The notes below the pieces were generated by a model. That model was not told the origin of the DNA, did not search any database, and saw only the letters and a program-made list of their open reading frames with translations. Positions 1 to 48,578 of a stretch of DNA of 48,578 nt are shown here, piece by piece. Source of the stretch: a bacterium (GTDB taxonomy: Bacteria > UBP6 > JAFGXH01); contig JAMOQH010000073.1 of the NCBI GenBank assembly GCA_027064085.1, positions 1 through 48,578 of the forward strand. The letters run 5' to 3'. The translations under genes were made by a program, and so were the position numbers. Numbering within the stretch: position 1 is the first letter of the stretch; every line of letters starts with the position of its first letter.

Positions 1-1499
1 TTAGAATATGCTTTAATATTATTTTTTTTTAATTCTTTAATTTCTTTTTTGGTTTTTATAATTTGATTTTCTATTGATTCAATTTTTTTATCAATTTCTT
101 TTATTTTGTTATCATTGTCTTTATTTTTATATCTTTCATCTTCTAAATCCTTAAGAGATTTCTCCAAGAGTTTAACTTTTCCATTTAAGTTGTATATCTT
201 TTTACCTATTTCTTTTTTTTGAAGTTCTATTTCTCGTTTTTTAGCATTTAGTTTTCTTGATTCTTCTTTTGCTAAAAATTCATTTATTTTTTTTAACTCA
301 GGTTGGGCTCTGTCTATTCTTCCTTGCCATGTATCAATTTCTTTTTGGTATCTTTTCTTCTTTTTCCTGTTTCTTGTTCTTCTTTTCTTTTTTTCTAATT
401 TTTTAATTGTTTCCATTGCTGCTTCTATTTTGGTATTAAGCTCATCTTTTCTTTTTAGCTCCTTTTCTCCATAAATAATGATTTCAATGTTAGGTAGAGT
501 CATTTTCAATACATCAATTTCATCTTCATTTTTTTGTTCTGGCATTATATATATTTTTTTTAAATTTTTTATATATGCTAAATATGATAAATTTTTAATA
601 TTACTACCTCGTAAGTCTATGGTTGTCATTAAAGGCAGGTATGATAATTCAATTAAATCAACTAGTGTTAATTCTGTTTTCTCTGGTAAGGTGCAACTTG
701 TTAGTCTTTCATTTGCTAAAATAGCTTGTTTACAAAAAGAAATAACTAGAGGTTTTTCCTCTTGCAACCTTTTGCTTGCCTCTTCTACTTGTTTTTTGGT
801 AGGTTTATAGTACTTTTGTACAAACATATCCCCTATATCTATTGGTTTTTCTTTGGATGCAAAATTTCTTTTCATGTATTTATTAAATTCCTTATCAGTT
901 TCTTTAAGCAATTCAGGAAGGTTTGTTTTAAATGATTTAGGCATAATTTTAATGAATCTTCTTTCAATATATGAATTGACATTAAAGTATTTACAACTTA
1001 TAAATCGCCCATCTGATAAATTAAGATTACCAAGTGTTTGCAAGTTACTTAAATCTGATTGTGTTAGTATTTTTTTTATTACTTCTTTGTCTTTTTTAGT
1101 GTTTTCTTCTTTGTAGAATACAAATTGTTTTAAATACTTTTTTATGTCCTTATTGTGTTTTTTGTAGTAAATATTTGCTAGTATATCAAAGTATTTGGCA
1201 ATTACTGTTGCAGATGTGTATCTTAAAGAAGTATTTAATAAGTCTCTGTCGGGGCTAATTCCTCTCACTATAATGGAGTGTCCGTCATAGTTTCTTATTG
1301 CTTTGGGGGATGGGGATTTAAAGCATTGTTTCATAACATTAATATTTGCATCAAATGGGTCTTCTACTTCACAATGTTGATAAGAGTCGCAAACGACTCC
1401 TTTAGGCATCATTCCTTTTGCAAGTTTTTTTGGGCCACTACATGATGTTAATATTACTAATGTAAATAATATAAATAATGATGATTTAATTGTTTTCAT
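1..1499 (-). CDS. LRR-like / coiled-coil lipoprotein (partial, 3' end outside window)
   Basis: This frame is open from ATG at 1499 to the left edge (about 499 codons) without a stop. A good ribosome site (GGAGAT) lies 6 bases before the ATG. Residues 1-20 form a lipoprotein signal ending in the lipobox LTSC (Cys20). The middle, about 278-345, has leucine-rich-repeat spacing (LSYLPLM, IDLRGSNIKNLSYLAYIKNL), and a weaker similar stretch lies near 150-175. From about 350 to the edge the protein is a long Lys/Glu-rich coiled coil. It is probably anchored in the outer or inner membrane with the coil extended into the periplasm or outside. I recognise no enzyme domain, and the function is unknown. 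It is divergent from the psd operon. Confidence 0.8.
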   Translation of the reverse strand, partial: MKTIKSSLFILFTLVILTSCSGPKKLAKGMMPKGVVCDSYQHCEVEDPFDANINVMKQCFKSPSPKAIRNYDGHSIIVRGISPDRDLLNTSLRYTSATVIAKYFDILANIYYKKHNKDIKKYLKQFVFYKEENTKKDKEVIKKILTQSDLSNLQTLGNLNLSDGRFISCKYFNVNSYIERRFIKIMPKSFKTNLPELLKETDKEFNKYMKRNFASKEKPIDIGDMFVQKYYKPTKKQVEEASKRLQEEKPLVISFCKQAILANERLTSCTLPEKTELTLVDLIELSYLPLMTTIDLRGSNIKNLSYLAYIKNLKKIYIMPEQKNEDEIDVLKMTLPNIEIIIYGEKELKRKDELNTKIEAAMETIKKLEKKKRRTRNRKKKKRYQKEIDTWQGRIDRAQPELKKINEFLAKEESRKLNAKKREIELQKKEIGKKIYNLNGKVKLLEKSLKDLEDERYKNKDNDNKIKEIDKKIESIENQIIKTKKEIKELKKNNIKAYS

Positions 1500-1615
1500 G
1501 TTTTTATCTCCTATTAAATCTACTTAGACGCTAGAAATTATAAAAAATTCAATTTATAAGTTTATTATATGTAAATTGTAATTAAAATAGATAAAATTAC
1601 ATAAAAATAAAATAT

Positions 1616-1644
1616 TTGATTAACTATAAAACATATTATATAAT
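1616..1644 (+). promoter_or_regulatory. Promoter of psd operon
   Basis: TTGATT at 1616-1621 and a perfect TATAAT at 1639-1644 are separated by 17 bases. This sits 24 bases before the psd start, with AGGAG at 1657-1661 between. It is a sigma-70-type match by eye. Confidence 0.7.
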
Positions 1645-1667
1645 ACCTCGTTTTATAGGAGTTTAAT

Positions 1668-2522
1668 ATGAATAAAATAAAAGAAAAAATGTTATTATCA
1701 GCATTAAAGGTTTTACCTAAAAATCAGCTTAGTTGGACTTTTGGGCAACTGGCATCAGTTAAATTTCCTAAGCCTATTAATCAATTGATTATTAGAAAAT
1801 TTGCAGATTTTTATAAAATTAATCTTAGAGAACTAGAGCAACCTATTACTGCATATGAATCATTAAATGATTTTTTTACTAGAAAATTAAGAAAAAATAC
1901 AAGACCTTTCAGTGATGATAAAAGTATTATTGTTTCACCTGCAGATGGAGAAATTTCACAATTTGGGGAAATTAAGAACGGAAAATTACTCCAAGTAAAA
2001 GGAAAGTATTTTACTCTTTCTTCTTTTTTAAAAGATAATGAAAAATCAAAAATATTTAAAAATGGGAAATTTTTAACTGTATATTTAAGTCCTCAAGATT
2101 ATCATAGAGTACACATGCCTTATGCAGGTAAGCTTATGTCTTATAACTACATAAAAGGTAAGCTCTTTCCGGTAAATAAACTGTCTACTGATAATATAAG
2201 TGAGTTATTTTCCATAAATGAAAGAGTTGTTTTTTATTTTAAAGATGAGAATCTTGGAAATTATGCTGTTATTATGGTGGGGGCAACAAATGTTGGTTCT
2301 ATTTCTTTATCTTTTGATGATTTTAAAACTAATAAATTATTACAAAAACCTAAAAAAATTGATGTTACAGAATTAGAGTTTAATAAAGTTGATGAATTAG
2401 GCATTTTTAATTTAGGGTCAACAGTTGTATTGATTTTTGAAGATGATAAAGTAGAGTTTTCGGATATTAAAGTAGGCTTAAAGATAAAACTTGGAAATTC
2501 CATAGCTAAAATAAAAAAATAA
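1668..2522 (+). CDS. psd: Phosphatidylserine decarboxylase proenzyme
   Basis: This inner-membrane enzyme converts phosphatidylserine to phosphatidylethanolamine. It is made as a proenzyme that cuts itself to create a pyruvoyl group. The self-cleavage motif LGST is at 249-252, so the cut falls between Gly250 and Ser251. The family's Asp and His of the catalytic triad are seen in SPADGE (Asp93) and DYHRVHMP (His149). The length of 284 aa fits the short bacterial form. The start is supported by AGGAG seven bases upstream and by the promoter at 1616-1644. It is the first gene of a run extending to 7160. It supports a Gram-negative membrane containing phosphatidylethanolamine. Confidence 0.97.
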   Translation: MNKIKEKMLLSALKVLPKNQLSWTFGQLASVKFPKPINQLIIRKFADFYKINLRELEQPITAYESLNDFFTRKLRKNTRPFSDDKSIIVSPADGEISQFGEIKNGKLLQVKGKYFTLSSFLKDNEKSKIFKNGKFLTVYLSPQDYHRVHMPYAGKLMSYNYIKGKLFPVNKLSTDNISELFSINERVVFYFKDENLGNYAVIMVGATNVGSISLSFDDFKTNKLLQKPKKIDVTELEFNKVDELGIFNLGSTVVLIFEDDKVEFSDIKVGLKIKLGNSIAKIKK

Positions 2523-2563
2523 TCAAGTTTTTGACTTCTATCATATAAAAAATATAGAATAAT

Positions 2564-2878
2564 ATGTTTTTTTGTTTAGGAATTCTTTTGACACAAATTT
2601 TAAACCCATTTAGAATTATATTTTACTTTTTAAATATTTTGATTGTTATTTCTTTTGTTTTCTTAATATTTTCTAATAAGGGAATAAAACAAAATGATAA
2701 ACTAGAAGGATTTGTTGTAAAGTCAAAAGTAAAATATGAAAAGATATTACAAGAATATTCCAAATTGAAAAGAAAAATTGAACTTTTTAAAGAAAATGAG
2801 TATTATCAGATAATGGTGATTCATAAGGAGATGGGTTATATTAAAGAAAATGAGAGAATTTACATTTTTGAAGAGTAA
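2564..2878 (+). CDS. FtsB/DivIC-like septum formation initiator
   Basis: This small protein of 104 aa has one membrane segment (about 17-38), a basic coiled-coil stretch (about 45-80), and an end KEMGYIKENERIYIF. That end matches the LGxVxPGExxY-type tail of the FtsB/DivIC family, which bridges FtsL and FtsQ in the division complex. The match is by pattern and length only. The start is uncertain because no clear ribosome site precedes the ATG at 2564. A TTG at 2588 with AGGA before it is an alternative, but it would remove little. It lies between psd and the cyclase gene, 9 bases before the latter. Confidence 0.6.
   Translation: MFFCLGILLTQILNPFRIIFYFLNILIVISFVFLIFSNKGIKQNDKLEGFVVKSKVKYEKILQEYSKLKRKIELFKENEYYQIMVIHKEMGYIKENERIYIFEE
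2588..2616 (+). promoter_or_regulatory. Candidate internal promoter
   Basis: TTGACA at 2588-2593, a 17-base spacer and TAGAAT at 2611-2616 lie inside the 5' part of the FtsB-like reading frame. It could drive the cyclase and cheZ independently of psd. In AT-rich DNA such matches also occur by chance. Confidence 0.35.
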
Positions 2879-2887
2879 TGGGTATTT

Positions 2888-4558
2888 ATGGAAGTTGTAA
2901 TATTTGGTTTAATATTTTTGTCTGTTGTTTCTTATTTAGTAATAATGGAAAAAATTTCAGCTTTTTATGGAATTATATTTTTTATTGCAATATTATCAAT
3001 TAATCTTTATCAATTAAATATTTATTTAGGAATGGGCGTAATGGCTTCATTATTTTTATTAGTACCTTTTATTGGAAAATCTAAAAACAATAACGATATT
3101 CAAGAAAAAAGTAGTAATGTCCATAAATCAGGTGATGAGGAATTAAATTATATAAAGTTTAAAAATTTTGTAAATGATTATATCTACTTAATAAAGAAAG
3201 ACTATAAAATCTCTAGTTTAGTGATTTATGAGGGGTATGATGACTTTTTTAAATTATTAAAGTTGGATTCTATTGAAAACTTCTCTTATGTTAGAAATAT
3301 TGTTGATAGAAATGATAGTATCTTTACTGCATTATCGCAATTTGAAACAATTAATTTGTCAACAAATGATAAATTATTAAAAAATAATATTATCCATAGA
3401 CTTGATTCTGAAATAAAAGTTTTTGTATATCAGTACAAAAGATACTTAATATATATTTTTTATGATTTTGAAACATTAGATAGAGAAATACAGAATAATA
3501 TTAATAGCTTTTTATACATGTTTAACGATTTAAAAAAACAGATTATTCTAAAAGATTACAAAAGAGATTTACTTAGCTTGTCTGAAAAATTTAATCAATT
3601 AATAACTCCTAAGGATATCTTAAATGCTTTTATTGAAAGCCTAAGAAAATATCCTTCTTTTGATACATTGATATTTACTGAATATAAAGATAATGCTCAA
3701 TTTATAAAGTTGGTTAATTCTGATAATAAAAATATCTCTATGTCTGAAAATTCATTTATTGATAGTAAAAATTCTATTATCAATTTAGCATTTGAATCAA
3801 ATTATCCTCTCCCAGGTAGTTATAAATTTGATTACCAAAAAAATATTTTGTTTGGTGATCAAGATAATTTTAGTGAATATCAATCTTTGTTGGTTTATCC
3901 AATACAAGAACAAAATAAGGCTATTGGTACAATTACATTGTTATCAAGAACTATGGGTATTTATAATAAAGAAACTGTAAATGATTTAAAATTAATGTTT
4001 AATATGTTTGATATTGCATTTTTAAATGCTAAAATCTTTAAACAAATGGAAGAAATGGCAACAACTGATGGGTTAACGGGTTTAGTAAATCACAGAACCT
4101 TTCAAGAAAAATTAACTGAGTATTTGGCAAGAGCTAAAAGATATAATAAGAAAATTGCTGTGATATTATCAGATATAGACCATTTTAAATTAGTTAATGA
4201 TACTTATGGTCATCCAATGGGTGATGAAGTCTTAAGACAAGTTTCTAAAGTGCTAAAGAAAGATATTAGAGATGTTGATTTGGTAGCAAGGTATGGTGGT
4301 GAAGAATTTATTCTTATTATTGAAGAAACAACTAAAGAAGAGGTTTATGTTTTAGCAAATAGAATTAGAGAGGAAATAAAATCCTTAGAATTTACATCTA
4401 ATCAAACTGAATTTAATGTAACAATTTCTATGGGATTTGCGATTTTTCCCGATTTTGCGGAAAATAAACAGAAAATAATTGATTTTTCAGACAAAGCACT
4501 ATATTATTCTAAAGAGAATGGTAGAGATCAAGTAAATTGTATCTGTGATATAAGTTAG
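2888..4558 (+). CDS. Membrane GAF-GGDEF diguanylate cyclase
   Basis: It is predicted to make cyclic di-GMP from two GTP. Residues 1-63 hold two or three membrane segments. A poorly conserved middle is followed by a GAF-like domain at about 230-385, and the GGDEF domain fills about 390-556. The active-site loop is GGEEF at 470-474. The product-inhibition site RxxD (RDVD, 461-464) stands exactly five residues before it, so feedback inhibition is expected. The metal-binding DIDHFK and NDTYGH motifs are present. No EAL or HD-GYP domain is present. It lies 9 bases after the FtsB-like gene and 8 bases before cheZ, so it is probably co-transcribed with both. The ribosome site is weak (GGG). Confidence 0.9.
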   Translation: MEVVIFGLIFLSVVSYLVIMEKISAFYGIIFFIAILSINLYQLNIYLGMGVMASLFLLVPFIGKSKNNNDIQEKSSNVHKSGDEELNYIKFKNFVNDYIYLIKKDYKISSLVIYEGYDDFFKLLKLDSIENFSYVRNIVDRNDSIFTALSQFETINLSTNDKLLKNNIIHRLDSEIKVFVYQYKRYLIYIFYDFETLDREIQNNINSFLYMFNDLKKQIILKDYKRDLLSLSEKFNQLITPKDILNAFIESLRKYPSFDTLIFTEYKDNAQFIKLVNSDNKNISMSENSFIDSKNSIINLAFESNYPLPGSYKFDYQKNILFGDQDNFSEYQSLLVYPIQEQNKAIGTITLLSRTMGIYNKETVNDLKLMFNMFDIAFLNAKIFKQMEEMATTDGLTGLVNHRTFQEKLTEYLARAKRYNKKIAVILSDIDHFKLVNDTYGHPMGDEVLRQVSKVLKKDIRDVDLVARYGGEEFILIIEETTKEEVYVLANRIREEIKSLEFTSNQTEFNVTISMGFAIFPDFAENKQKIIDFSDKALYYSKENGRDQVNCICDIS

Positions 4559-4566
4559 GAGGTAAG

Positions 4567-5370
4567 ATGGTAGAACTAAAAGACATATCAGGAAAATTTA
4601 ATAATATGTTAAATGAAAAATTTGAAAGTTTTTATAATGAAATTAGTGGTTATATGTTATCTGAATTTAAGGATATACTAGAAGCTTTGCAAAGAGGTGA
4701 TATTGATAATGTTAATTCTTCATTAGCAAGAATATCTGAAAACTCCGATATTAAAGTTGTTGAATCTGAAATATTTCAAGAAATTGGTAAGTTAACAAGA
4801 GAACTACATAATGATATAACAAGTTTTGTTTCTGATGTTCAACCTGAATTGGAAATGCTCTCAGATGGAGAAGTATCTCAGGCTACAAATAGGCTAGAGT
4901 CAGTAATTAAGCTTACTGAAGCATCGGCAAATTCAACATTGGATTTATCAGAAGAATTAATGAATGAAAATAATAAACAGTTTAAAGATGTTCAGGCATT
5001 AAAAGGATATTTACCTTTACTTAATGACAATAATGCCAAAATTGAAATAAGAAGATTATTAGCTGAATTAGAAAAGGGAATGCAGAATTCAAATATGAAG
5101 TTGATGGAAATTATGACTGCTCAAGAGTTTCAAGATAGAGTAGGGCAAACCCTTAAAAAAGTTATTGCATTAGTTGAAAATGTAGAGGGTAGACTCGTTC
5201 ATTTTGTTGAAAAATTTGGTGGAAGTTTTAAAAATGTTGAAAAAACATCTCTTGATGATAAAGAAATAGTAAAACCATCAGAAGAAAAGCTAAAAGATGC
5301 TTTTAGTGATAATTCTGAAACTGTTGGCCAAGATGATGTAAATGATTTACTTGCAGAATTTGGTTTTTAA
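4567..5370 (+). CDS. cheZ: CheZ-like phosphatase of CheY-P
   Basis: CheZ removes phosphate from the chemotaxis response regulator CheY. Two diagnostic features are present. The long-helix motif EFQDRVGQ has Asp190 and Gln194 at the spacing of the catalytic Asp143/Gln147 pair of Escherichia coli CheZ. The extreme C-terminus DDVNDLLAEFGF resembles the CheY-binding tail of CheZ. The 267 aa are almost entirely helical, as expected, with a disordered linker at about 220-250. A strong GGAGGT precedes the ATG. It is not next to any other chemotaxis gene in this window but sits directly behind a GGDEF cyclase. Confidence 0.88.
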   Translation: MVELKDISGKFNNMLNEKFESFYNEISGYMLSEFKDILEALQRGDIDNVNSSLARISENSDIKVVESEIFQEIGKLTRELHNDITSFVSDVQPELEMLSDGEVSQATNRLESVIKLTEASANSTLDLSEELMNENNKQFKDVQALKGYLPLLNDNNAKIEIRRLLAELEKGMQNSNMKLMEIMTAQEFQDRVGQTLKKVIALVENVEGRLVHFVEKFGGSFKNVEKTSLDDKEIVKPSEEKLKDAFSDNSETVGQDDVNDLLAEFGF

Positions 5371-5409
5371 TATCAAATTTTTTTTTATAATGATTAATTT
5401 GGGGGCAAA

Positions 5410-6120
5410 ATGAAGCGTTTTTTCTTAATTACTTTTTTCGTTTTATTATCAACAAGTTTATTTGCAAATTTAGGAGAAGATCCTTATGCCGCTTTAAGAG
5501 GTAAAACTTTAAATTATACAAATCACTATGATGGTGATAAAATTGGTTCCGTAAATATTAGAATCATTAATGGTGACCAAAAAGAAAAATATAGAACTAT
5601 TGTGAAAATTAAAAATAAATTTCACATCAGAGCTTATTTAGTATTTACCTATGATTACAGCACAAAAGTTAGTATGTTTCTAAATAAAGAAGGACTAATG
5701 TATTCATCTGGAAAAACTAATGATGATGGTAGTAAATTTGAATATTTTGCTAAATTTAAAAATGGAAAATTTACTGTTAATGATTTAAGAAAAAATAAAG
5801 AGTTTGCTGTTGGAGCTTTTACTGGATTAAATTTAAATTTTGTTCAATCTAAAAAAATGAGAGCTGATTTAACATCTTCCTATAAAACTTTAACTGTTAT
5901 GAATGTAGAAAGAGGAAAACTTGATAAGCTAAAAGTTAAAAATGGTGGAGAAAAAACTGTTAAAGTTCATGGTAAATCATACAAATGTTTTGGGGTTAAA
6001 TGGAAACTAGGCATCAGAACTGGAATTAGTTACTATGATGTTAAAACAGGTATTCTAATAAAGTCTTCTGTAACTAAAAAGGGGAATACTTTAATCATTA
6101 AGTTAAAATCAGTTAAATAA
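5410..6120 (+). CDS. Secreted DUF3108-like protein
   Basis: The first 19 residues are a clean Sec signal (cut near LFA-N). The rest (236 aa in total) is beta-rich with alternating charged and hydrophobic residues. The pattern LNYTNHYDGDKIGSVNIRI followed by a later cytosine-coded KSYKCFGVKW segment resembles DUF3108 periplasmic proteins, whose molecular role is unknown. A GGGGG ribosome site precedes the ATG. The stop codon overlaps the next start by one base (TAATG), so the two are translationally coupled and may act together at the envelope. The family assignment is moderate; the secretion call is firm. Confidence 0.7.
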   Translation: MKRFFLITFFVLLSTSLFANLGEDPYAALRGKTLNYTNHYDGDKIGSVNIRIINGDQKEKYRTIVKIKNKFHIRAYLVFTYDYSTKVSMFLNKEGLMYSSGKTNDDGSKFEYFAKFKNGKFTVNDLRKNKEFAVGAFTGLNLNFVQSKKMRADLTSSYKTLTVMNVERGKLDKLKVKNGGEKTVKVHGKSYKCFGVKWKLGIRTGISYYDVKTGILIKSSVTKKGNTLIIKLKSVK

Positions 6121-7160
6121 TGAAGCATCTTTTCCTATTTTTTTTATTTTTTATTATAAGTTGTAGCTCTAGTCAAGTTAATAAAGAAACTCCACCTTTA
6201 TCTAATAACTGTGAAGTTAATACAGATTGTAATGAGTATAATTTTTGTATTAAAAATAAATGTGTGGATTATATTAATCATAATTTTAAATCAATAGATG
6301 AATTAAATGAATTATCAGTAGGTAAATTTATAATTATGAGTGACAATAAGGGAGATTCGACTGAGGATAAAAGATTTAAAAATATGGTTGATTGGAGTAA
6401 TGAGATTGGTATTAAATTTATTATTGGGCTTGGTGACCATGTTAAAATCAATTGGCCTAATCAGTTTTTAAACTTTTTAGAGACTAACAAATTTTGGTTT
6501 GAGAATTTTTATCCTAATATTGCTGATGGGGAAAATGAATATTATGGAAGTGGTCAAGGAGATTGGGGAGCAGGAAAGAAGTTTTTAGAATTTTTGAATT
6601 TTAGTAATAAAAAAAATACCAATTTAAGAGAGAATGGTGTTGAGTATTATTCAAAATTAAAAATAGTTGATGTTACTGTGCATTTAATTCAATTTCATTT
6701 TCCTGACACTCCATCTGATGCTGATATTGCATGGCCACAAAATAGCAGAGATTACTTAATAAACACTCTAAAATCAATAAATAAAACTAAAAATGACTTA
6801 GTAATCGTTGGTGGTCATAGTATGAGTGGAAGGTGGTATCAATATTTAAAAAAAGATGAATTTGATGTAGTGATGCAAAAGGTGGATTTAGGATTGTCTG
6901 CAACAACACATCTTTTTGGCAGATACAAAATTGCAAATCATGATAATGATGCTACCCTATTTTTAAATACTGGTTCTATTACAAGACCAAGATTCTCTAA
7001 AGGAGAAGGGTTTATTGTTGTTTTTATTTTAGATAATCCAAATAGAATAGTATTACAATATATTGACCCTACTAAAGAAAACCTAGAGTTTGATACAAGA
7101 TTTCCTATGTTTATTAAAGATATTTCTGGTTATTTAGAAGAAAAAATCATAGAACAATAA
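6120..7160 (+). CDS. Calcineurin-like metallophosphoesterase lipoprotein
   Basis: The lipobox FIISC ends at Cys15. Residues 30-50 form a small Cys-rich segment (four Cys), like those seen near the N-terminus of other lipoproteins here. The rest reads as a metallophosphoesterase fold: MSDNKG (Asp75), GLGDH (Asp106), DGENE (138-141), VGGHS (His233) and ATTHLFGRY (His264). The first canonical motif is D-x-H; here the second residue pair is changed (SDNK), and the GN[HE] motif reads GENE. The metal site may therefore be altered. A phosphatase or nucleotidase acting outside the cytoplasm is likely, with unknown substrate. It is the last gene of the plus-strand run. Confidence 0.7.
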   Translation: MKHLFLFFLFFIISCSSSQVNKETPPLSNNCEVNTDCNEYNFCIKNKCVDYINHNFKSIDELNELSVGKFIIMSDNKGDSTEDKRFKNMVDWSNEIGIKFIIGLGDHVKINWPNQFLNFLETNKFWFENFYPNIADGENEYYGSGQGDWGAGKKFLEFLNFSNKKNTNLRENGVEYYSKLKIVDVTVHLIQFHFPDTPSDADIAWPQNSRDYLINTLKSINKTKNDLVIVGGHSMSGRWYQYLKKDEFDVVMQKVDLGLSATTHLFGRYKIANHDNDATLFLNTGSITRPRFSKGEGFIVVFILDNPNRIVLQYIDPTKENLEFDTRFPMFIKDISGYLEEKIIEQ

Positions 7161-7249
7161 AATTTAAACTGTTTTAACGATTAAATTTTCAAGTGAAAAC
7201 AAAATTGTATTTTGGTTGAACGATCAGAGTTTAGACTTTAAGGCTAAAC
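7161..7249 (+). repeat. Dispersed hairpin element, copy A1
   Basis: Layout: an imperfect hairpin with arms 7161-7167 and 7181-7187, a core beginning CAAGTGAAAACAAAA and ending GGTTGAACG (7190-7222), then a second hairpin with arms GTTTAG 7229-7234 and CTAAAC 7244-7249. The core matches 25250-25279 closely. It fills much of the gap between two convergent genes and could also act as a weak transcription stop. The remainder of the gap (7250-7343) shows nothing I can name. Confidence 0.65.
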
Positions 7250-7343
7250 GACTATAAAGAATTATCTACTCTTTCTTTACTAAGCTTTTTTATTTGTATT
7301 AAGCCTATTCTTTATTAGTATATTTGTCAAGAAATATGAAGCT

Positions 7344-8519
7344 TTAATTCTTTTTTTCTATTTTTAGAATTTTACCAAGAATGACAGCAAGTACTCCACC
7401 TAAAACAGATAATAATGCACCCATTTTAGCTGCAGATTGAATTGAGCCTGCAGGAAATGCCTGACCTGAAACAAATAATGCAACTGTTAAACCAAGTGAA
7501 GCTACAACACCAGCAACAATTAATGACCTTTGATTCATTCCCGTTGGTAATGGAGCCTTAAATAGTTTTGAGGCAATATTTGAAAATATAAATACTCCTA
7601 AAGTTTTACCTATAATTAATGATGCAAGGATAATTATTGTTAAATTTTCTATTTTTCCAATTAATACACCTGAATTTGATAGACCAAATCCTAATAGTCC
7701 AATATCTACAAATAGTTTAAAGGCATGCTCAAAATCAGTAATTGTATTGTGTTCACCTTCAATTTCTTCCATAAGATGACCTTCTCCACCTTCTGTAGGA
7801 GGTGCAGCGGGCATAAAAGGAACAATAAATACAAGTGCAAGAGCTGGGTGTATCCCTGCTTTAAATAATCCAGCCCAAGCAATTCCTCCTCCAAAAATCA
7901 GATAAGGCCAAAAGTTTTTTATACCCTTTTTTCTTAGAATAAATGCTATCAGCATTCCAATAGCTGTTATACCTAGATAAATAGGTAAAACAGGTTGCCC
8001 AGGAGTTGGATAGAATATTGCAATGATTACAAGACCAATTGCATCATCAGCTATTGCCAAAAGTAATAAAAATGATACTGCTGGATGTTTTGCCCCAAAA
8101 ACCATTCTTGCGGCAAGCCATGCAAGTGCAATATCTGTTGCTGTTGGAATTCCCCAGCCGTTATGCCAAGCCGGATTACCTATTACTGCATTTAGAAGAA
8201 AGAATACTCCTATAGGTCCTAAAACTCCTCCTGCTGTTGCCATTAAAGGATTAACAGCTTTACTCATTGGATTTAAATCACCCCCTGGAAGTACTGATTG
8301 AGTTATTTCTACTGCCGCAATACCAAAAAAGAAAACCATAAATATATCATTAAAAATAAAATGAAAGCTAAGATATTTTATACCAAAAGGTTGATAGTGT
8401 AGAAACTCATGATAACTATGGTGCCCTAGATTTGCCCAAATCAGGGAAATTATAACACCTAGAATTAATGGCAGGGAAAATTCCTGCATCATGTTAATTA
8501 CTTTTCTTTTTTTACTCAT
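7344..8519 (-). CDS. nhaA: Na+/H+ antiporter NhaA
   Basis: This inner-membrane antiporter expels Na+ in exchange for H+ and serves pH and salt homeostasis. At 391 aa it has the usual length and about 12 membrane segments. The ion-binding pair is in AIADDAIG, equal to Asp163/Asp164 of E. coli NhaA. The discontinuous-helix motif PTATDIALA and the later GKTLGVF (Lys300 region) are also present. An acidic cytosolic loop (EGGEGHLMEEIEGEH) in the middle occurs in a subset of NhaA proteins. A strong AAGGAG precedes the ATG. It is the last gene of the minus-strand run after buk, separated by a 45-base gap that holds a terminator-like palindrome (8543-8557). Confidence 0.96.
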   Translation of the reverse strand: MSKKRKVINMMQEFSLPLILGVIISLIWANLGHHSYHEFLHYQPFGIKYLSFHFIFNDIFMVFFFGIAAVEITQSVLPGGDLNPMSKAVNPLMATAGGVLGPIGVFFLLNAVIGNPAWHNGWGIPTATDIALAWLAARMVFGAKHPAVSFLLLLAIADDAIGLVIIAIFYPTPGQPVLPIYLGITAIGMLIAFILRKKGIKNFWPYLIFGGGIAWAGLFKAGIHPALALVFIVPFMPAAPPTEGGEGHLMEEIEGEHNTITDFEHAFKLFVDIGLLGFGLSNSGVLIGKIENLTIIILASLIIGKTLGVFIFSNIASKLFKAPLPTGMNQRSLIVAGVVASLGLTVALFVSGQAFPAGSIQSAAKMGALLSVLGGVLAVILGKILKIEKKN

Positions 8520-8542
8520 CTTTTCTCCTTATAAAAAATAAA

Positions 8543-8557
8543 TCAGATTGAATCTGA
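8543..8557 (-). terminator. Palindrome with T-run between buk and nhaA (attenuator-like)
   Basis: TCAGATT at 8543-8549 and AATCTGA at 8551-8557 are perfect inverted arms around one base. On the minus strand they are followed by TTTATTTTTT and then the nhaA ribosome site. This could be a weak terminator that lowers nhaA expression relative to buk, or an operator. The short arms keep confidence modest. Confidence 0.4.
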
Positions 8558-8564
8558 ATCTATT

Positions 8565-9635
8565 TTAGTATTTATTTATATCCATCTCTCCATTAAGTGC
8601 GTAGTATGCACCTTCTGCTAATGCCTTCATTTCATCTTCACCTGGATATACTATAATTTCTGAAATAAATCCAATTCTTTCTTTTATCCAAGAAATAAAT
8701 AAATCACTGTATGCAAAGCCCCCTGTTAAAATAATTGCATCAACCTTGCCTTTTAAAACTGTAGATAGTGCTCCTATTTCTTTTGAAACTTGATAGGCCA
8801 TTGCTTCATATACTTCTTTGGCTTTCTTGTCTCCATTATTTATTTTTTTCTCTATCTCTAAGCCATCAGTGGTTCCTAAATAAGCAATTAATCCACCTTT
8901 GCCTTTTATTTTAAGTTTAATTTCTTCATGTGTATATTTTCCTGAAAAACATAATTGCCTTAACTGGCCAATAGGTACACCACCACTTCTATCTGTTGAA
9001 AATGGACCCTCTCCGTCTAGACCATTGTTTACATCAATTGCTTGCCCTTTTTTATGAGCTCCAAGTGAAGTACCGCCCCCAATATGAGCAACAATAATAT
9101 TTAATTCATTAATGTTTTTTCCTCTTTCTTTAGCATACCTTCTTATTACGGCTTTTTGATTTAATGCATGAAATATACTCAATCTAGATATCTCTGGTAT
9201 TCCTGAGTATCTAGCCAAGTTTTCCATTTCATCTACTACAACTGGATCAAGTATAAATGATTTAATTTTTTTATTTCCTAGTTTAGCAATATTATGAGCT
9301 AGCATTCCTCCTAGATTAGATGCATGTTCTCCAAGATTTCCCCTATTAAGGGTTTTAATCATATTTTCATCTGTTTGAATTATGCCAGATTTTACAGGTT
9401 TTATAAATCCTCCTCGCCCTATAATCGCATCAAAATCATTTATCGGAATATTTTCTTGTTTTAATAAGCTAAGTATGAGATTTTTTCTAAATTCGAATTG
9501 TTCTGCAATAGATTTAAATTTAGATATCTCTTTTAGTGAATGTTTTATGTTCTTTAAATATTTTGATGTTAAATTATGAAATACTGCTATTTTGGTTGAA
9601 GATGAACCTGGATTTATTACTAATATTTTTTTCAT
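8565..9635 (-). CDS. buk: Butyrate kinase
   Basis: It transfers phosphate from butyryl-phosphate (or branched-chain acyl-phosphate) to ADP, giving butyrate and ATP, the last step of butyrate fermentation. It is an acetokinase-fold protein with NPGSSSTK at the N-terminus, HIGGGTSLGAH in the middle and the ILTGGFAYS motif near the end. I start it at the ATG at 9635 (356 aa). AAGGA stands just before this ATG, the protein then begins MKKILVINPGSSS as in the family, and the longer frame from 9656 would overlap the upstream gene. The stop-to-start gap to the regulator gene is 10 bases, so they are coupled. Confidence 0.95.
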   Translation of the reverse strand: MKKILVINPGSSSTKIAVFHNLTSKYLKNIKHSLKEISKFKSIAEQFEFRKNLILSLLKQENIPINDFDAIIGRGGFIKPVKSGIIQTDENMIKTLNRGNLGEHASNLGGMLAHNIAKLGNKKIKSFILDPVVVDEMENLARYSGIPEISRLSIFHALNQKAVIRRYAKERGKNINELNIIVAHIGGGTSLGAHKKGQAIDVNNGLDGEGPFSTDRSGGVPIGQLRQLCFSGKYTHEEIKLKIKGKGGLIAYLGTTDGLEIEKKINNGDKKAKEVYEAMAYQVSKEIGALSTVLKGKVDAIILTGGFAYSDLFISWIKERIGFISEIIVYPGEDEMKALAEGAYYALNGEMDINKY

Positions 9636-9645
9636 TGTATCCTTG

Positions 9646-10161
9646 TTATTTTTCAATATCTTGATGAATTAATGCAATTTCTTCAAAATTTCTGTCTTCT
9701 CTTGGTTCATTTTTTGTGTAATCGTCAAGAACTTCTTTTACTCTTCTGTACATTTCCTTACTTTCTTCTTTTGTAACATGCATTTTGAATTTTATAAATG
9801 TTACACTAAAGTTTCCTTCTAATGTATTTTTTCTGAATATTTTTATAAGTGATTTAATAAAGCTCATAAAATTTGTAAGATAAACTTTGGTTCTCTCTTC
9901 ACCAGAAATATTTTTAAAATCTTCTTCTGTGATAATTGCATCTTTGTGAAGAGTATAAGTATGCTGTTTTAAACCATTCACCATTTTAGTTTTGGATACT
10001 CTAATGAGTTTATTTTCATACATTTTTTTGATATGTCTGTATAAAGTTGCTTTAGGAACATCATTAAGTTTTTCTTTTATTTCTCTTACTGTCATGTCTT
10101 TATACTCAAGTAGGTCCATAATCTCTAGTGTAGGGTATTTTAGTAACAGTTTAAAATTCAT
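9646..10161 (-). CDS. Winged-helix transcriptional regulator (ArsR-like HTH)
   Basis: Residues 10-60 form a winged helix: LEIMDLLEYKDMTVREIKEKL, then the recognition helix PKATLYRHIKKMYENKLI. A helical C-terminal half (about 80-171) probably makes the dimer or senses a ligand; it has no Cys pair for metal. A GAGGA ribosome site lies 5 bases before the ATG. It sits exactly between ptb and buk, which suggests local control of acyl-phosphate metabolism. This is inference from position. I see no signal for its own operator. Confidence 0.75.
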   Translation of the reverse strand: MNFKLLLKYPTLEIMDLLEYKDMTVREIKEKLNDVPKATLYRHIKKMYENKLIRVSKTKMVNGLKQHTYTLHKDAIITEEDFKNISGEERTKVYLTNFMSFIKSLIKIFRKNTLEGNFSVTFIKFKMHVTKEESKEMYRRVKEVLDDYTKNEPREDRNFEEIALIHQDIEK

Positions 10162-10183
10162 TTTTCCTCATTAAAATAAAATA

Positions 10184-11083
10184 TTAATCCATTGCTGATG
10201 CTAATGCGATAGAATAAAATTTACTTTCTTCACTATCTGCTCTAGATGTTAAAACAATAGGAACTTTTGCTCCCATTAAAACAGCAGCAACTTTTGCTCC
10301 ACCAATAAAATTCATGGATTTATAAAGAACATTTCCCACCTCTATATAAGGTGCTACAATTAAATCAGTGTCTCCTGCCACCTCACTTGCTATACCTTTA
10401 TGTGCGGCAGCCTCTTTACTTACAGCATTATCTAGAGCAAGTGGCCCATCAATTATGCAGTTTTTAATTTGATTTCTTTTGTTCATCATGGTAAGCATTG
10501 CTGCATCAATTGTTGTTTGCATTTTTGGATTTACAACTTCAACAGCTCCTATTATAGCTATTTTAGGTAGTTTGTAATCTAATTTATTGAATAACTCTAC
10601 TCCATTTTTTATAATTTCGATTTTCTCTTTTATATTAGGAGCTATATTTAACGCAGCATCAGTAACTCCTATTAATTTATGATAAAACGGTGTTTCGAAA
10701 ATACCAATATGACTAAGTACACCGTTTTTTCTTATTCCGGTTTCATTGTGTAGTACTTCTCGTAAAAAGTCAGCTGTTTGAACTAAGCCCTTCATTAAGA
10801 CATCAGCTTTTTTATTTTTTATTAGTTCAACTGCCTTTTTAGATGATAAAATAGGATTGCATTCATCTATTATACTATCATTTTTAATGTCAAAATTGAT
10901 GTTTTTAGATATTTCTAGTATTTTTTCTTTATTACCTATGAGAATAGGTTCTATTAATTCTTTTTCATAAGCGTTTTTCACTGCTTCAAGAACATTCTTA
11001 TCTTCTGCTGCTGCAACAGCAATTTTAACTTTTTTCTTGTTTTTTGCTATTTCTACTAAATCATTTAACTTTGTTAAAACCAT
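10184..11083 (-). CDS. ptb: Phosphate butyryltransferase
   Basis: It converts butyryl-CoA and phosphate to butyryl-phosphate, which butyrate kinase then uses to make ATP. With the ATG at 11083 the protein is 299 aa, the family's usual size. AGGAG precedes this ATG by 7 bases, while the longer frame to 11122 would run into hutI. Family features include AVAAAEDKNVLEAV near the N-terminus, the middle LMKGLVQTADFLREVL segment and the C-terminal IVLTSRADSEESKFYSIALA. Phosphotransacetylase-like activity on other short acyl-CoAs is possible. The pairing with buk makes butyrate or branched-chain acids the likely substrates. Confidence 0.93.
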   Translation of the reverse strand: MVLTKLNDLVEIAKNKKKVKIAVAAAEDKNVLEAVKNAYEKELIEPILIGNKEKILEISKNINFDIKNDSIIDECNPILSSKKAVELIKNKKADVLMKGLVQTADFLREVLHNETGIRKNGVLSHIGIFETPFYHKLIGVTDAALNIAPNIKEKIEIIKNGVELFNKLDYKLPKIAIIGAVEVVNPKMQTTIDAAMLTMMNKRNQIKNCIIDGPLALDNAVSKEAAAHKGIASEVAGDTDLIVAPYIEVGNVLYKSMNFIGGAKVAAVLMGAKVPIVLTSRADSEESKFYSIALASAMD

Positions 11084-11093
11084 AAAATAACTC

Positions 11094-12308
11094 CTATTTT
11101 CTAAAACATCGTTTTTGTCCATTAATAAAAACTGCCCTAACTAAAGAATCTCCCATATTATAGGCTAAATTTTTATAATTATCTGTATCATGAATAACTA
11201 AATCTGCTTGTTTTCCTATTTGTAAAGAACCTATTTGACCTTGCATCCCTAGTGCATAAGCTCCGTTTAATGTAACTCCTTTTATGGCATCTAATACTGT
11301 CATTTTAGATTTTAAAACGGCTAATGAAATAACTAAATTCATATTCAATGAATTAGCACTACCTGGATTGAAATCAGTTGCTAAAGCAACACGAACACCG
11401 TTTTTTAGAAGTTTATTCGCATTTACATAATTATCTTTATTTAAAAATAATACTGCTATAGGTAAAAGTGTTGCGACTGTATTAGAGTTTTTTAATATTT
11501 GAATATCGTTATCATTTACATATTCTAAGTGGTCTACAGACAATGCATTATATTTAACTCCTAATTGGGTGCCACCTTGATTAGAAAGTTGTTCTGTATG
11601 TAATTTAATATTATACTCATATTTTATTGATTCTCTTATAATTTCTTCTGCTTCTTCTATAGAATATGCTCCATTTTCAATGAAAATATCAATATTATTA
11701 GCTAATTTTCTTTTTTTTATCAAAGGAAGCATCTTGTTTTTGATTAGATTTATATAATCATTTCTATTTTCTTTATATTCTTTAGGAACAATATGAGCTC
11801 CTAAGTAAGTTGAAGAGATTTTTTGATTTGTAAATGATTTTAATTGTTTTATTACTTCTAAAATTTTTATTTCAGTATCAATATCCAATCCATAACCTGA
11901 TTTTATTTCTAAAGTTGTTGTTCCATAAGAAAGAGCCTTGTCCAAACGCTGTTTTCCTGATTCTAATAACTTTGCAAACGGTGTTTGTCTAGTTGAAGTA
12001 ACAGTGTTGTTTATTCCACCGCCTGCTTGCATTATTTCTTCGTAAGTTGCACCATTTGCTCGCATTTCAAATTCATCAGAGCGATTCCCTGCAAAAATTA
12101 AATGAGTATGGCTATCAATAAAACCTGGTGTTAGAATTCTGTTCTCGATATTTAATATCTCGGTAAAGTCATTTTTAGGTAAATTAATCATTTTACCATA
12201 TTCAAAGACTTTATCATCTTTTATTACTAAGTAAGCATCTTCAAGAACATCATTTTCTTGTGTTTCATCAAAATGTAAAAGTTGAGAAATATTTTTTATT
12301 AGTTTCAT
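11094..12308 (-). CDS. hutI: Imidazolonepropionase
   Basis: It hydrolyses 4-imidazolone-5-propionate to N-formimino-glutamate, the third step of histidine degradation. It is an amidohydrolase-fold metalloenzyme of 404 aa. Metal ligands are His67 and His69 (FIDSHTHLIFAG), with TTLEIKSGYGLD, LGAHIVP and ATDFNPGSAN further on, all typical of HutI. Its ATG at 12308 is separated from the previous stop by one base. No hutH or hutU is nearby. Instead it is immediately followed by ptb, which suggests that a histidine-to-glutamate fermentation feeds this operon, although that link is inferred. Confidence 0.95.
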   Translation of the reverse strand: MKLIKNISQLLHFDETQENDVLEDAYLVIKDDKVFEYGKMINLPKNDFTEILNIENRILTPGFIDSHTHLIFAGNRSDEFEMRANGATYEEIMQAGGGINNTVTSTRQTPFAKLLESGKQRLDKALSYGTTTLEIKSGYGLDIDTEIKILEVIKQLKSFTNQKISSTYLGAHIVPKEYKENRNDYINLIKNKMLPLIKKRKLANNIDIFIENGAYSIEEAEEIIRESIKYEYNIKLHTEQLSNQGGTQLGVKYNALSVDHLEYVNDNDIQILKNSNTVATLLPIAVLFLNKDNYVNANKLLKNGVRVALATDFNPGSANSLNMNLVISLAVLKSKMTVLDAIKGVTLNGAYALGMQGQIGSLQIGKQADLVIHDTDNYKNLAYNMGDSLVRAVFINGQKRCFRK

Positions 12309-12309
12309 A

Positions 12310-12879
12310 TTAAGCCTTGTTATTTAATTTTTTATTTTTTTTATTTTCTTCATTTTCTTTAATTGAAAATATAAACATTATAACTAAAAATATAGCTGTA
12401 ATTATAAAACCTGCTGTTGAAATTTTATATCTATCTGTAAAAATGTGGGAATAAACAAATATTGTAGAAAATAAAGTAAGTATTTTTATTATTGATTTTA
12501 TATTTTTATTATATCCATATAACAAAAAGGGGAGTATGTAGAAAGTTGAGCCAATAACTCCAAATTTTATAGCTATATATTTTAAGTTTATTATATTAGG
12601 TTGATTAGCAAGTAGCTCCTTGTTTGTATATAGTAGTATTATGGCTACTATCATAACTATAAAATTAATATAATCTCTTAAGTTAGTTTTAAAGTATATT
12701 TTAGAGATTATTTCTAAAGTTGAAATACCCCAAATTGTAATTAAAATAGCTTCAACATTTAAAAGTCTATACCAATTGTATATATCGGTACTATTTTTAA
12801 TAATCAAACCAACTACAATGATACTTATCATTGTAAAAGTAAATGCTAGCTTGTTATATATGTCAAAACCCTTTTCCAT
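12310..12879 (-). CDS. Integral membrane protein, unknown
   Basis: About six hydrophobic segments cover most of the protein, ending in a basic, Asn/Lys-rich tail (EENKKNKKLNNKA). I recognise no family. I start at the ATG at 12879 (MEKGFDIYNK, 189 aa). The longer frame begins with TTG at 12915 and adds a Cys/Tyr-rich stretch that looks untranslated. Neither has a good ribosome site, so the start is uncertain. It overlaps the hut/ptb run by its stop codon position and is probably co-transcribed. Confidence 0.6.
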   Translation of the reverse strand: MEKGFDIYNKLAFTFTMISIIVVGLIIKNSTDIYNWYRLLNVEAILITIWGISTLEIISKIYFKTNLRDYINFIVMIVAIILLYTNKELLANQPNIINLKYIAIKFGVIGSTFYILPFLLYGYNKNIKSIIKILTLFSTIFVYSHIFTDRYKISTAGFIITAIFLVIMFIFSIKENEENKKNKKLNNKA

Positions 12880-12931
12880 AGATTTTATATAGCATATATT
12901 ATTATATTTTTGCAAACAGAATGTGAATTTA

Positions 12932-13966
12932 TTAAAAATTAGGTTTTTTTGATGGTTTTATGAAAATGAGAATATAAATTATCATAAAAACTAAGAATAT
13001 TAATCCTCCGTATCCAAGTATGTAATCAAACTTTTTAATTTTTATAAAACCTGTTCTTGTTGATGAAATAATACCCTTTTTGAAATTAGGTTTCCCCATT
13101 ATTTTAAATTTTAAATCTTTTTTGAATTTAATATCTTTTTTTATTCCTATCTTAATTGCTCCCTCTTTGGTTTCTCTAATGGAAAATTTTGATATTAAAT
13201 TAGAAACAATTTTATTTCTTGCATCCGGAACAATAACTCTAGTTTCTTTTACATTATTCATTGTTTTAAATCTAATGAGATATGGAAATTCTTTGGGGTG
13301 TAAAAAATAATTAAATGTAAAGTAATTTCTACCAGGCTTTAAAAAGACTTTTAATAGTATATAATTATCAAATATGGAATAGTTGTTTTTTGAAATATTA
13401 AAAAGTGGGTTTATTTTATTAGTATTGGTTGATATAGGTATTTTAATACCTGCATCTTTTTGAGGTAGAAGAGGAGAATATGTAAAGTTACCTTTATTAT
13501 TAATAACCAAATCTTCTGTGAGCCTAATAACTTTATTTTTTTCATCTACCTCAATAATATAATCAAATTTTTCTATTTCTATATTATCCTTAATATTACC
13601 TTGTTCATAAACTTTAAAATTTATTTTATTTAAGGTTTCTAATTCTGATTGTTTAAACTTTTTAAAGTAATTAACACCCTTATAAGAAATTGCTAGTTCA
13701 TAGAATTCTGCACTAGGATATATTTTAACATTTTTAAACTCTAGGGGAGATTTAGTTAATTCGGGCTTAAATGATTTGATTATGAAATTATTGGTTATTG
13801 CTGATAATGAAGCATATAAGGGAGCAGTAATTGGTAAGTTTTCTGTTCCATTAATTACTTTGATTTTTAAATTTAAATGTTTAAAGTTTTGTGATTTTTT
13901 CATTAATTCAGGAAATGAAAAGAGCTTTAATGTTATTAAAAATAGAACTATGATTTTATATTTCAC
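12932..13966 (-). CDS. Secreted, C-terminally membrane-anchored protein, unknown
   Basis: A short signal peptide (1-18, ending LFSF) is followed by a beta-rich extracytoplasmic part, one membrane segment at about 312-336 (LGYGGLIFLVFMIIYILIF) and a short basic tail KPSKKPNF. It therefore spans the membrane once, with the large domain outside the cytoplasm. No domain is recognised. Translation uses GTG at 13966 with AAAGGAG just before it, and the frame overlaps the end of dedA by 11 bases, so translation is coupled. A partner role with the DedA protein is possible but only from position. Confidence 0.65.
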   Translation of the reverse strand: MKYKIIVLFLITLKLFSFPELMKKSQNFKHLNLKIKVINGTENLPITAPLYASLSAITNNFIIKSFKPELTKSPLEFKNVKIYPSAEFYELAISYKGVNYFKKFKQSELETLNKINFKVYEQGNIKDNIEIEKFDYIIEVDEKNKVIRLTEDLVINNKGNFTYSPLLPQKDAGIKIPISTNTNKINPLFNISKNNYSIFDNYILLKVFLKPGRNYFTFNYFLHPKEFPYLIRFKTMNNVKETRVIVPDARNKIVSNLISKFSIRETKEGAIKIGIKKDIKFKKDLKFKIMGKPNFKKGIISSTRTGFIKIKKFDYILGYGGLIFLVFMIIYILIFIKPSKKPNF

Positions 13967-14669
13967 TTTCTCCTTTTAAGTTAGGTTTTTCTATACTTTG
14001 AGATTGGTTAGGATTTTCTGATATGCTTTTTTTGTGTTGGTAATATTTGTAAAATACAAATATTAAAAATAATGTGAATAATGTTCCCCAAAATGCATAT
14101 TTATATTTACTAATTACAGAAATAATGACTTTTCCATAAATAGCAACAATTAATACTTGAGTAGGAACAGAAATTGTTGCAGCTAAACCATCTATAGATA
14201 AGAATTTTTTTAATGGTACTTTTGTCATTCCGCAAGTTAAATGTCCAGGAAACCTAATTCCTGGCATAAATCTAAATCCAAAAATGGCAAAACCACTGTA
14301 TTTTTGAAATAAAAGGTTAATTTTATCGAATTTTTCTTGTTTTACTTTCTTTTTAAAAAAATTACTATCCATTAGTTTCTGACCAAAGAATCGGCCAATA
14401 CTATAAACAAGTATATCACTAGATAATACTGCGATTAAGCTTACGATTGCAAGAACATACATATTTATTCCAACTGCATCAGGAGTTGGAGGAGGGTAGG
14501 TTTCTGGGAATCGAGCAGTGTATGCAATAAAACCTACTGTTACTAAGGTAAATTCTTCAGGAACTGGTAAACCAAAACTACTAGCAGTCATTAATAATAC
14601 AATAAGACCATAAACCATGTAAGGTTGATAGGCGTAGTGTGTAAAAGTCTCTGTTAGCCAAGCTTCCAT
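13956..14669 (-). CDS. DedA/VTT-domain membrane protein
   Basis: DedA proteins carry the SNARE-associated (VTT) domain and act in lipid scrambling or membrane-potential-linked envelope functions. Family signs are SFGLPVPEEFTLV (the reentrant E-x-x-P region), FGQKLM, and the FGFRFMPGIRFPGHLTCGMTKV stretch containing the conserved Arg/Pro/Gly. I start at the ATG at 14669 (237 aa). TTGGAG stands 7 bases before it, while the 17 extra residues of the longer frame have no ribosome site. It is first in the minus-strand run that ends with nhaA. Confidence 0.88.
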   Translation of the reverse strand: MEAWLTETFTHYAYQPYMVYGLIVLLMTASSFGLPVPEEFTLVTVGFIAYTARFPETYPPPTPDAVGINMYVLAIVSLIAVLSSDILVYSIGRFFGQKLMDSNFFKKKVKQEKFDKINLLFQKYSGFAIFGFRFMPGIRFPGHLTCGMTKVPLKKFLSIDGLAATISVPTQVLIVAIYGKVIISVISKYKYAFWGTLFTLFLIFVFYKYYQHKKSISENPNQSQSIEKPNLKGESEI

Positions 14670-14814
14670 ATATTCTCCAAGTAAATAAGAGTATTTATCA
14701 TTAATAATGAGATAAATCAAGTTGTTTTTGTTTTTATTGTATCAAATTAAATGTATAGAATTTATTTTTAAGAAAAGATTGTACTAAATGGAGTGAATTA
14801 TAATATGAAATTAA

Positions 14815-16686
14815 CTACTTGATTTTAAAGATAAATATATCAGTTCCTCCTTTACTTGTAAAGGACTCTGTTGTCGATTCAAGGATTATGTTATCTGTAA
14901 AATAGCCTGTAAGTAGAATATTGTCACTATTATCTATATTTATCGCTTCTCCGATTTCATCATCATTTCCTCCTATAGTTCTTCCTTGTAGGTACTTACC
15001 ATTTTTATCTAGTTTTGCTATAAAAATATCATAGCCCCCTAAACTAACTCTTTCTATTTCATCATCAAACTTAATAGACTCCATAAAGTTACCTATTACA
15101 TATACATTATCTAAATTATCAACAGCAATAGATCCCCCTGTTTCCCATTGAGGTCCTCCAAAGATTTTAGTCCATAAAAAATTACCATTTTCGTCTAGTT
15201 TGCTAACAAAAATATCTGCAAGACCATTGCTTTCATAAGCTTCTGTTTCTGTAATGGCTAAACTATCACTAAATGAACCAACAATTAATATATTATCTTC
15301 ACTGTCAATAATAATATCTTCAACCATATCGTAATTTGTACTTCCTAATGTTTTAGTCCATTGATAAATTCCTGAAGAATTAAATTTTGTTATAAAAATA
15401 TCAGTATTTCCATTACTTGTATGTTCATCAATGCCATCTGTTGGATTAAAATCAACAGTATTGTTAAATCCTCCTACAATGTAAATATCACCTCTAGAGT
15501 TAACTGCAATTGATTCTGCTCCATCCCAATCATCAGAGCCAATAGTTTTAGTCCATAAATATGACATATCGGTTTTAAATTTACTAATAAATATGTCACT
15601 TGAATTATTTACACTAGTAAACACATTTCCAGTATAATCAAAATTAAAGTTTACTCTTCCATTAAAGCTTCCTGTTACATATAATGAATCTTTGTCATTA
15701 ATTGTAATTGAAGTAGGAGAGTTTGTTTCTAGAATAGTTGTTTTTATATAAGAACCCGTATCTGTTAATTTTAATAAAAATGTTTTATCTTTATCTATAT
15801 CGCCTTGCTTAATATCTAATCCATCACTTGGATCAAAGTCAATGTCTCCTTTATATGTTCCTAGCAAATACAAAAAGTTGTCTTTTAATTCTAAGTCTAC
15901 TATTTTATTATTATTTAAACTAAAAACAGTCTTTGTCCATAAATATGTACCATCATATTTAATTTTAGTTAAAAAAGAATTGTCTAAATAAGTTTTATAA
16001 TATCCATTTTTACATTCACATACTCCATTATTACAAATTTCGTCTTCTCTGCAAGGAGTTGAACATTCAAAGTTTAAAACACAATTTAAATCACTGTTTT
16101 GGTGATAACCATTTACACATATACATTTATTATTAGCACATATTTCATTTTTTTTGGGATTACAAGCTTCATCACATATATCTTCTATACATTTTTCTAT
16201 ATCATTTCCCTCCCCATCTGTAATTGTTTCTTTATGGAACCCCTTTATGCATTCGCATGTAAGTGTTTTATAATTACATTCTTGATTCATAGTACAAGTT
16301 TCTTGACATTGTGTTGTTTCTTTTTTACAAATATGACCACTAGAGTGTATATCAATTCCATTACCTGAATCAAAATCAACATCTCCTTTAAAAGAACCTG
16401 CTATATAAATATTATTGTTTTTATCAGGAATTATAATATATCCATATTCAAAGTTTTTTCCACCTATTGTTTGTTTCCATAAAAAAGTTTCTTTTTTAGT
16501 ACATATAATGCCGTTACCTTCAAAACCATCTTTACAACTACAAATTGGAATGTCATCAACCATCTCACACAATGCGTTTTCAGAACATTCTGTATTTTCA
16601 CAGTTTTCAATATAATCTCTTGTTTGAGCACATGAGCTAATTAAAAATATGGAAAATAAAACAATAACTACTGATAACTTAGGCAT
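14815..16686 (-). CDS. Lipoprotein: SBBP beta-propeller with inserted EGF-like modules
   Basis: The signal ends in the lipobox LISSC. An EGF-like module (CENTECSENALCEM, CSCKDGFEG) comes first. Seven SBBP-type repeats follow, each with a W-T-K-type strand (WKQTIGG, WTKTVFS, WTKTIGS, WTKTLGS, WTKIFGG and two weaker ones), as expected of a seven-bladed propeller. Blade 1 is interrupted at about residues 118-235 by three or four Cys-rich EGF-like modules; the blade resumes at FLTKIKYDGTYLW. It is probably surface-exposed and binding. I start at the ATG at 16686 because GAGGAGG lies immediately before it; the TTG at 16698 is only the ribosome-site region. Promoter: 16709-16737. Confidence 0.85.
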   Translation of the reverse strand: MPKLSVVIVLFSIFLISSCAQTRDYIENCENTECSENALCEMVDDIPICSCKDGFEGNGIICTKKETFLWKQTIGGKNFEYGYIIIPDKNNNIYIAGSFKGDVDFDSGNGIDIHSSGHICKKETTQCQETCTMNQECNYKTLTCECIKGFHKETITDGEGNDIEKCIEDICDEACNPKKNEICANNKCICVNGYHQNSDLNCVLNFECSTPCREDEICNNGVCECKNGYYKTYLDNSFLTKIKYDGTYLWTKTVFSLNNNKIVDLELKDNFLYLLGTYKGDIDFDPSDGLDIKQGDIDKDKTFLLKLTDTGSYIKTTILETNSPTSITINDKDSLYVTGSFNGRVNFNFDYTGNVFTSVNNSSDIFISKFKTDMSYLWTKTIGSDDWDGAESIAVNSRGDIYIVGGFNNTVDFNPTDGIDEHTSNGNTDIFITKFNSSGIYQWTKTLGSTNYDMVEDIIIDSEDNILIVGSFSDSLAITETEAYESNGLADIFVSKLDENGNFLWTKIFGGPQWETGGSIAVDNLDNVYVIGNFMESIKFDDEIERVSLGGYDIFIAKLDKNGKYLQGRTIGGNDDEIGEAINIDNSDNILLTGYFTDNIILESTTESFTSKGGTDIFIFKIK

Positions 16687-16708
16687 AATCCTCCTCAAAA
16701 GATACTTT

Positions 16709-16737
16709 ATTATCTATTAAATACTTAAAAAAGTCAA
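16709..16737 (-). promoter_or_regulatory. Promoter of the SBBP lipoprotein gene
   Basis: Read on the minus strand: TTGACT (16732-16737), 17 bases, GATAAT (16709-16714). The expected transcript starts about 15 bases before the ATG at 16686. Confidence 0.65.
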
Positions 16738-16824
16738 TATGCTATGACATTTAATTGTAATTTGTAATTTAGATTTTTTAAAATTATATTATATCTATTA
16801 TTTTTGTAACGATTCAGTATAAAT

Positions 16825-16932
16825 TTATTTTTCTCTAATTTTATTTATTTCATTTTCTGATAAACTTGTTAACTGCATAATTTTATTAATATCGGTTTTA
16901 GAATTTATTAGGAATTTTACTAAATCTACTAT
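16825..16932 (-). pseudogene. Degraded C-terminal fragment, Rpn/PD-(D/E)XK transposase-like
   Basis: This 35-codon frame is closed upstream by a stop (16933-16935). It encodes VDLVKFLINSKTDINKIMQL followed by TSLSENEINKIREK. The pattern 'leucine-rich, then D-I-x-x-I-M-x-x-T-x-L-S-x-x-E-I' is the usual tail of Rpn-type recombination-promoting nucleases. No start or body remains, so I read it as a relic inside the divergent intergenic gap 16687-17046. The rest of that gap holds two promoters and otherwise nothing I can name. Confidence 0.4.
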
Positions 16933-17001
16933 CTAATTTTATTGTTATGTTGATATAGTAACTTATTTTTTACAATATTTTTACTTTTATGTAAAAAGGA
17001 T

Positions 17002-17030
17002 TTGACAAATAGGGTAATGGAAATTATCAT
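17002..17030 (+). promoter_or_regulatory. Promoter of the histidine kinase-glgC operon
   Basis: A perfect TTGACA (17002-17007), a 17-base spacer and TATCAT (17025-17030). It overlaps the upstream end of the longest possible kinase reading frame, which shows that the real start lies downstream at 17047 after AGGAGG (17038-17043). Confidence 0.7.
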
Positions 17031-17046
17031 GAAGTATAGGAGGAAT

Positions 17047-18849
17047 ATGTTAGATAATAAGTCTATGGAATATGAAACATTATTAATTTTAGTTGAAAAA
17101 TTAGAAAATGATAAAAAATTACTAAAGGAAAGGATAGAAAGTTATAATTTATTATTTGATAATTCACCTTTAGGGGTACTTATTTTTAATGATAGAGGTA
17201 ATATAATAGATGTAAACAAAAACCTTTTAAATATACTAGGGTCTAATTCTGAAAAAGAAACAAAAAAAATAAATATGTTAAATTACTATCCTTTTAAGAC
17301 CTTGGGGCTAAACAATAAAATACAAGAAGCTATAAGTACTGAAAATATGATTTCAGGAACTTTCTTTTATAAAACAAAGTGGAAAAAAGAAGTTAATCTG
17401 AGATATACAATGAAAGCTGTTAAATATAGAGAGAATAAAATTATTATTGCAATAATAGAGGATATCACTTATGAAAAAGAAATTGAAATTGTTTTACATG
17501 AGGAACTTCAGAAATTTAAAAAATTATTAGAATTTGATAAGTTTTTACAATCAACGATTAATTTAGATTTAATAATTGATACTATTTTAGTAACATCAAC
17601 TGCAGGAGATGGATTTAGTTATAATAGAGCATTTTTATTACTTGTTGATAATTCGGGTTTTTTGAAGGGTGTTTCTGCTATAGGGCCAGCAAATAAACAA
17701 GATGCAGGTAGAATTTATCAGGAAATAGAAGATAAGCATTTTTCACTAATTGAAATTATAGATAATTATCATTCGAAAAGGGAAAATCTAGACCAAGTTG
17801 TAAAATCTATTGTCAATAAAATCTATATTGATTTAAATTATGATAGCTTTTTTAGAGAATTATTTCGCAATCAAAGAGTGATAAGGACAAAAGAAGATAA
17901 TTTATATCCAGATTTATATATTACTAACTTATTAGATAATGATGATTTAACTTTTATACCAATGGTAATGAATGATAAACCAATAGGTGTATTAATTGTA
18001 GATAATTATATTACAAATCAAAAAATTGACAAAGAAAAGTTAAAGCTTATGCAACTATATTCTAATAGAGCTGCATCAGCAATACATAAGGCTCAATTAC
18101 ATGAAAAATTAAATCAAGAAATAACAAAAACTAAATCAACAAATAATAAATTGATGGAAGTAAATAATAAACTATTACAATTTGAAAAAATGGCTGCAAT
18201 TGGAGAAGTTACATCTGAAATAGCTCATGAAATTAGAAATCCATTGGTTTCAATTGGTGGATTTGCAAATGTTTTATCTGAAAAATTAAGTCAAGATGAT
18301 GAAAATTATGAACTAATTAAAGTAATTGTTACTGAAACACAAAGATTAGAAAATATTTTAAATAATGTTCTAAATTATGCCCGTATTAATAATTATGAGC
18401 CTATTTATAGGCCAATATGTGATTCAATTAACGAAGCAATAAAATTATTAGAATACCAAAAAGTAGAAAAGGAATTAGAGATAGTTCTTATTACAGATGA
18501 TACTAAGATTGCAATTACTTATGATTATGAAAAGTTTATTCAAGTATTTTTTAATTTAATAAAGAATGCTATGCAAGCATCTCAAAAAGGTGATAAGATA
18601 GAAATAATAGTTAATAAAATAGAAAAAAATATTGTAATAAGGATAAAAGATCATGGAACGGGGATAAAAGAAGATAATCTAGATTCAGTTTTTAATCCAT
18701 TTTTTACAACTAAATCAAATGGGATTGGTTTAGGGTTAAGTATTGTAAAACAAATTATTAATAATCATAATGGAGATATCTTTTTTATTACAGAAGAAAA
18801 TAAGGGTACTGAATTTATAATAACATTAAAAGAAAGGAGAGACTCATGA
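17047..18849 (+). CDS. PAS-GAF sensor histidine kinase
   Basis: This cytosolic sensor kinase has 600 aa from the ATG at 17047 and no membrane segments. A short coiled N-terminus precedes PAS (about 30-150), GAF (about 165-355), a HisKA dimerisation domain with the phospho-accepting His395 (SEIAHEIRNPL) and a HATPase domain (about 485-597) with N-box Asn507 (FFNLIKNAMQ), DHGTGI and GIGLGLSIVKQI. The start choice rests on AGGAGG three bases before this ATG and on the promoter at 17002-17030; earlier in-frame starts lie within that promoter. It overlaps the response-regulator gene by four bases (ATGA), so the two are a cognate pair. The PAS/GAF ligand is unknown. Confidence 0.93.
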   Translation: MLDNKSMEYETLLILVEKLENDKKLLKERIESYNLLFDNSPLGVLIFNDRGNIIDVNKNLLNILGSNSEKETKKINMLNYYPFKTLGLNNKIQEAISTENMISGTFFYKTKWKKEVNLRYTMKAVKYRENKIIIAIIEDITYEKEIEIVLHEELQKFKKLLEFDKFLQSTINLDLIIDTILVTSTAGDGFSYNRAFLLLVDNSGFLKGVSAIGPANKQDAGRIYQEIEDKHFSLIEIIDNYHSKRENLDQVVKSIVNKIYIDLNYDSFFRELFRNQRVIRTKEDNLYPDLYITNLLDNDDLTFIPMVMNDKPIGVLIVDNYITNQKIDKEKLKLMQLYSNRAASAIHKAQLHEKLNQEITKTKSTNNKLMEVNNKLLQFEKMAAIGEVTSEIAHEIRNPLVSIGGFANVLSEKLSQDDENYELIKVIVTETQRLENILNNVLNYARINNYEPIYRPICDSINEAIKLLEYQKVEKELEIVLITDDTKIAITYDYEKFIQVFFNLIKNAMQASQKGDKIEIIVNKIEKNIVIRIKDHGTGIKEDNLDSVFNPFFTTKSNGIGLGLSIVKQIINNHNGDIFFITEENKGTEFIITLKERRDS

Positions 18850-19199
18850 AAAAGAGATTGCTGATTGCTGATGATGAAGCAAATATTAGATTGCTTTACA
18901 AACTTGCATTTGAAAAAGAAGGTTATGATGTTGAACTGGCAGAAGATGGACTTGAATGCTTGAAAAAAGTTGATAGTTTTAAACCTGATTTAGTAATACT
19001 TGATATTAGAATGCCAAGTATTGATGGGCTTGAAACATTAAATCAAATTTTAGGTAAAAATAATTTAATACCTGTAGTTATTAATTCTGCATATTCCTCT
19101 TACAAGGATAATTTTATGAGCTGGAGTGCAGATGCTTATGTTATTAAATCAAGTGATTTAACAGAATTGAAAGAAAAGGTGAAAGAACTAATTAATTAA
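18846..19199 (+). CDS. Single-domain response regulator (CheY-like)
   Basis: A receiver domain of 117 aa without output domain. Acidic pocket Asp9/Asp10, phospho-acceptor Asp53 (VILDIRMP), the Ser/Thr switch in VINSAYS, and Lys101 in AYVIKSSD are all present. Its start overlaps the kinase stop, which indicates a matched partner. It must act through protein contacts, for example on a further regulator or a metabolic target. glgC follows 14 bases later. Confidence 0.93.
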   Translation: MKKRLLIADDEANIRLLYKLAFEKEGYDVELAEDGLECLKKVDSFKPDLVILDIRMPSIDGLETLNQILGKNNLIPVVINSAYSSYKDNFMSWSADAYVIKSSDLTELKEKVKELIN

Positions 19200-19213
19200 T
19201 TATAGGAGATGAA

Positions 19214-20419
19214 ATGCATCACAATTTAAGAACTGATAATGTTTTAACATTTATGCTTGCTGGGGGATATGGAAGCAGGCTCTTTCCTTTAACTCAAATT
19301 CGTTCTAAACCATCAGTTCCATTTGGTGGTCAATATAGAATAGTAGATTTTTCATTATCTAATTGTATAAATTCAAATTTCAGAAAAGTTTATGTTTTAA
19401 CTCAGTATAAAAGTCAGTCATTAACAGAACACATAATGGATGGTTGGAACTTTTTATCATCAGAACTTGGTGAATTTATTTCTATAGTTCCGCCTCAATT
19501 AAGAGCTAGTGATAAATGGTATCAAGGAACAGCAGATGCAATATATCAAAATATTAATTTACTTGATGTCAGAAAACCTGATTATGTTTTAATTGTTTCT
19601 GCAGATCACCTATATAGAATGGACTATAGAGATATGCTTCAAGCTCATATAGAAAATAAGGCAGATATTACAATTGCTGCTCTTGAAGTTCCTAAAGAAG
19701 AAGCTAAAGGTTTTGGTGTTATTGGTGCAGATAAAGATAATAAAATAATAGAATTTCAAGAAAAGCCAGATAATCCAAATACTATACCTGGAAAAGAGGA
19801 TACTTCCTATGCAAGTATGGGAATTTATATCTTTTCAACTAAAGCATTAGTTAAGTATTTATCAAAAGATGCAAAAACTGATAGTAATCATGATTTTGGT
19901 AAAAACATTATTCCTGCTATGCTTGAAAATAATGAAAATTTATTTGCTTATTCATTTACTAATGATATTGTTGGTGATGGATATTGGAAGGATGTAGGTA
20001 CCTTAGATAGTTATTTTAATTCATCTATGGATATTATAAATGGAAATTTTAACTTAAATAAGCCTGATTGGCCAATTTACAGTTATTCTAAGAGAGGTGT
20101 TCCATCTATAATAAATAGTTTAAATATTTCTAATACTGTTATTTCTAATTCTTGTAATATAAAAGCAAAAGATCTTGATAGAGTACTGATTTCTAATGGT
20201 GTTGTTATGGAAGAGGGTGTTAGTGTAGAAAATTCTATTATTTTTGATGATGTAAAAATAGGAAAAGATGTTAGAATTAAAAATGCTATTATTGATAAGA
20301 ATGTTACTATAAAAGCGGGAATCCAGATTGGCTATAATGAAGCAGAGGATAAAAAAAGATTTTTAGTTACTGAAAATGGTTTAGTTGTTGTTCCTAAAAA
20401 TATGGAAGTTATAGAGTAA
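19214..20419 (+). CDS. glgC: Glucose-1-phosphate adenylyltransferase
   Basis: It makes ADP-glucose from ATP and glucose-1-phosphate, the first committed step of bacterial glycogen synthesis. It has 401 aa: an N-terminal nucleotidyltransferase domain with LAGGYGSRLFPLT, QYRIVDFSLSNC, GTADAIYQN, SADHLYRMDY and EFQEKP, and a C-terminal left-handed beta-helix of hexapeptide-like repeats (about 290-385). AGGAG precedes the ATG. It lies behind the kinase and regulator without a terminator, and a strong hairpin (20477-20500) closes the unit. Glycogen synthesis is thus likely made under the same promoter as a two-component system. Confidence 0.96.
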   Translation: MHHNLRTDNVLTFMLAGGYGSRLFPLTQIRSKPSVPFGGQYRIVDFSLSNCINSNFRKVYVLTQYKSQSLTEHIMDGWNFLSSELGEFISIVPPQLRASDKWYQGTADAIYQNINLLDVRKPDYVLIVSADHLYRMDYRDMLQAHIENKADITIAALEVPKEEAKGFGVIGADKDNKIIEFQEKPDNPNTIPGKEDTSYASMGIYIFSTKALVKYLSKDAKTDSNHDFGKNIIPAMLENNENLFAYSFTNDIVGDGYWKDVGTLDSYFNSSMDIINGNFNLNKPDWPIYSYSKRGVPSIINSLNISNTVISNSCNIKAKDLDRVLISNGVVMEEGVSVENSIIFDDVKIGKDVRIKNAIIDKNVTIKAGIQIGYNEAEDKKRFLVTENGLVVVPKNMEVIE

Positions 20420-20476
20420 TTTTTTTATTTTCTCCATCGCCATTTTATGGCTGTAAAAACTATCTTTGAATAATAA

Positions 20477-20500
20477 GGGGCAAGTAATTGCCCCTTTTTT
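20477..20500. terminator. Terminator between glgC and the TSP3/lectin gene
   Basis: Stem GGGGCAA / TTGCCCC (20477-20494) with loop GTAA, then six T. The two flanking genes converge here. The T-run favours the plus strand. Confidence 0.85.
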
Positions 20501-20517
20501 ATTAATTTGCTGTATTA

Positions 20518-22186
20518 TTATTTGTCATTTGTGGAACAGATATAATCTTTTATTGATATAATCTCACTACCTTCAAGATCATTAAACTTTATATTACCAT
20601 CATTATCAAGTCCTTTAAAATCTAACCATGAGTAATAAGAATAGTCACCACTTGGTTCTGTATATACTACATCACTAATCCACCATTTACCAGATGCATG
20701 AGCATTATTATCTAAATGATTAAATTCACCCCAATCTTTTGCACAAACAGATAGACCGTTATGATTATTAAGGTCTTCTTTATCAAGTGAACTTGAATTC
20801 ATTGCACATTTATTATAATGATAATGATGATTAACCACTCCAATCGTATAAGTATCTCTAGAGTCTCCATTAAAGTTTTTAGTTATACCTGGAACAACTT
20901 TAAAATAGTTAATAGTATTTCCATCTGTACCACCAATTTTATATTTATTATACATAGCATGGAAATGTGCTTTTGTTCTTGGAACAACGATATTCATTCC
21001 AAGAGCCTTGCAACTATTATGAGTATCACTTTTTTCGGTAGATACACCATCTGTGATAGGATAGAATGTATATCCACCACCATCTGTTGTCATGTCACAG
21101 TAAGCTATTATTGGTTCTAAAGTTCTATTTTCATCAACATCAATAAGATAATTTCCATCTCCATATGATTTACCTGCATCAATAATCTTTTTACAAGATT
21201 TATAGATATGAATGGTATTAGTTTTACAAATATATTTTCTTTTATTTGAGCATTTGTCATCATTGTATTTACCAAAAGCATCTTCTCTGTCTCCTGAATA
21301 AATATCTACACAATTTTCTGTTGTATGCCCATTTGGTTCTCCAGTATTCCATTCAATAAAGCCCGTATATGAATCACTTTCATCTGCCCATTTCCAAGAG
21401 CCATCTTCTTTAATATCATTAAGAGCAATGAAGTACTTGTCTTGTTTATTTGCAAGTATTGTTTTAATCCAGTCTCTCTCATTTTCATCTTCTATTTGGA
21501 GTAAACTGTAACCCATTGAATTACATTTAGTTTTTGCATCAAGCCAGTTTATCTTTTCCTCGCAGAAAAGATATGCTTTCCCGTCATGTTGTTCCAATTG
21601 GCAGTTATTATCACAAGCTCCTTCATCAATTATTCCATTATGATTATTATCAGTGCCATCACATACTTCGGGACAGTATTTGGTATTATCGCTATCATCA
21701 CAATCACATGCTTCACCATAATCATCACCGTCTCCGTTTATCTGGTTTGCATTTGGTACATAAACACAGTTGTCATTACAATCATATACTCCATCATTAT
21801 CAGTGTCTATATCTACAACTCCGCAACCACAAATACCTAGTTCGTGTTTATCTGGGTCTTCATTACAGGCATCACATGCATTACCATAACCATCACTATC
21901 TGTATCAAGCTGTGAATCACCTTCTGCTGCACCATTCTTAACAAACGGGCAATTATCTATATCATCAGTTATTCCATCATTGTCATCATCGTTATCACAT
22001 GCATCGCCTAATGAATCATCATCTTTGAGTTCCCGCTTTGCATACTCCAACACCCTTGGTTGCCGTGTCACCGGAATAACATTCCTGAGTTTCCCCCACT
22101 TTACATTCTCTGTCTTTGGGAGTATCAGCCTCAGAACATGAGAAAATTAAAAATAGTAACGATATAAGAATTAAATACTTATACAT
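20518..22186 (-). pseudogene. TSP3 / C-type lectin / fibrinogen-like lipoprotein, frameshifted near its start
   Basis: A lipoprotein start is at 22186 with GGAGGG before it: signal ending in FSC, then CKVGETQECYSGDTATKGVGVCKAGTQR, which stops at 22019. The rest is open only in the +1 frame. Removing one A from the AAA at about 22023-22026 would join GTQ to DDDSLGDACDNDDDNDG and give one protein of roughly 550 aa. Its order is thrombospondin-type-3 calcium repeats, a CDGTDNNHNGIIDEG motif (as in MopE-like proteins), a C-type lectin domain with the mannose-type EPN motif and YNDDKC, and a fibrinogen-like start YCDMTTDGGGY. The frame's own GTG at 22071 is an artefact. It would be a surface adhesin if intact. 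Confidence 0.75.
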
Positions 22187-22264
22187 TTTCCCTCCTAAAA
22201 AAAAATATAATTTACATGCGATACAAATAATTATATATTAAATTACAACTATTAGCAAATTTTC

Positions 22265-22292
22265 TTGATATTATTTTATTAAATCTTATAAT
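22265..22292 (+). promoter_or_regulatory. Promoter of the GDT1-like gene
   Basis: TTGATA (22265-22270), a 16-base spacer and a perfect TATAAT (22287-22292). The gene starts at 22338 with GAGGA at 22323-22327. Confidence 0.65.
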
Positions 22293-22337
22293 AGGAGGGT
22301 ATATTTTAATTTTAATATATTTGAGGATTAAATAAAT

Positions 22338-22610
22338 ATGAATGCCAAAATATTTTTTACAATTTTTATAACTGTATTTTTAGCAGAACTTGGAGATAAA
22401 ACACAATTATCAACCATGTTGTTTGCATCAGACAAACAGGTTAGCAAATTGACAGTATTTTTTGCAGCTTCTTTGGCACTTATTGTTGCAACGGCGATAG
22501 GGGTATTGATTGGAGCTTTATTGTCAAATTATATAAACGAAAAGTACTTGAATTATATTGCGGGGATAGGTTTTGTTATTATTGGAATAGTAACAATTGT
22601 TAAAGCGTGA
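22338..22610 (+). CDS. UPF0016/GDT1-family cation transporter, single-domain form
   Basis: 90 aa with three membrane segments and one copy of the family signature E-x-G-D-K-[TS] (AELGDKTQLS, near residue 18). Family members such as yeast Gdt1 and TMEM165 (two copies per chain) move Mn2+ or Ca2+. This half-size form would need to pair with itself or another chain to give two signatures. No second half gene is adjacent. It has its own promoter and no operon partner. Confidence 0.85.
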   Translation: MNAKIFFTIFITVFLAELGDKTQLSTMLFASDKQVSKLTVFFAASLALIVATAIGVLIGALLSNYINEKYLNYIAGIGFVIIGIVTIVKA

Positions 22611-22737
22611 TTTTTTTGTTTATATTCTCCTATTGTTTTTTAGTAATTTAACTTAAATAATATTAAAAAAGAAAAAAAATACAAATATAATTTTTTTTTC
22701 TTGCTTTTTTTATGTAAAGATGTTAAAAGTACTAAGT

Positions 22738-22771
22738 TATTACAAAAAAAATGATTTTTATCATTGTAATA
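22738..22771 (+). promoter_or_regulatory. Structured 5' leader stem-loop of the cold-shock gene
   Basis: Outer arms TATTACA (22738-22744) and TGTAATA (22765-22771) and inner arms ATGAT (22751-22755) and ATCAT (22760-22764) make a two-part hairpin with an A-rich bulge, 40 bases before the csp start. Long, temperature-sensitive leaders are known for cspA-type mRNAs. The link here is by position and pairing only. The remaining gap (22611-22737) is AT-rich and featureless to me. Confidence 0.5.
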
Positions 22772-22811
22772 GCAAGTTTATGTTTTATTATTTCGTAAGA
22801 ACGAGGAAAAG

Positions 22812-23021
22812 ATGTCAGAACAAGTTAAGGGAACTGTAAAGTGGTTCAATGAAGAGAAAGGGTATGGTTTTATCGAGCAAGAAAATGGAACAGATGTATT
22901 TGTTCATTATTCTGCAATTAACGGAAGTGGTCGTAGAACTTTAGCTGAAGGCCAAAGTGTAACACTTGATGTTGTTGATGGTAAAAAAGGTCCACAAGCA
23001 GAGAATGTAACTCCTTTATAA
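22812..23021 (+). CDS. csp: Cold-shock domain protein (CspA family)
   Basis: 69 aa, the exact family size. It binds single-stranded RNA and DNA as an RNA chaperone. RNP1 is KGYGFIE and RNP2 is [21 protein letters not shown] opens the domain. GAGGA precedes the ATG. It is alone in its unit, with a leader hairpin upstream and a strong terminator (23043-23076) downstream. Confidence 0.97.
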
Positions 23022-23042
23022 TTAATATATTTTAGAAGTTAT

Positions 23043-23076
23043 AAAAAAAGCAGGATTTTAATCCTGCTTTTTTTTT
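23043..23076. terminator. Bidirectional terminator between csp and the biotin carrier gene
   Basis: Arms AGCAGGATT (23049-23057) and AATCCTGCT (23060-23068), preceded by seven A and followed by nine T counting the final arm base. It can therefore stop transcription in both directions between convergent genes. Confidence 0.9.
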
Positions 23077-23085
23077 GTCCAAATT

Positions 23086-23586
23086 TTATTCAATACCAAA
23101 TAATTCAACTCCACTTTCTAAAGTATCACCTTCGTTTACAAAAATTTTATTTATGACTCCATCGTAGGGGGCCTTCATTTCGTTTTCCATTTTCATGGCT
23201 TCCATAATCATTATTGCTTCACCTTCTTTTACTTTATCACCAACGGATTTTAGTAATTTAACAATTTTTCCTGGCATAGGAGAATCAATAACAACAGGCC
23301 CTCCTGCATTTAAGGCTCCTGTGGAAGAAAGCCTTCTTATAGCTTTTTCATCTAGAAAATCAAATGAATACTCTTTGCCATTACTGTATAATTTTATGAT
23401 ATTATTTTTAATTGTATATGTTAAATGTCTAAATTTATTATTTTTTTTAAATAACAATACATTTTTGGAGATAAAATCTAGGTTAAAACTATTAATATTA
23501 TCATTATTTATAACTTCATATAAATTTCCTTTATTTTTTAGCTCTATATTTTGATATTCTCTTCCTTGTTTTAGTTTTAATTTCAT
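23086..23586 (-). CDS. Biotin carboxyl carrier protein (acyl-CoA carboxylase type)
   Basis: 166 aa. The C-terminal 75 residues form a biotinyl domain with the lysine motif EAMKMENE (Lys132) and the usual preceding DSPMPGKIVKLL. The N-terminal 90 residues are a beta-rich segment resembling the linker domain between biotin carboxylase and biotin carrier in fused acyl-CoA carboxylase alpha subunits. I start at the ATG at 23586, one base after the accC stop and after GGGGA; the longer frame overlaps accC. It carries CO2 for the carboxylase encoded upstream. No carboxyltransferase gene is in this window. Confidence 0.9.
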   Translation of the reverse strand: MKLKLKQGREYQNIELKNKGNLYEVINNDNINSFNLDFISKNVLLFKKNNKFRHLTYTIKNNIIKLYSNGKEYSFDFLDEKAIRRLSSTGALNAGGPVVIDSPMPGKIVKLLKSVGDKVKEGEAIMIMEAMKMENEMKAPYDGVINKIFVNEGDTLESGVELFGIE

Positions 23587-23587
23587 A

Positions 23588-25084
23588 TTAATTCCCCATT
23601 CTACCATTAAGTTTCCAATTACTTTGCTTTGCTACAATTAAAGTATTATCTTTTTTTCTATTATTCATAAAAACAGCAGCTGCAATTTCTTTTAGTAATT
23701 CTAATTCTTCTTTATCTTCTTTAAAGAATTTATAACTATATAATTCCCAAAAATGAGTATCGTAATTTCCGGTTAAGAATACATCGTGATTTAGAATCTC
23801 AAAAAATAATGGTATATTTGTTTTAATTCCTACGATTTTATAGTTTTTAAGTGCTGTAATCATTTTTTTAATAGCAGAATCTCTATCTTTATCATAAGTA
23901 ATTAATTTAGAAATCATTGGATCATAAAAAATAGGAACATCGCTTCCTGAATCAACTCCGGTATCATTTCTAATTCCTTTACCTTTTGGCTCTTCTAAGT
24001 ATTCTATTTTACCAGGAGAAGGAGCAAAGTTGTTTTCTGCATCTTCTGCATAAATTCTGCATTCTATTGCATGACCTGTTTGTGTTATTTCATTTTGTTT
24101 TAAAGATAATTTTTCTCCCATCGCGATTTTTATTTGTTCTTTTACTAAATCTATGCCAACAACCATTTCTGTAATGGGGTGTTCTACTTGTAATCTTGTA
24201 TTCATTTCTAAGAAATAAAAGTTTTTATGTTTATCAACTAAAAATTCTATAGTTCCTGCACCTTCATAATTACAGGAAAGAGCTGCATTTTTAGCAATTT
24301 CCCCCATTTTAACTCTCATTTCATCATCTATAAAAGGAGATGGACTTTCTTCTATTACTTTTTGATGTCTTCTTTGTATAGAACACTCTCTTTCATACAA
24401 ATGAATGACATTTCCGTATTTATCTGCTAAAATCTGAAACTCTATATGATGAGGCTCTTCTAAATACTTTTCTATATAAACAGTATCATCTCCAAATGAA
24501 GATAGTGCTTCTCTTTGAGTCATATTTAATGCACTTTCAAACTCATTTTCATTGTGAACAATTCTCATTCCTTTACCGCCACCACCTGCAGAGGCTTTTA
24601 ACATTATTGGAAAACCTACTGTTTTAGCTACTTCAATAGCAACATTAACATCTTTAATTGCTTCTGTTGTTCCAGGAACAGTAGGTACTCCATAAGCTTC
24701 AACTGTTTTTCTTGCAGTAATTTTATCTCCCATCATATTTATTGATTTAGCAGAAGGGCCTATAAAAATAATTCCTTCTTTATTTAGTCTTTCTGAAAAA
24801 TGTGCATTTTCTGAAAGAAAACCATAACCAGGGTGAATTGCATCTGAATTTGAATCTTTTGCTACTTTAATGATTTTTTCTATTTTTAAATATGATTCAT
24901 TAGATGGACTTGCCCCAATATGATAAGCTTCATCAGCCATTTGAACATATTTTGCATTTTTATCAGCATCGGAATAAACAGCAACAGATAAAATTCCCAT
25001 TTCTTTAAGGGATTTTATAACTCTAACAGCAATTTCACCTCTGTTTGCAATTAATACTTTTTTAATTTTTCTAGTTTTTTCCAT
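23588..25084 (-). CDS. accC: Biotin carboxylase subunit
   Basis: ATP-dependent carboxylation of biotin on the carrier protein. 498 aa with KVLIANRGEIAVRVI at the N-terminus, the ATP-grasp glycine loop SAGGGGKGMRIV, ECSIQRRHQKVIEESPSP and MNTRLQVEHPITEMV. The length is slightly above the AccC norm (about 450), with a C-terminal tail (about 450-498) of the kind seen in propionyl- or methylcrotonyl-CoA carboxylase alpha chains. AccC is the safe name, but the partner enzyme may be an acyl-CoA or oxo-acid carboxylase rather than acetyl-CoA carboxylase. A strong AAGGGGG ribosome site and the promoter at 25107-25135 precede it. Confidence 0.93.
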   Translation of the reverse strand: MEKTRKIKKVLIANRGEIAVRVIKSLKEMGILSVAVYSDADKNAKYVQMADEAYHIGASPSNESYLKIEKIIKVAKDSNSDAIHPGYGFLSENAHFSERLNKEGIIFIGPSAKSINMMGDKITARKTVEAYGVPTVPGTTEAIKDVNVAIEVAKTVGFPIMLKASAGGGGKGMRIVHNENEFESALNMTQREALSSFGDDTVYIEKYLEEPHHIEFQILADKYGNVIHLYERECSIQRRHQKVIEESPSPFIDDEMRVKMGEIAKNAALSCNYEGAGTIEFLVDKHKNFYFLEMNTRLQVEHPITEMVVGIDLVKEQIKIAMGEKLSLKQNEITQTGHAIECRIYAEDAENNFAPSPGKIEYLEEPKGKGIRNDTGVDSGSDVPIFYDPMISKLITYDKDRDSAIKKMITALKNYKIVGIKTNIPLFFEILNHDVFLTGNYDTHFWELYSYKFFKEDKEELELLKEIAAAVFMNNRKKDNTLIVAKQSNWKLNGRMGN

Positions 25085-25106
25085 TTAACCCCCTTTAGTT
25101 TTGCTT

Positions 25107-25135
25107 ATGATACAAAAAAGTAATTATAATATCAA
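25107..25135 (-). promoter_or_regulatory. Promoter of the accC-biotin carrier operon
   Basis: Minus strand: TTGATA (25130-25135), 17 bases, TATCAT (25107-25112), about 22 bases before the accC ATG. Confidence 0.6.
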
Positions 25136-25224
25136 GATATTTTAGTTTTTAATAGATTTTAATCTTTTAAAAATTTTGGAACTCAAATTTTTTGAAAAAT
25201 AATGATATATTAGTCAATAACTAC

Positions 25225-25307
25225 ATTTTTAAGACTTAGACTTAAAAATCAAGCGAAAACAAATTTATTTGGTTGAGCGTTTTAGGCAAAACTTTGGTTT
25301 GCCTAAA
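25225..25307 (+). repeat. Dispersed hairpin element, copy A2
   Basis: First hairpin ATTTTTAAG / CTTAAAAAT (25225-25249), core CAAGCGAAAACAAATTTATT then GGTTGAGCG (25250-25279), second hairpin TTTAGGCAAA (25281-25290) / TTTGCCTAAA (25298-25307) with loop ACTTTGG. The core closely matches 7190-7222; the flanking stems differ but still pair. It sits just downstream of ahcY on the minus strand and may also help end that transcript. Confidence 0.7.
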
Positions 25308-25315
25308 TATAATAA

Positions 25316-26563
25316 TTATTGCCAACTATCAAGATATTTTTTTTGCTCATCAGTTAGTTCATCTATTTCAACGCCCCATTCCATAAGTTTCATTTTAGAA
25401 ACTTCAAAATCTATTTCCATAGGGACATTGTACAGTTTTTTATCTAAATCTTTAGCCTTTTGGGCTAGGTATTCAGCACTTAAAGCTTGTAAGGCAAAAC
25501 TCATATCCATAATTTCAGCGGGATGACCATCTCCTGATGCTAAATTAACAAGCCTTCCTTCTGCAAGTAGATTAATTACACGACCATCAGGCATAACATA
25601 ACCGGTAATGTTTTTTCTCATTTCTTTTATTTCAACACTCATTTCTTCAAGGTCAGGTTTCCATATTTCAACATCAAAATGCCCAGCATTAGCTAAAATT
25701 GCTCCATCTTTCATGTATTTAAAATGTTCACTAGTAAAAATTTTAAAATTTCCTGTTAATGTTATAAAATAATCCCCGATTTTAGCAGCTTCAACTGATT
25801 TCATTACTCTAAAACCATCCATAACAGCTTCCATTGCTTTAATAGGGTCTATTTCTGTAACTATTACATTTGCCCCTAATCCCCTAGCTTTTAACGCAAC
25901 TCCTCTTCCACACCAACCATATCCCGCAACGACAACATTTTTACCTGCAACAATTAGGTTAGTGGTTCTCATTATCCCATCCCACACTGACTGACCTGTA
26001 CCATAACGGTTATCAAAAAGATATTTGCTGTAGGCATCATTAACCGAAATCATAGGAAACTCTAGAACTCCTTCTTTTTCCATTGATTTTAGCCTTACGA
26101 TACCAGTTGTTGTTTCTTCACTTCCTCCAATAATATTTTCAAGTAATTTCCTGCGACTTGTATGGACTAACTGTATTAAATCTCCTCCATCATCAATAAT
26201 TATATCAGGTTTTATGTCAAGTACCATGTTTAGATGTTCAAAATATTCTTTTTCACTTATTCCATGAATAGAATAAACGCTCATTCCTGATTTTACAAGA
26301 GCTGCCGCAACATCATCTTGAGTTGAAAGGGGATTACTGCTTGAAATACTTACTTCTGCACCTCCAGCTTTTAAAACTTTTGCTAAATAAGCTGTTTTGG
26401 CTTCTAAGTGTATTGCAATAGCTATTTTTTTATTTTTGAGTGGTTGTTCTTTTATAAATCGTTCTTCTATACTTCTTAAAACAGGCATATTTCTTTTTAC
26501 CCATTCTATTTTCTGTTCTCCGCTTTTGTATAAATTAATGTTTTTAATTACAGATCCTCTCAT
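25316..26563 (-). CDS. ahcY: Adenosylhomocysteinase
   Basis: NAD-dependent enzyme splitting S-adenosylhomocysteine into adenosine and homocysteine, which keeps SAM-dependent methylations going. 415 aa from the ATG at 26563 (AGGAG six bases upstream; the longer frame adds MILGEN only). Recognisable parts are [42 protein letters not shown], the NAD loop [13 protein letters not shown] and GHFDVEIW. It is the short prokaryotic type without the insertion found in longer homologues. Confidence 0.96.
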
Positions 26564-26637
26564 ATTTTCTCCTAAAATCATGAATTAGTTTATAGTTTAA
26601 TGTATATTTAAGTAATTAGTCAATAAAAGTCAGAAAT

Positions 26638-26805
26638 TTAAGATGCAATTTTAAATAAAGTTTTTGATTTTAGCATTATTAGTTTTTTATTAAATGGAAT
26701 TGTATTTATCTCCAAATTAATTTTACCATCTTTTTTTTCATAAGCATATCCATTAAACTTATACTGCTTAGCACCTTGTTTAATAAAAATATCAAATTTT
26801 TCCAT
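26638..26805 (-). CDS. Small protein, unknown
   Basis: 55 aa from the ATG at 26805, preceded by GAGGT five bases upstream; the longer frame to 26841 has no ribosome site. It is mostly beta-strand-like with Lys/Phe-rich stretches (KFDIFIKQGAKQYKFNGYAY). No family is recognised. It follows the HAD gene and is probably the last gene of the amylase/ODP-GGDEF/HAD operon. Confidence 0.5.
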   Translation of the reverse strand: MEKFDIFIKQGAKQYKFNGYAYEKKDGKINLEINTIPFNKKLIMLKSKTLFKIAS

Positions 26806-26854
26806 GTTTACCTCATAAAAGTTATAGCTTTCATAAAGCAATTATGTTTCCAAA

Positions 26855-27286
26855 TTAAAATAGACCTAAGAACTTTTTCTTTATTTTGACATTAGATTGT
26901 TCTTTCCAAGGAGTCCAAAAGGTATTTTCATTTAAAGGGTCTAGTTTACTTTTTGGTTTTAATATTTCCCATATAACATCCCAGCCTGGAAAGCCACCTA
27001 TATTTCTATCATCAATAAACAAATCTGCATTTAATTTTCTGCTAAATGTATTGTCATAATTTTCATTTTTAAAGTTACTATTTACTGCATAAAATTCAAT
27101 ACCGTTTTTTTTACAAAATTCAACGGCCTCATCAAGTGGTTTTCCATGACGGAATGTCCATAATATAAGTTGATGACCAGCTTTTTGAAGAAGCTTTAAT
27201 GTTTCAAATGCGAATAATTTGGTCGCACCAATTTGTGGGTATTCATGGTCTACTATTGTTCCGTCAAAATCAATTGCTATTTTCAT
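26855..27286 (-). CDS. HAD-superfamily hydrolase (BT0820-like)
   Basis: 143 aa. HAD motif I is IAIDFDGTIVDH at the very N-terminus, motif II lies in LILWTFRHGKPL, and the C-terminal motif is ADLFIDDRNIGG. No cap domain is visible, so this is a compact C0-type phosphatase like the Bacteroides BT0820 group. Substrate unknown. The ATG at 27286 overlaps the end of the ODP-GGDEF gene by 17 bases, so translation is coupled. The one-codon-longer TTG start is unlikely. Confidence 0.8.
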   Translation of the reverse strand: MKIAIDFDGTIVDHEYPQIGATKLFAFETLKLLQKAGHQLILWTFRHGKPLDEAVEFCKKNGIEFYAVNSNFKNENYDNTFSRKLNADLFIDDRNIGGFPGWDVIWEILKPKSKLDPLNENTFWTPWKEQSNVKIKKKFLGLF

Positions 27287-29000
27287 CAAACACTACCTTG
27301 TTTCTTCCTGTTTCCTTTGCTTTATAAAGAGCTTTATCAATTCTTGCTATAAAATCATCTATATTTTCTTTTTTATTTCTGAAAGCACAACCAAAACTTG
27401 CTGTAATCTTATAATTACCCATTGGAAAATCAAATTTTATTTTTGCAATTTGATTTCTGAGCCTTTCTGCAAATTTTACAATATTAATATCTGTTCCTAT
27501 AGTAAAAAGGATAAATTCTTCTCCTCCAAATCTAATTGGAATATCTGATTTTCTCGCAGAATCTAAAACAACTTTGGCAACTTTTTTTAAAACGATATCC
27601 CCTTGAATATGTCCAAATGTATCATTTACATTTTTAAAATGATCTATGTCAAGTATTATTCCACCTATTTTTATAAGGTCATTTCTATCATTTTGAAAAA
27701 AATAATTACTCATTATATCTGTCATATAAATACGGGTAAATAAATTAGTCAAGGGATCTCTTATAGAGCGTTCGTATGTCTTGATTCTTTCTTTATCCAT
27801 TTGTCTGTAAATTAATTCTCTTTCTATTGCAACCTGCAATGGAAGTTTAATTTGTTCTGTAATAATTTCAAGTATTTCATAATTTTCAAGTGATTTCAAA
27901 TCTATGGTTATTACCGCTGTAGGATAGGTGTTTTTCTCTAAATATATGGGATAAACATAATTATTTGTTTCCTTGCAAAAATATAAATTAGGTTTTTCCA
28001 TTGTACTGTCAAAACTAAATAATTTAATTATTCTTAAATCAATACTGTTGTTTTCCAGTGTAAGACCTCTGTACTGATTATGTATAGAATAAAGTATTAT
28101 TTCATCAGTATCTTTTATATAAAAATTTATATTTTTAATTTGTATTTCTGATTCAATAATAGACAATAAGCCCTTTACAACATCTTTAAAATCTCTGTAT
28201 AAAACCATTGTTTTAGTAATATCTTTTAATATTTGATTTAATTTTACAATTTTAGTTATATCTGTTGTCTTTTTAGTTAATAAGTATAGTCCACAATCAA
28301 GAGTTTTTAAATTTGAAATCATATAATTTATTAATTCTTTTTTTATTATTGAGCCATGTTGAGGTAATATTATTTCTACAGGGTATCTTTCTATTTCACT
28401 CATTGCATATTGCAGAATATCATTACTTGGCATATAATGTTGATGAAATGGTTTCATTGATTCAAAATATGATTCATCTTTTGCAAATAATGAAAATTCA
28501 TCTGTAATGCCACCAAATAAATCAGATGAAAATAAAACTTTTGTTTTATGGTCAAATGTTACAAATGCACCTGGAAAATGAGCATATGGAGTAAAAATGA
28601 ATTCAAGTGTTCTGTCTGATAATTCAAGCTTCCATTTCATTTTTTCAATAAGCATATAGTTTAAATTCTTTAAATCATAATGCTTAATTAGCATTTCTGT
28701 ACGCCAATGAGTTAAAATATAGGCATCTTTTCTGTATATTATTTGGTCTATGAATGGTAAAGAACCGGTAATGTCTGGGTCTTGATGGTGAATAATAAAG
28801 TATTTTATATTTGAAAATGGTATTATCTCCTCTATTTTTTTAAAAGTTTCAGGAAATGTTATTTTTGAGCCTATGTCAACTAAAACAGAGTTTTTTCCAT
28901 TTTCTATTAGGTAAGTATGACATTGAAAAGGGTCATTTTCAATTTTACTTCCTACCCACCAAACTTTATTTGCAACTTCTATTGCATGGTTAAAATTCAT
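27270..29000 (-). CDS. Diiron ODP/metallo-beta-lactamase-like sensor fused to GGDEF
   Basis: Residues 1-235 are a flavodiiron-type metallo-beta-lactamase fold. The ligand pattern is H72-x-D74-x-D76 (HHQDPDITGS), H141 (YAHF), D160 (SSDLFG) and H215 (PQHGS), as in oxygen/iron-sensing ODP domains. Residues about 250-395 form a GAF-like linker. Residues about 405-576 are a GGDEF domain with GGEEF at 492-496 and the inhibitory RxxD (RKSD, 483-486) five residues earlier. It has no membrane segment. It should couple oxygen, iron or NO to cyclic di-GMP synthesis. GAGG lies six bases before the ATG. It follows the amylase gene by 8 bases. Confidence 0.88.
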   Translation of the reverse strand: MNFNHAIEVANKVWWVGSKIENDPFQCHTYLIENGKNSVLVDIGSKITFPETFKKIEEIIPFSNIKYFIIHHQDPDITGSLPFIDQIIYRKDAYILTHWRTEMLIKHYDLKNLNYMLIEKMKWKLELSDRTLEFIFTPYAHFPGAFVTFDHKTKVLFSSDLFGGITDEFSLFAKDESYFESMKPFHQHYMPSNDILQYAMSEIERYPVEIILPQHGSIIKKELINYMISNLKTLDCGLYLLTKKTTDITKIVKLNQILKDITKTMVLYRDFKDVVKGLLSIIESEIQIKNINFYIKDTDEIILYSIHNQYRGLTLENNSIDLRIIKLFSFDSTMEKPNLYFCKETNNYVYPIYLEKNTYPTAVITIDLKSLENYEILEIITEQIKLPLQVAIERELIYRQMDKERIKTYERSIRDPLTNLFTRIYMTDIMSNYFFQNDRNDLIKIGGIILDIDHFKNVNDTFGHIQGDIVLKKVAKVVLDSARKSDIPIRFGGEEFILFTIGTDINIVKFAERLRNQIAKIKFDFPMGNYKITASFGCAFRNKKENIDDFIARIDKALYKAKETGRNKVVFDENSN

Positions 29001-29008
29001 ATTTGCCT

Positions 29009-30913
29009 CTAGTTAACTATATTTGGATTATATATGAAATTATTATGAATATTTACAATATTTGATGAAGGTATTAATATTTTAACTCCTCTACTAGGTA
29101 CAAATACATTTATTGCATTATTTGAAACAGTAAAATCATCATTAGAGTCTTTATCATTAAATACATTTTTTAAACTTCCTGATAAACTTGTTGTGATTGC
29201 CGTTGTTGCATCAGATTCACTAAAATTTAGCACAACAAGAGCTTTTTTGCCCATAGCAGTAACCCTTTCAAAAGCAAAAATGCCATCTCCATTAGTAGAA
29301 GAATAAACTATTTTAAAATTACCTTTTCTTAATGGTTCATAGGCTTTTCTTAGTTTTATTAACATTTGTATTAGTTTAAAAGTAGTATTTGTTGTATCAA
29401 AATTGCTTGGAGTCATATCTTCTCTGTTTGCAGGGTCATTTCCTCCTTCAAAATTTTGCTCTGTCCCATAGTAAATACAAGGGATTCCATCTATTGTTAA
29501 TTGATACATTAAAGCCACATGTAAAGTTGACATGGGTGTTTTACTTTCTGTTGGTGGTGTCCAAAGCCATCTACCAACATCATGATTATCCAGAAAATTA
29601 ACCAATAATGATGTAGGATAAACTCCATGTGTAGTTTTTACATCTTCACAATTACCAGTATTGTCATGGCAGTAATAACTCATTCTTCTATCATATAGAT
29701 TTTTTAATTCCTCTGTTTGAGCACCATGTTTTACAACTCCCTCAAGAGCGAATTTTTGAGGGAAATAAAAAGTACTATCTAGTTCTTGATTTTTAGTATA
29801 AGAGCCTACTAATTCATCATTACCATCAAAAACTTCTCCAAACATTAAAAACTTTTCTTTTCCAATATTTTTAGTATACTCTCTTATTTCTTTTGCAAAA
29901 TATTTCCAAAATTCATGTTCAACATGCTTAACTGTATCTATTCTGAATCCATCGAAGTCTGCAACTTTAATCCAATATTTAAAAACATCAGTTAAAGCTT
30001 TTCTAACATCATCTCTTGTTGTATCTAAATCCTTTAATCCACCAGGGAAATCTCCTTTTTCTGATTGTAAAGTCATATAGGCTCTGCATTCAAGGTCATT
30101 CCACCACCAACCTGTCCAGTTTGGGTCTTTCTTTATAAATTTACATGCTTCATTTTCATAACGCCATACTGTTACACGCCCTTTTCTGTTATACCAATCT
30201 TTATTTTGGAATTCTTTAGGCATAGGAGGAATTCTATTTATGCTTGGAACATTCATCCAAATTATATTTGCTTTTTTGCTTTCTCCAAGAGAAGAAAATG
30301 CCTGAACACCCCTAGAATCAAATTCTGGATCCCATTCGCTGGTTCTTGTTAATGGAGAAGGGAAGTCGTTATTACTAGAGCCGTAAGCTTGGCCATTTCC
30401 TCCAATTAAGTAATCATCTGGTTGGTTGTTACCATTGATATCATAATAAAATAATTGACCAATATGGTTTGCAACAATATCTAATATAACTTTAATGCCA
30501 TTTTCATGTGCCACTCTTACCATTTCACGCAATTTGGCAATATTACCAAAATGTGGGTTTACTTTTTTAAAATCCTGAGTCCAGTATCCATGATAACTGT
30601 AAAAACCAGCATCTTCCTCTAAGTTTTTAACAACAGGAGAAATCCATATTGCTGTAATTCCTAGTTCTTTTAAGTAATCCATTTTGTCAATGATGCCTTG
30701 CCAATCTCCCCCGTGGTAGTGACCTGGTTTTGTAATATCAACATTTAGGTTGTTTGAAGTGTCTCCATCATAAAATCTATCGGTTAGTACTTGATAAATA
30801 ATTTCATTTCTCCAATCTTCAACATTTGATGTGATATTTGTTTTACCACTATCTTCGATATTAATACAGCTTATTATTAAAAATGATATTAGTATTATAA
30901 ATAAAAATTTCAC
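29009..30913 (-). CDS. Alpha-amylase family lipoprotein (GH13)
   Basis: The lipobox IISC ends at Cys16, so it is membrane-anchored outside the cytoplasm. It is a GH13 alpha/alpha-1,4-glucan hydrolase of 634 aa. Motifs are DIVANHIG (region I), GFRIDTVKH with nucleophile Asp326, FGEVFDG with acid/base Glu360, and NFLDNHD with Asp445. A C-terminal beta-sandwich follows (about 530-620). Translation uses GTG at 30913 with AGGAG five bases before it. The consensus promoter at 30939-30967 and operator-like repeats at 30990-31032 lie upstream. It degrades starch or glycogen-like polymers. It leads an operon with the ODP-GGDEF gene. Confidence 0.93.
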   Translation of the reverse strand: MKFLFIILISFLIISCINIEDSGKTNITSNVEDWRNEIIYQVLTDRFYDGDTSNNLNVDITKPGHYHGGDWQGIIDKMDYLKELGITAIWISPVVKNLEEDAGFYSYHGYWTQDFKKVNPHFGNIAKLREMVRVAHENGIKVILDIVANHIGQLFYYDINGNNQPDDYLIGGNGQAYGSSNNDFPSPLTRTSEWDPEFDSRGVQAFSSLGESKKANIIWMNVPSINRIPPMPKEFQNKDWYNRKGRVTVWRYENEACKFIKKDPNWTGWWWNDLECRAYMTLQSEKGDFPGGLKDLDTTRDDVRKALTDVFKYWIKVADFDGFRIDTVKHVEHEFWKYFAKEIREYTKNIGKEKFLMFGEVFDGNDELVGSYTKNQELDSTFYFPQKFALEGVVKHGAQTEELKNLYDRRMSYYCHDNTGNCEDVKTTHGVYPTSLLVNFLDNHDVGRWLWTPPTESKTPMSTLHVALMYQLTIDGIPCIYYGTEQNFEGGNDPANREDMTPSNFDTTNTTFKLIQMLIKLRKAYEPLRKGNFKIVYSSTNGDGIFAFERVTAMGKKALVVLNFSESDATTAITTSLSGSLKNVFNDKDSNDDFTVSNNAINVFVPSRGVKILIPSSNIVNIHNNFIYNPNIVN

Positions 30914-30938
30914 AGCTACTCCTAAAATTTGACAATAA

Positions 30939-30967
30939 ATTATATTAACTATTGATTTCTATGTCAA
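30939..30967 (-). promoter_or_regulatory. Promoter of the amylase operon
   Basis: Minus strand: perfect TTGACA (30962-30967), 17 bases, perfect TATAAT (30939-30944). This is the best sigma-70 match in the window, about 26 bases before the GTG. Confidence 0.8.
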
Positions 30968-30989
30968 GATTTTTCAGTTTTTAAATGCT

Positions 30990-31032
30990 ATATGTTTCAA
31001 TTTGAAACGATATGTGTTTTTTTGAAACATAT
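30990..31032. promoter_or_regulatory. Operator-like cluster of TTGAAAC half-sites
   Basis: ATATGTTTCAA (30990-31000) and TTGAAACATAT (31022-31032) are exact inverted repeats 21 bases apart. A third copy, TTGAAACGATAT (31002-31013), makes the palindrome GTTTCAATTTGAAAC (30994-31008) with the first. It is in the divergent gap between the amylase and dprA genes, upstream of the amylase promoter, so an activator or a regulator of dprA could bind here. Confidence 0.5.
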
Positions 31033-31088
31033 ATCCTATTTTATCTTAAGGAAAGATTATTGCAATAAAAGAATTATTTTGGAGAATT

Positions 31089-32243
31089 ATGTTGAATTAT
31101 ATATATAAAAAATATGAAAATGCCTTTAAGGAGATATTTACAAAAGAGGAGTATTATGAATATCTCATTTATTCTGCTAAAAATATGACTAATTATAAAA
31201 AATATATGGGTAAATATAAAACTTATGAAGAATTTATTATTGATATCATTAATAATCAGATACCGCCATATTTTTTAGGTTTAAAAGATTATTTAAATCA
31301 ATTCATAAATAAAGAATGGGAGTATATAAAAAAAAATAATATAAAAATCTTACATATTAATAATCCCTTTTATCCTAAAAGATTAAAGAAAATTAAAAAT
31401 GCACCTAAATTTATCTTTTATAAAGGAGAATTAACTTTATATCTTAAATCTATTGCTGTTGTTGGTACTCGTAATTATAACAGAGTGGGGGAGTATTTAA
31501 CTATGAGTTTTACAAAAGAAATAATTAACAATAATATTAATATTGTATCTGGTAGTGCAAGAGGAATTGACACTATTGCTCAAAAAGAAGCATTAAGGAA
31601 TGGAGGAAATATCATTATTGTTACTGGAGTTGGTTTAGGGGCTTTTCTTGAAACCTATCAGGGAAGAGAATATTTAAAAAAAGAAAATAAAGTACTCTTT
31701 TTAACGGAGTTTCCCTTGTTTTTTAAAGGAAATAAGCAGTCATTTCCCATAAGAAATAGAATAATTGCAGGTTTAGCTCTTGCAACGATTATGATACAAG
31801 CACCAATTAAATCGGGGGCGTTATATACTGCAAATTATACTCTATTACAGAATAAGCCACTTTTTATACCTATGGGGGAGTATTTTAATAATAATTTTGA
31901 TGGAAATTTAGAATTTTTAAAAAGATGTAAATATGAAGAGAATATTTATTTATTGATTGATATTAAAACTATATTAAAAATACTAAAAATTGAAAACTCT
32001 AATAAAAATAAATACAAAAAATTAAAATTTAGGGATTTTTCTAATATTAGTAAAAATGAAATAGAAATTTTGTCATATATTCAAAATATTTATCCTGAAT
32101 CTGTATATTTTGATAAACTATTTACTCAATACAATTTAAAAAATAAAGTATCCTTGATGAAGTTTCAAAGTAAAATATTTAATTTAATGATTAATGATTT
32201 TATAGACGAATTACCAGGAAAACGGTATATTTATAAGGAGTAA
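31089..32243 (+). CDS. dprA: DNA-processing protein DprA
   Basis: DprA loads RecA on incoming single-stranded DNA during natural transformation. 384 aa. The Rossmann-like core has GTRNYNRVGEYL, SGSARGIDTIAQKEAL, TGVGLG, FPIRNRIIAGLA and KSGALYTA, in family order. A short helical N-terminus and a winged-helix-like end (about 315-384) flank it. GGAG lies six bases before the ATG. It is transcribed alone, divergently from the amylase operon, and converges on thrC with only 38 bases between and no visible terminator. It suggests competence or at least DNA uptake. Confidence 0.93.
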   Translation: MLNYIYKKYENAFKEIFTKEEYYEYLIYSAKNMTNYKKYMGKYKTYEEFIIDIINNQIPPYFLGLKDYLNQFINKEWEYIKKNNIKILHINNPFYPKRLKKIKNAPKFIFYKGELTLYLKSIAVVGTRNYNRVGEYLTMSFTKEIINNNINIVSGSARGIDTIAQKEALRNGGNIIIVTGVGLGAFLETYQGREYLKKENKVLFLTEFPLFFKGNKQSFPIRNRIIAGLALATIMIQAPIKSGALYTANYTLLQNKPLFIPMGEYFNNNFDGNLEFLKRCKYEENIYLLIDIKTILKILKIENSNKNKYKKLKFRDFSNISKNEIEILSYIQNIYPESVYFDKLFTQYNLKNKVSLMKFQSKIFNLMINDFIDELPGKRYIYKE

Positions 32244-32281
32244 TTGTATTTCAAGAGAGTTATTTTAGAGTTTAGTAGTTT

Positions 32282-33463
32282 TTAATTTAATTCATCAAGG
32301 TTTTTAATAGGTTTAGGCATGTTAATTTCTTTTTCTATTGAAAAAATATCTTTTAGTCCACTACCCGTTAGTAAGATAAGAATTTCTCTGTCATTAACTC
32401 CTATTTTTTTCCATTTTTTCATTCCTGCATAAGCTGTTACAGCTGCTGGTTCTGCAAATAACCCATAATCCTTACCTAATTCTAATGATGCATCTAAAAT
32501 TTCCCTATCATTTACTAAAATAGTATCTCCTTGATATTTTAAAATAAACTCCTCTGCCATATAAAAATTTCTAGGGATATCAACAGATATACTGTCTGCT
32601 ATAGTTGTACTTGGAGTTAAAGTAAATTCATCTTTACCTATATTTTGAACTAGATTTCTACTTCCTTCAGATTGAACCATTACTATATTAGGCATTTCTT
32701 TTATTAGCTCTAGTTTTAATAAATCTTCAAGCCCTTTGTATAGTCCACTTATGATAACTCCATCTCCCGTAGCAACAAATATATTGTGTGGAATTTCTTT
32801 ATTCATTTCTTTAAATTGAAAATATAGTTCTATTGCAACACTTTTTTTACCTTCCACTGTAAATGGATTATAGCCCGTATTTCTATTGTACCAGCCAAAT
32901 TTTCTACTTGCTTCAATAGATAATTCAAAAGCATCATCATAAGTACCGTCTATTGGTATAATTTTACCTCCATAAAGCCCTGATTGTAATAATTTTGCTT
33001 TTGGTGCAGTTTTAGGAACAAAAAGTATTGATTTTATTCCCTGAGAAGCACATATTCCTGCTAGTGATGATGCTGCATTGCCTGTTGAAGCTGTAATGAT
33101 TGTATCTATATTATTTTCTTTTGCATAAGCAACTACAAGATCTGATGCCCTGTCTTTAAATGAAAATGTTGGGTTTAGAGCATCAAATTTAAAGTAGATG
33201 TTATTCATTTTATATATGGGGGTATTTCCTACTTTGAGTGGAGATAAAGATTCAAGTGAATTTATTGGCCATATTTTTATTATATCTTCTCTCCGTTTGA
33301 AATTCTCCTTAATTTCATCATAATTATAAATTACTTTTAATATACCTTTAAGCCTTTTATCTTTAGCGTTTTCCAAGTCACATTTTGGGCATAGATACTT
33401 TACTTCATCTTTTTGATACTTAGTTTTGCAGTTGACACATTCAAAATAATATTTTTCAGTCAT
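32282..33463 (-). CDS. thrC: Threonine synthase
   Basis: PLP enzyme converting O-phosphohomoserine to threonine. An N-terminal zinc-ribbon (Cys9, Cys12, Cys25, Cys28) is followed by the PLP core with SFKDR (Lys103 as Schiff-base lysine), TASTGNAASSLAG, FVATGDGV and LTGSGLKD. 393 aa from the ATG at 33463. This start has GGAG seven bases upstream and overlaps the stop of the propeller-GGDEF gene by eight bases. The four residues added by the longer frame have no ribosome site. Translation is thus coupled to a signalling gene, an unusual partnership. Confidence 0.93.
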   Translation of the reverse strand: MTEKYYFECVNCKTKYQKDEVKYLCPKCDLENAKDKRLKGILKVIYNYDEIKENFKRREDIIKIWPINSLESLSPLKVGNTPIYKMNNIYFKFDALNPTFSFKDRASDLVVAYAKENNIDTIITASTGNAASSLAGICASQGIKSILFVPKTAPKAKLLQSGLYGGKIIPIDGTYDDAFELSIEASRKFGWYNRNTGYNPFTVEGKKSVAIELYFQFKEMNKEIPHNIFVATGDGVIISGLYKGLEDLLKLELIKEMPNIVMVQSEGSRNLVQNIGKDEFTLTPSTTIADSISVDIPRNFYMAEEFILKYQGDTILVNDREILDASLELGKDYGLFAEPAAVTAYAGMKKWKKIGVNDREILILLTGSGLKDIFSIEKEINMPKPIKNLDELN

Positions 33464-36400
33464 TTCTTTCTCCATTTATTATTTTTCCAATTTTTAAAAA
33501 ATTAACATTTAATGCTTTATTTAAGTCATCAAGATATTCATGTATATTTTCTTTTGGCGGTAAAAATTCAGAAATATCTAGTCTAACCCCTTTATTTCTA
33601 CCATTTTCTTTTGCATAATACAATGCTAAATCTGCAATTATAATTGCATGTTCTAAGTCTATGTAATTAGGAGTTTGATTTAAAATAGGATAACTTACAT
33701 ATCCAATAGAGCAAGATTTTTTAATTGTTTTTTCTCCTGAAAGAACTTTAAAATTATGACAGTTAACTTCTGTTAACAATTTATTACAATAAATATCTAA
33801 ATAATCTTTTTGGCAATTTTTCAATATTATCAGAAATTCTTCGCCTCCCCATCTTATTATTGCATCACTTCCTCTAGTAGTTTTTTTAAAAACATCTGCT
33901 AACTCTTTTAAAACTATATCTCCACTATCATGTCCATATTTGTCGTTAACAAGTTTAAAATGGTCTAAATCAACCATAAAAATACCCATTACATTGTTGT
34001 TGTTATCTCCTTCTCTTTTAGGGTTATTTAAAGTTGATAATTTATTTTGTATAAAATTATTAATTTCATCTTTTAAAACAACTTTAAAGAAATACCTGTT
34101 TCTTAAGCCTGTTAAAGAATCACTTAAGGCCATTTCTTCTAGTTTTTTATTTGTTTCGTATAACTCTTTAGTTTTTTCATTAACTTTTTGTTCTAATAAT
34201 TTATTTGCTTTTTTTATTGAGGATATTCTATATTTTATAATAATGAATATAATTAATGAAAATACAATAATTGTAATAGTTATAAATGAACCCTTTTTAT
34301 AAAATGGAGGGATAACTTCAATATTAATTTCTATATTATTTTTTGATAAAATTTGTTTACTGTTTTTTCCTTTAATCATTAAGGTGTATTTTCCTGGTTT
34401 TGATGTTGTAAAAACTAATCGATTACTTGTTGTAAAGTCGCTCCAATTGTTAGTAAATCCGATAATTCGGTATTGATATGTGTTTTTATTAGTATCTAAA
34501 TAATCTATTATTGAAAATTTAAATGTAATTATATGATTATCATAATTTATTTTTAAGTTTTTAGTTTCTGAAATATTCATATCTTTATTTTTGTAGTTTT
34601 TACCGTCTATTTTTATTGAAATCAAGCTAATGGAAGGCTCTTTTTTATTTATTTTTATTTTATTTGAATTAAATAATATTGCACCTTTTTTACTGCCAAA
34701 GCAAATTGTATTATCGTTTTTTAGGGAATAGGCATTTTCATTAAATTCATCAGTAAATAAACCATCTTTCTTGTCAAACTGAAATAATTTTTTGTCCTTA
34801 AATTTAACCCAGAAAATTCCTTTTCCTGAAGAAAACCATATATCATGATTTTTATCAACAATAACACTAATTAAAACTTTATTATTTAATCGTTTTAGAA
34901 AATCAAATTCAATAAATTTCATTGTATTTAAATCAAATATAATATAGCCAGCTTCTGTTGCACCCCATATATAATTATTAAGTGAATCATAGGAAATGGA
35001 ATATATAGAATTATTAATAGCAAGTGATTTATTTTTGAATTTTTTGGTATAATTTTTAAATTTTTTATTTTTATATAAAAATAAGCCACCACCATAAGTT
35101 GCAATCCACAGGTTTTTATTTCTATCTTCAATAATATCTCTGATTTGATTGCTTTTTAGGGTACAGTTATTTCTTAAAGTATTTTTAAATATTTTGAATT
35201 TATTTTCATTTTTTAAATATAAATTTAAACCTGCATCATAAGTTCCAATCCAAATATTATTTTTACTATCTTTAAATAGTTTTGAAATATAGTTACTCGT
35301 CAAACCTGGTATTATTTTAGATTTTTTATTAATATTTGTAAAGGTTTCGTTTTGGGCATCAAAAATTTCAATACCTGCACCATAAGTTCCAAGCCATTTT
35401 GTTTTGGTATCAATATCAATAATTGATGTTGCATTTGATTCACTCATTGAGAATTTATTATTATCAGAGTGTAAATATTTTTTTATAAAATTATTATTAT
35501 TATCGTAAATTGTAAGGCCATTAGTGGTACTAACCCAAAGATTTTTGTTCTTATCTTCATAGATATTCCATACAACATCATCTATTAATGAATTATTATT
35601 GTTTTTATCATGAAATAGGTATTTAACAGGCAATGTATTTTTATTAATTTTAATTAAACCTTTACTTAAGGTTCCTATCCATATTAACCCCATTTTATCT
35701 TTAAAGATTGAACGGACATGTATATTTTCTAATCCTTTTATTGTGTCAAATTTATTTTTTGTTATATCATATATAAATAATCCTTTTTCTGTTCCTATCC
35801 ATAAAAGATTACTAGTAGTTTCAAAAAATAATTTTCTTATTAAGCTTTCTTTTAATATTTGATTATTTTTTTTTCTAAAATATAAAGCTTTATTTGTATT
35901 TTTTTGTAAGTCAATTACATTTAATGCTCCATCTCTTGTTCCTACAAAAAGTTTATTATTGTTATCTCCAGTAATCCATTCTATATTTTTTCCTTCTATT
36001 TTTATATTATATTTAATAAACTTGTTTTTTGGGTAATCATATCTGGTTAATATCCCACTTCCTTTAGTTGCAATCCATAGGTTATGCCTATTGTCTTCAT
36101 AAACCATTCTTATATAATTACTTGTTATTGTATTTTTGTCTGATTCACGGTGTAAATAATGTTTTATTTCTTGAGTTTTAGGGCTAAATCTTTTAAGGCC
36201 TTTTCCATTAGTCGAAATCCAAATGTAACCTTTACTGTCTTTAAAAATATTTCTTATGTGTTTTCCTATAATTTTATCTTTTTTTAAAGCGATATTATAT
36301 CTATTAATTTTTAGGGTATTTATATTTATTTTGTTTAATCCTCCATCAAATAAACCAACCCATAGGTTATCTGATTCTTCTTCGTATAATAATGAATAAA

Positions 36401-36644
36401 CACGGTTTCCTGAAAGACTATTAGTGTTTTCTCTGTTATAATTAAATTTTTGAAAATTATATCCATCATATTTATTTAATCCATTAAGGGTTCCAATCCA
36501 CATTAAACCATATTTATCTTGTAATATTGTATTAACTGTACTATTGGAAAGCCCATCTTCTGTTGTTATTATTTTATATGTAAAGTTATACTCAGCATAT
36601 AAAAGACTTGATAAAAAGATGCTTATTAAAATAATATATTTCAT
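33456..36644 (-). CDS. Periplasmic double-propeller / Y_Y_Y / GGDEF sensor protein
   Basis: Signal peptide (1-18), then about 14 blades of the two-component-regulator-propeller type (LMWIGTLNGLNKYD and similar), enough for two seven-bladed propellers. A Y_Y_Y domain (about 680-775), one membrane segment (785-806), a coiled coil and a GGDEF domain follow. GGEEF is at 933-937, with the inhibitory RxxD (RGSD) five residues before; a 45-residue tail follows the domain. In Bacteroidetes this outer part usually feeds a histidine kinase for glycan sensing; here the output is cyclic di-GMP. I start at the ATG at 36644 (GGAG eight bases upstream); total 1062 aa. Promoter: 36666-36694. Confidence 0.9.
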   Translation of the reverse strand: MKYIILISIFLSSLLYAEYNFTYKIITTEDGLSNSTVNTILQDKYGLMWIGTLNGLNKYDGYNFQKFNYNRENTNSLSGNRVYSLLYEEESDNLWVGLFDGGLNKININTLKINRYNIALKKDKIIGKHIRNIFKDSKGYIWISTNGKGLKRFSPKTQEIKHYLHRESDKNTITSNYIRMVYEDNRHNLWIATKGSGILTRYDYPKNKFIKYNIKIEGKNIEWITGDNNNKLFVGTRDGALNVIDLQKNTNKALYFRKKNNQILKESLIRKLFFETTSNLLWIGTEKGLFIYDITKNKFDTIKGLENIHVRSIFKDKMGLIWIGTLSKGLIKINKNTLPVKYLFHDKNNNNSLIDDVVWNIYEDKNKNLWVSTTNGLTIYDNNNNFIKKYLHSDNNKFSMSESNATSIIDIDTKTKWLGTYGAGIEIFDAQNETFTNINKKSKIIPGLTSNYISKLFKDSKNNIWIGTYDAGLNLYLKNENKFKIFKNTLRNNCTLKSNQIRDIIEDRNKNLWIATYGGGLFLYKNKKFKNYTKKFKNKSLAINNSIYSISYDSLNNYIWGATEAGYIIFDLNTMKFIEFDFLKRLNNKVLISVIVDKNHDIWFSSGKGIFWVKFKDKKLFQFDKKDGLFTDEFNENAYSLKNDNTICFGSKKGAILFNSNKIKINKKEPSISLISIKIDGKNYKNKDMNISETKNLKINYDNHIITFKFSIIDYLDTNKNTYQYRIIGFTNNWSDFTTSNRLVFTTSKPGKYTLMIKGKNSKQILSKNNIEINIEVIPPFYKKGSFITITIIVFSLIIFIIIKYRISSIKKANKLLEQKVNEKTKELYETNKKLEEMALSDSLTGLRNRYFFKVVLKDEINNFIQNKLSTLNNPKREGDNNNNVMGIFMVDLDHFKLVNDKYGHDSGDIVLKELADVFKKTTRGSDAIIRWGGEEFLIILKNCQKDYLDIYCNKLLTEVNCHNFKVLSGEKTIKKSCSIGYVSYPILNQTPNYIDLEHAIIIADLALYYAKENGRNKGVRLDISEFLPPKENIHEYLDDLNKALNVNFLKIGKIINGERND

Positions 36645-36665
36645 ATATAACTCCAACAATTATTT

Positions 36666-36694
36666 ATTTTAATCTAAATTTGTTTATATATCAA
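36666..36694 (-). promoter_or_regulatory. Promoter of the propeller-GGDEF / thrC unit
   Basis: Minus strand: TTGATA (36689-36694), 17 bases, TAAAAT (36666-36671), about 22 bases before the ATG at 36644. Confidence 0.55.
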
Positions 36695-36727
36695 TATTTT
36701 TTTCTTATTTTAAGAGTTTATATGATT

Positions 36728-39700
36728 TTAATTTGCTTCAAGAAAATTTATTAAATCTGTTCTTGCCTGAGTGGTAACGGCTGGAGATTTGTTTATCATT
36801 ATAAATGAATGCCAAAATAGTTTACTAGGGTCATAATCATCTACTTGATATTCTTTGAATAATGCAGGGTTTTTAGCATTTGTTAACGGATTAATTAATC
36901 CAAGTTTAATGCCTAAGTCATCTGTTGTGAAATTGGCAACTACTGGATCACCAAGTGATTTTTGTATTAAAATAGGTAAACCTATCTTGCTGTAGTTGAT
37001 AGGGTCGGCAGGGTCAAGTACTAGCTGTGCTAAATACATGAAATCATCGAGTTCTTTGGAGTCTTTGCTCATTCCCATTGCTTCAAATACAGCAAACAGA
37101 TTGCCACTAATAGATTCTTTGGTATTCATTATTATATTGGTGAGTCCACCACCAGCTGAAACAAGAGATGCTGATTTTATTGAATCATCAACAGATATGA
37201 ATATATTTCCTATTATTGTTCCTAAGGAAAATCCAAAGTATTTAATATTATTATTATCAATGTTTGAAAATTTTATATCATTATTCAAATTATGAAAATC
37301 TACAAGTTTTAAGTTTGCCGTTAGTATCGTTTGTTCTATAACGGCCTGTCTTATTAAATCTCTTGTTCCAAAGAGGTTTAATCCTAAAAATCCTTCTCCA
37401 GAATCATCTGGGACACCATCTGGTATATTTCTATTTAAAGCAAAGTTATCTTTTAAATCTATTTCTGGATGTAAACTTCTTACTCCATGAAGTGGTAAAT
37501 CCATTGATATAACAATATATCCCTTTTCTGTCAAAGTATTTAATATTGGTAAAACTTCCTCTTTTGAATCATTTATACCATGCTGAAATATAATAACTTT
37601 ATTATTATTCTGAATTTGTCCTGTTTCATCAGGAAATGCAATTAGAATAGGTATTTTTCTAAAATCAGATGGTTGCAGTGCTCCAGAAAGTTTATTTTTA
37701 TCAAAAACATATTGATCTGTAAGCATCCATGGAGCTAAAAATTCAGCTTCAACTATTTTGGATACATGTTCAAATGATTGTGTCCCGCCTTGCATCCAGT
37801 AATTGTTTAAGTAATTGTTATAATGAGTAGAAATTTCAGAATTATCAATTACTGTTTTGATTGCAAGAGTATTTTTAGGAATATTATCACTTATTTTCAT
37901 ACCTAAAATAATATTTTTCATGTCTTGTGTAACCGTTTGGGTTGTTACTGTCCACATCATTGCAATGTTATCCCGGTTTAATCCAAGGCCTCCATCAGTT
38001 AAAGGAATTTCAAGGGCCTTGTAAGCGGTATCAAATTGTGTTCTTGCTCCTTCGAGCATGTTAAGTGTTTCAGCATCATAATTAGCAAGCGCTAAATATT
38101 TTGGAGATCCATCCTCATTTAATAACGACTCTCTTTCACTCATCAATGAAAATGTTAAGGATTTAACTAGTTCTTCCCCAGCTTTTCCTTTTACTTCATT
38201 TGTTAAAACAACTAAGTATTTTGAAGATTCATCCCAGTTTCTAAGGAGAGGTTTAATTTTTAATGTATTCCATGCATCATTAAAAGTTGCTTCTATTAAA
38301 GTTGGGATTGCTGTTGGATTACCCTGTTCATCAATACCTAGTTTTAAGACTAATAAATTGGGGATTTCACCGTTTGGTATGTTCGTAATATTGGTATTTA
38401 CTGTAGAAATATCTAAGGCGTTACTTAATGTTAATGAAAATTCTTTTGAAGTACTCCAGCCATCAAGTGTGTTTATTCCTTCTATTAATGCTTTCATTGG
38501 GTCATTATCTTTGACAGGTAAGTTTAAATGATGGCTAATTTCTTTGCCGTTTTCATCATATTCGTAAGCCGTTATAAAGTCAGATGGGAGGGGCGCTTCT
38601 GTTGCTTTTTCACAACCAGGAAAATCATTAGCTTGAAAGCAAGGAATAATATAGTTTTCTCCAAAAGTAACACTCCAAAACATTATTATATCATCTCTTT
38701 TGATATTTGCTATAGATTCAACAGTATCTAAACTATCTTTATATTTTAATCTTAACATTTCAAGACTTTGTGCGTCAGATAATTTACCTTTAAATACTTC
38801 TTTTAAAGATGATAAAACTGTTGTCATTTCTGCATCAACAAATAAAGAATCTTTCATTTTTGCAAAAAAAGTAGCACCAGATGCAAAAACTTCTTCTCCT
38901 AAATGATTTTTAACTCCTTTTTTTATCACAATAAAGTAACTACTATTAAAATCCCATTTACCTGATTTTGGGGATATAAATATTCTAGAAGTATCCTTTA
39001 CTCCATCTTGAAGTTCGTTATCGTATGAAATATTAAAATCATCACTTGTAAGTACTGATACACCATTGGATTCCTGTTTTAAAATTAGGATATTATCTTT
39101 TACTGTGTTTATATCTAATGGATCACTAAATTTTAATGAAAACTTAGTTTTGTTTGATATGTTTAAATGTGTATTTGCAGGTAATGCCAAACTCATTAAA
39201 TCTGATGGCAAGGGTATTTGATCATCTTTACAAGCTGATAAATTTTCTTTAAAACATGCAACAGGTTTTTCAAATTTAAAAGACCATAATAAAAGAACAT
39301 CAAAACGGCTTATTTTTAATAATTTACCCAATAAATCTAATTGAGGAGCTAATTCATCTCTTAATGCTTGCAATGTTTGTGCATCTTTATCGCTTAATGC
39401 TTCAATTACTGATTTACCCTCTTTGTTGATTAAAGGAAATTCAGAGATTGCAAGAAACCAAGCCTTAGATTTACCAAAAATTAAATTGTCTTGAGATTTA
39501 ATACCATTAAGCAAAATTACAACATAGGTTGATTTAGGATTCCAACTTCCTGTTGAACTTGAAATTGCAAGAATACTTTGATCTTCATTACCTTCAGAGT
39601 CTTTGAAATAATTAATCACATAGCTGTTTTCGGGTAAAACATTATTATCTTCAAGTATAATTATATTTTTAGAATTTAAAGATTCTTTTTTTATTTTATC

Positions 39701-39955
39701 CCCAAATTTAACAATAAAAGGAGTATGAGGGTCAATATTAACGGTTAAACCTTTAGGTAATGCTGCTTCCATATAAGATGATGGCATGGGTACTCTGTAA
39801 GCTTCATTTCCACATTCTGGAGTTATTTCATTGAAACAAGCTACTGGGTTGTTTTCTATTTTAAAAGCTTCTGGTTCTGACCAAACATTACAGCTTGCTA
39901 TAAATATTACTAAACTTATATATATAATATATTTAAATATAAAAAAATTATTCAT
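36728..39955 (-). CDS. Surface lipoprotein with three repeated modules and a lipase-like alpha/beta hydrolase domain
   Basis: The lipobox IASC ends at Cys22. Three modules of about 190-235 residues follow (about 37-228, 232-430, 438-672). Each begins with a Cys pair (PVACF, PVACF, IPCF), a P-x-P-S-D/S-x-M/F step and an Ig-like strand block (KFSLKFSDPLDINTV), and ends with R-x-D-x-x-x-x-W (RFDVLLLW, RDDIIMFW, RDNIAMMW). The C-terminal third is an alpha/beta hydrolase with QHGIND (791-796), nucleophile Ser910 (GFSLG), Asp1003 and His1049. The plan resembles VolA-type bacterial lipases. It probably hydrolyses lipids at the surface. GGAGG precedes the ATG. It follows the receptor remnant by 11 bases. 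Confidence 0.75.
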   Translation of the reverse strand: MNNFFIFKYIIYISLVIFIASCNVWSEPEAFKIENNPVACFNEITPECGNEAYRVPMPSSYMEAALPKGLTVNIDPHTPFIVKFGDKIKKESLNSKNIIILEDNNVLPENSYVINYFKDSEGNEDQSILAISSSTGSWNPKSTYVVILLNGIKSQDNLIFGKSKAWFLAISEFPLINKEGKSVIEALSDKDAQTLQALRDELAPQLDLLGKLLKISRFDVLLLWSFKFEKPVACFKENLSACKDDQIPLPSDLMSLALPANTHLNISNKTKFSLKFSDPLDINTVKDNILILKQESNGVSVLTSDDFNISYDNELQDGVKDTSRIFISPKSGKWDFNSSYFIVIKKGVKNHLGEEVFASGATFFAKMKDSLFVDAEMTTVLSSLKEVFKGKLSDAQSLEMLRLKYKDSLDTVESIANIKRDDIIMFWSVTFGENYIIPCFQANDFPGCEKATEAPLPSDFITAYEYDENGKEISHHLNLPVKDNDPMKALIEGINTLDGWSTSKEFSLTLSNALDISTVNTNITNIPNGEIPNLLVLKLGIDEQGNPTAIPTLIEATFNDAWNTLKIKPLLRNWDESSKYLVVLTNEVKGKAGEELVKSLTFSLMSERESLLNEDGSPKYLALANYDAETLNMLEGARTQFDTAYKALEIPLTDGGLGLNRDNIAMMWTVTTQTVTQDMKNIILGMKISDNIPKNTLAIKTVIDNSEISTHYNNYLNNYWMQGGTQSFEHVSKIVEAEFLAPWMLTDQYVFDKNKLSGALQPSDFRKIPILIAFPDETGQIQNNNKVIIFQHGINDSKEEVLPILNTLTEKGYIVISMDLPLHGVRSLHPEIDLKDNFALNRNIPDGVPDDSGEGFLGLNLFGTRDLIRQAVIEQTILTANLKLVDFHNLNNDIKFSNIDNNNIKYFGFSLGTIIGNIFISVDDSIKSASLVSAGGGLTNIIMNTKESISGNLFAVFEAMGMSKDSKELDDFMYLAQLVLDPADPINYSKIGLPILIQKSLGDPVVANFTTDDLGIKLGLINPLTNAKNPALFKEYQVDDYDPSKLFWHSFIMINKSPAVTTQARTDLINFLEAN

Positions 39956-39966
39956 TTAAACCTCCA

Positions 39967-41111
39967 TTAAAATTTTGCATTAAAACCTAGAATATATAAA
40001 CCACCTGATTCATCTGCAAAACCAAATTCCCTATTTTTATTATTTAAGATATTTCTTGCATTAAAATAAAAAGATGCTCTATTGGTAACATCGTATGTTA
40101 ATTTTGCATTTACTAGTATTTTACTTGAAATCTCAACACTATCATATAAATGATGATATGTTTGTTGTCCGAAATAGTAAGTACTAATATTTAAATTCAT
40201 ATTATAAAATTTACCAATATTTATATAACCACCTCCATAATATTTAGGAGTATCTAAATGTTCGATGGTCTCTCCTGGATCATTTAAATGGGTAACTCCA
40301 CGACTAAACCAATCTGCATTATAGTTTTCAAGTTCTGTTTTTTGTAAAGTAATGAAAAATTTTGTCCTTACTTTGCTAAAGGATAAAGTAGTACTAAATG
40401 TTGCTCCATATTGTTTTGCTGTTAAGGCTAATTGAGACCATCTTACTTCTGTTCTTGAAACTCCATCAATAACAACAAGATTACCTGTTGGTACAAAGTG
40501 AGAAAAATCTTTTCCTGTTGTATAAAATAATTCAAAATCAAAATCAAATGAATCATTTAATTTAAATCTTGTTCCTAATTCCATTAAGTCAATTGTAACG
40601 AGTTTTAAATTTCTACTTCCAACATAAATTGTTGGGTTATTCGCATCTAAATTTCTTACTTGATAAAATGTAGGTCCAAGAAAAGGATTTCTGTTAGCTC
40701 TTGAATAAACTCCTCTTAAAATAAATTTATCTTTATAGTTATAAATTGATGCTAATTGAAATGTAAAATAATTATCCTTTAAGTGTGCAAACATATCAAG
40801 TCGGCCTGCACCAACAAATTTCAACGAATTATTTAATAAACTTATTTCTGTTCTTAATGAAGCTCCTAGGTTTTCAAATTTAGCTACTTTATATTCTTCT
40901 CCTCCATAAGCAAGAGCTCCATATTGAATATTATTATAACTTACAATTGATTTTAGATCTAACATATCAAATAATTTAATATTATAAGCCATAGAGGTGT
41001 TTTTTTACTTGCAAAACCATCTTTTCTATTACCCTCAAGATTTATAAAGTCAATATAATACACTAAGCCTATATCTTTGTTTTTAATAATAATTATAAAT
41101 AAAACTAAAGT
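39967..41111 (-). pseudogene. TonB-dependent receptor, truncated and frameshifted
   Basis: The frame from 40992 to 39967 (341 aa) is the C-terminal beta-barrel of a TonB-dependent receptor: alternating strands, NPTIYVGSRNLKLVTID, NARNILNNKNREFG and a final aromatic GFNAKF. The upstream sequence continues the barrel in another frame (YIDFINLEGNRKDGFASK). Removing one T from the seven-T run at 41000-41006 would join GFASKNTS to MAYNIKLF. Upstream of about 41111 a stop appears, and the signal peptide, plug domain and first barrel strands are missing. It is therefore a relic or a misassembled gene; outer-membrane uptake of vitamins, siderophores or glycans would have been its role. Confidence 0.75.
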
Positions 41112-41161
41112 TTAATTTTATTTAAGATGATTTAAATAGTGGCTTGAAATGTTTGATGTTT

Positions 41162-41548
41162 TTATAAAAAAGCAATTTTATAAGCGTAATATAGACCAGG
41201 TGCAATTAAAACAAGGCCTACAAATAAAGAAAAGCCTATAGTCAAGTTATCCATTTCTAATTCTATACCATCTTTTTCTTTTAATCTGTCAGGAAGAATT
41301 TTTAATTCGTATTTTGTTATTATTATTTCTATTACAATAAGAAAAACAAGTATGTATTTCCATATACTTTTTATTTCAGCGGGAATTGTTTTAGGCCAAG
41401 TTAATACAACTGATGTAATTATTAATATTCCACTTAAAATAGATAAAAATATAAAGTATTTATGTTCTTTAAATTCTATATGTTCTTTTAGGCCATAAAG
41501 CCAAGCTAGTGAAAATATTGCTAAGTATGATAATCCTAAATAATCCAT
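41162..41548 (-). CDS. Small integral membrane protein, unknown
   Basis: 128 aa with four hydrophobic segments (about 5-18, 31-50, 64-80 and 104-125). A charged loop (KYELKILPDRLKEKDGIELEMD) lies between the third and fourth. No family is recognised. AAGGA lies five bases before the ATG, and only six bases separate it from the valS stop, so it is translated from the valS transcript. Confidence 0.65.
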   Translation of the reverse strand: MDYLGLSYLAIFSLAWLYGLKEHIEFKEHKYFIFLSILSGILIITSVVLTWPKTIPAEIKSIWKYILVFLIVIEIIITKYELKILPDRLKEKDGIELEMDNLTIGFSLFVGLVLIAPGLYYAYKIAFL

Positions 41549-41554
41549 GAATCC

Positions 41555-44221
41555 TTATTTTAAAAGTTCTAGTTTTTCTAAATCATTTTCTAGTTTAGCT
41601 TTTACTACTTTATAATCAGCAATTTTTTCTTTTTCTTTATTAACAACCGCCTCAGGTGCCTTATCAACAAATCTAGGATTATTTAATTTTTTAGATACAA
41701 AATCAATATCTTTTAATACTTTTTTAAGCTGTTTATTTACTCTCGCCATTTCACTATCTACATCAACTAGACCTTTTAAAGGGATAAATACTGTTGTATC
41801 TTTCAATAATTTAGAAGCAGCTAAGTCCATTTTAGTATCATCGGTAAACTCAACAGAATTTGCTCTGCATTGAGTTTTAAGATAGCTAGAATTTCTTTCT
41901 ATCATATCTTTTTTATCGGATTTAACAATGATTTTAATTTCCTTTGCCATTGAAATATTATTCTCACCACGAATATTTCTTATATTATTAATGATCTCCA
42001 TAAGATATTCCATTTCAGAAACAGAAGACTTATACATGTAACTTTTTACAACTTTAGGATATGATGAAATCATAATACTTTCTTCGTCTTTTAAAGATGA
42101 ATCGGGTAATACTGAATATAATTCCTCTGTAACAAAAGGCATAAATGGGTGAATTAACTTTAGAATATTAATCAAAGTATAGTATAAGACTTCTTTTGTT
42201 GCATTTTTTTCTTCTGCAGATACTGTTTCATCATAAAGAGTTGTTTTAATAAGTTCTAAATACCAATCACAAAATTCATGCCATATAAATTGGTATAATT
42301 CACTAGCAGCATTAGAGAAATTATAATCGTAAATATGTTTATCTACTGATTCTATTACTTCGTTTAATCTTGTTATTATCCATTTATCTGCAAGAGAAAT
42401 GGGTAATTTATCCAATGCATCAGAATTAGTAGGAGTAAAATCATCAAATTGCATCATAGCAAATTTACTAGCATTAAAAATCTTATTTATAAAGTTTTTG
42501 TAACCTTCAATTCTTGTAACATCAAGTTTTATATCTCTACCTTGTTGAGTTAGCATTAACAAAGTAAATCTTAAAGCATCTGTTCCGTATTCATCTATAA
42601 CAGTAAGAGGGTCAATAACATTTCCTTTTGTTTTTGACATTTTAACACCTTTTTTATCTCTTACCATTGCATGAAGATAAATATCTTTAAATGGAACTTC
42701 TCCCATAAATTTGATACCCATCATCATCATTCTAGCAACCCAGAAAAAAATAATATCACTTCCTGTTTCCATTACACTAGTTGGATAAAATTTTTCTAAA
42801 GTTTTAGTGTTTTCTGGCCAACCCATTGTTGAAAATGCCCATAATCCACTAGAAAACCAAGTGTCTAAAACATCTTCATCTTGACTAACATTTTTTGAAT
42901 TACATTTTGGACAAACAGTAACGGTATTTTTGCTTACTTCCATGTGTCCACAATCATCACAGTAGTATGCGGGTATCTGATGTCCCCACCATAATTGCCT
43001 ACTTATACACCAGTCTTGAATATTGTACATCCAATTAAAATATGTTTTTTCCCAGTGTTTGGGATAAATTTTTGTTTTACCCGTTTCAACTGCTTCAATT
43101 GCGGGTTTAGCTAAACTTTCTATTTTAACAAACCATTGTTCACTTAGCATAGGTTCAACAATCGCTCCTGTTCTTTGACTATGCCCAACTTGATGTGTAT
43201 GTTCTTCAACTTTTATTAATAAACCTAATGACTCTAAGTCTTTAACAACAGCTTTTCTTGCTTCTTCAACATCCATTCCTCTATATTTTTCAGGGACATT
43301 TTCATTTAACTTACAAGCAGTATCCAAAATAGAAATTTCTTCTAAGTTATGGCGTTTTCCAGCGGCAAAATCATTAAAATCATGTGCGGGAGTAAGTTTA
43401 ACTACTCCTGTTCCGAATTCTATATCAACAAGTTCACTGTCTCCAACTATTGGTATTTCTTTATTCATTATTGGTAAAATGACTTTTTTGCCAATTAAGT
43501 GCTTATATCTTTCGTCATCAGGGTGAACGGCAACTCCTGTATCGCCAAACATTGTTTCCGGTCTAGTTGTTGCAACTGTAAGGATAATATCACTGTTTTT
43601 AACGGGATATTTTATATGCCATAAATTACCGGGAAGCTCTTTGTGGTCAACTTCTAAATCAGAAAGTGCTGTAAATGATACTGGGTCCCAATTTATTAAC
43701 CTATTGGCTTTATGTATTAATCCTTCATTATACAACTGAACAAAAACTTCCTTAACAGCTTTACTTAAGCCTTCATCCATAGTAAATCTTTCTCTTTCCC
43801 AATCTAATGAAGCTCCTAGCTTTTTAAGTTGGTTAGTAATTCTATCACCATGGTCTTTTTTCCATTCCCAAACTTTTTCTATAAATTTTTCACGGCCTAA
43901 GTCATGTCTAGTAAGGCCAAGTTCTTTTTTAATATTTCTTTCAACCATCATTTGAGTAGCGATACCTGCATGGTCTGTTCCTGGAATCCACATAGTTTCA
44001 AATCCACTCATTTTTCTATGTCTAACCATAATATCTTGAATAGAAATAGTCAAGGCATGCCCCATGTGAAGAACTCCTGTAACATTTGGAGGTGGAATGA
44101 CTATGGAAAAGGGCTCTTTATCACTATTTTCATCTGCTTTAAAATATCCTTTTTCCAACCAATACTCATACCACTTATCCTCAATTGCACGAGGATCATA
44201 GCTGTAATTTTTCAAATCCAT
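41555..44221 (-). CDS. valS: Valyl-tRNA synthetase
   Basis: Class I synthetase that charges tRNA-Val and edits mischarged Thr. 888 aa from the ATG at 44221. HIGH is in PPPNVTGVLHMGHAL (52-55) and KMSKS is KMSKT (527-531). The editing domain is inserted at about 190-345. A zinc ribbon is at Cys421, Cys424, Cys437 and Cys440, and the C-terminal 70 residues are the usual coiled-coil arm. The start was chosen because GGAG lies seven bases upstream and the promoter at 44247-44275 covers the longer frame's first codons. Confidence 0.97.
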   Translation of the reverse strand: MDLKNYSYDPRAIEDKWYEYWLEKGYFKADENSDKEPFSIVIPPPNVTGVLHMGHALTISIQDIMVRHRKMSGFETMWIPGTDHAGIATQMMVERNIKKELGLTRHDLGREKFIEKVWEWKKDHGDRITNQLKKLGASLDWERERFTMDEGLSKAVKEVFVQLYNEGLIHKANRLINWDPVSFTALSDLEVDHKELPGNLWHIKYPVKNSDIILTVATTRPETMFGDTGVAVHPDDERYKHLIGKKVILPIMNKEIPIVGDSELVDIEFGTGVVKLTPAHDFNDFAAGKRHNLEEISILDTACKLNENVPEKYRGMDVEEARKAVVKDLESLGLLIKVEEHTHQVGHSQRTGAIVEPMLSEQWFVKIESLAKPAIEAVETGKTKIYPKHWEKTYFNWMYNIQDWCISRQLWWGHQIPAYYCDDCGHMEVSKNTVTVCPKCNSKNVSQDEDVLDTWFSSGLWAFSTMGWPENTKTLEKFYPTSVMETGSDIIFFWVARMMMMGIKFMGEVPFKDIYLHAMVRDKKGVKMSKTKGNVIDPLTVIDEYGTDALRFTLLMLTQQGRDIKLDVTRIEGYKNFINKIFNASKFAMMQFDDFTPTNSDALDKLPISLADKWIITRLNEVIESVDKHIYDYNFSNAASELYQFIWHEFCDWYLELIKTTLYDETVSAEEKNATKEVLYYTLINILKLIHPFMPFVTEELYSVLPDSSLKDEESIMISSYPKVVKSYMYKSSVSEMEYLMEIINNIRNIRGENNISMAKEIKIIVKSDKKDMIERNSSYLKTQCRANSVEFTDDTKMDLAASKLLKDTTVFIPLKGLVDVDSEMARVNKQLKKVLKDIDFVSKKLNNPRFVDKAPEAVVNKEKEKIADYKVVKAKLENDLEKLELLK

Positions 44222-44246
44222 ATTTTTCTCCAAAAAAACGAGTTTA

Positions 44247-44275
44247 TTTATAATATATTTTGGGGATTTTATCAA
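44247..44275 (-). promoter_or_regulatory. Promoter of valS
   Basis: Minus strand: TTGATA (44270-44275), 17 bases, TATAAA (44247-44252). It overlaps the codons of the longest valS frame and so argues for the start at 44221. Confidence 0.6.
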
Positions 44276-44294
44276 GGGATTTAGGGTTTAGGTA

Positions 44295-44403
44295 CTTCAA
44301 ACCATATTCAGGGTGAATACGAGATTCGCCCCTACATATGGTTTTACGTTTGATAATTTAGCCAAAGTCTAAATTATTAGGTTTTGCCTGGGTCAAAACC
44401 TTG
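44295..44403 (+). repeat. Dispersed hairpin element, copy B1
   Basis: From 5': a GGGTGAAT / ATTCGCCC hairpin, the core CCCCTACATATGGTTTTACG, a hairpin ATAATTTAG (44353-44361) / CTAAATTAT (44369-44377) with loop CCAAAGT, then GGTTTTG / CAAAACC. It is a direct repeat of 45925-46034. It lies between the divergent valS and Fic genes. Confidence 0.8.
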
Positions 44404-44438
44404 GTTTTATCTTTTAATTTACTATAATTATAATAAGC

Positions 44439-44467
44439 TTGATATATTTTGTTAATCAGAGTAGTAT
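44439..44467 (+). promoter_or_regulatory. Candidate promoter of the Fic gene
   Basis: TTGATA (44439-44444), 17 bases, TAGTAT (44462-44467). A perfect inverted repeat (44473-44496) follows immediately at the expected transcription start. Confidence 0.5.
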
Positions 44468-44472
44468 CATAA

Positions 44473-44496
44473 AACGCAATTTTATTATTTTGCGTT
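44473..44496 (+). promoter_or_regulatory. Inverted repeat at the Fic transcription start (operator or leader hairpin)
   Basis: AACGCAA (44473-44479) and TTGCGTT (44490-44496) are perfect arms around a 10-base AT loop, ending directly at the AAGGAGG ribosome site (44497-44503). It could be bound by the winged-helix domain of the Fic protein itself, or fold in the mRNA. Confidence 0.5.
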
Positions 44497-44509
44497 AAGG
44501 AGGTTTTAT

Positions 44510-45844
44510 ATGGCAAAAATAAAAATACCACCATTATTTAATGAATTAATGAATGAATATAATAAAAAGGGAGAATTACTTGATATATTAAGAGATATAA
44601 AGAATATAAAAGATGAACTAGAGTATCAAAATTGGGATAAAATATTCCATAAACATAGAAATAAAGAAGATGCTAAAAAAGAGTGGCTAAGTATTAAATT
44701 TTTAAGAAAACAACTTTTTAAAAAAATTAATTTACTAGAAGGGGAGTCTTTTAATCTAATAATTAACAATGTAATACAACAAAGATTACATCAAATAGAT
44801 AAAAAAGCTGGTGGAAATATTGGTATTATTGAAGATGGAATAATTGATAGGTCTAATCAACAAAGATACTTGATTCATTCTTTAATTTCAGAAGAGTCAA
44901 TTAGTTCTGCTCAACTTGAAGGTGCTGCTACTACTACAAAGGTGGCTAAAAAAATGCTAAATGAGGAAAGAGCTCCTAAGAATAAGTCTGAAAGAATGAT
45001 AATTAATAATTTTTTATTGATGAAAAAGGCTATTAGTAGCAAAAATAGAGAACTTAGCTCTGAATTAATTTTAGAATTTCATAAAATTGCAGTTGCTGAG
45101 GTTGCTGAAAGCAATGCTATTGCAGGAGAATTTAGAAATACAAATGATATAACAGTTGCAGAAATAAATACAGGAGATACATTATGGACACCTCCTTGTT
45201 TTAAAGAAATAGAAAAGCATATTAAGTTACTATCTAACTTTGCTAATGAAAATCATGAAGATGGAAATAATTTTATACATCCTGTTGTAAAAGGAATTAT
45301 ACTACATTTTATAATTGGATATGTTCACCCTTTTGGAGATGGTAATGGAAGGGTTGCAAGAGCTGTTTTTTATTGGTTTATGTTAAAGTCAGGGTATTGG
45401 TTATTTGAATATATATCTATAAGTAAATTATTGAAAGATGCTTCAACAAAATATACAAAATCATTTCAATATGTTGAAACTGATGAAAATGACCTCACAT
45501 ATTTTATTGATTACCATACTAAAATTATAGTAAACTCTATTGATTCTCTTACAAAGTATATTCGTAAAAAAGAAGAAGAGTTTGCTAAGTTTAATTTAAT
45601 GGTTGAAACATTAGTTGTTAAACATAAATTAGTTTTTAGACAAATAGAAATATTAAAGCTTATATATAAATCTCCAGGCAAAACATTTACGGTTAAAGAA
45701 ATAAAAAATAAGTTTTCTGTTGCTGAAAATACTGCAAGAAAAGATTTAAAACTTTTTGTAAAAATGGGAGTTTTAGTTGAAAGAAGAACTATCAAATCTA
45801 AATTTGATTATGTTGCTGTAGACATGAGAGATATATTGGAGTAG
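44510..45844 (+). CDS. Fic-domain AMPylator with C-terminal winged helix
   Basis: Fic enzymes transfer AMP from ATP to Ser/Thr/Tyr of target proteins. The active motif is complete: HPFGDGNGR (273-281). An N-terminal inhibitory helix is seen at 133-138 (SAQLEG, pattern S/T-xxx-E-G/N) with Glu137 as the blocking residue, so this is a self-inhibited class-II-like Fic. Residues about 375-440 form a winged helix (TVKEIKNKFSVAENTARKDLKLF), which suggests DNA binding and self-regulation. 444 aa; a strong AAGGAGG precedes the ATG. No separate antitoxin gene is needed or seen. It lies between two direct copies of the dispersed hairpin element. Confidence 0.92.
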   Translation: MAKIKIPPLFNELMNEYNKKGELLDILRDIKNIKDELEYQNWDKIFHKHRNKEDAKKEWLSIKFLRKQLFKKINLLEGESFNLIINNVIQQRLHQIDKKAGGNIGIIEDGIIDRSNQQRYLIHSLISEESISSAQLEGAATTTKVAKKMLNEERAPKNKSERMIINNFLLMKKAISSKNRELSSELILEFHKIAVAEVAESNAIAGEFRNTNDITVAEINTGDTLWTPPCFKEIEKHIKLLSNFANENHEDGNNFIHPVVKGIILHFIIGYVHPFGDGNGRVARAVFYWFMLKSGYWLFEYISISKLLKDASTKYTKSFQYVETDENDLTYFIDYHTKIIVNSIDSLTKYIRKKEEEFAKFNLMVETLVVKHKLVFRQIEILKLIYKSPGKTFTVKEIKNKFSVAENTARKDLKLFVKMGVLVERRTIKSKFDYVAVDMRDILE

Positions 45845-45924
45845 AAGCATGTAATAGGTTATTTTCCCCTAAAGAATGATAGTTTTATCTATAAATAGCG
45901 ATTCGTAATTTAAGGGGATGGGAG

Positions 45925-46034
45925 CTTCAACCCACATTCAGGGTAGGCACAAGACCGGCCCCTACATGTGGTTTTACGCTCAAAATTAAGCTTGAAATCT
46001 TAATTTTGAGGTTTTGCCTAGGGTCAAAACCTTG
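45925..46034 (+). repeat. Dispersed hairpin element, copy B2
   Basis: Same order and direction as 44295-44403: CATTCAGGGTAGGCACAAG, the core CCCCTACATGTGGTTTTACG, a ten-base hairpin CAAAATTAAG (45981-45990) / CTTAATTTTG (45999-46008), then GGTTTTG / CAAAACC. The hairpin sequence differs from B1 yet pairs perfectly. It lies in the 438-base gap 45845-46282, which also holds a gene relic (46039-46206) and the promoter at 46223-46252. The first 80 bases of that gap show nothing I can name. Confidence 0.8.
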
Positions 46035-46038
46035 ATTG

Positions 46039-46206
46039 TTATTTTCTACATTTATCATAATAATAAATATTTCTGATTGTAGATGATGAATAACTCCCTT
46101 TTGAATTACTTGATAATAATTTATCAAAAACTTTGTTTTTTACATCATAGTATTCTTTGAAATTTTTATTACCACTTTCATGAAAACAATTAGTTTTGTC
46201 TAGATT
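46039..46206 (-). pseudogene. Gene fragment without start, unknown
   Basis: A 55-codon frame ending in TAA at 46039, closed upstream by TGA (46207-46209). It reads NLDKTNCFHESGNKNFKEYY and then DVKNKVFDKLLSSNSKG and ends YYYDKCRK. Its composition looks like real protein (balanced, not repeat-like), but no ATG/GTG start with a ribosome site exists. It is probably the tail of a gene truncated by rearrangement beside the B2 element. Confidence 0.35.
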
Positions 46207-46222
46207 TCAGATTAGTCATAAA

Positions 46223-46252
46223 TTGACAGAATTATAATAGAAGTGTTATATT
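46223..46252 (+). promoter_or_regulatory. Promoter of the restriction-modification operon
   Basis: Perfect TTGACA (46223-46228), 18 bases, TATATT (46247-46252). The inverted repeat at 46251-46272 overlaps the expected start point. Confidence 0.6.
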
Positions 46253-46272
46253 TACTCTTGTTTTAGAGTAAA
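46251..46272 (+). promoter_or_regulatory. Inverted repeat at the R-M operon start
   Basis: TTTACTCT (46251-46258) and AGAGTAAA (46265-46272) are perfect eight-base arms around TGTTTT, placed between the -10 box and the AAGGA ribosome site. It may be an operator for autoregulation, as is common for R-M operons, or an mRNA hairpin. Confidence 0.5.
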
Positions 46273-46282
46273 GGAATATATA

Positions 46283-46933
46283 ATGATTGATGATCAGATA
46301 AATTCAAAAGAAAGGGTTAGGGATTTTGGAGAGGTTTTCACTCCATCTCATATTGTTTCTGATATGCTGGACTTGGTAAAGGAAGAAACTGAAAGAATAG
46401 AATCAAAATTTCTTGAACCTGCTTGTGGTAATGGTAATTTTTTAGTTGAAATATTAAGAAGAAAACTTGAAGTTGTAAAAAATAAATATAAAAAAATTCA
46501 GTTGGAATATGAAAAAAACTCAATTATTGCTATTTCAAGCATATATGGTGTTGATATTTTAGAAGATAATGTTAAAGAAGCTCAAAATAGGTTGTTTGAG
46601 ATATTTGAAGCTGAATATTTAAAACTTTATAAAAAAAATTATAAACAAGAATGTCTGGAGAGTTTTAAATTTATACTAGAAAAAAATATAATCCATGGTG
46701 ATACACTTACTCAAAAATTAATAAAGAATAGGGAACAACCTATTATTTTTTCTGAATGGGCGATGATAAGTGATGGAATGATTAAAAGAAAAGAATATTC
46801 TCTTGATTCCTTACTTAAAAAAACCAAAGTTAAATCATTATTTAATGATGAAGGTACTAAGGCTATAATACATAAAGCACAGAAAAATTATCCATTAAAA
46901 CATTTTTTAAAGTTGGTAGAATATGATCAATAA
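46283..46933 (+). CDS. N6-adenine methyltransferase-like subunit with SAM motif but no NPPY
   Basis: 216 aa. FGEVFTPSHIVSDML opens the protein like the N-terminal part of N6-adenine methylases. SAM-binding motif I is intact (EPACGNGNFLVEIL, 45-58), motif II is GVDILEDNV (89-97), and IHGDTL follows at about 136. Where NPPY would be expected there is IIFSEWAMISDG instead, and the protein ends without a target-recognition domain. It therefore cannot be a complete methylase alone. It overlaps the next gene by 11 bases, and that gene has NPPY but an altered motif I, so the two probably form one enzyme. AAGGA precedes the ATG. Confidence 0.8.
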   Translation: MIDDQINSKERVRDFGEVFTPSHIVSDMLDLVKEETERIESKFLEPACGNGNFLVEILRRKLEVVKNKYKKIQLEYEKNSIIAISSIYGVDILEDNVKEAQNRLFEIFEAEYLKLYKKNYKQECLESFKFILEKNIIHGDTLTQKLIKNREQPIIFSEWAMISDGMIKRKEYSLDSLLKKTKVKSLFNDEGTKAIIHKAQKNYPLKHFLKLVEYDQ

Positions 46934-48431
46934 ATTAAATTATAATCCAGATGTACTTGATGCTTTAGCAAATTTAAGTAATGATGAAGTTTTTACACCT
47001 CCAAAGCTAGTAAATGAAATACTTGATATTTTACCACAAGAATTATTTGAGAATAAAGAAACTACTTTTTTAGATCCAGTTAGTAAATCAGGAGTATTTT
47101 TAAGAGAAATAGTTAAAAGATTAATAAAGGGACTTGAAAATGAAATACCTGATTTACAAAAAAGATTAAATCATATATTTACAAAACAAATATTTGGTAT
47201 AGCAATAACAGAATTAACTTCATTACTTTCAAGAAGAAGTCTTTATGGTACTAAAATTGCAAATGGTAAGTATTCATTTTGTACAGAATTTAAAAATGAA
47301 AAAGGGAATATTCTTTTTAATAATATAGAACATACATGGAAAAAAGGGAAATGTGTATACTGTAAGGCAAGTCAAGAGGTATATGATAGGGATAAATCAC
47401 TTGAAAGTCATGCTTATCAATTTATACATACAGAAAACCCAAAGGAGATATTTAATATGAAATTTGATGTAATTATAGGGAATCCACCATATCAACTAAA
47501 TGTTGGAAAAGAAAAGAAAAATTATGCAATACCTCTTTATCAAAAATTTATTGAACAAGCAAAAAAACTCAATCCCAAATATTTAACAATGATTATTCCA
47601 GCTAGATGGTTTACTGGTGGTAGAGGACTAGAAGATTTTAGGGGTGAAATGCTTAATGATAAAAGATTAAAAGTTATTATAGATTATACTGATTCAAGAG
47701 ATTGTTTTCCTGGTGTAGATGTTTCAGGTGGAGTTATGTATTTTTTATGGAATAAAGATTATAATGGCCTTTGTAAATTTACCAATATTAATAGTGGTTC
47801 TAAAACCTCACTTAATAGAAAACTAAATAAATATCAAATATTCCCACGATATAATGATGCTCTTTTAATTATTGACAAGGTATTAGAAAAAAAAGAAAAG
47901 CTAATGAAAGATTTTGTTAGTCCTCAAACTCCATTTGGACTTTATACAAACTTTAAAGGGTTAAAGAATAAAACAGTAAACACCTATAAAGTATTTACGA
48001 GTAAAGGAATTTATTATATTGAAAGGGAAAAAATCACAAAAAATGTTAAATTAATTGATAAATATAAAGTTTCTTTCTCAAAAGCAACAACTGAACATGG
48101 TGGACAGGTTAATAAATCTGGTTTGAGACAGGTTTTATCAACAATAAAAATTTTAAAACCTAATGAAATCTGTACTCAAAGTTATTTATTAGCTGGAGTT
48201 TATAACAGTAAAATAGAAGCTGAAAATGTGGTCAAATACTTAAAAACAAGATTTCTTCGCTTTTTATTAGTTCAGGCAATTACTTCTCAAGATTTATCAA
48301 AAGAAAAATTTATGTTTGTTCCAATACAAGACTTCACTCAAGAATGGACAGATAAAAAACTTTATAAAAAATATGATTTAAATGAAAAAGAAATTAAATT
48401 TATTGAATCTATGATAGGAGCAATGGAGTGA
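46923..48431 (+). CDS. Eco57I/TaqI-like N6-adenine methyltransferase subunit with NPPY
   Basis: 502 aa. It begins DEVFTPPKLVNEIL. Motif I is altered to FLDPVSKSGVFLREI (49-63); ACG/GSG is the usual form. A possible zinc site (Cys120, His137, Cys144, Cys147) precedes the catalytic NPPY (187-190, IIGNPPYQLN). The C-terminal 300 residues look like a target-recognition domain. It is expected to methylate adenine in a specific DNA sequence, probably together with the 46283-46933 product. Only a weak ribosome site precedes the ATG, in line with translational coupling. The following gene starts two bases after its stop. Confidence 0.82.
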   Translation: MINKLNYNPDVLDALANLSNDEVFTPPKLVNEILDILPQELFENKETTFLDPVSKSGVFLREIVKRLIKGLENEIPDLQKRLNHIFTKQIFGIAITELTSLLSRRSLYGTKIANGKYSFCTEFKNEKGNILFNNIEHTWKKGKCVYCKASQEVYDRDKSLESHAYQFIHTENPKEIFNMKFDVIIGNPPYQLNVGKEKKNYAIPLYQKFIEQAKKLNPKYLTMIIPARWFTGGRGLEDFRGEMLNDKRLKVIIDYTDSRDCFPGVDVSGGVMYFLWNKDYNGLCKFTNINSGSKTSLNRKLNKYQIFPRYNDALLIIDKVLEKKEKLMKDFVSPQTPFGLYTNFKGLKNKTVNTYKVFTSKGIYYIEREKITKNVKLIDKYKVSFSKATTEHGGQVNKSGLRQVLSTIKILKPNEICTQSYLLAGVYNSKIEAENVVKYLKTRFLRFLLVQAITSQDLSKEKFMFVPIQDFTQEWTDKKLYKKYDLNEKEIKFIESMIGAME

Positions 48432-48432
48432 A

Positions 48433-48578
48433 ATGAATGAATTCTTTCCTGAAAAAATAGAAATATCACCTAAAATATATATTTATATAATCCCTGATGA
48501 AAAGAGTAGAAAAGGTTTATTAAAAATTGGTTTTACAACAAGATCTGTACAAAAAAGAATTGATGAACAACTTAAAAC
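48433..48578 (+). CDS. GIY-YIG/T5orf172-type nuclease, 5' end only
   Basis: The ATG at 48433 (GGAG four bases before, inside the end of the methylase gene) opens a frame that runs off the window after 48 codons. It reads MNEFFPEKIEISPKIYIYII, then PDEKSRKGLLKIGFTTRSVQ. The Y-x-Y and G-L-L-K-I-G-x-T-x-R pattern is that of GIY-YIG nucleases of the T5orf172/MUG113 type. Such domains often begin long proteins with a helicase in methylase-linked restriction loci, so this is probably the restriction subunit. The rest is not visible. Confidence 0.6.
   Translation, partial: MNEFFPEKIEISPKIYIYIIPDEKSRKGLLKIGFTTRSVQKRIDEQLK

What the first reader, a model, noticed from the sequence alone, without database searches (positions are those of the whole stretch)
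46283..48578. Complementary methyltransferase pair with a GIY-YIG partner
Directly seen: the first subunit has a perfect SAM motif I (EPACGNGNF) but no NPPY. The second has NPPY but motif I changed to DPVSKSG. The frames overlap by 11 bases and are followed at once by a GIY-YIG-type start. The simplest reading is a heterodimeric adenine methylase in which one chain binds SAM and the other does catalysis and DNA recognition, in a restriction system whose nuclease is GIY-YIG. This differs from textbook type I, IIG and III layouts.
Basis: partly seen in the sequence, partly recalled or inferred. Interest (0 to 1): 0.62.

Follow-up and report, generated by a model that had tools for sequence, protein, structure and literature searches.

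The report
Split adenine methylase of DrdVI-type restriction system
These genes encode a bacterial defence system whose DNA-marking enzyme is divided between two proteins, one holding the methyl donor and the other the DNA-reading and catalytic part; the system is of a kind already known (DrdVI), but why the second protein keeps a dead copy of the first is unexplained.

Summary
M1 (46283-46933) has an intact SAM motif I (EPACGNGNF) and no NPPY; M2 (46923-48431) has NPPY but a broken motif I (DPVSKSG). The frames overlap by 11 bases, and a GIY-YIG (T5orf172) gene starts one base after M2. The window ends there, but contig C60 of the same genome overlaps its last 127 bases exactly and carries the rest: an 834-aa GIY-YIG plus SF2-helicase protein.

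The operon is a DrdVI-type "split methylase" R-M system. M1-M2.DrdVI (GCAGCC) and M1-M2.MaeIV (GCACY) are published m6A methylases. So it is a new member of a known kind.

The complementarity is family-wide. In 49 M1s motif I is intact and NPPY absent. In 47 M2s Lys replaces the motif I glycine and the motif II acid is lost, while NPPY is invariant. Phage proteins L179 and L184 fuse an M1 lobe straight onto M2's NPPY half, dropping M2's broken lobe; they arose separately from split ancestors, and no R gene was found in their records.

M2 alone is predicted to fold like CamA with the dead lobe in the SAM-lobe position, so how M1 reaches NPPY is the open question.

The parts
46283..46933 (+). 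M1: SAM-lobe subunit, 216 aa
   Evidence: ORF; Pfam MmeI_Mtase and N6_Mtase above cut-off; 44% identical to M1 of the DrdVI plasmid
46415..46441 (+). M1 motif I, EPACGNGNF
   Evidence: P, both G and F invariant in 49 of 49 M1 proteins
46754..46759 (+). M1 Glu-Trp, conserved shortly before the point where motif IV would follow
   Evidence: E 45/49, W 48/49; no NPPY in any M1; the equivalent stretch precedes NPPY in single-chain L184
46923..48431 (+). M2: degenerate SAM lobe + NPPY lobe + target-recognition domain, 502 aa
   Evidence: ORF; Pfam Eco57I E 4.5e-39; 45% identical to M2 of the DrdVI plasmid; AF2 model pLDDT 86.5, pTM 0.83
46950..47456 (+). M2 pseudo-lobe (about residues 10-178), including an H...CxxC...H element
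   Evidence: homologous to M1; absent from L179, L184, L182 and L230
47073..47093 (+). M2 degenerate motif I, DPVSKSG
   Evidence: Lys 47/47 and the following Gly 47/47; the motif II acid is Ala/Gly/Ser in 47/47
47481..47492 (+). M2 catalytic motif IV, NPPY
   Evidence: 49/49
48433..48578 (+). R: start of GIY-YIG nuclease / SF2 translocase gene, cut by the contig end
   Evidence: T5orf172; continues on contig C60 (L238:1-2486), 127-base exact overlap, 834 aa in all, RFGKT, DEYH and SGTPF motifs

Best explanation
The three genes are a DrdVI-type (split-methylase, Type IIG-like) restriction-modification system. M1 supplies the SAM-binding lobe (motifs I-III). M2 supplies the NPPY catalytic lobe and the target-recognition domain. 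Together they form one m6A methylase active site that marks one strand of a short asymmetric site. R, a GIY-YIG nuclease fused to an SF2 translocase, uses the M1-M2 complex as its sequence reader and cuts unmodified DNA. Shown here: gene order, motif partition and its conservation, natural single-chain M1-M2 fusions, and R's domains and continuation on C60. Shown in papers for homologues: the M1+M2 pair methylates (GCAGCC; GCACY). Inferred: SAM on M1 and catalysis on M2, R cutting after translocation, and this system's own specificity, which is unknown.
For: The operon matches plasmid pDrdVI gene for gene. PMC6430315 assigns M1-2.DrdVI to GCAGCC m6A after cloning. PMC10113651 cloned M1-M2.MaeIV (GCACY) and names the DrdVI-like 'split methylase' family. 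[quoted passage not shown] The motif partition is invariant in 49 M1 and 47 M2 proteins. Of 84 full-length M2s, 78 have M1 directly upstream and 81 have R downstream. The same partition (CGEAPY-type M1, KSG/KQG in M2) recurs in a distant clade where M2 is fused to R. Single-chain L179 and L184 are an M1 lobe plus M2 C-half; the tree nests each with a different split relative, and L184 folds as a CamA/TaqI/DrdV-like methylase (pLDDT 91.7, pTM 0.89; Z about 18-24). The rest of R is in the same genome.
Against: No complex could be modelled. M2 alone is predicted with its pseudo-lobe in the usual SAM-lobe place next to NPPY, so M1 must displace it or dock some other way. One locus (L133) has M2 and R but no M1 within 5 kb upstream. 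L179 and L184 are known only as sequences; their activity is untested. C73 and C60 are joined only by a 127-base overlap in a metagenome-type assembly.
Confidence: 0.85

Rival explanations
1. M2 is a complete methylase that binds SAM in an unusual way at DPVSKSG; M1 is an accessory or structural subunit.
For: M2 alone is predicted to fold like full-length CamA (Z about 22) with the pseudo-lobe in the SAM-lobe position.
Against: Lys replaces the motif I glycine in 47/47 and the motif II acid is lost in 47/47 M2s, while M1 keeps both in 49/49. The phage fusions keep M1's lobe and drop M2's.
Confidence: 0.08
2. M1 and M2 are two separate methylases, one for each strand or site, as in many Type II systems.
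For: Systems with two methylase genes, one for each strand of an asymmetric site, exist (for example M1/M2.Csp12AI, PMC4752239).
Against: No M1 has a catalytic NPPY/DPPY and no M2 has a working motif I; neither is a whole enzyme. Published M1-2.DrdVI gives one m6A motif (PMC6430315).
Confidence: 0.03
3. A decaying or inactive R-M remnant in this genome.
For: The window cuts off R. Fragmented homologues exist: Btr188 (PMC4996451), and L103 and L137 here with M2 split between two open frames.
Against: All three frames are open and carry the invariant residues; R is complete, 834 aa, across C73/C60.
Confidence: 0.04

Closest known systems
DrdVI (M1.DrdVI, M2.DrdVI, DrdVI; Deinococcus wulumuqiensis 479, plasmid pDrdVI)
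   Same: Same three genes in the same order; M1 44%, M2 45% and R about 56% identical; same motif partition
   Different: Different host; the specificity of the window system is unknown
MaeIV (M1-M2.MaeIV, Methanococcus aeolicus)
   Same: Named in the same split-methylase family as DrdVI; the M1+M2 pair was cloned and gives m6A (PMC10113651)
   Different: Sequence not compared here; archaeal
Type ISP enzymes LlaGI and LlaBIII
   Same: Helicase plus single-strand m6A methylase (own knowledge); M2 model matches their MTase/TRD part (Z about 19)
   Different: Single polypeptide with an intact methylase and a different nuclease type (own knowledge)
MmeI and DrdV (Type IIL/IIG)
   Same: M1 matches the MmeI_Mtase Pfam family; models match DrdV and MmeI structures
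   Different: One chain, no translocase, different nuclease (own knowledge; MmeI family PD-ExK per PMC4752239)
OspHL35III-type Type IIG-like systems
   Same: Methylase, translocase and GIY-YIG nuclease (PMC4752239)
   Different: Methylase in one MmeI-like chain; translocase and nuclease are separate proteins
M.AquI and M.EcoHK31I
   Same: Natural two-chain DNA methylases (PMC3404938)
   Different: m5C enzymes, cut at other motifs; the cited text describes no degenerate extra lobe

Membership tests
DrdVI-type split-methylase R-M | Three genes M1-M2-R in tandem, homologous to those of pDrdVI | tested here: met
   R reached through the 127-base overlap of C73 with C60
DrdVI-type split-methylase R-M | Motif I in M1 only, NPPY in M2 only | tested here: met
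DrdVI-type split-methylase R-M | R is a GIY-YIG nuclease fused to an SF2 translocase | tested here: met
   T5orf172 and ResIII Pfam matches, RFGKT/DEYH/SGTPF
DrdVI-type split-methylase R-M | m6A on one strand of an asymmetric site, needing M1 and M2 | not testable with these tools
   known for DrdVI and MaeIV as cloned pairs (PMC6430315, PMC10113651)
Type IIG (classical) | Nuclease and methylase in one polypeptide | tested here: not met
   three separate genes; the literature still files DrdVI as IIG (PMC6430315)
Type ISP | Single polypeptide with nuclease, helicase, methylase and TRD | tested here: not met
   three genes
Type III | Mod with both a SAM motif and a catalytic motif, plus Res | tested here: not met
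   neither M1 nor M2 holds both motifs
Type I | HsdS specificity subunit | tested here: not met
   no S gene between or beside the three genes; M2 model carries a C-terminal recognition part matching CamA

The most novel reading that the evidence does not exclude
M2's dead SAM lobe, with its invariant Lys, is a placeholder that sits in the SAM position until M1 swaps in. That would make M1 binding a switch between a methylating state and a non-methylating state used by R for restriction. The lobe is absent in the four phage systems where an M1 and an M2 C-half occur and no R was found.
Probability: 0.2. Interest if true: 0.7.

Novelty: new member of a known kind. Interest (0 to 1): 0.4.

Why it matters
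The system itself is known, but in the papers found it appears as a line in a methylome table and a named family. The survey shows a deeply conserved split of one active site over two chains, with a conserved dead duplicate of the SAM lobe in the catalytic chain. Natural phage fusions supply ready-made minimal enzymes with which to test how the split works and what the dead lobe is for.

Tried and rejected
Looked for a natural chain holding M1 plus full M2, to model the complex: none found among 84 full-length M2 loci; only fusions lacking the pseudo-lobe. A single-protein scan of viral contigs found only two short matches; alignments were needed. Type I, III, ISP and classical IIG filings rejected (membership table). 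The careful tree did not finish; the quick tree was used.

Full report
Observation. Two ORFs lie at 46283-46933 (M1, 216 aa) and 46923-48431 (M2, 502 aa), overlapping by 11 bases, M2 in the +1 frame. M1 has EPACGNGNF and no NPPY. M2 has DPVSKSG where motif I should be, and NPPY. A third frame starts at 48433, one base after M2's stop, and its 48 residues match T5orf172, a GIY-YIG domain. M1 and the start of M2 are homologous (34% over 79 aa, E 4e-10).

Beyond the window. The window is the whole of contig C73 in its assembly. A search of the same genome for the DrdVI R protein found it at the very start of contig C60. The first 127 bases of C60 are identical to the last 127 of the window. Read across, R is 834 aa with T5orf172 and ResIII domains and the motifs RFGKT, DEYH and SGTPF. 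So a helicase does follow, in the nuclease's own gene. The join rests on this overlap alone.

Identity. Searches of plasmids found the same three genes in the same order on pDrdVI of Deinococcus wulumuqiensis 479. PMC6430315 reports M1-2.DrdVI cloned and expressed, m6A at GCAGCC, listed as type IIG. [quoted passage not shown] Hence the system is known in kind.

Spread and conservation. M2 matches occur in 31 of 395 genomes sampled from the phylum of a Saprospiraceae genome (Bacteroidota), 7 of 274 from the class of a Legionella genome, 5 of 398 from the phylum of an Oscillospiraceae genome, and in plasmids and many viral contigs. Of 84 full-length M2s, 78 have M1 directly upstream and 81 have R downstream. 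The three without R (L080, L100, L120) end near a contig edge. Of the six without an adjacent M1, four have M1 67-910 bases away, L134 begins at M2, and L133 shows no M1 within 5 kb. In 49 M1s the P, G, G and F of motif I and the motif II acid are invariant and NPPY is absent. In 47 M2s Lys stands for the motif I glycine, the motif II acid is always Ala, Gly or Ser, and NPPY is invariant in 49. In R, RFGKT, DEYH and SGTPF are invariant in 76.

A second clade. In a distant group M2 is fused to the C-terminus of R. There M1 has a CGEAPY-type motif I in most cases and lacks NPPY, and M2 again has KSG or KQG before NPPYQ. The split with a dead lobe is therefore probably old.

Natural fusions. Viral contigs L179 and L184 each encode one chain made of an M1 lobe (EPACGSGNF) joined directly to M2's NPPY half, without the dead lobe. 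L182 and L230 have M1 and the NPPY half as two overlapping genes, also without the dead lobe. In the tree of the NPPY half, L184 groups with split L142 and L179 with split L145 (SH-aLRT 90 and 88; the tree program counts two separate origins as forced by well supported branches). No R was found in the records of L179, L184, L182 or L230, whereas the records of L142, L145 and L115 have it; these records may be fragments. This is the best evidence that M1's lobe and M2's NPPY half form one active site, and it suggests that the dead lobe matters only alongside R.

Structure. AlphaFold2 gives M2 a confident fold (pLDDT 86.5, pTM 0.83) that matches CamA over 10-486 (Z 22.5, rmsd 4.8, 408 aligned), dead lobe included. 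L184 gives pLDDT 91.7, pTM 0.89 and matches CamA, LlaGI, DrdV and MmeI. Both lobes are thus predicted at the same position beside NPPY. How M1 reaches NPPY in the split enzyme (by displacing the dead lobe, or another way) was not resolved.

Mechanism. Most likely: M1 brings SAM, M2 reads the site and presents the flipped adenine to NPPY, and R reads unmodified sites through M1-M2, moves on DNA and cuts with its GIY-YIG domain. The methylation part is supported by published homologues; the SAM/catalysis division is inferred; the translocation and cutting steps are inferred from domains.

Verdict. Observation confirmed, interpretation supported, kind already described. The dead lobe is the part worth testing.

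Noticed in passing
window 44280-44415 and 45910-46045: Imperfect direct repeats (69 and 51 nt, about 71-78% identical) flank the Fic-domain gene 44510-45844; only short partial copies elsewhere in the genome.
   Followed up: partly
window 44510-45844: Fic/DOC-family protein with an intact HPFGDGNGR motif and a C-terminal helix-turn-helix match, just upstream of the R-M operon.
   Followed up: no
L093:3366-4388: An extra NPPY/TRD half without an SAM lobe lies about 1 kb upstream of a complete M1-M2-R operon and is the closest relative of that operon's M2 in the tree; it could be a spare specificity cassette.
   Followed up: no
L226, L231, L220, L224: Viral-contig proteins with the order reversed: NPPF first, then an M1-like lobe with DPACGNGNF or similar, a circular permutation of the same modules.
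   Followed up: no
L009:8795-9301 and L010:8779-9297: A second, shorter M1-like gene (EPSIGEGNF in L009) directly upstream of M1 in two Mollicutes-type genomes.
   Followed up: no
window 47331-47429 (M2 residues 137-169): Invariant H...CxxC...H pattern in M2 between the dead lobe and NPPY, a possible metal site; missing in the R-fused Enterococcus relative L019.
   Followed up: no
L031 (Tenacibaculum phage PTm1): Phage protein with only the NPPY/TRD half; no DrdVI-type R in the record, and PTm1 was not among the 40 phage records listed for M1, of 58 matched.
   Followed up: partly
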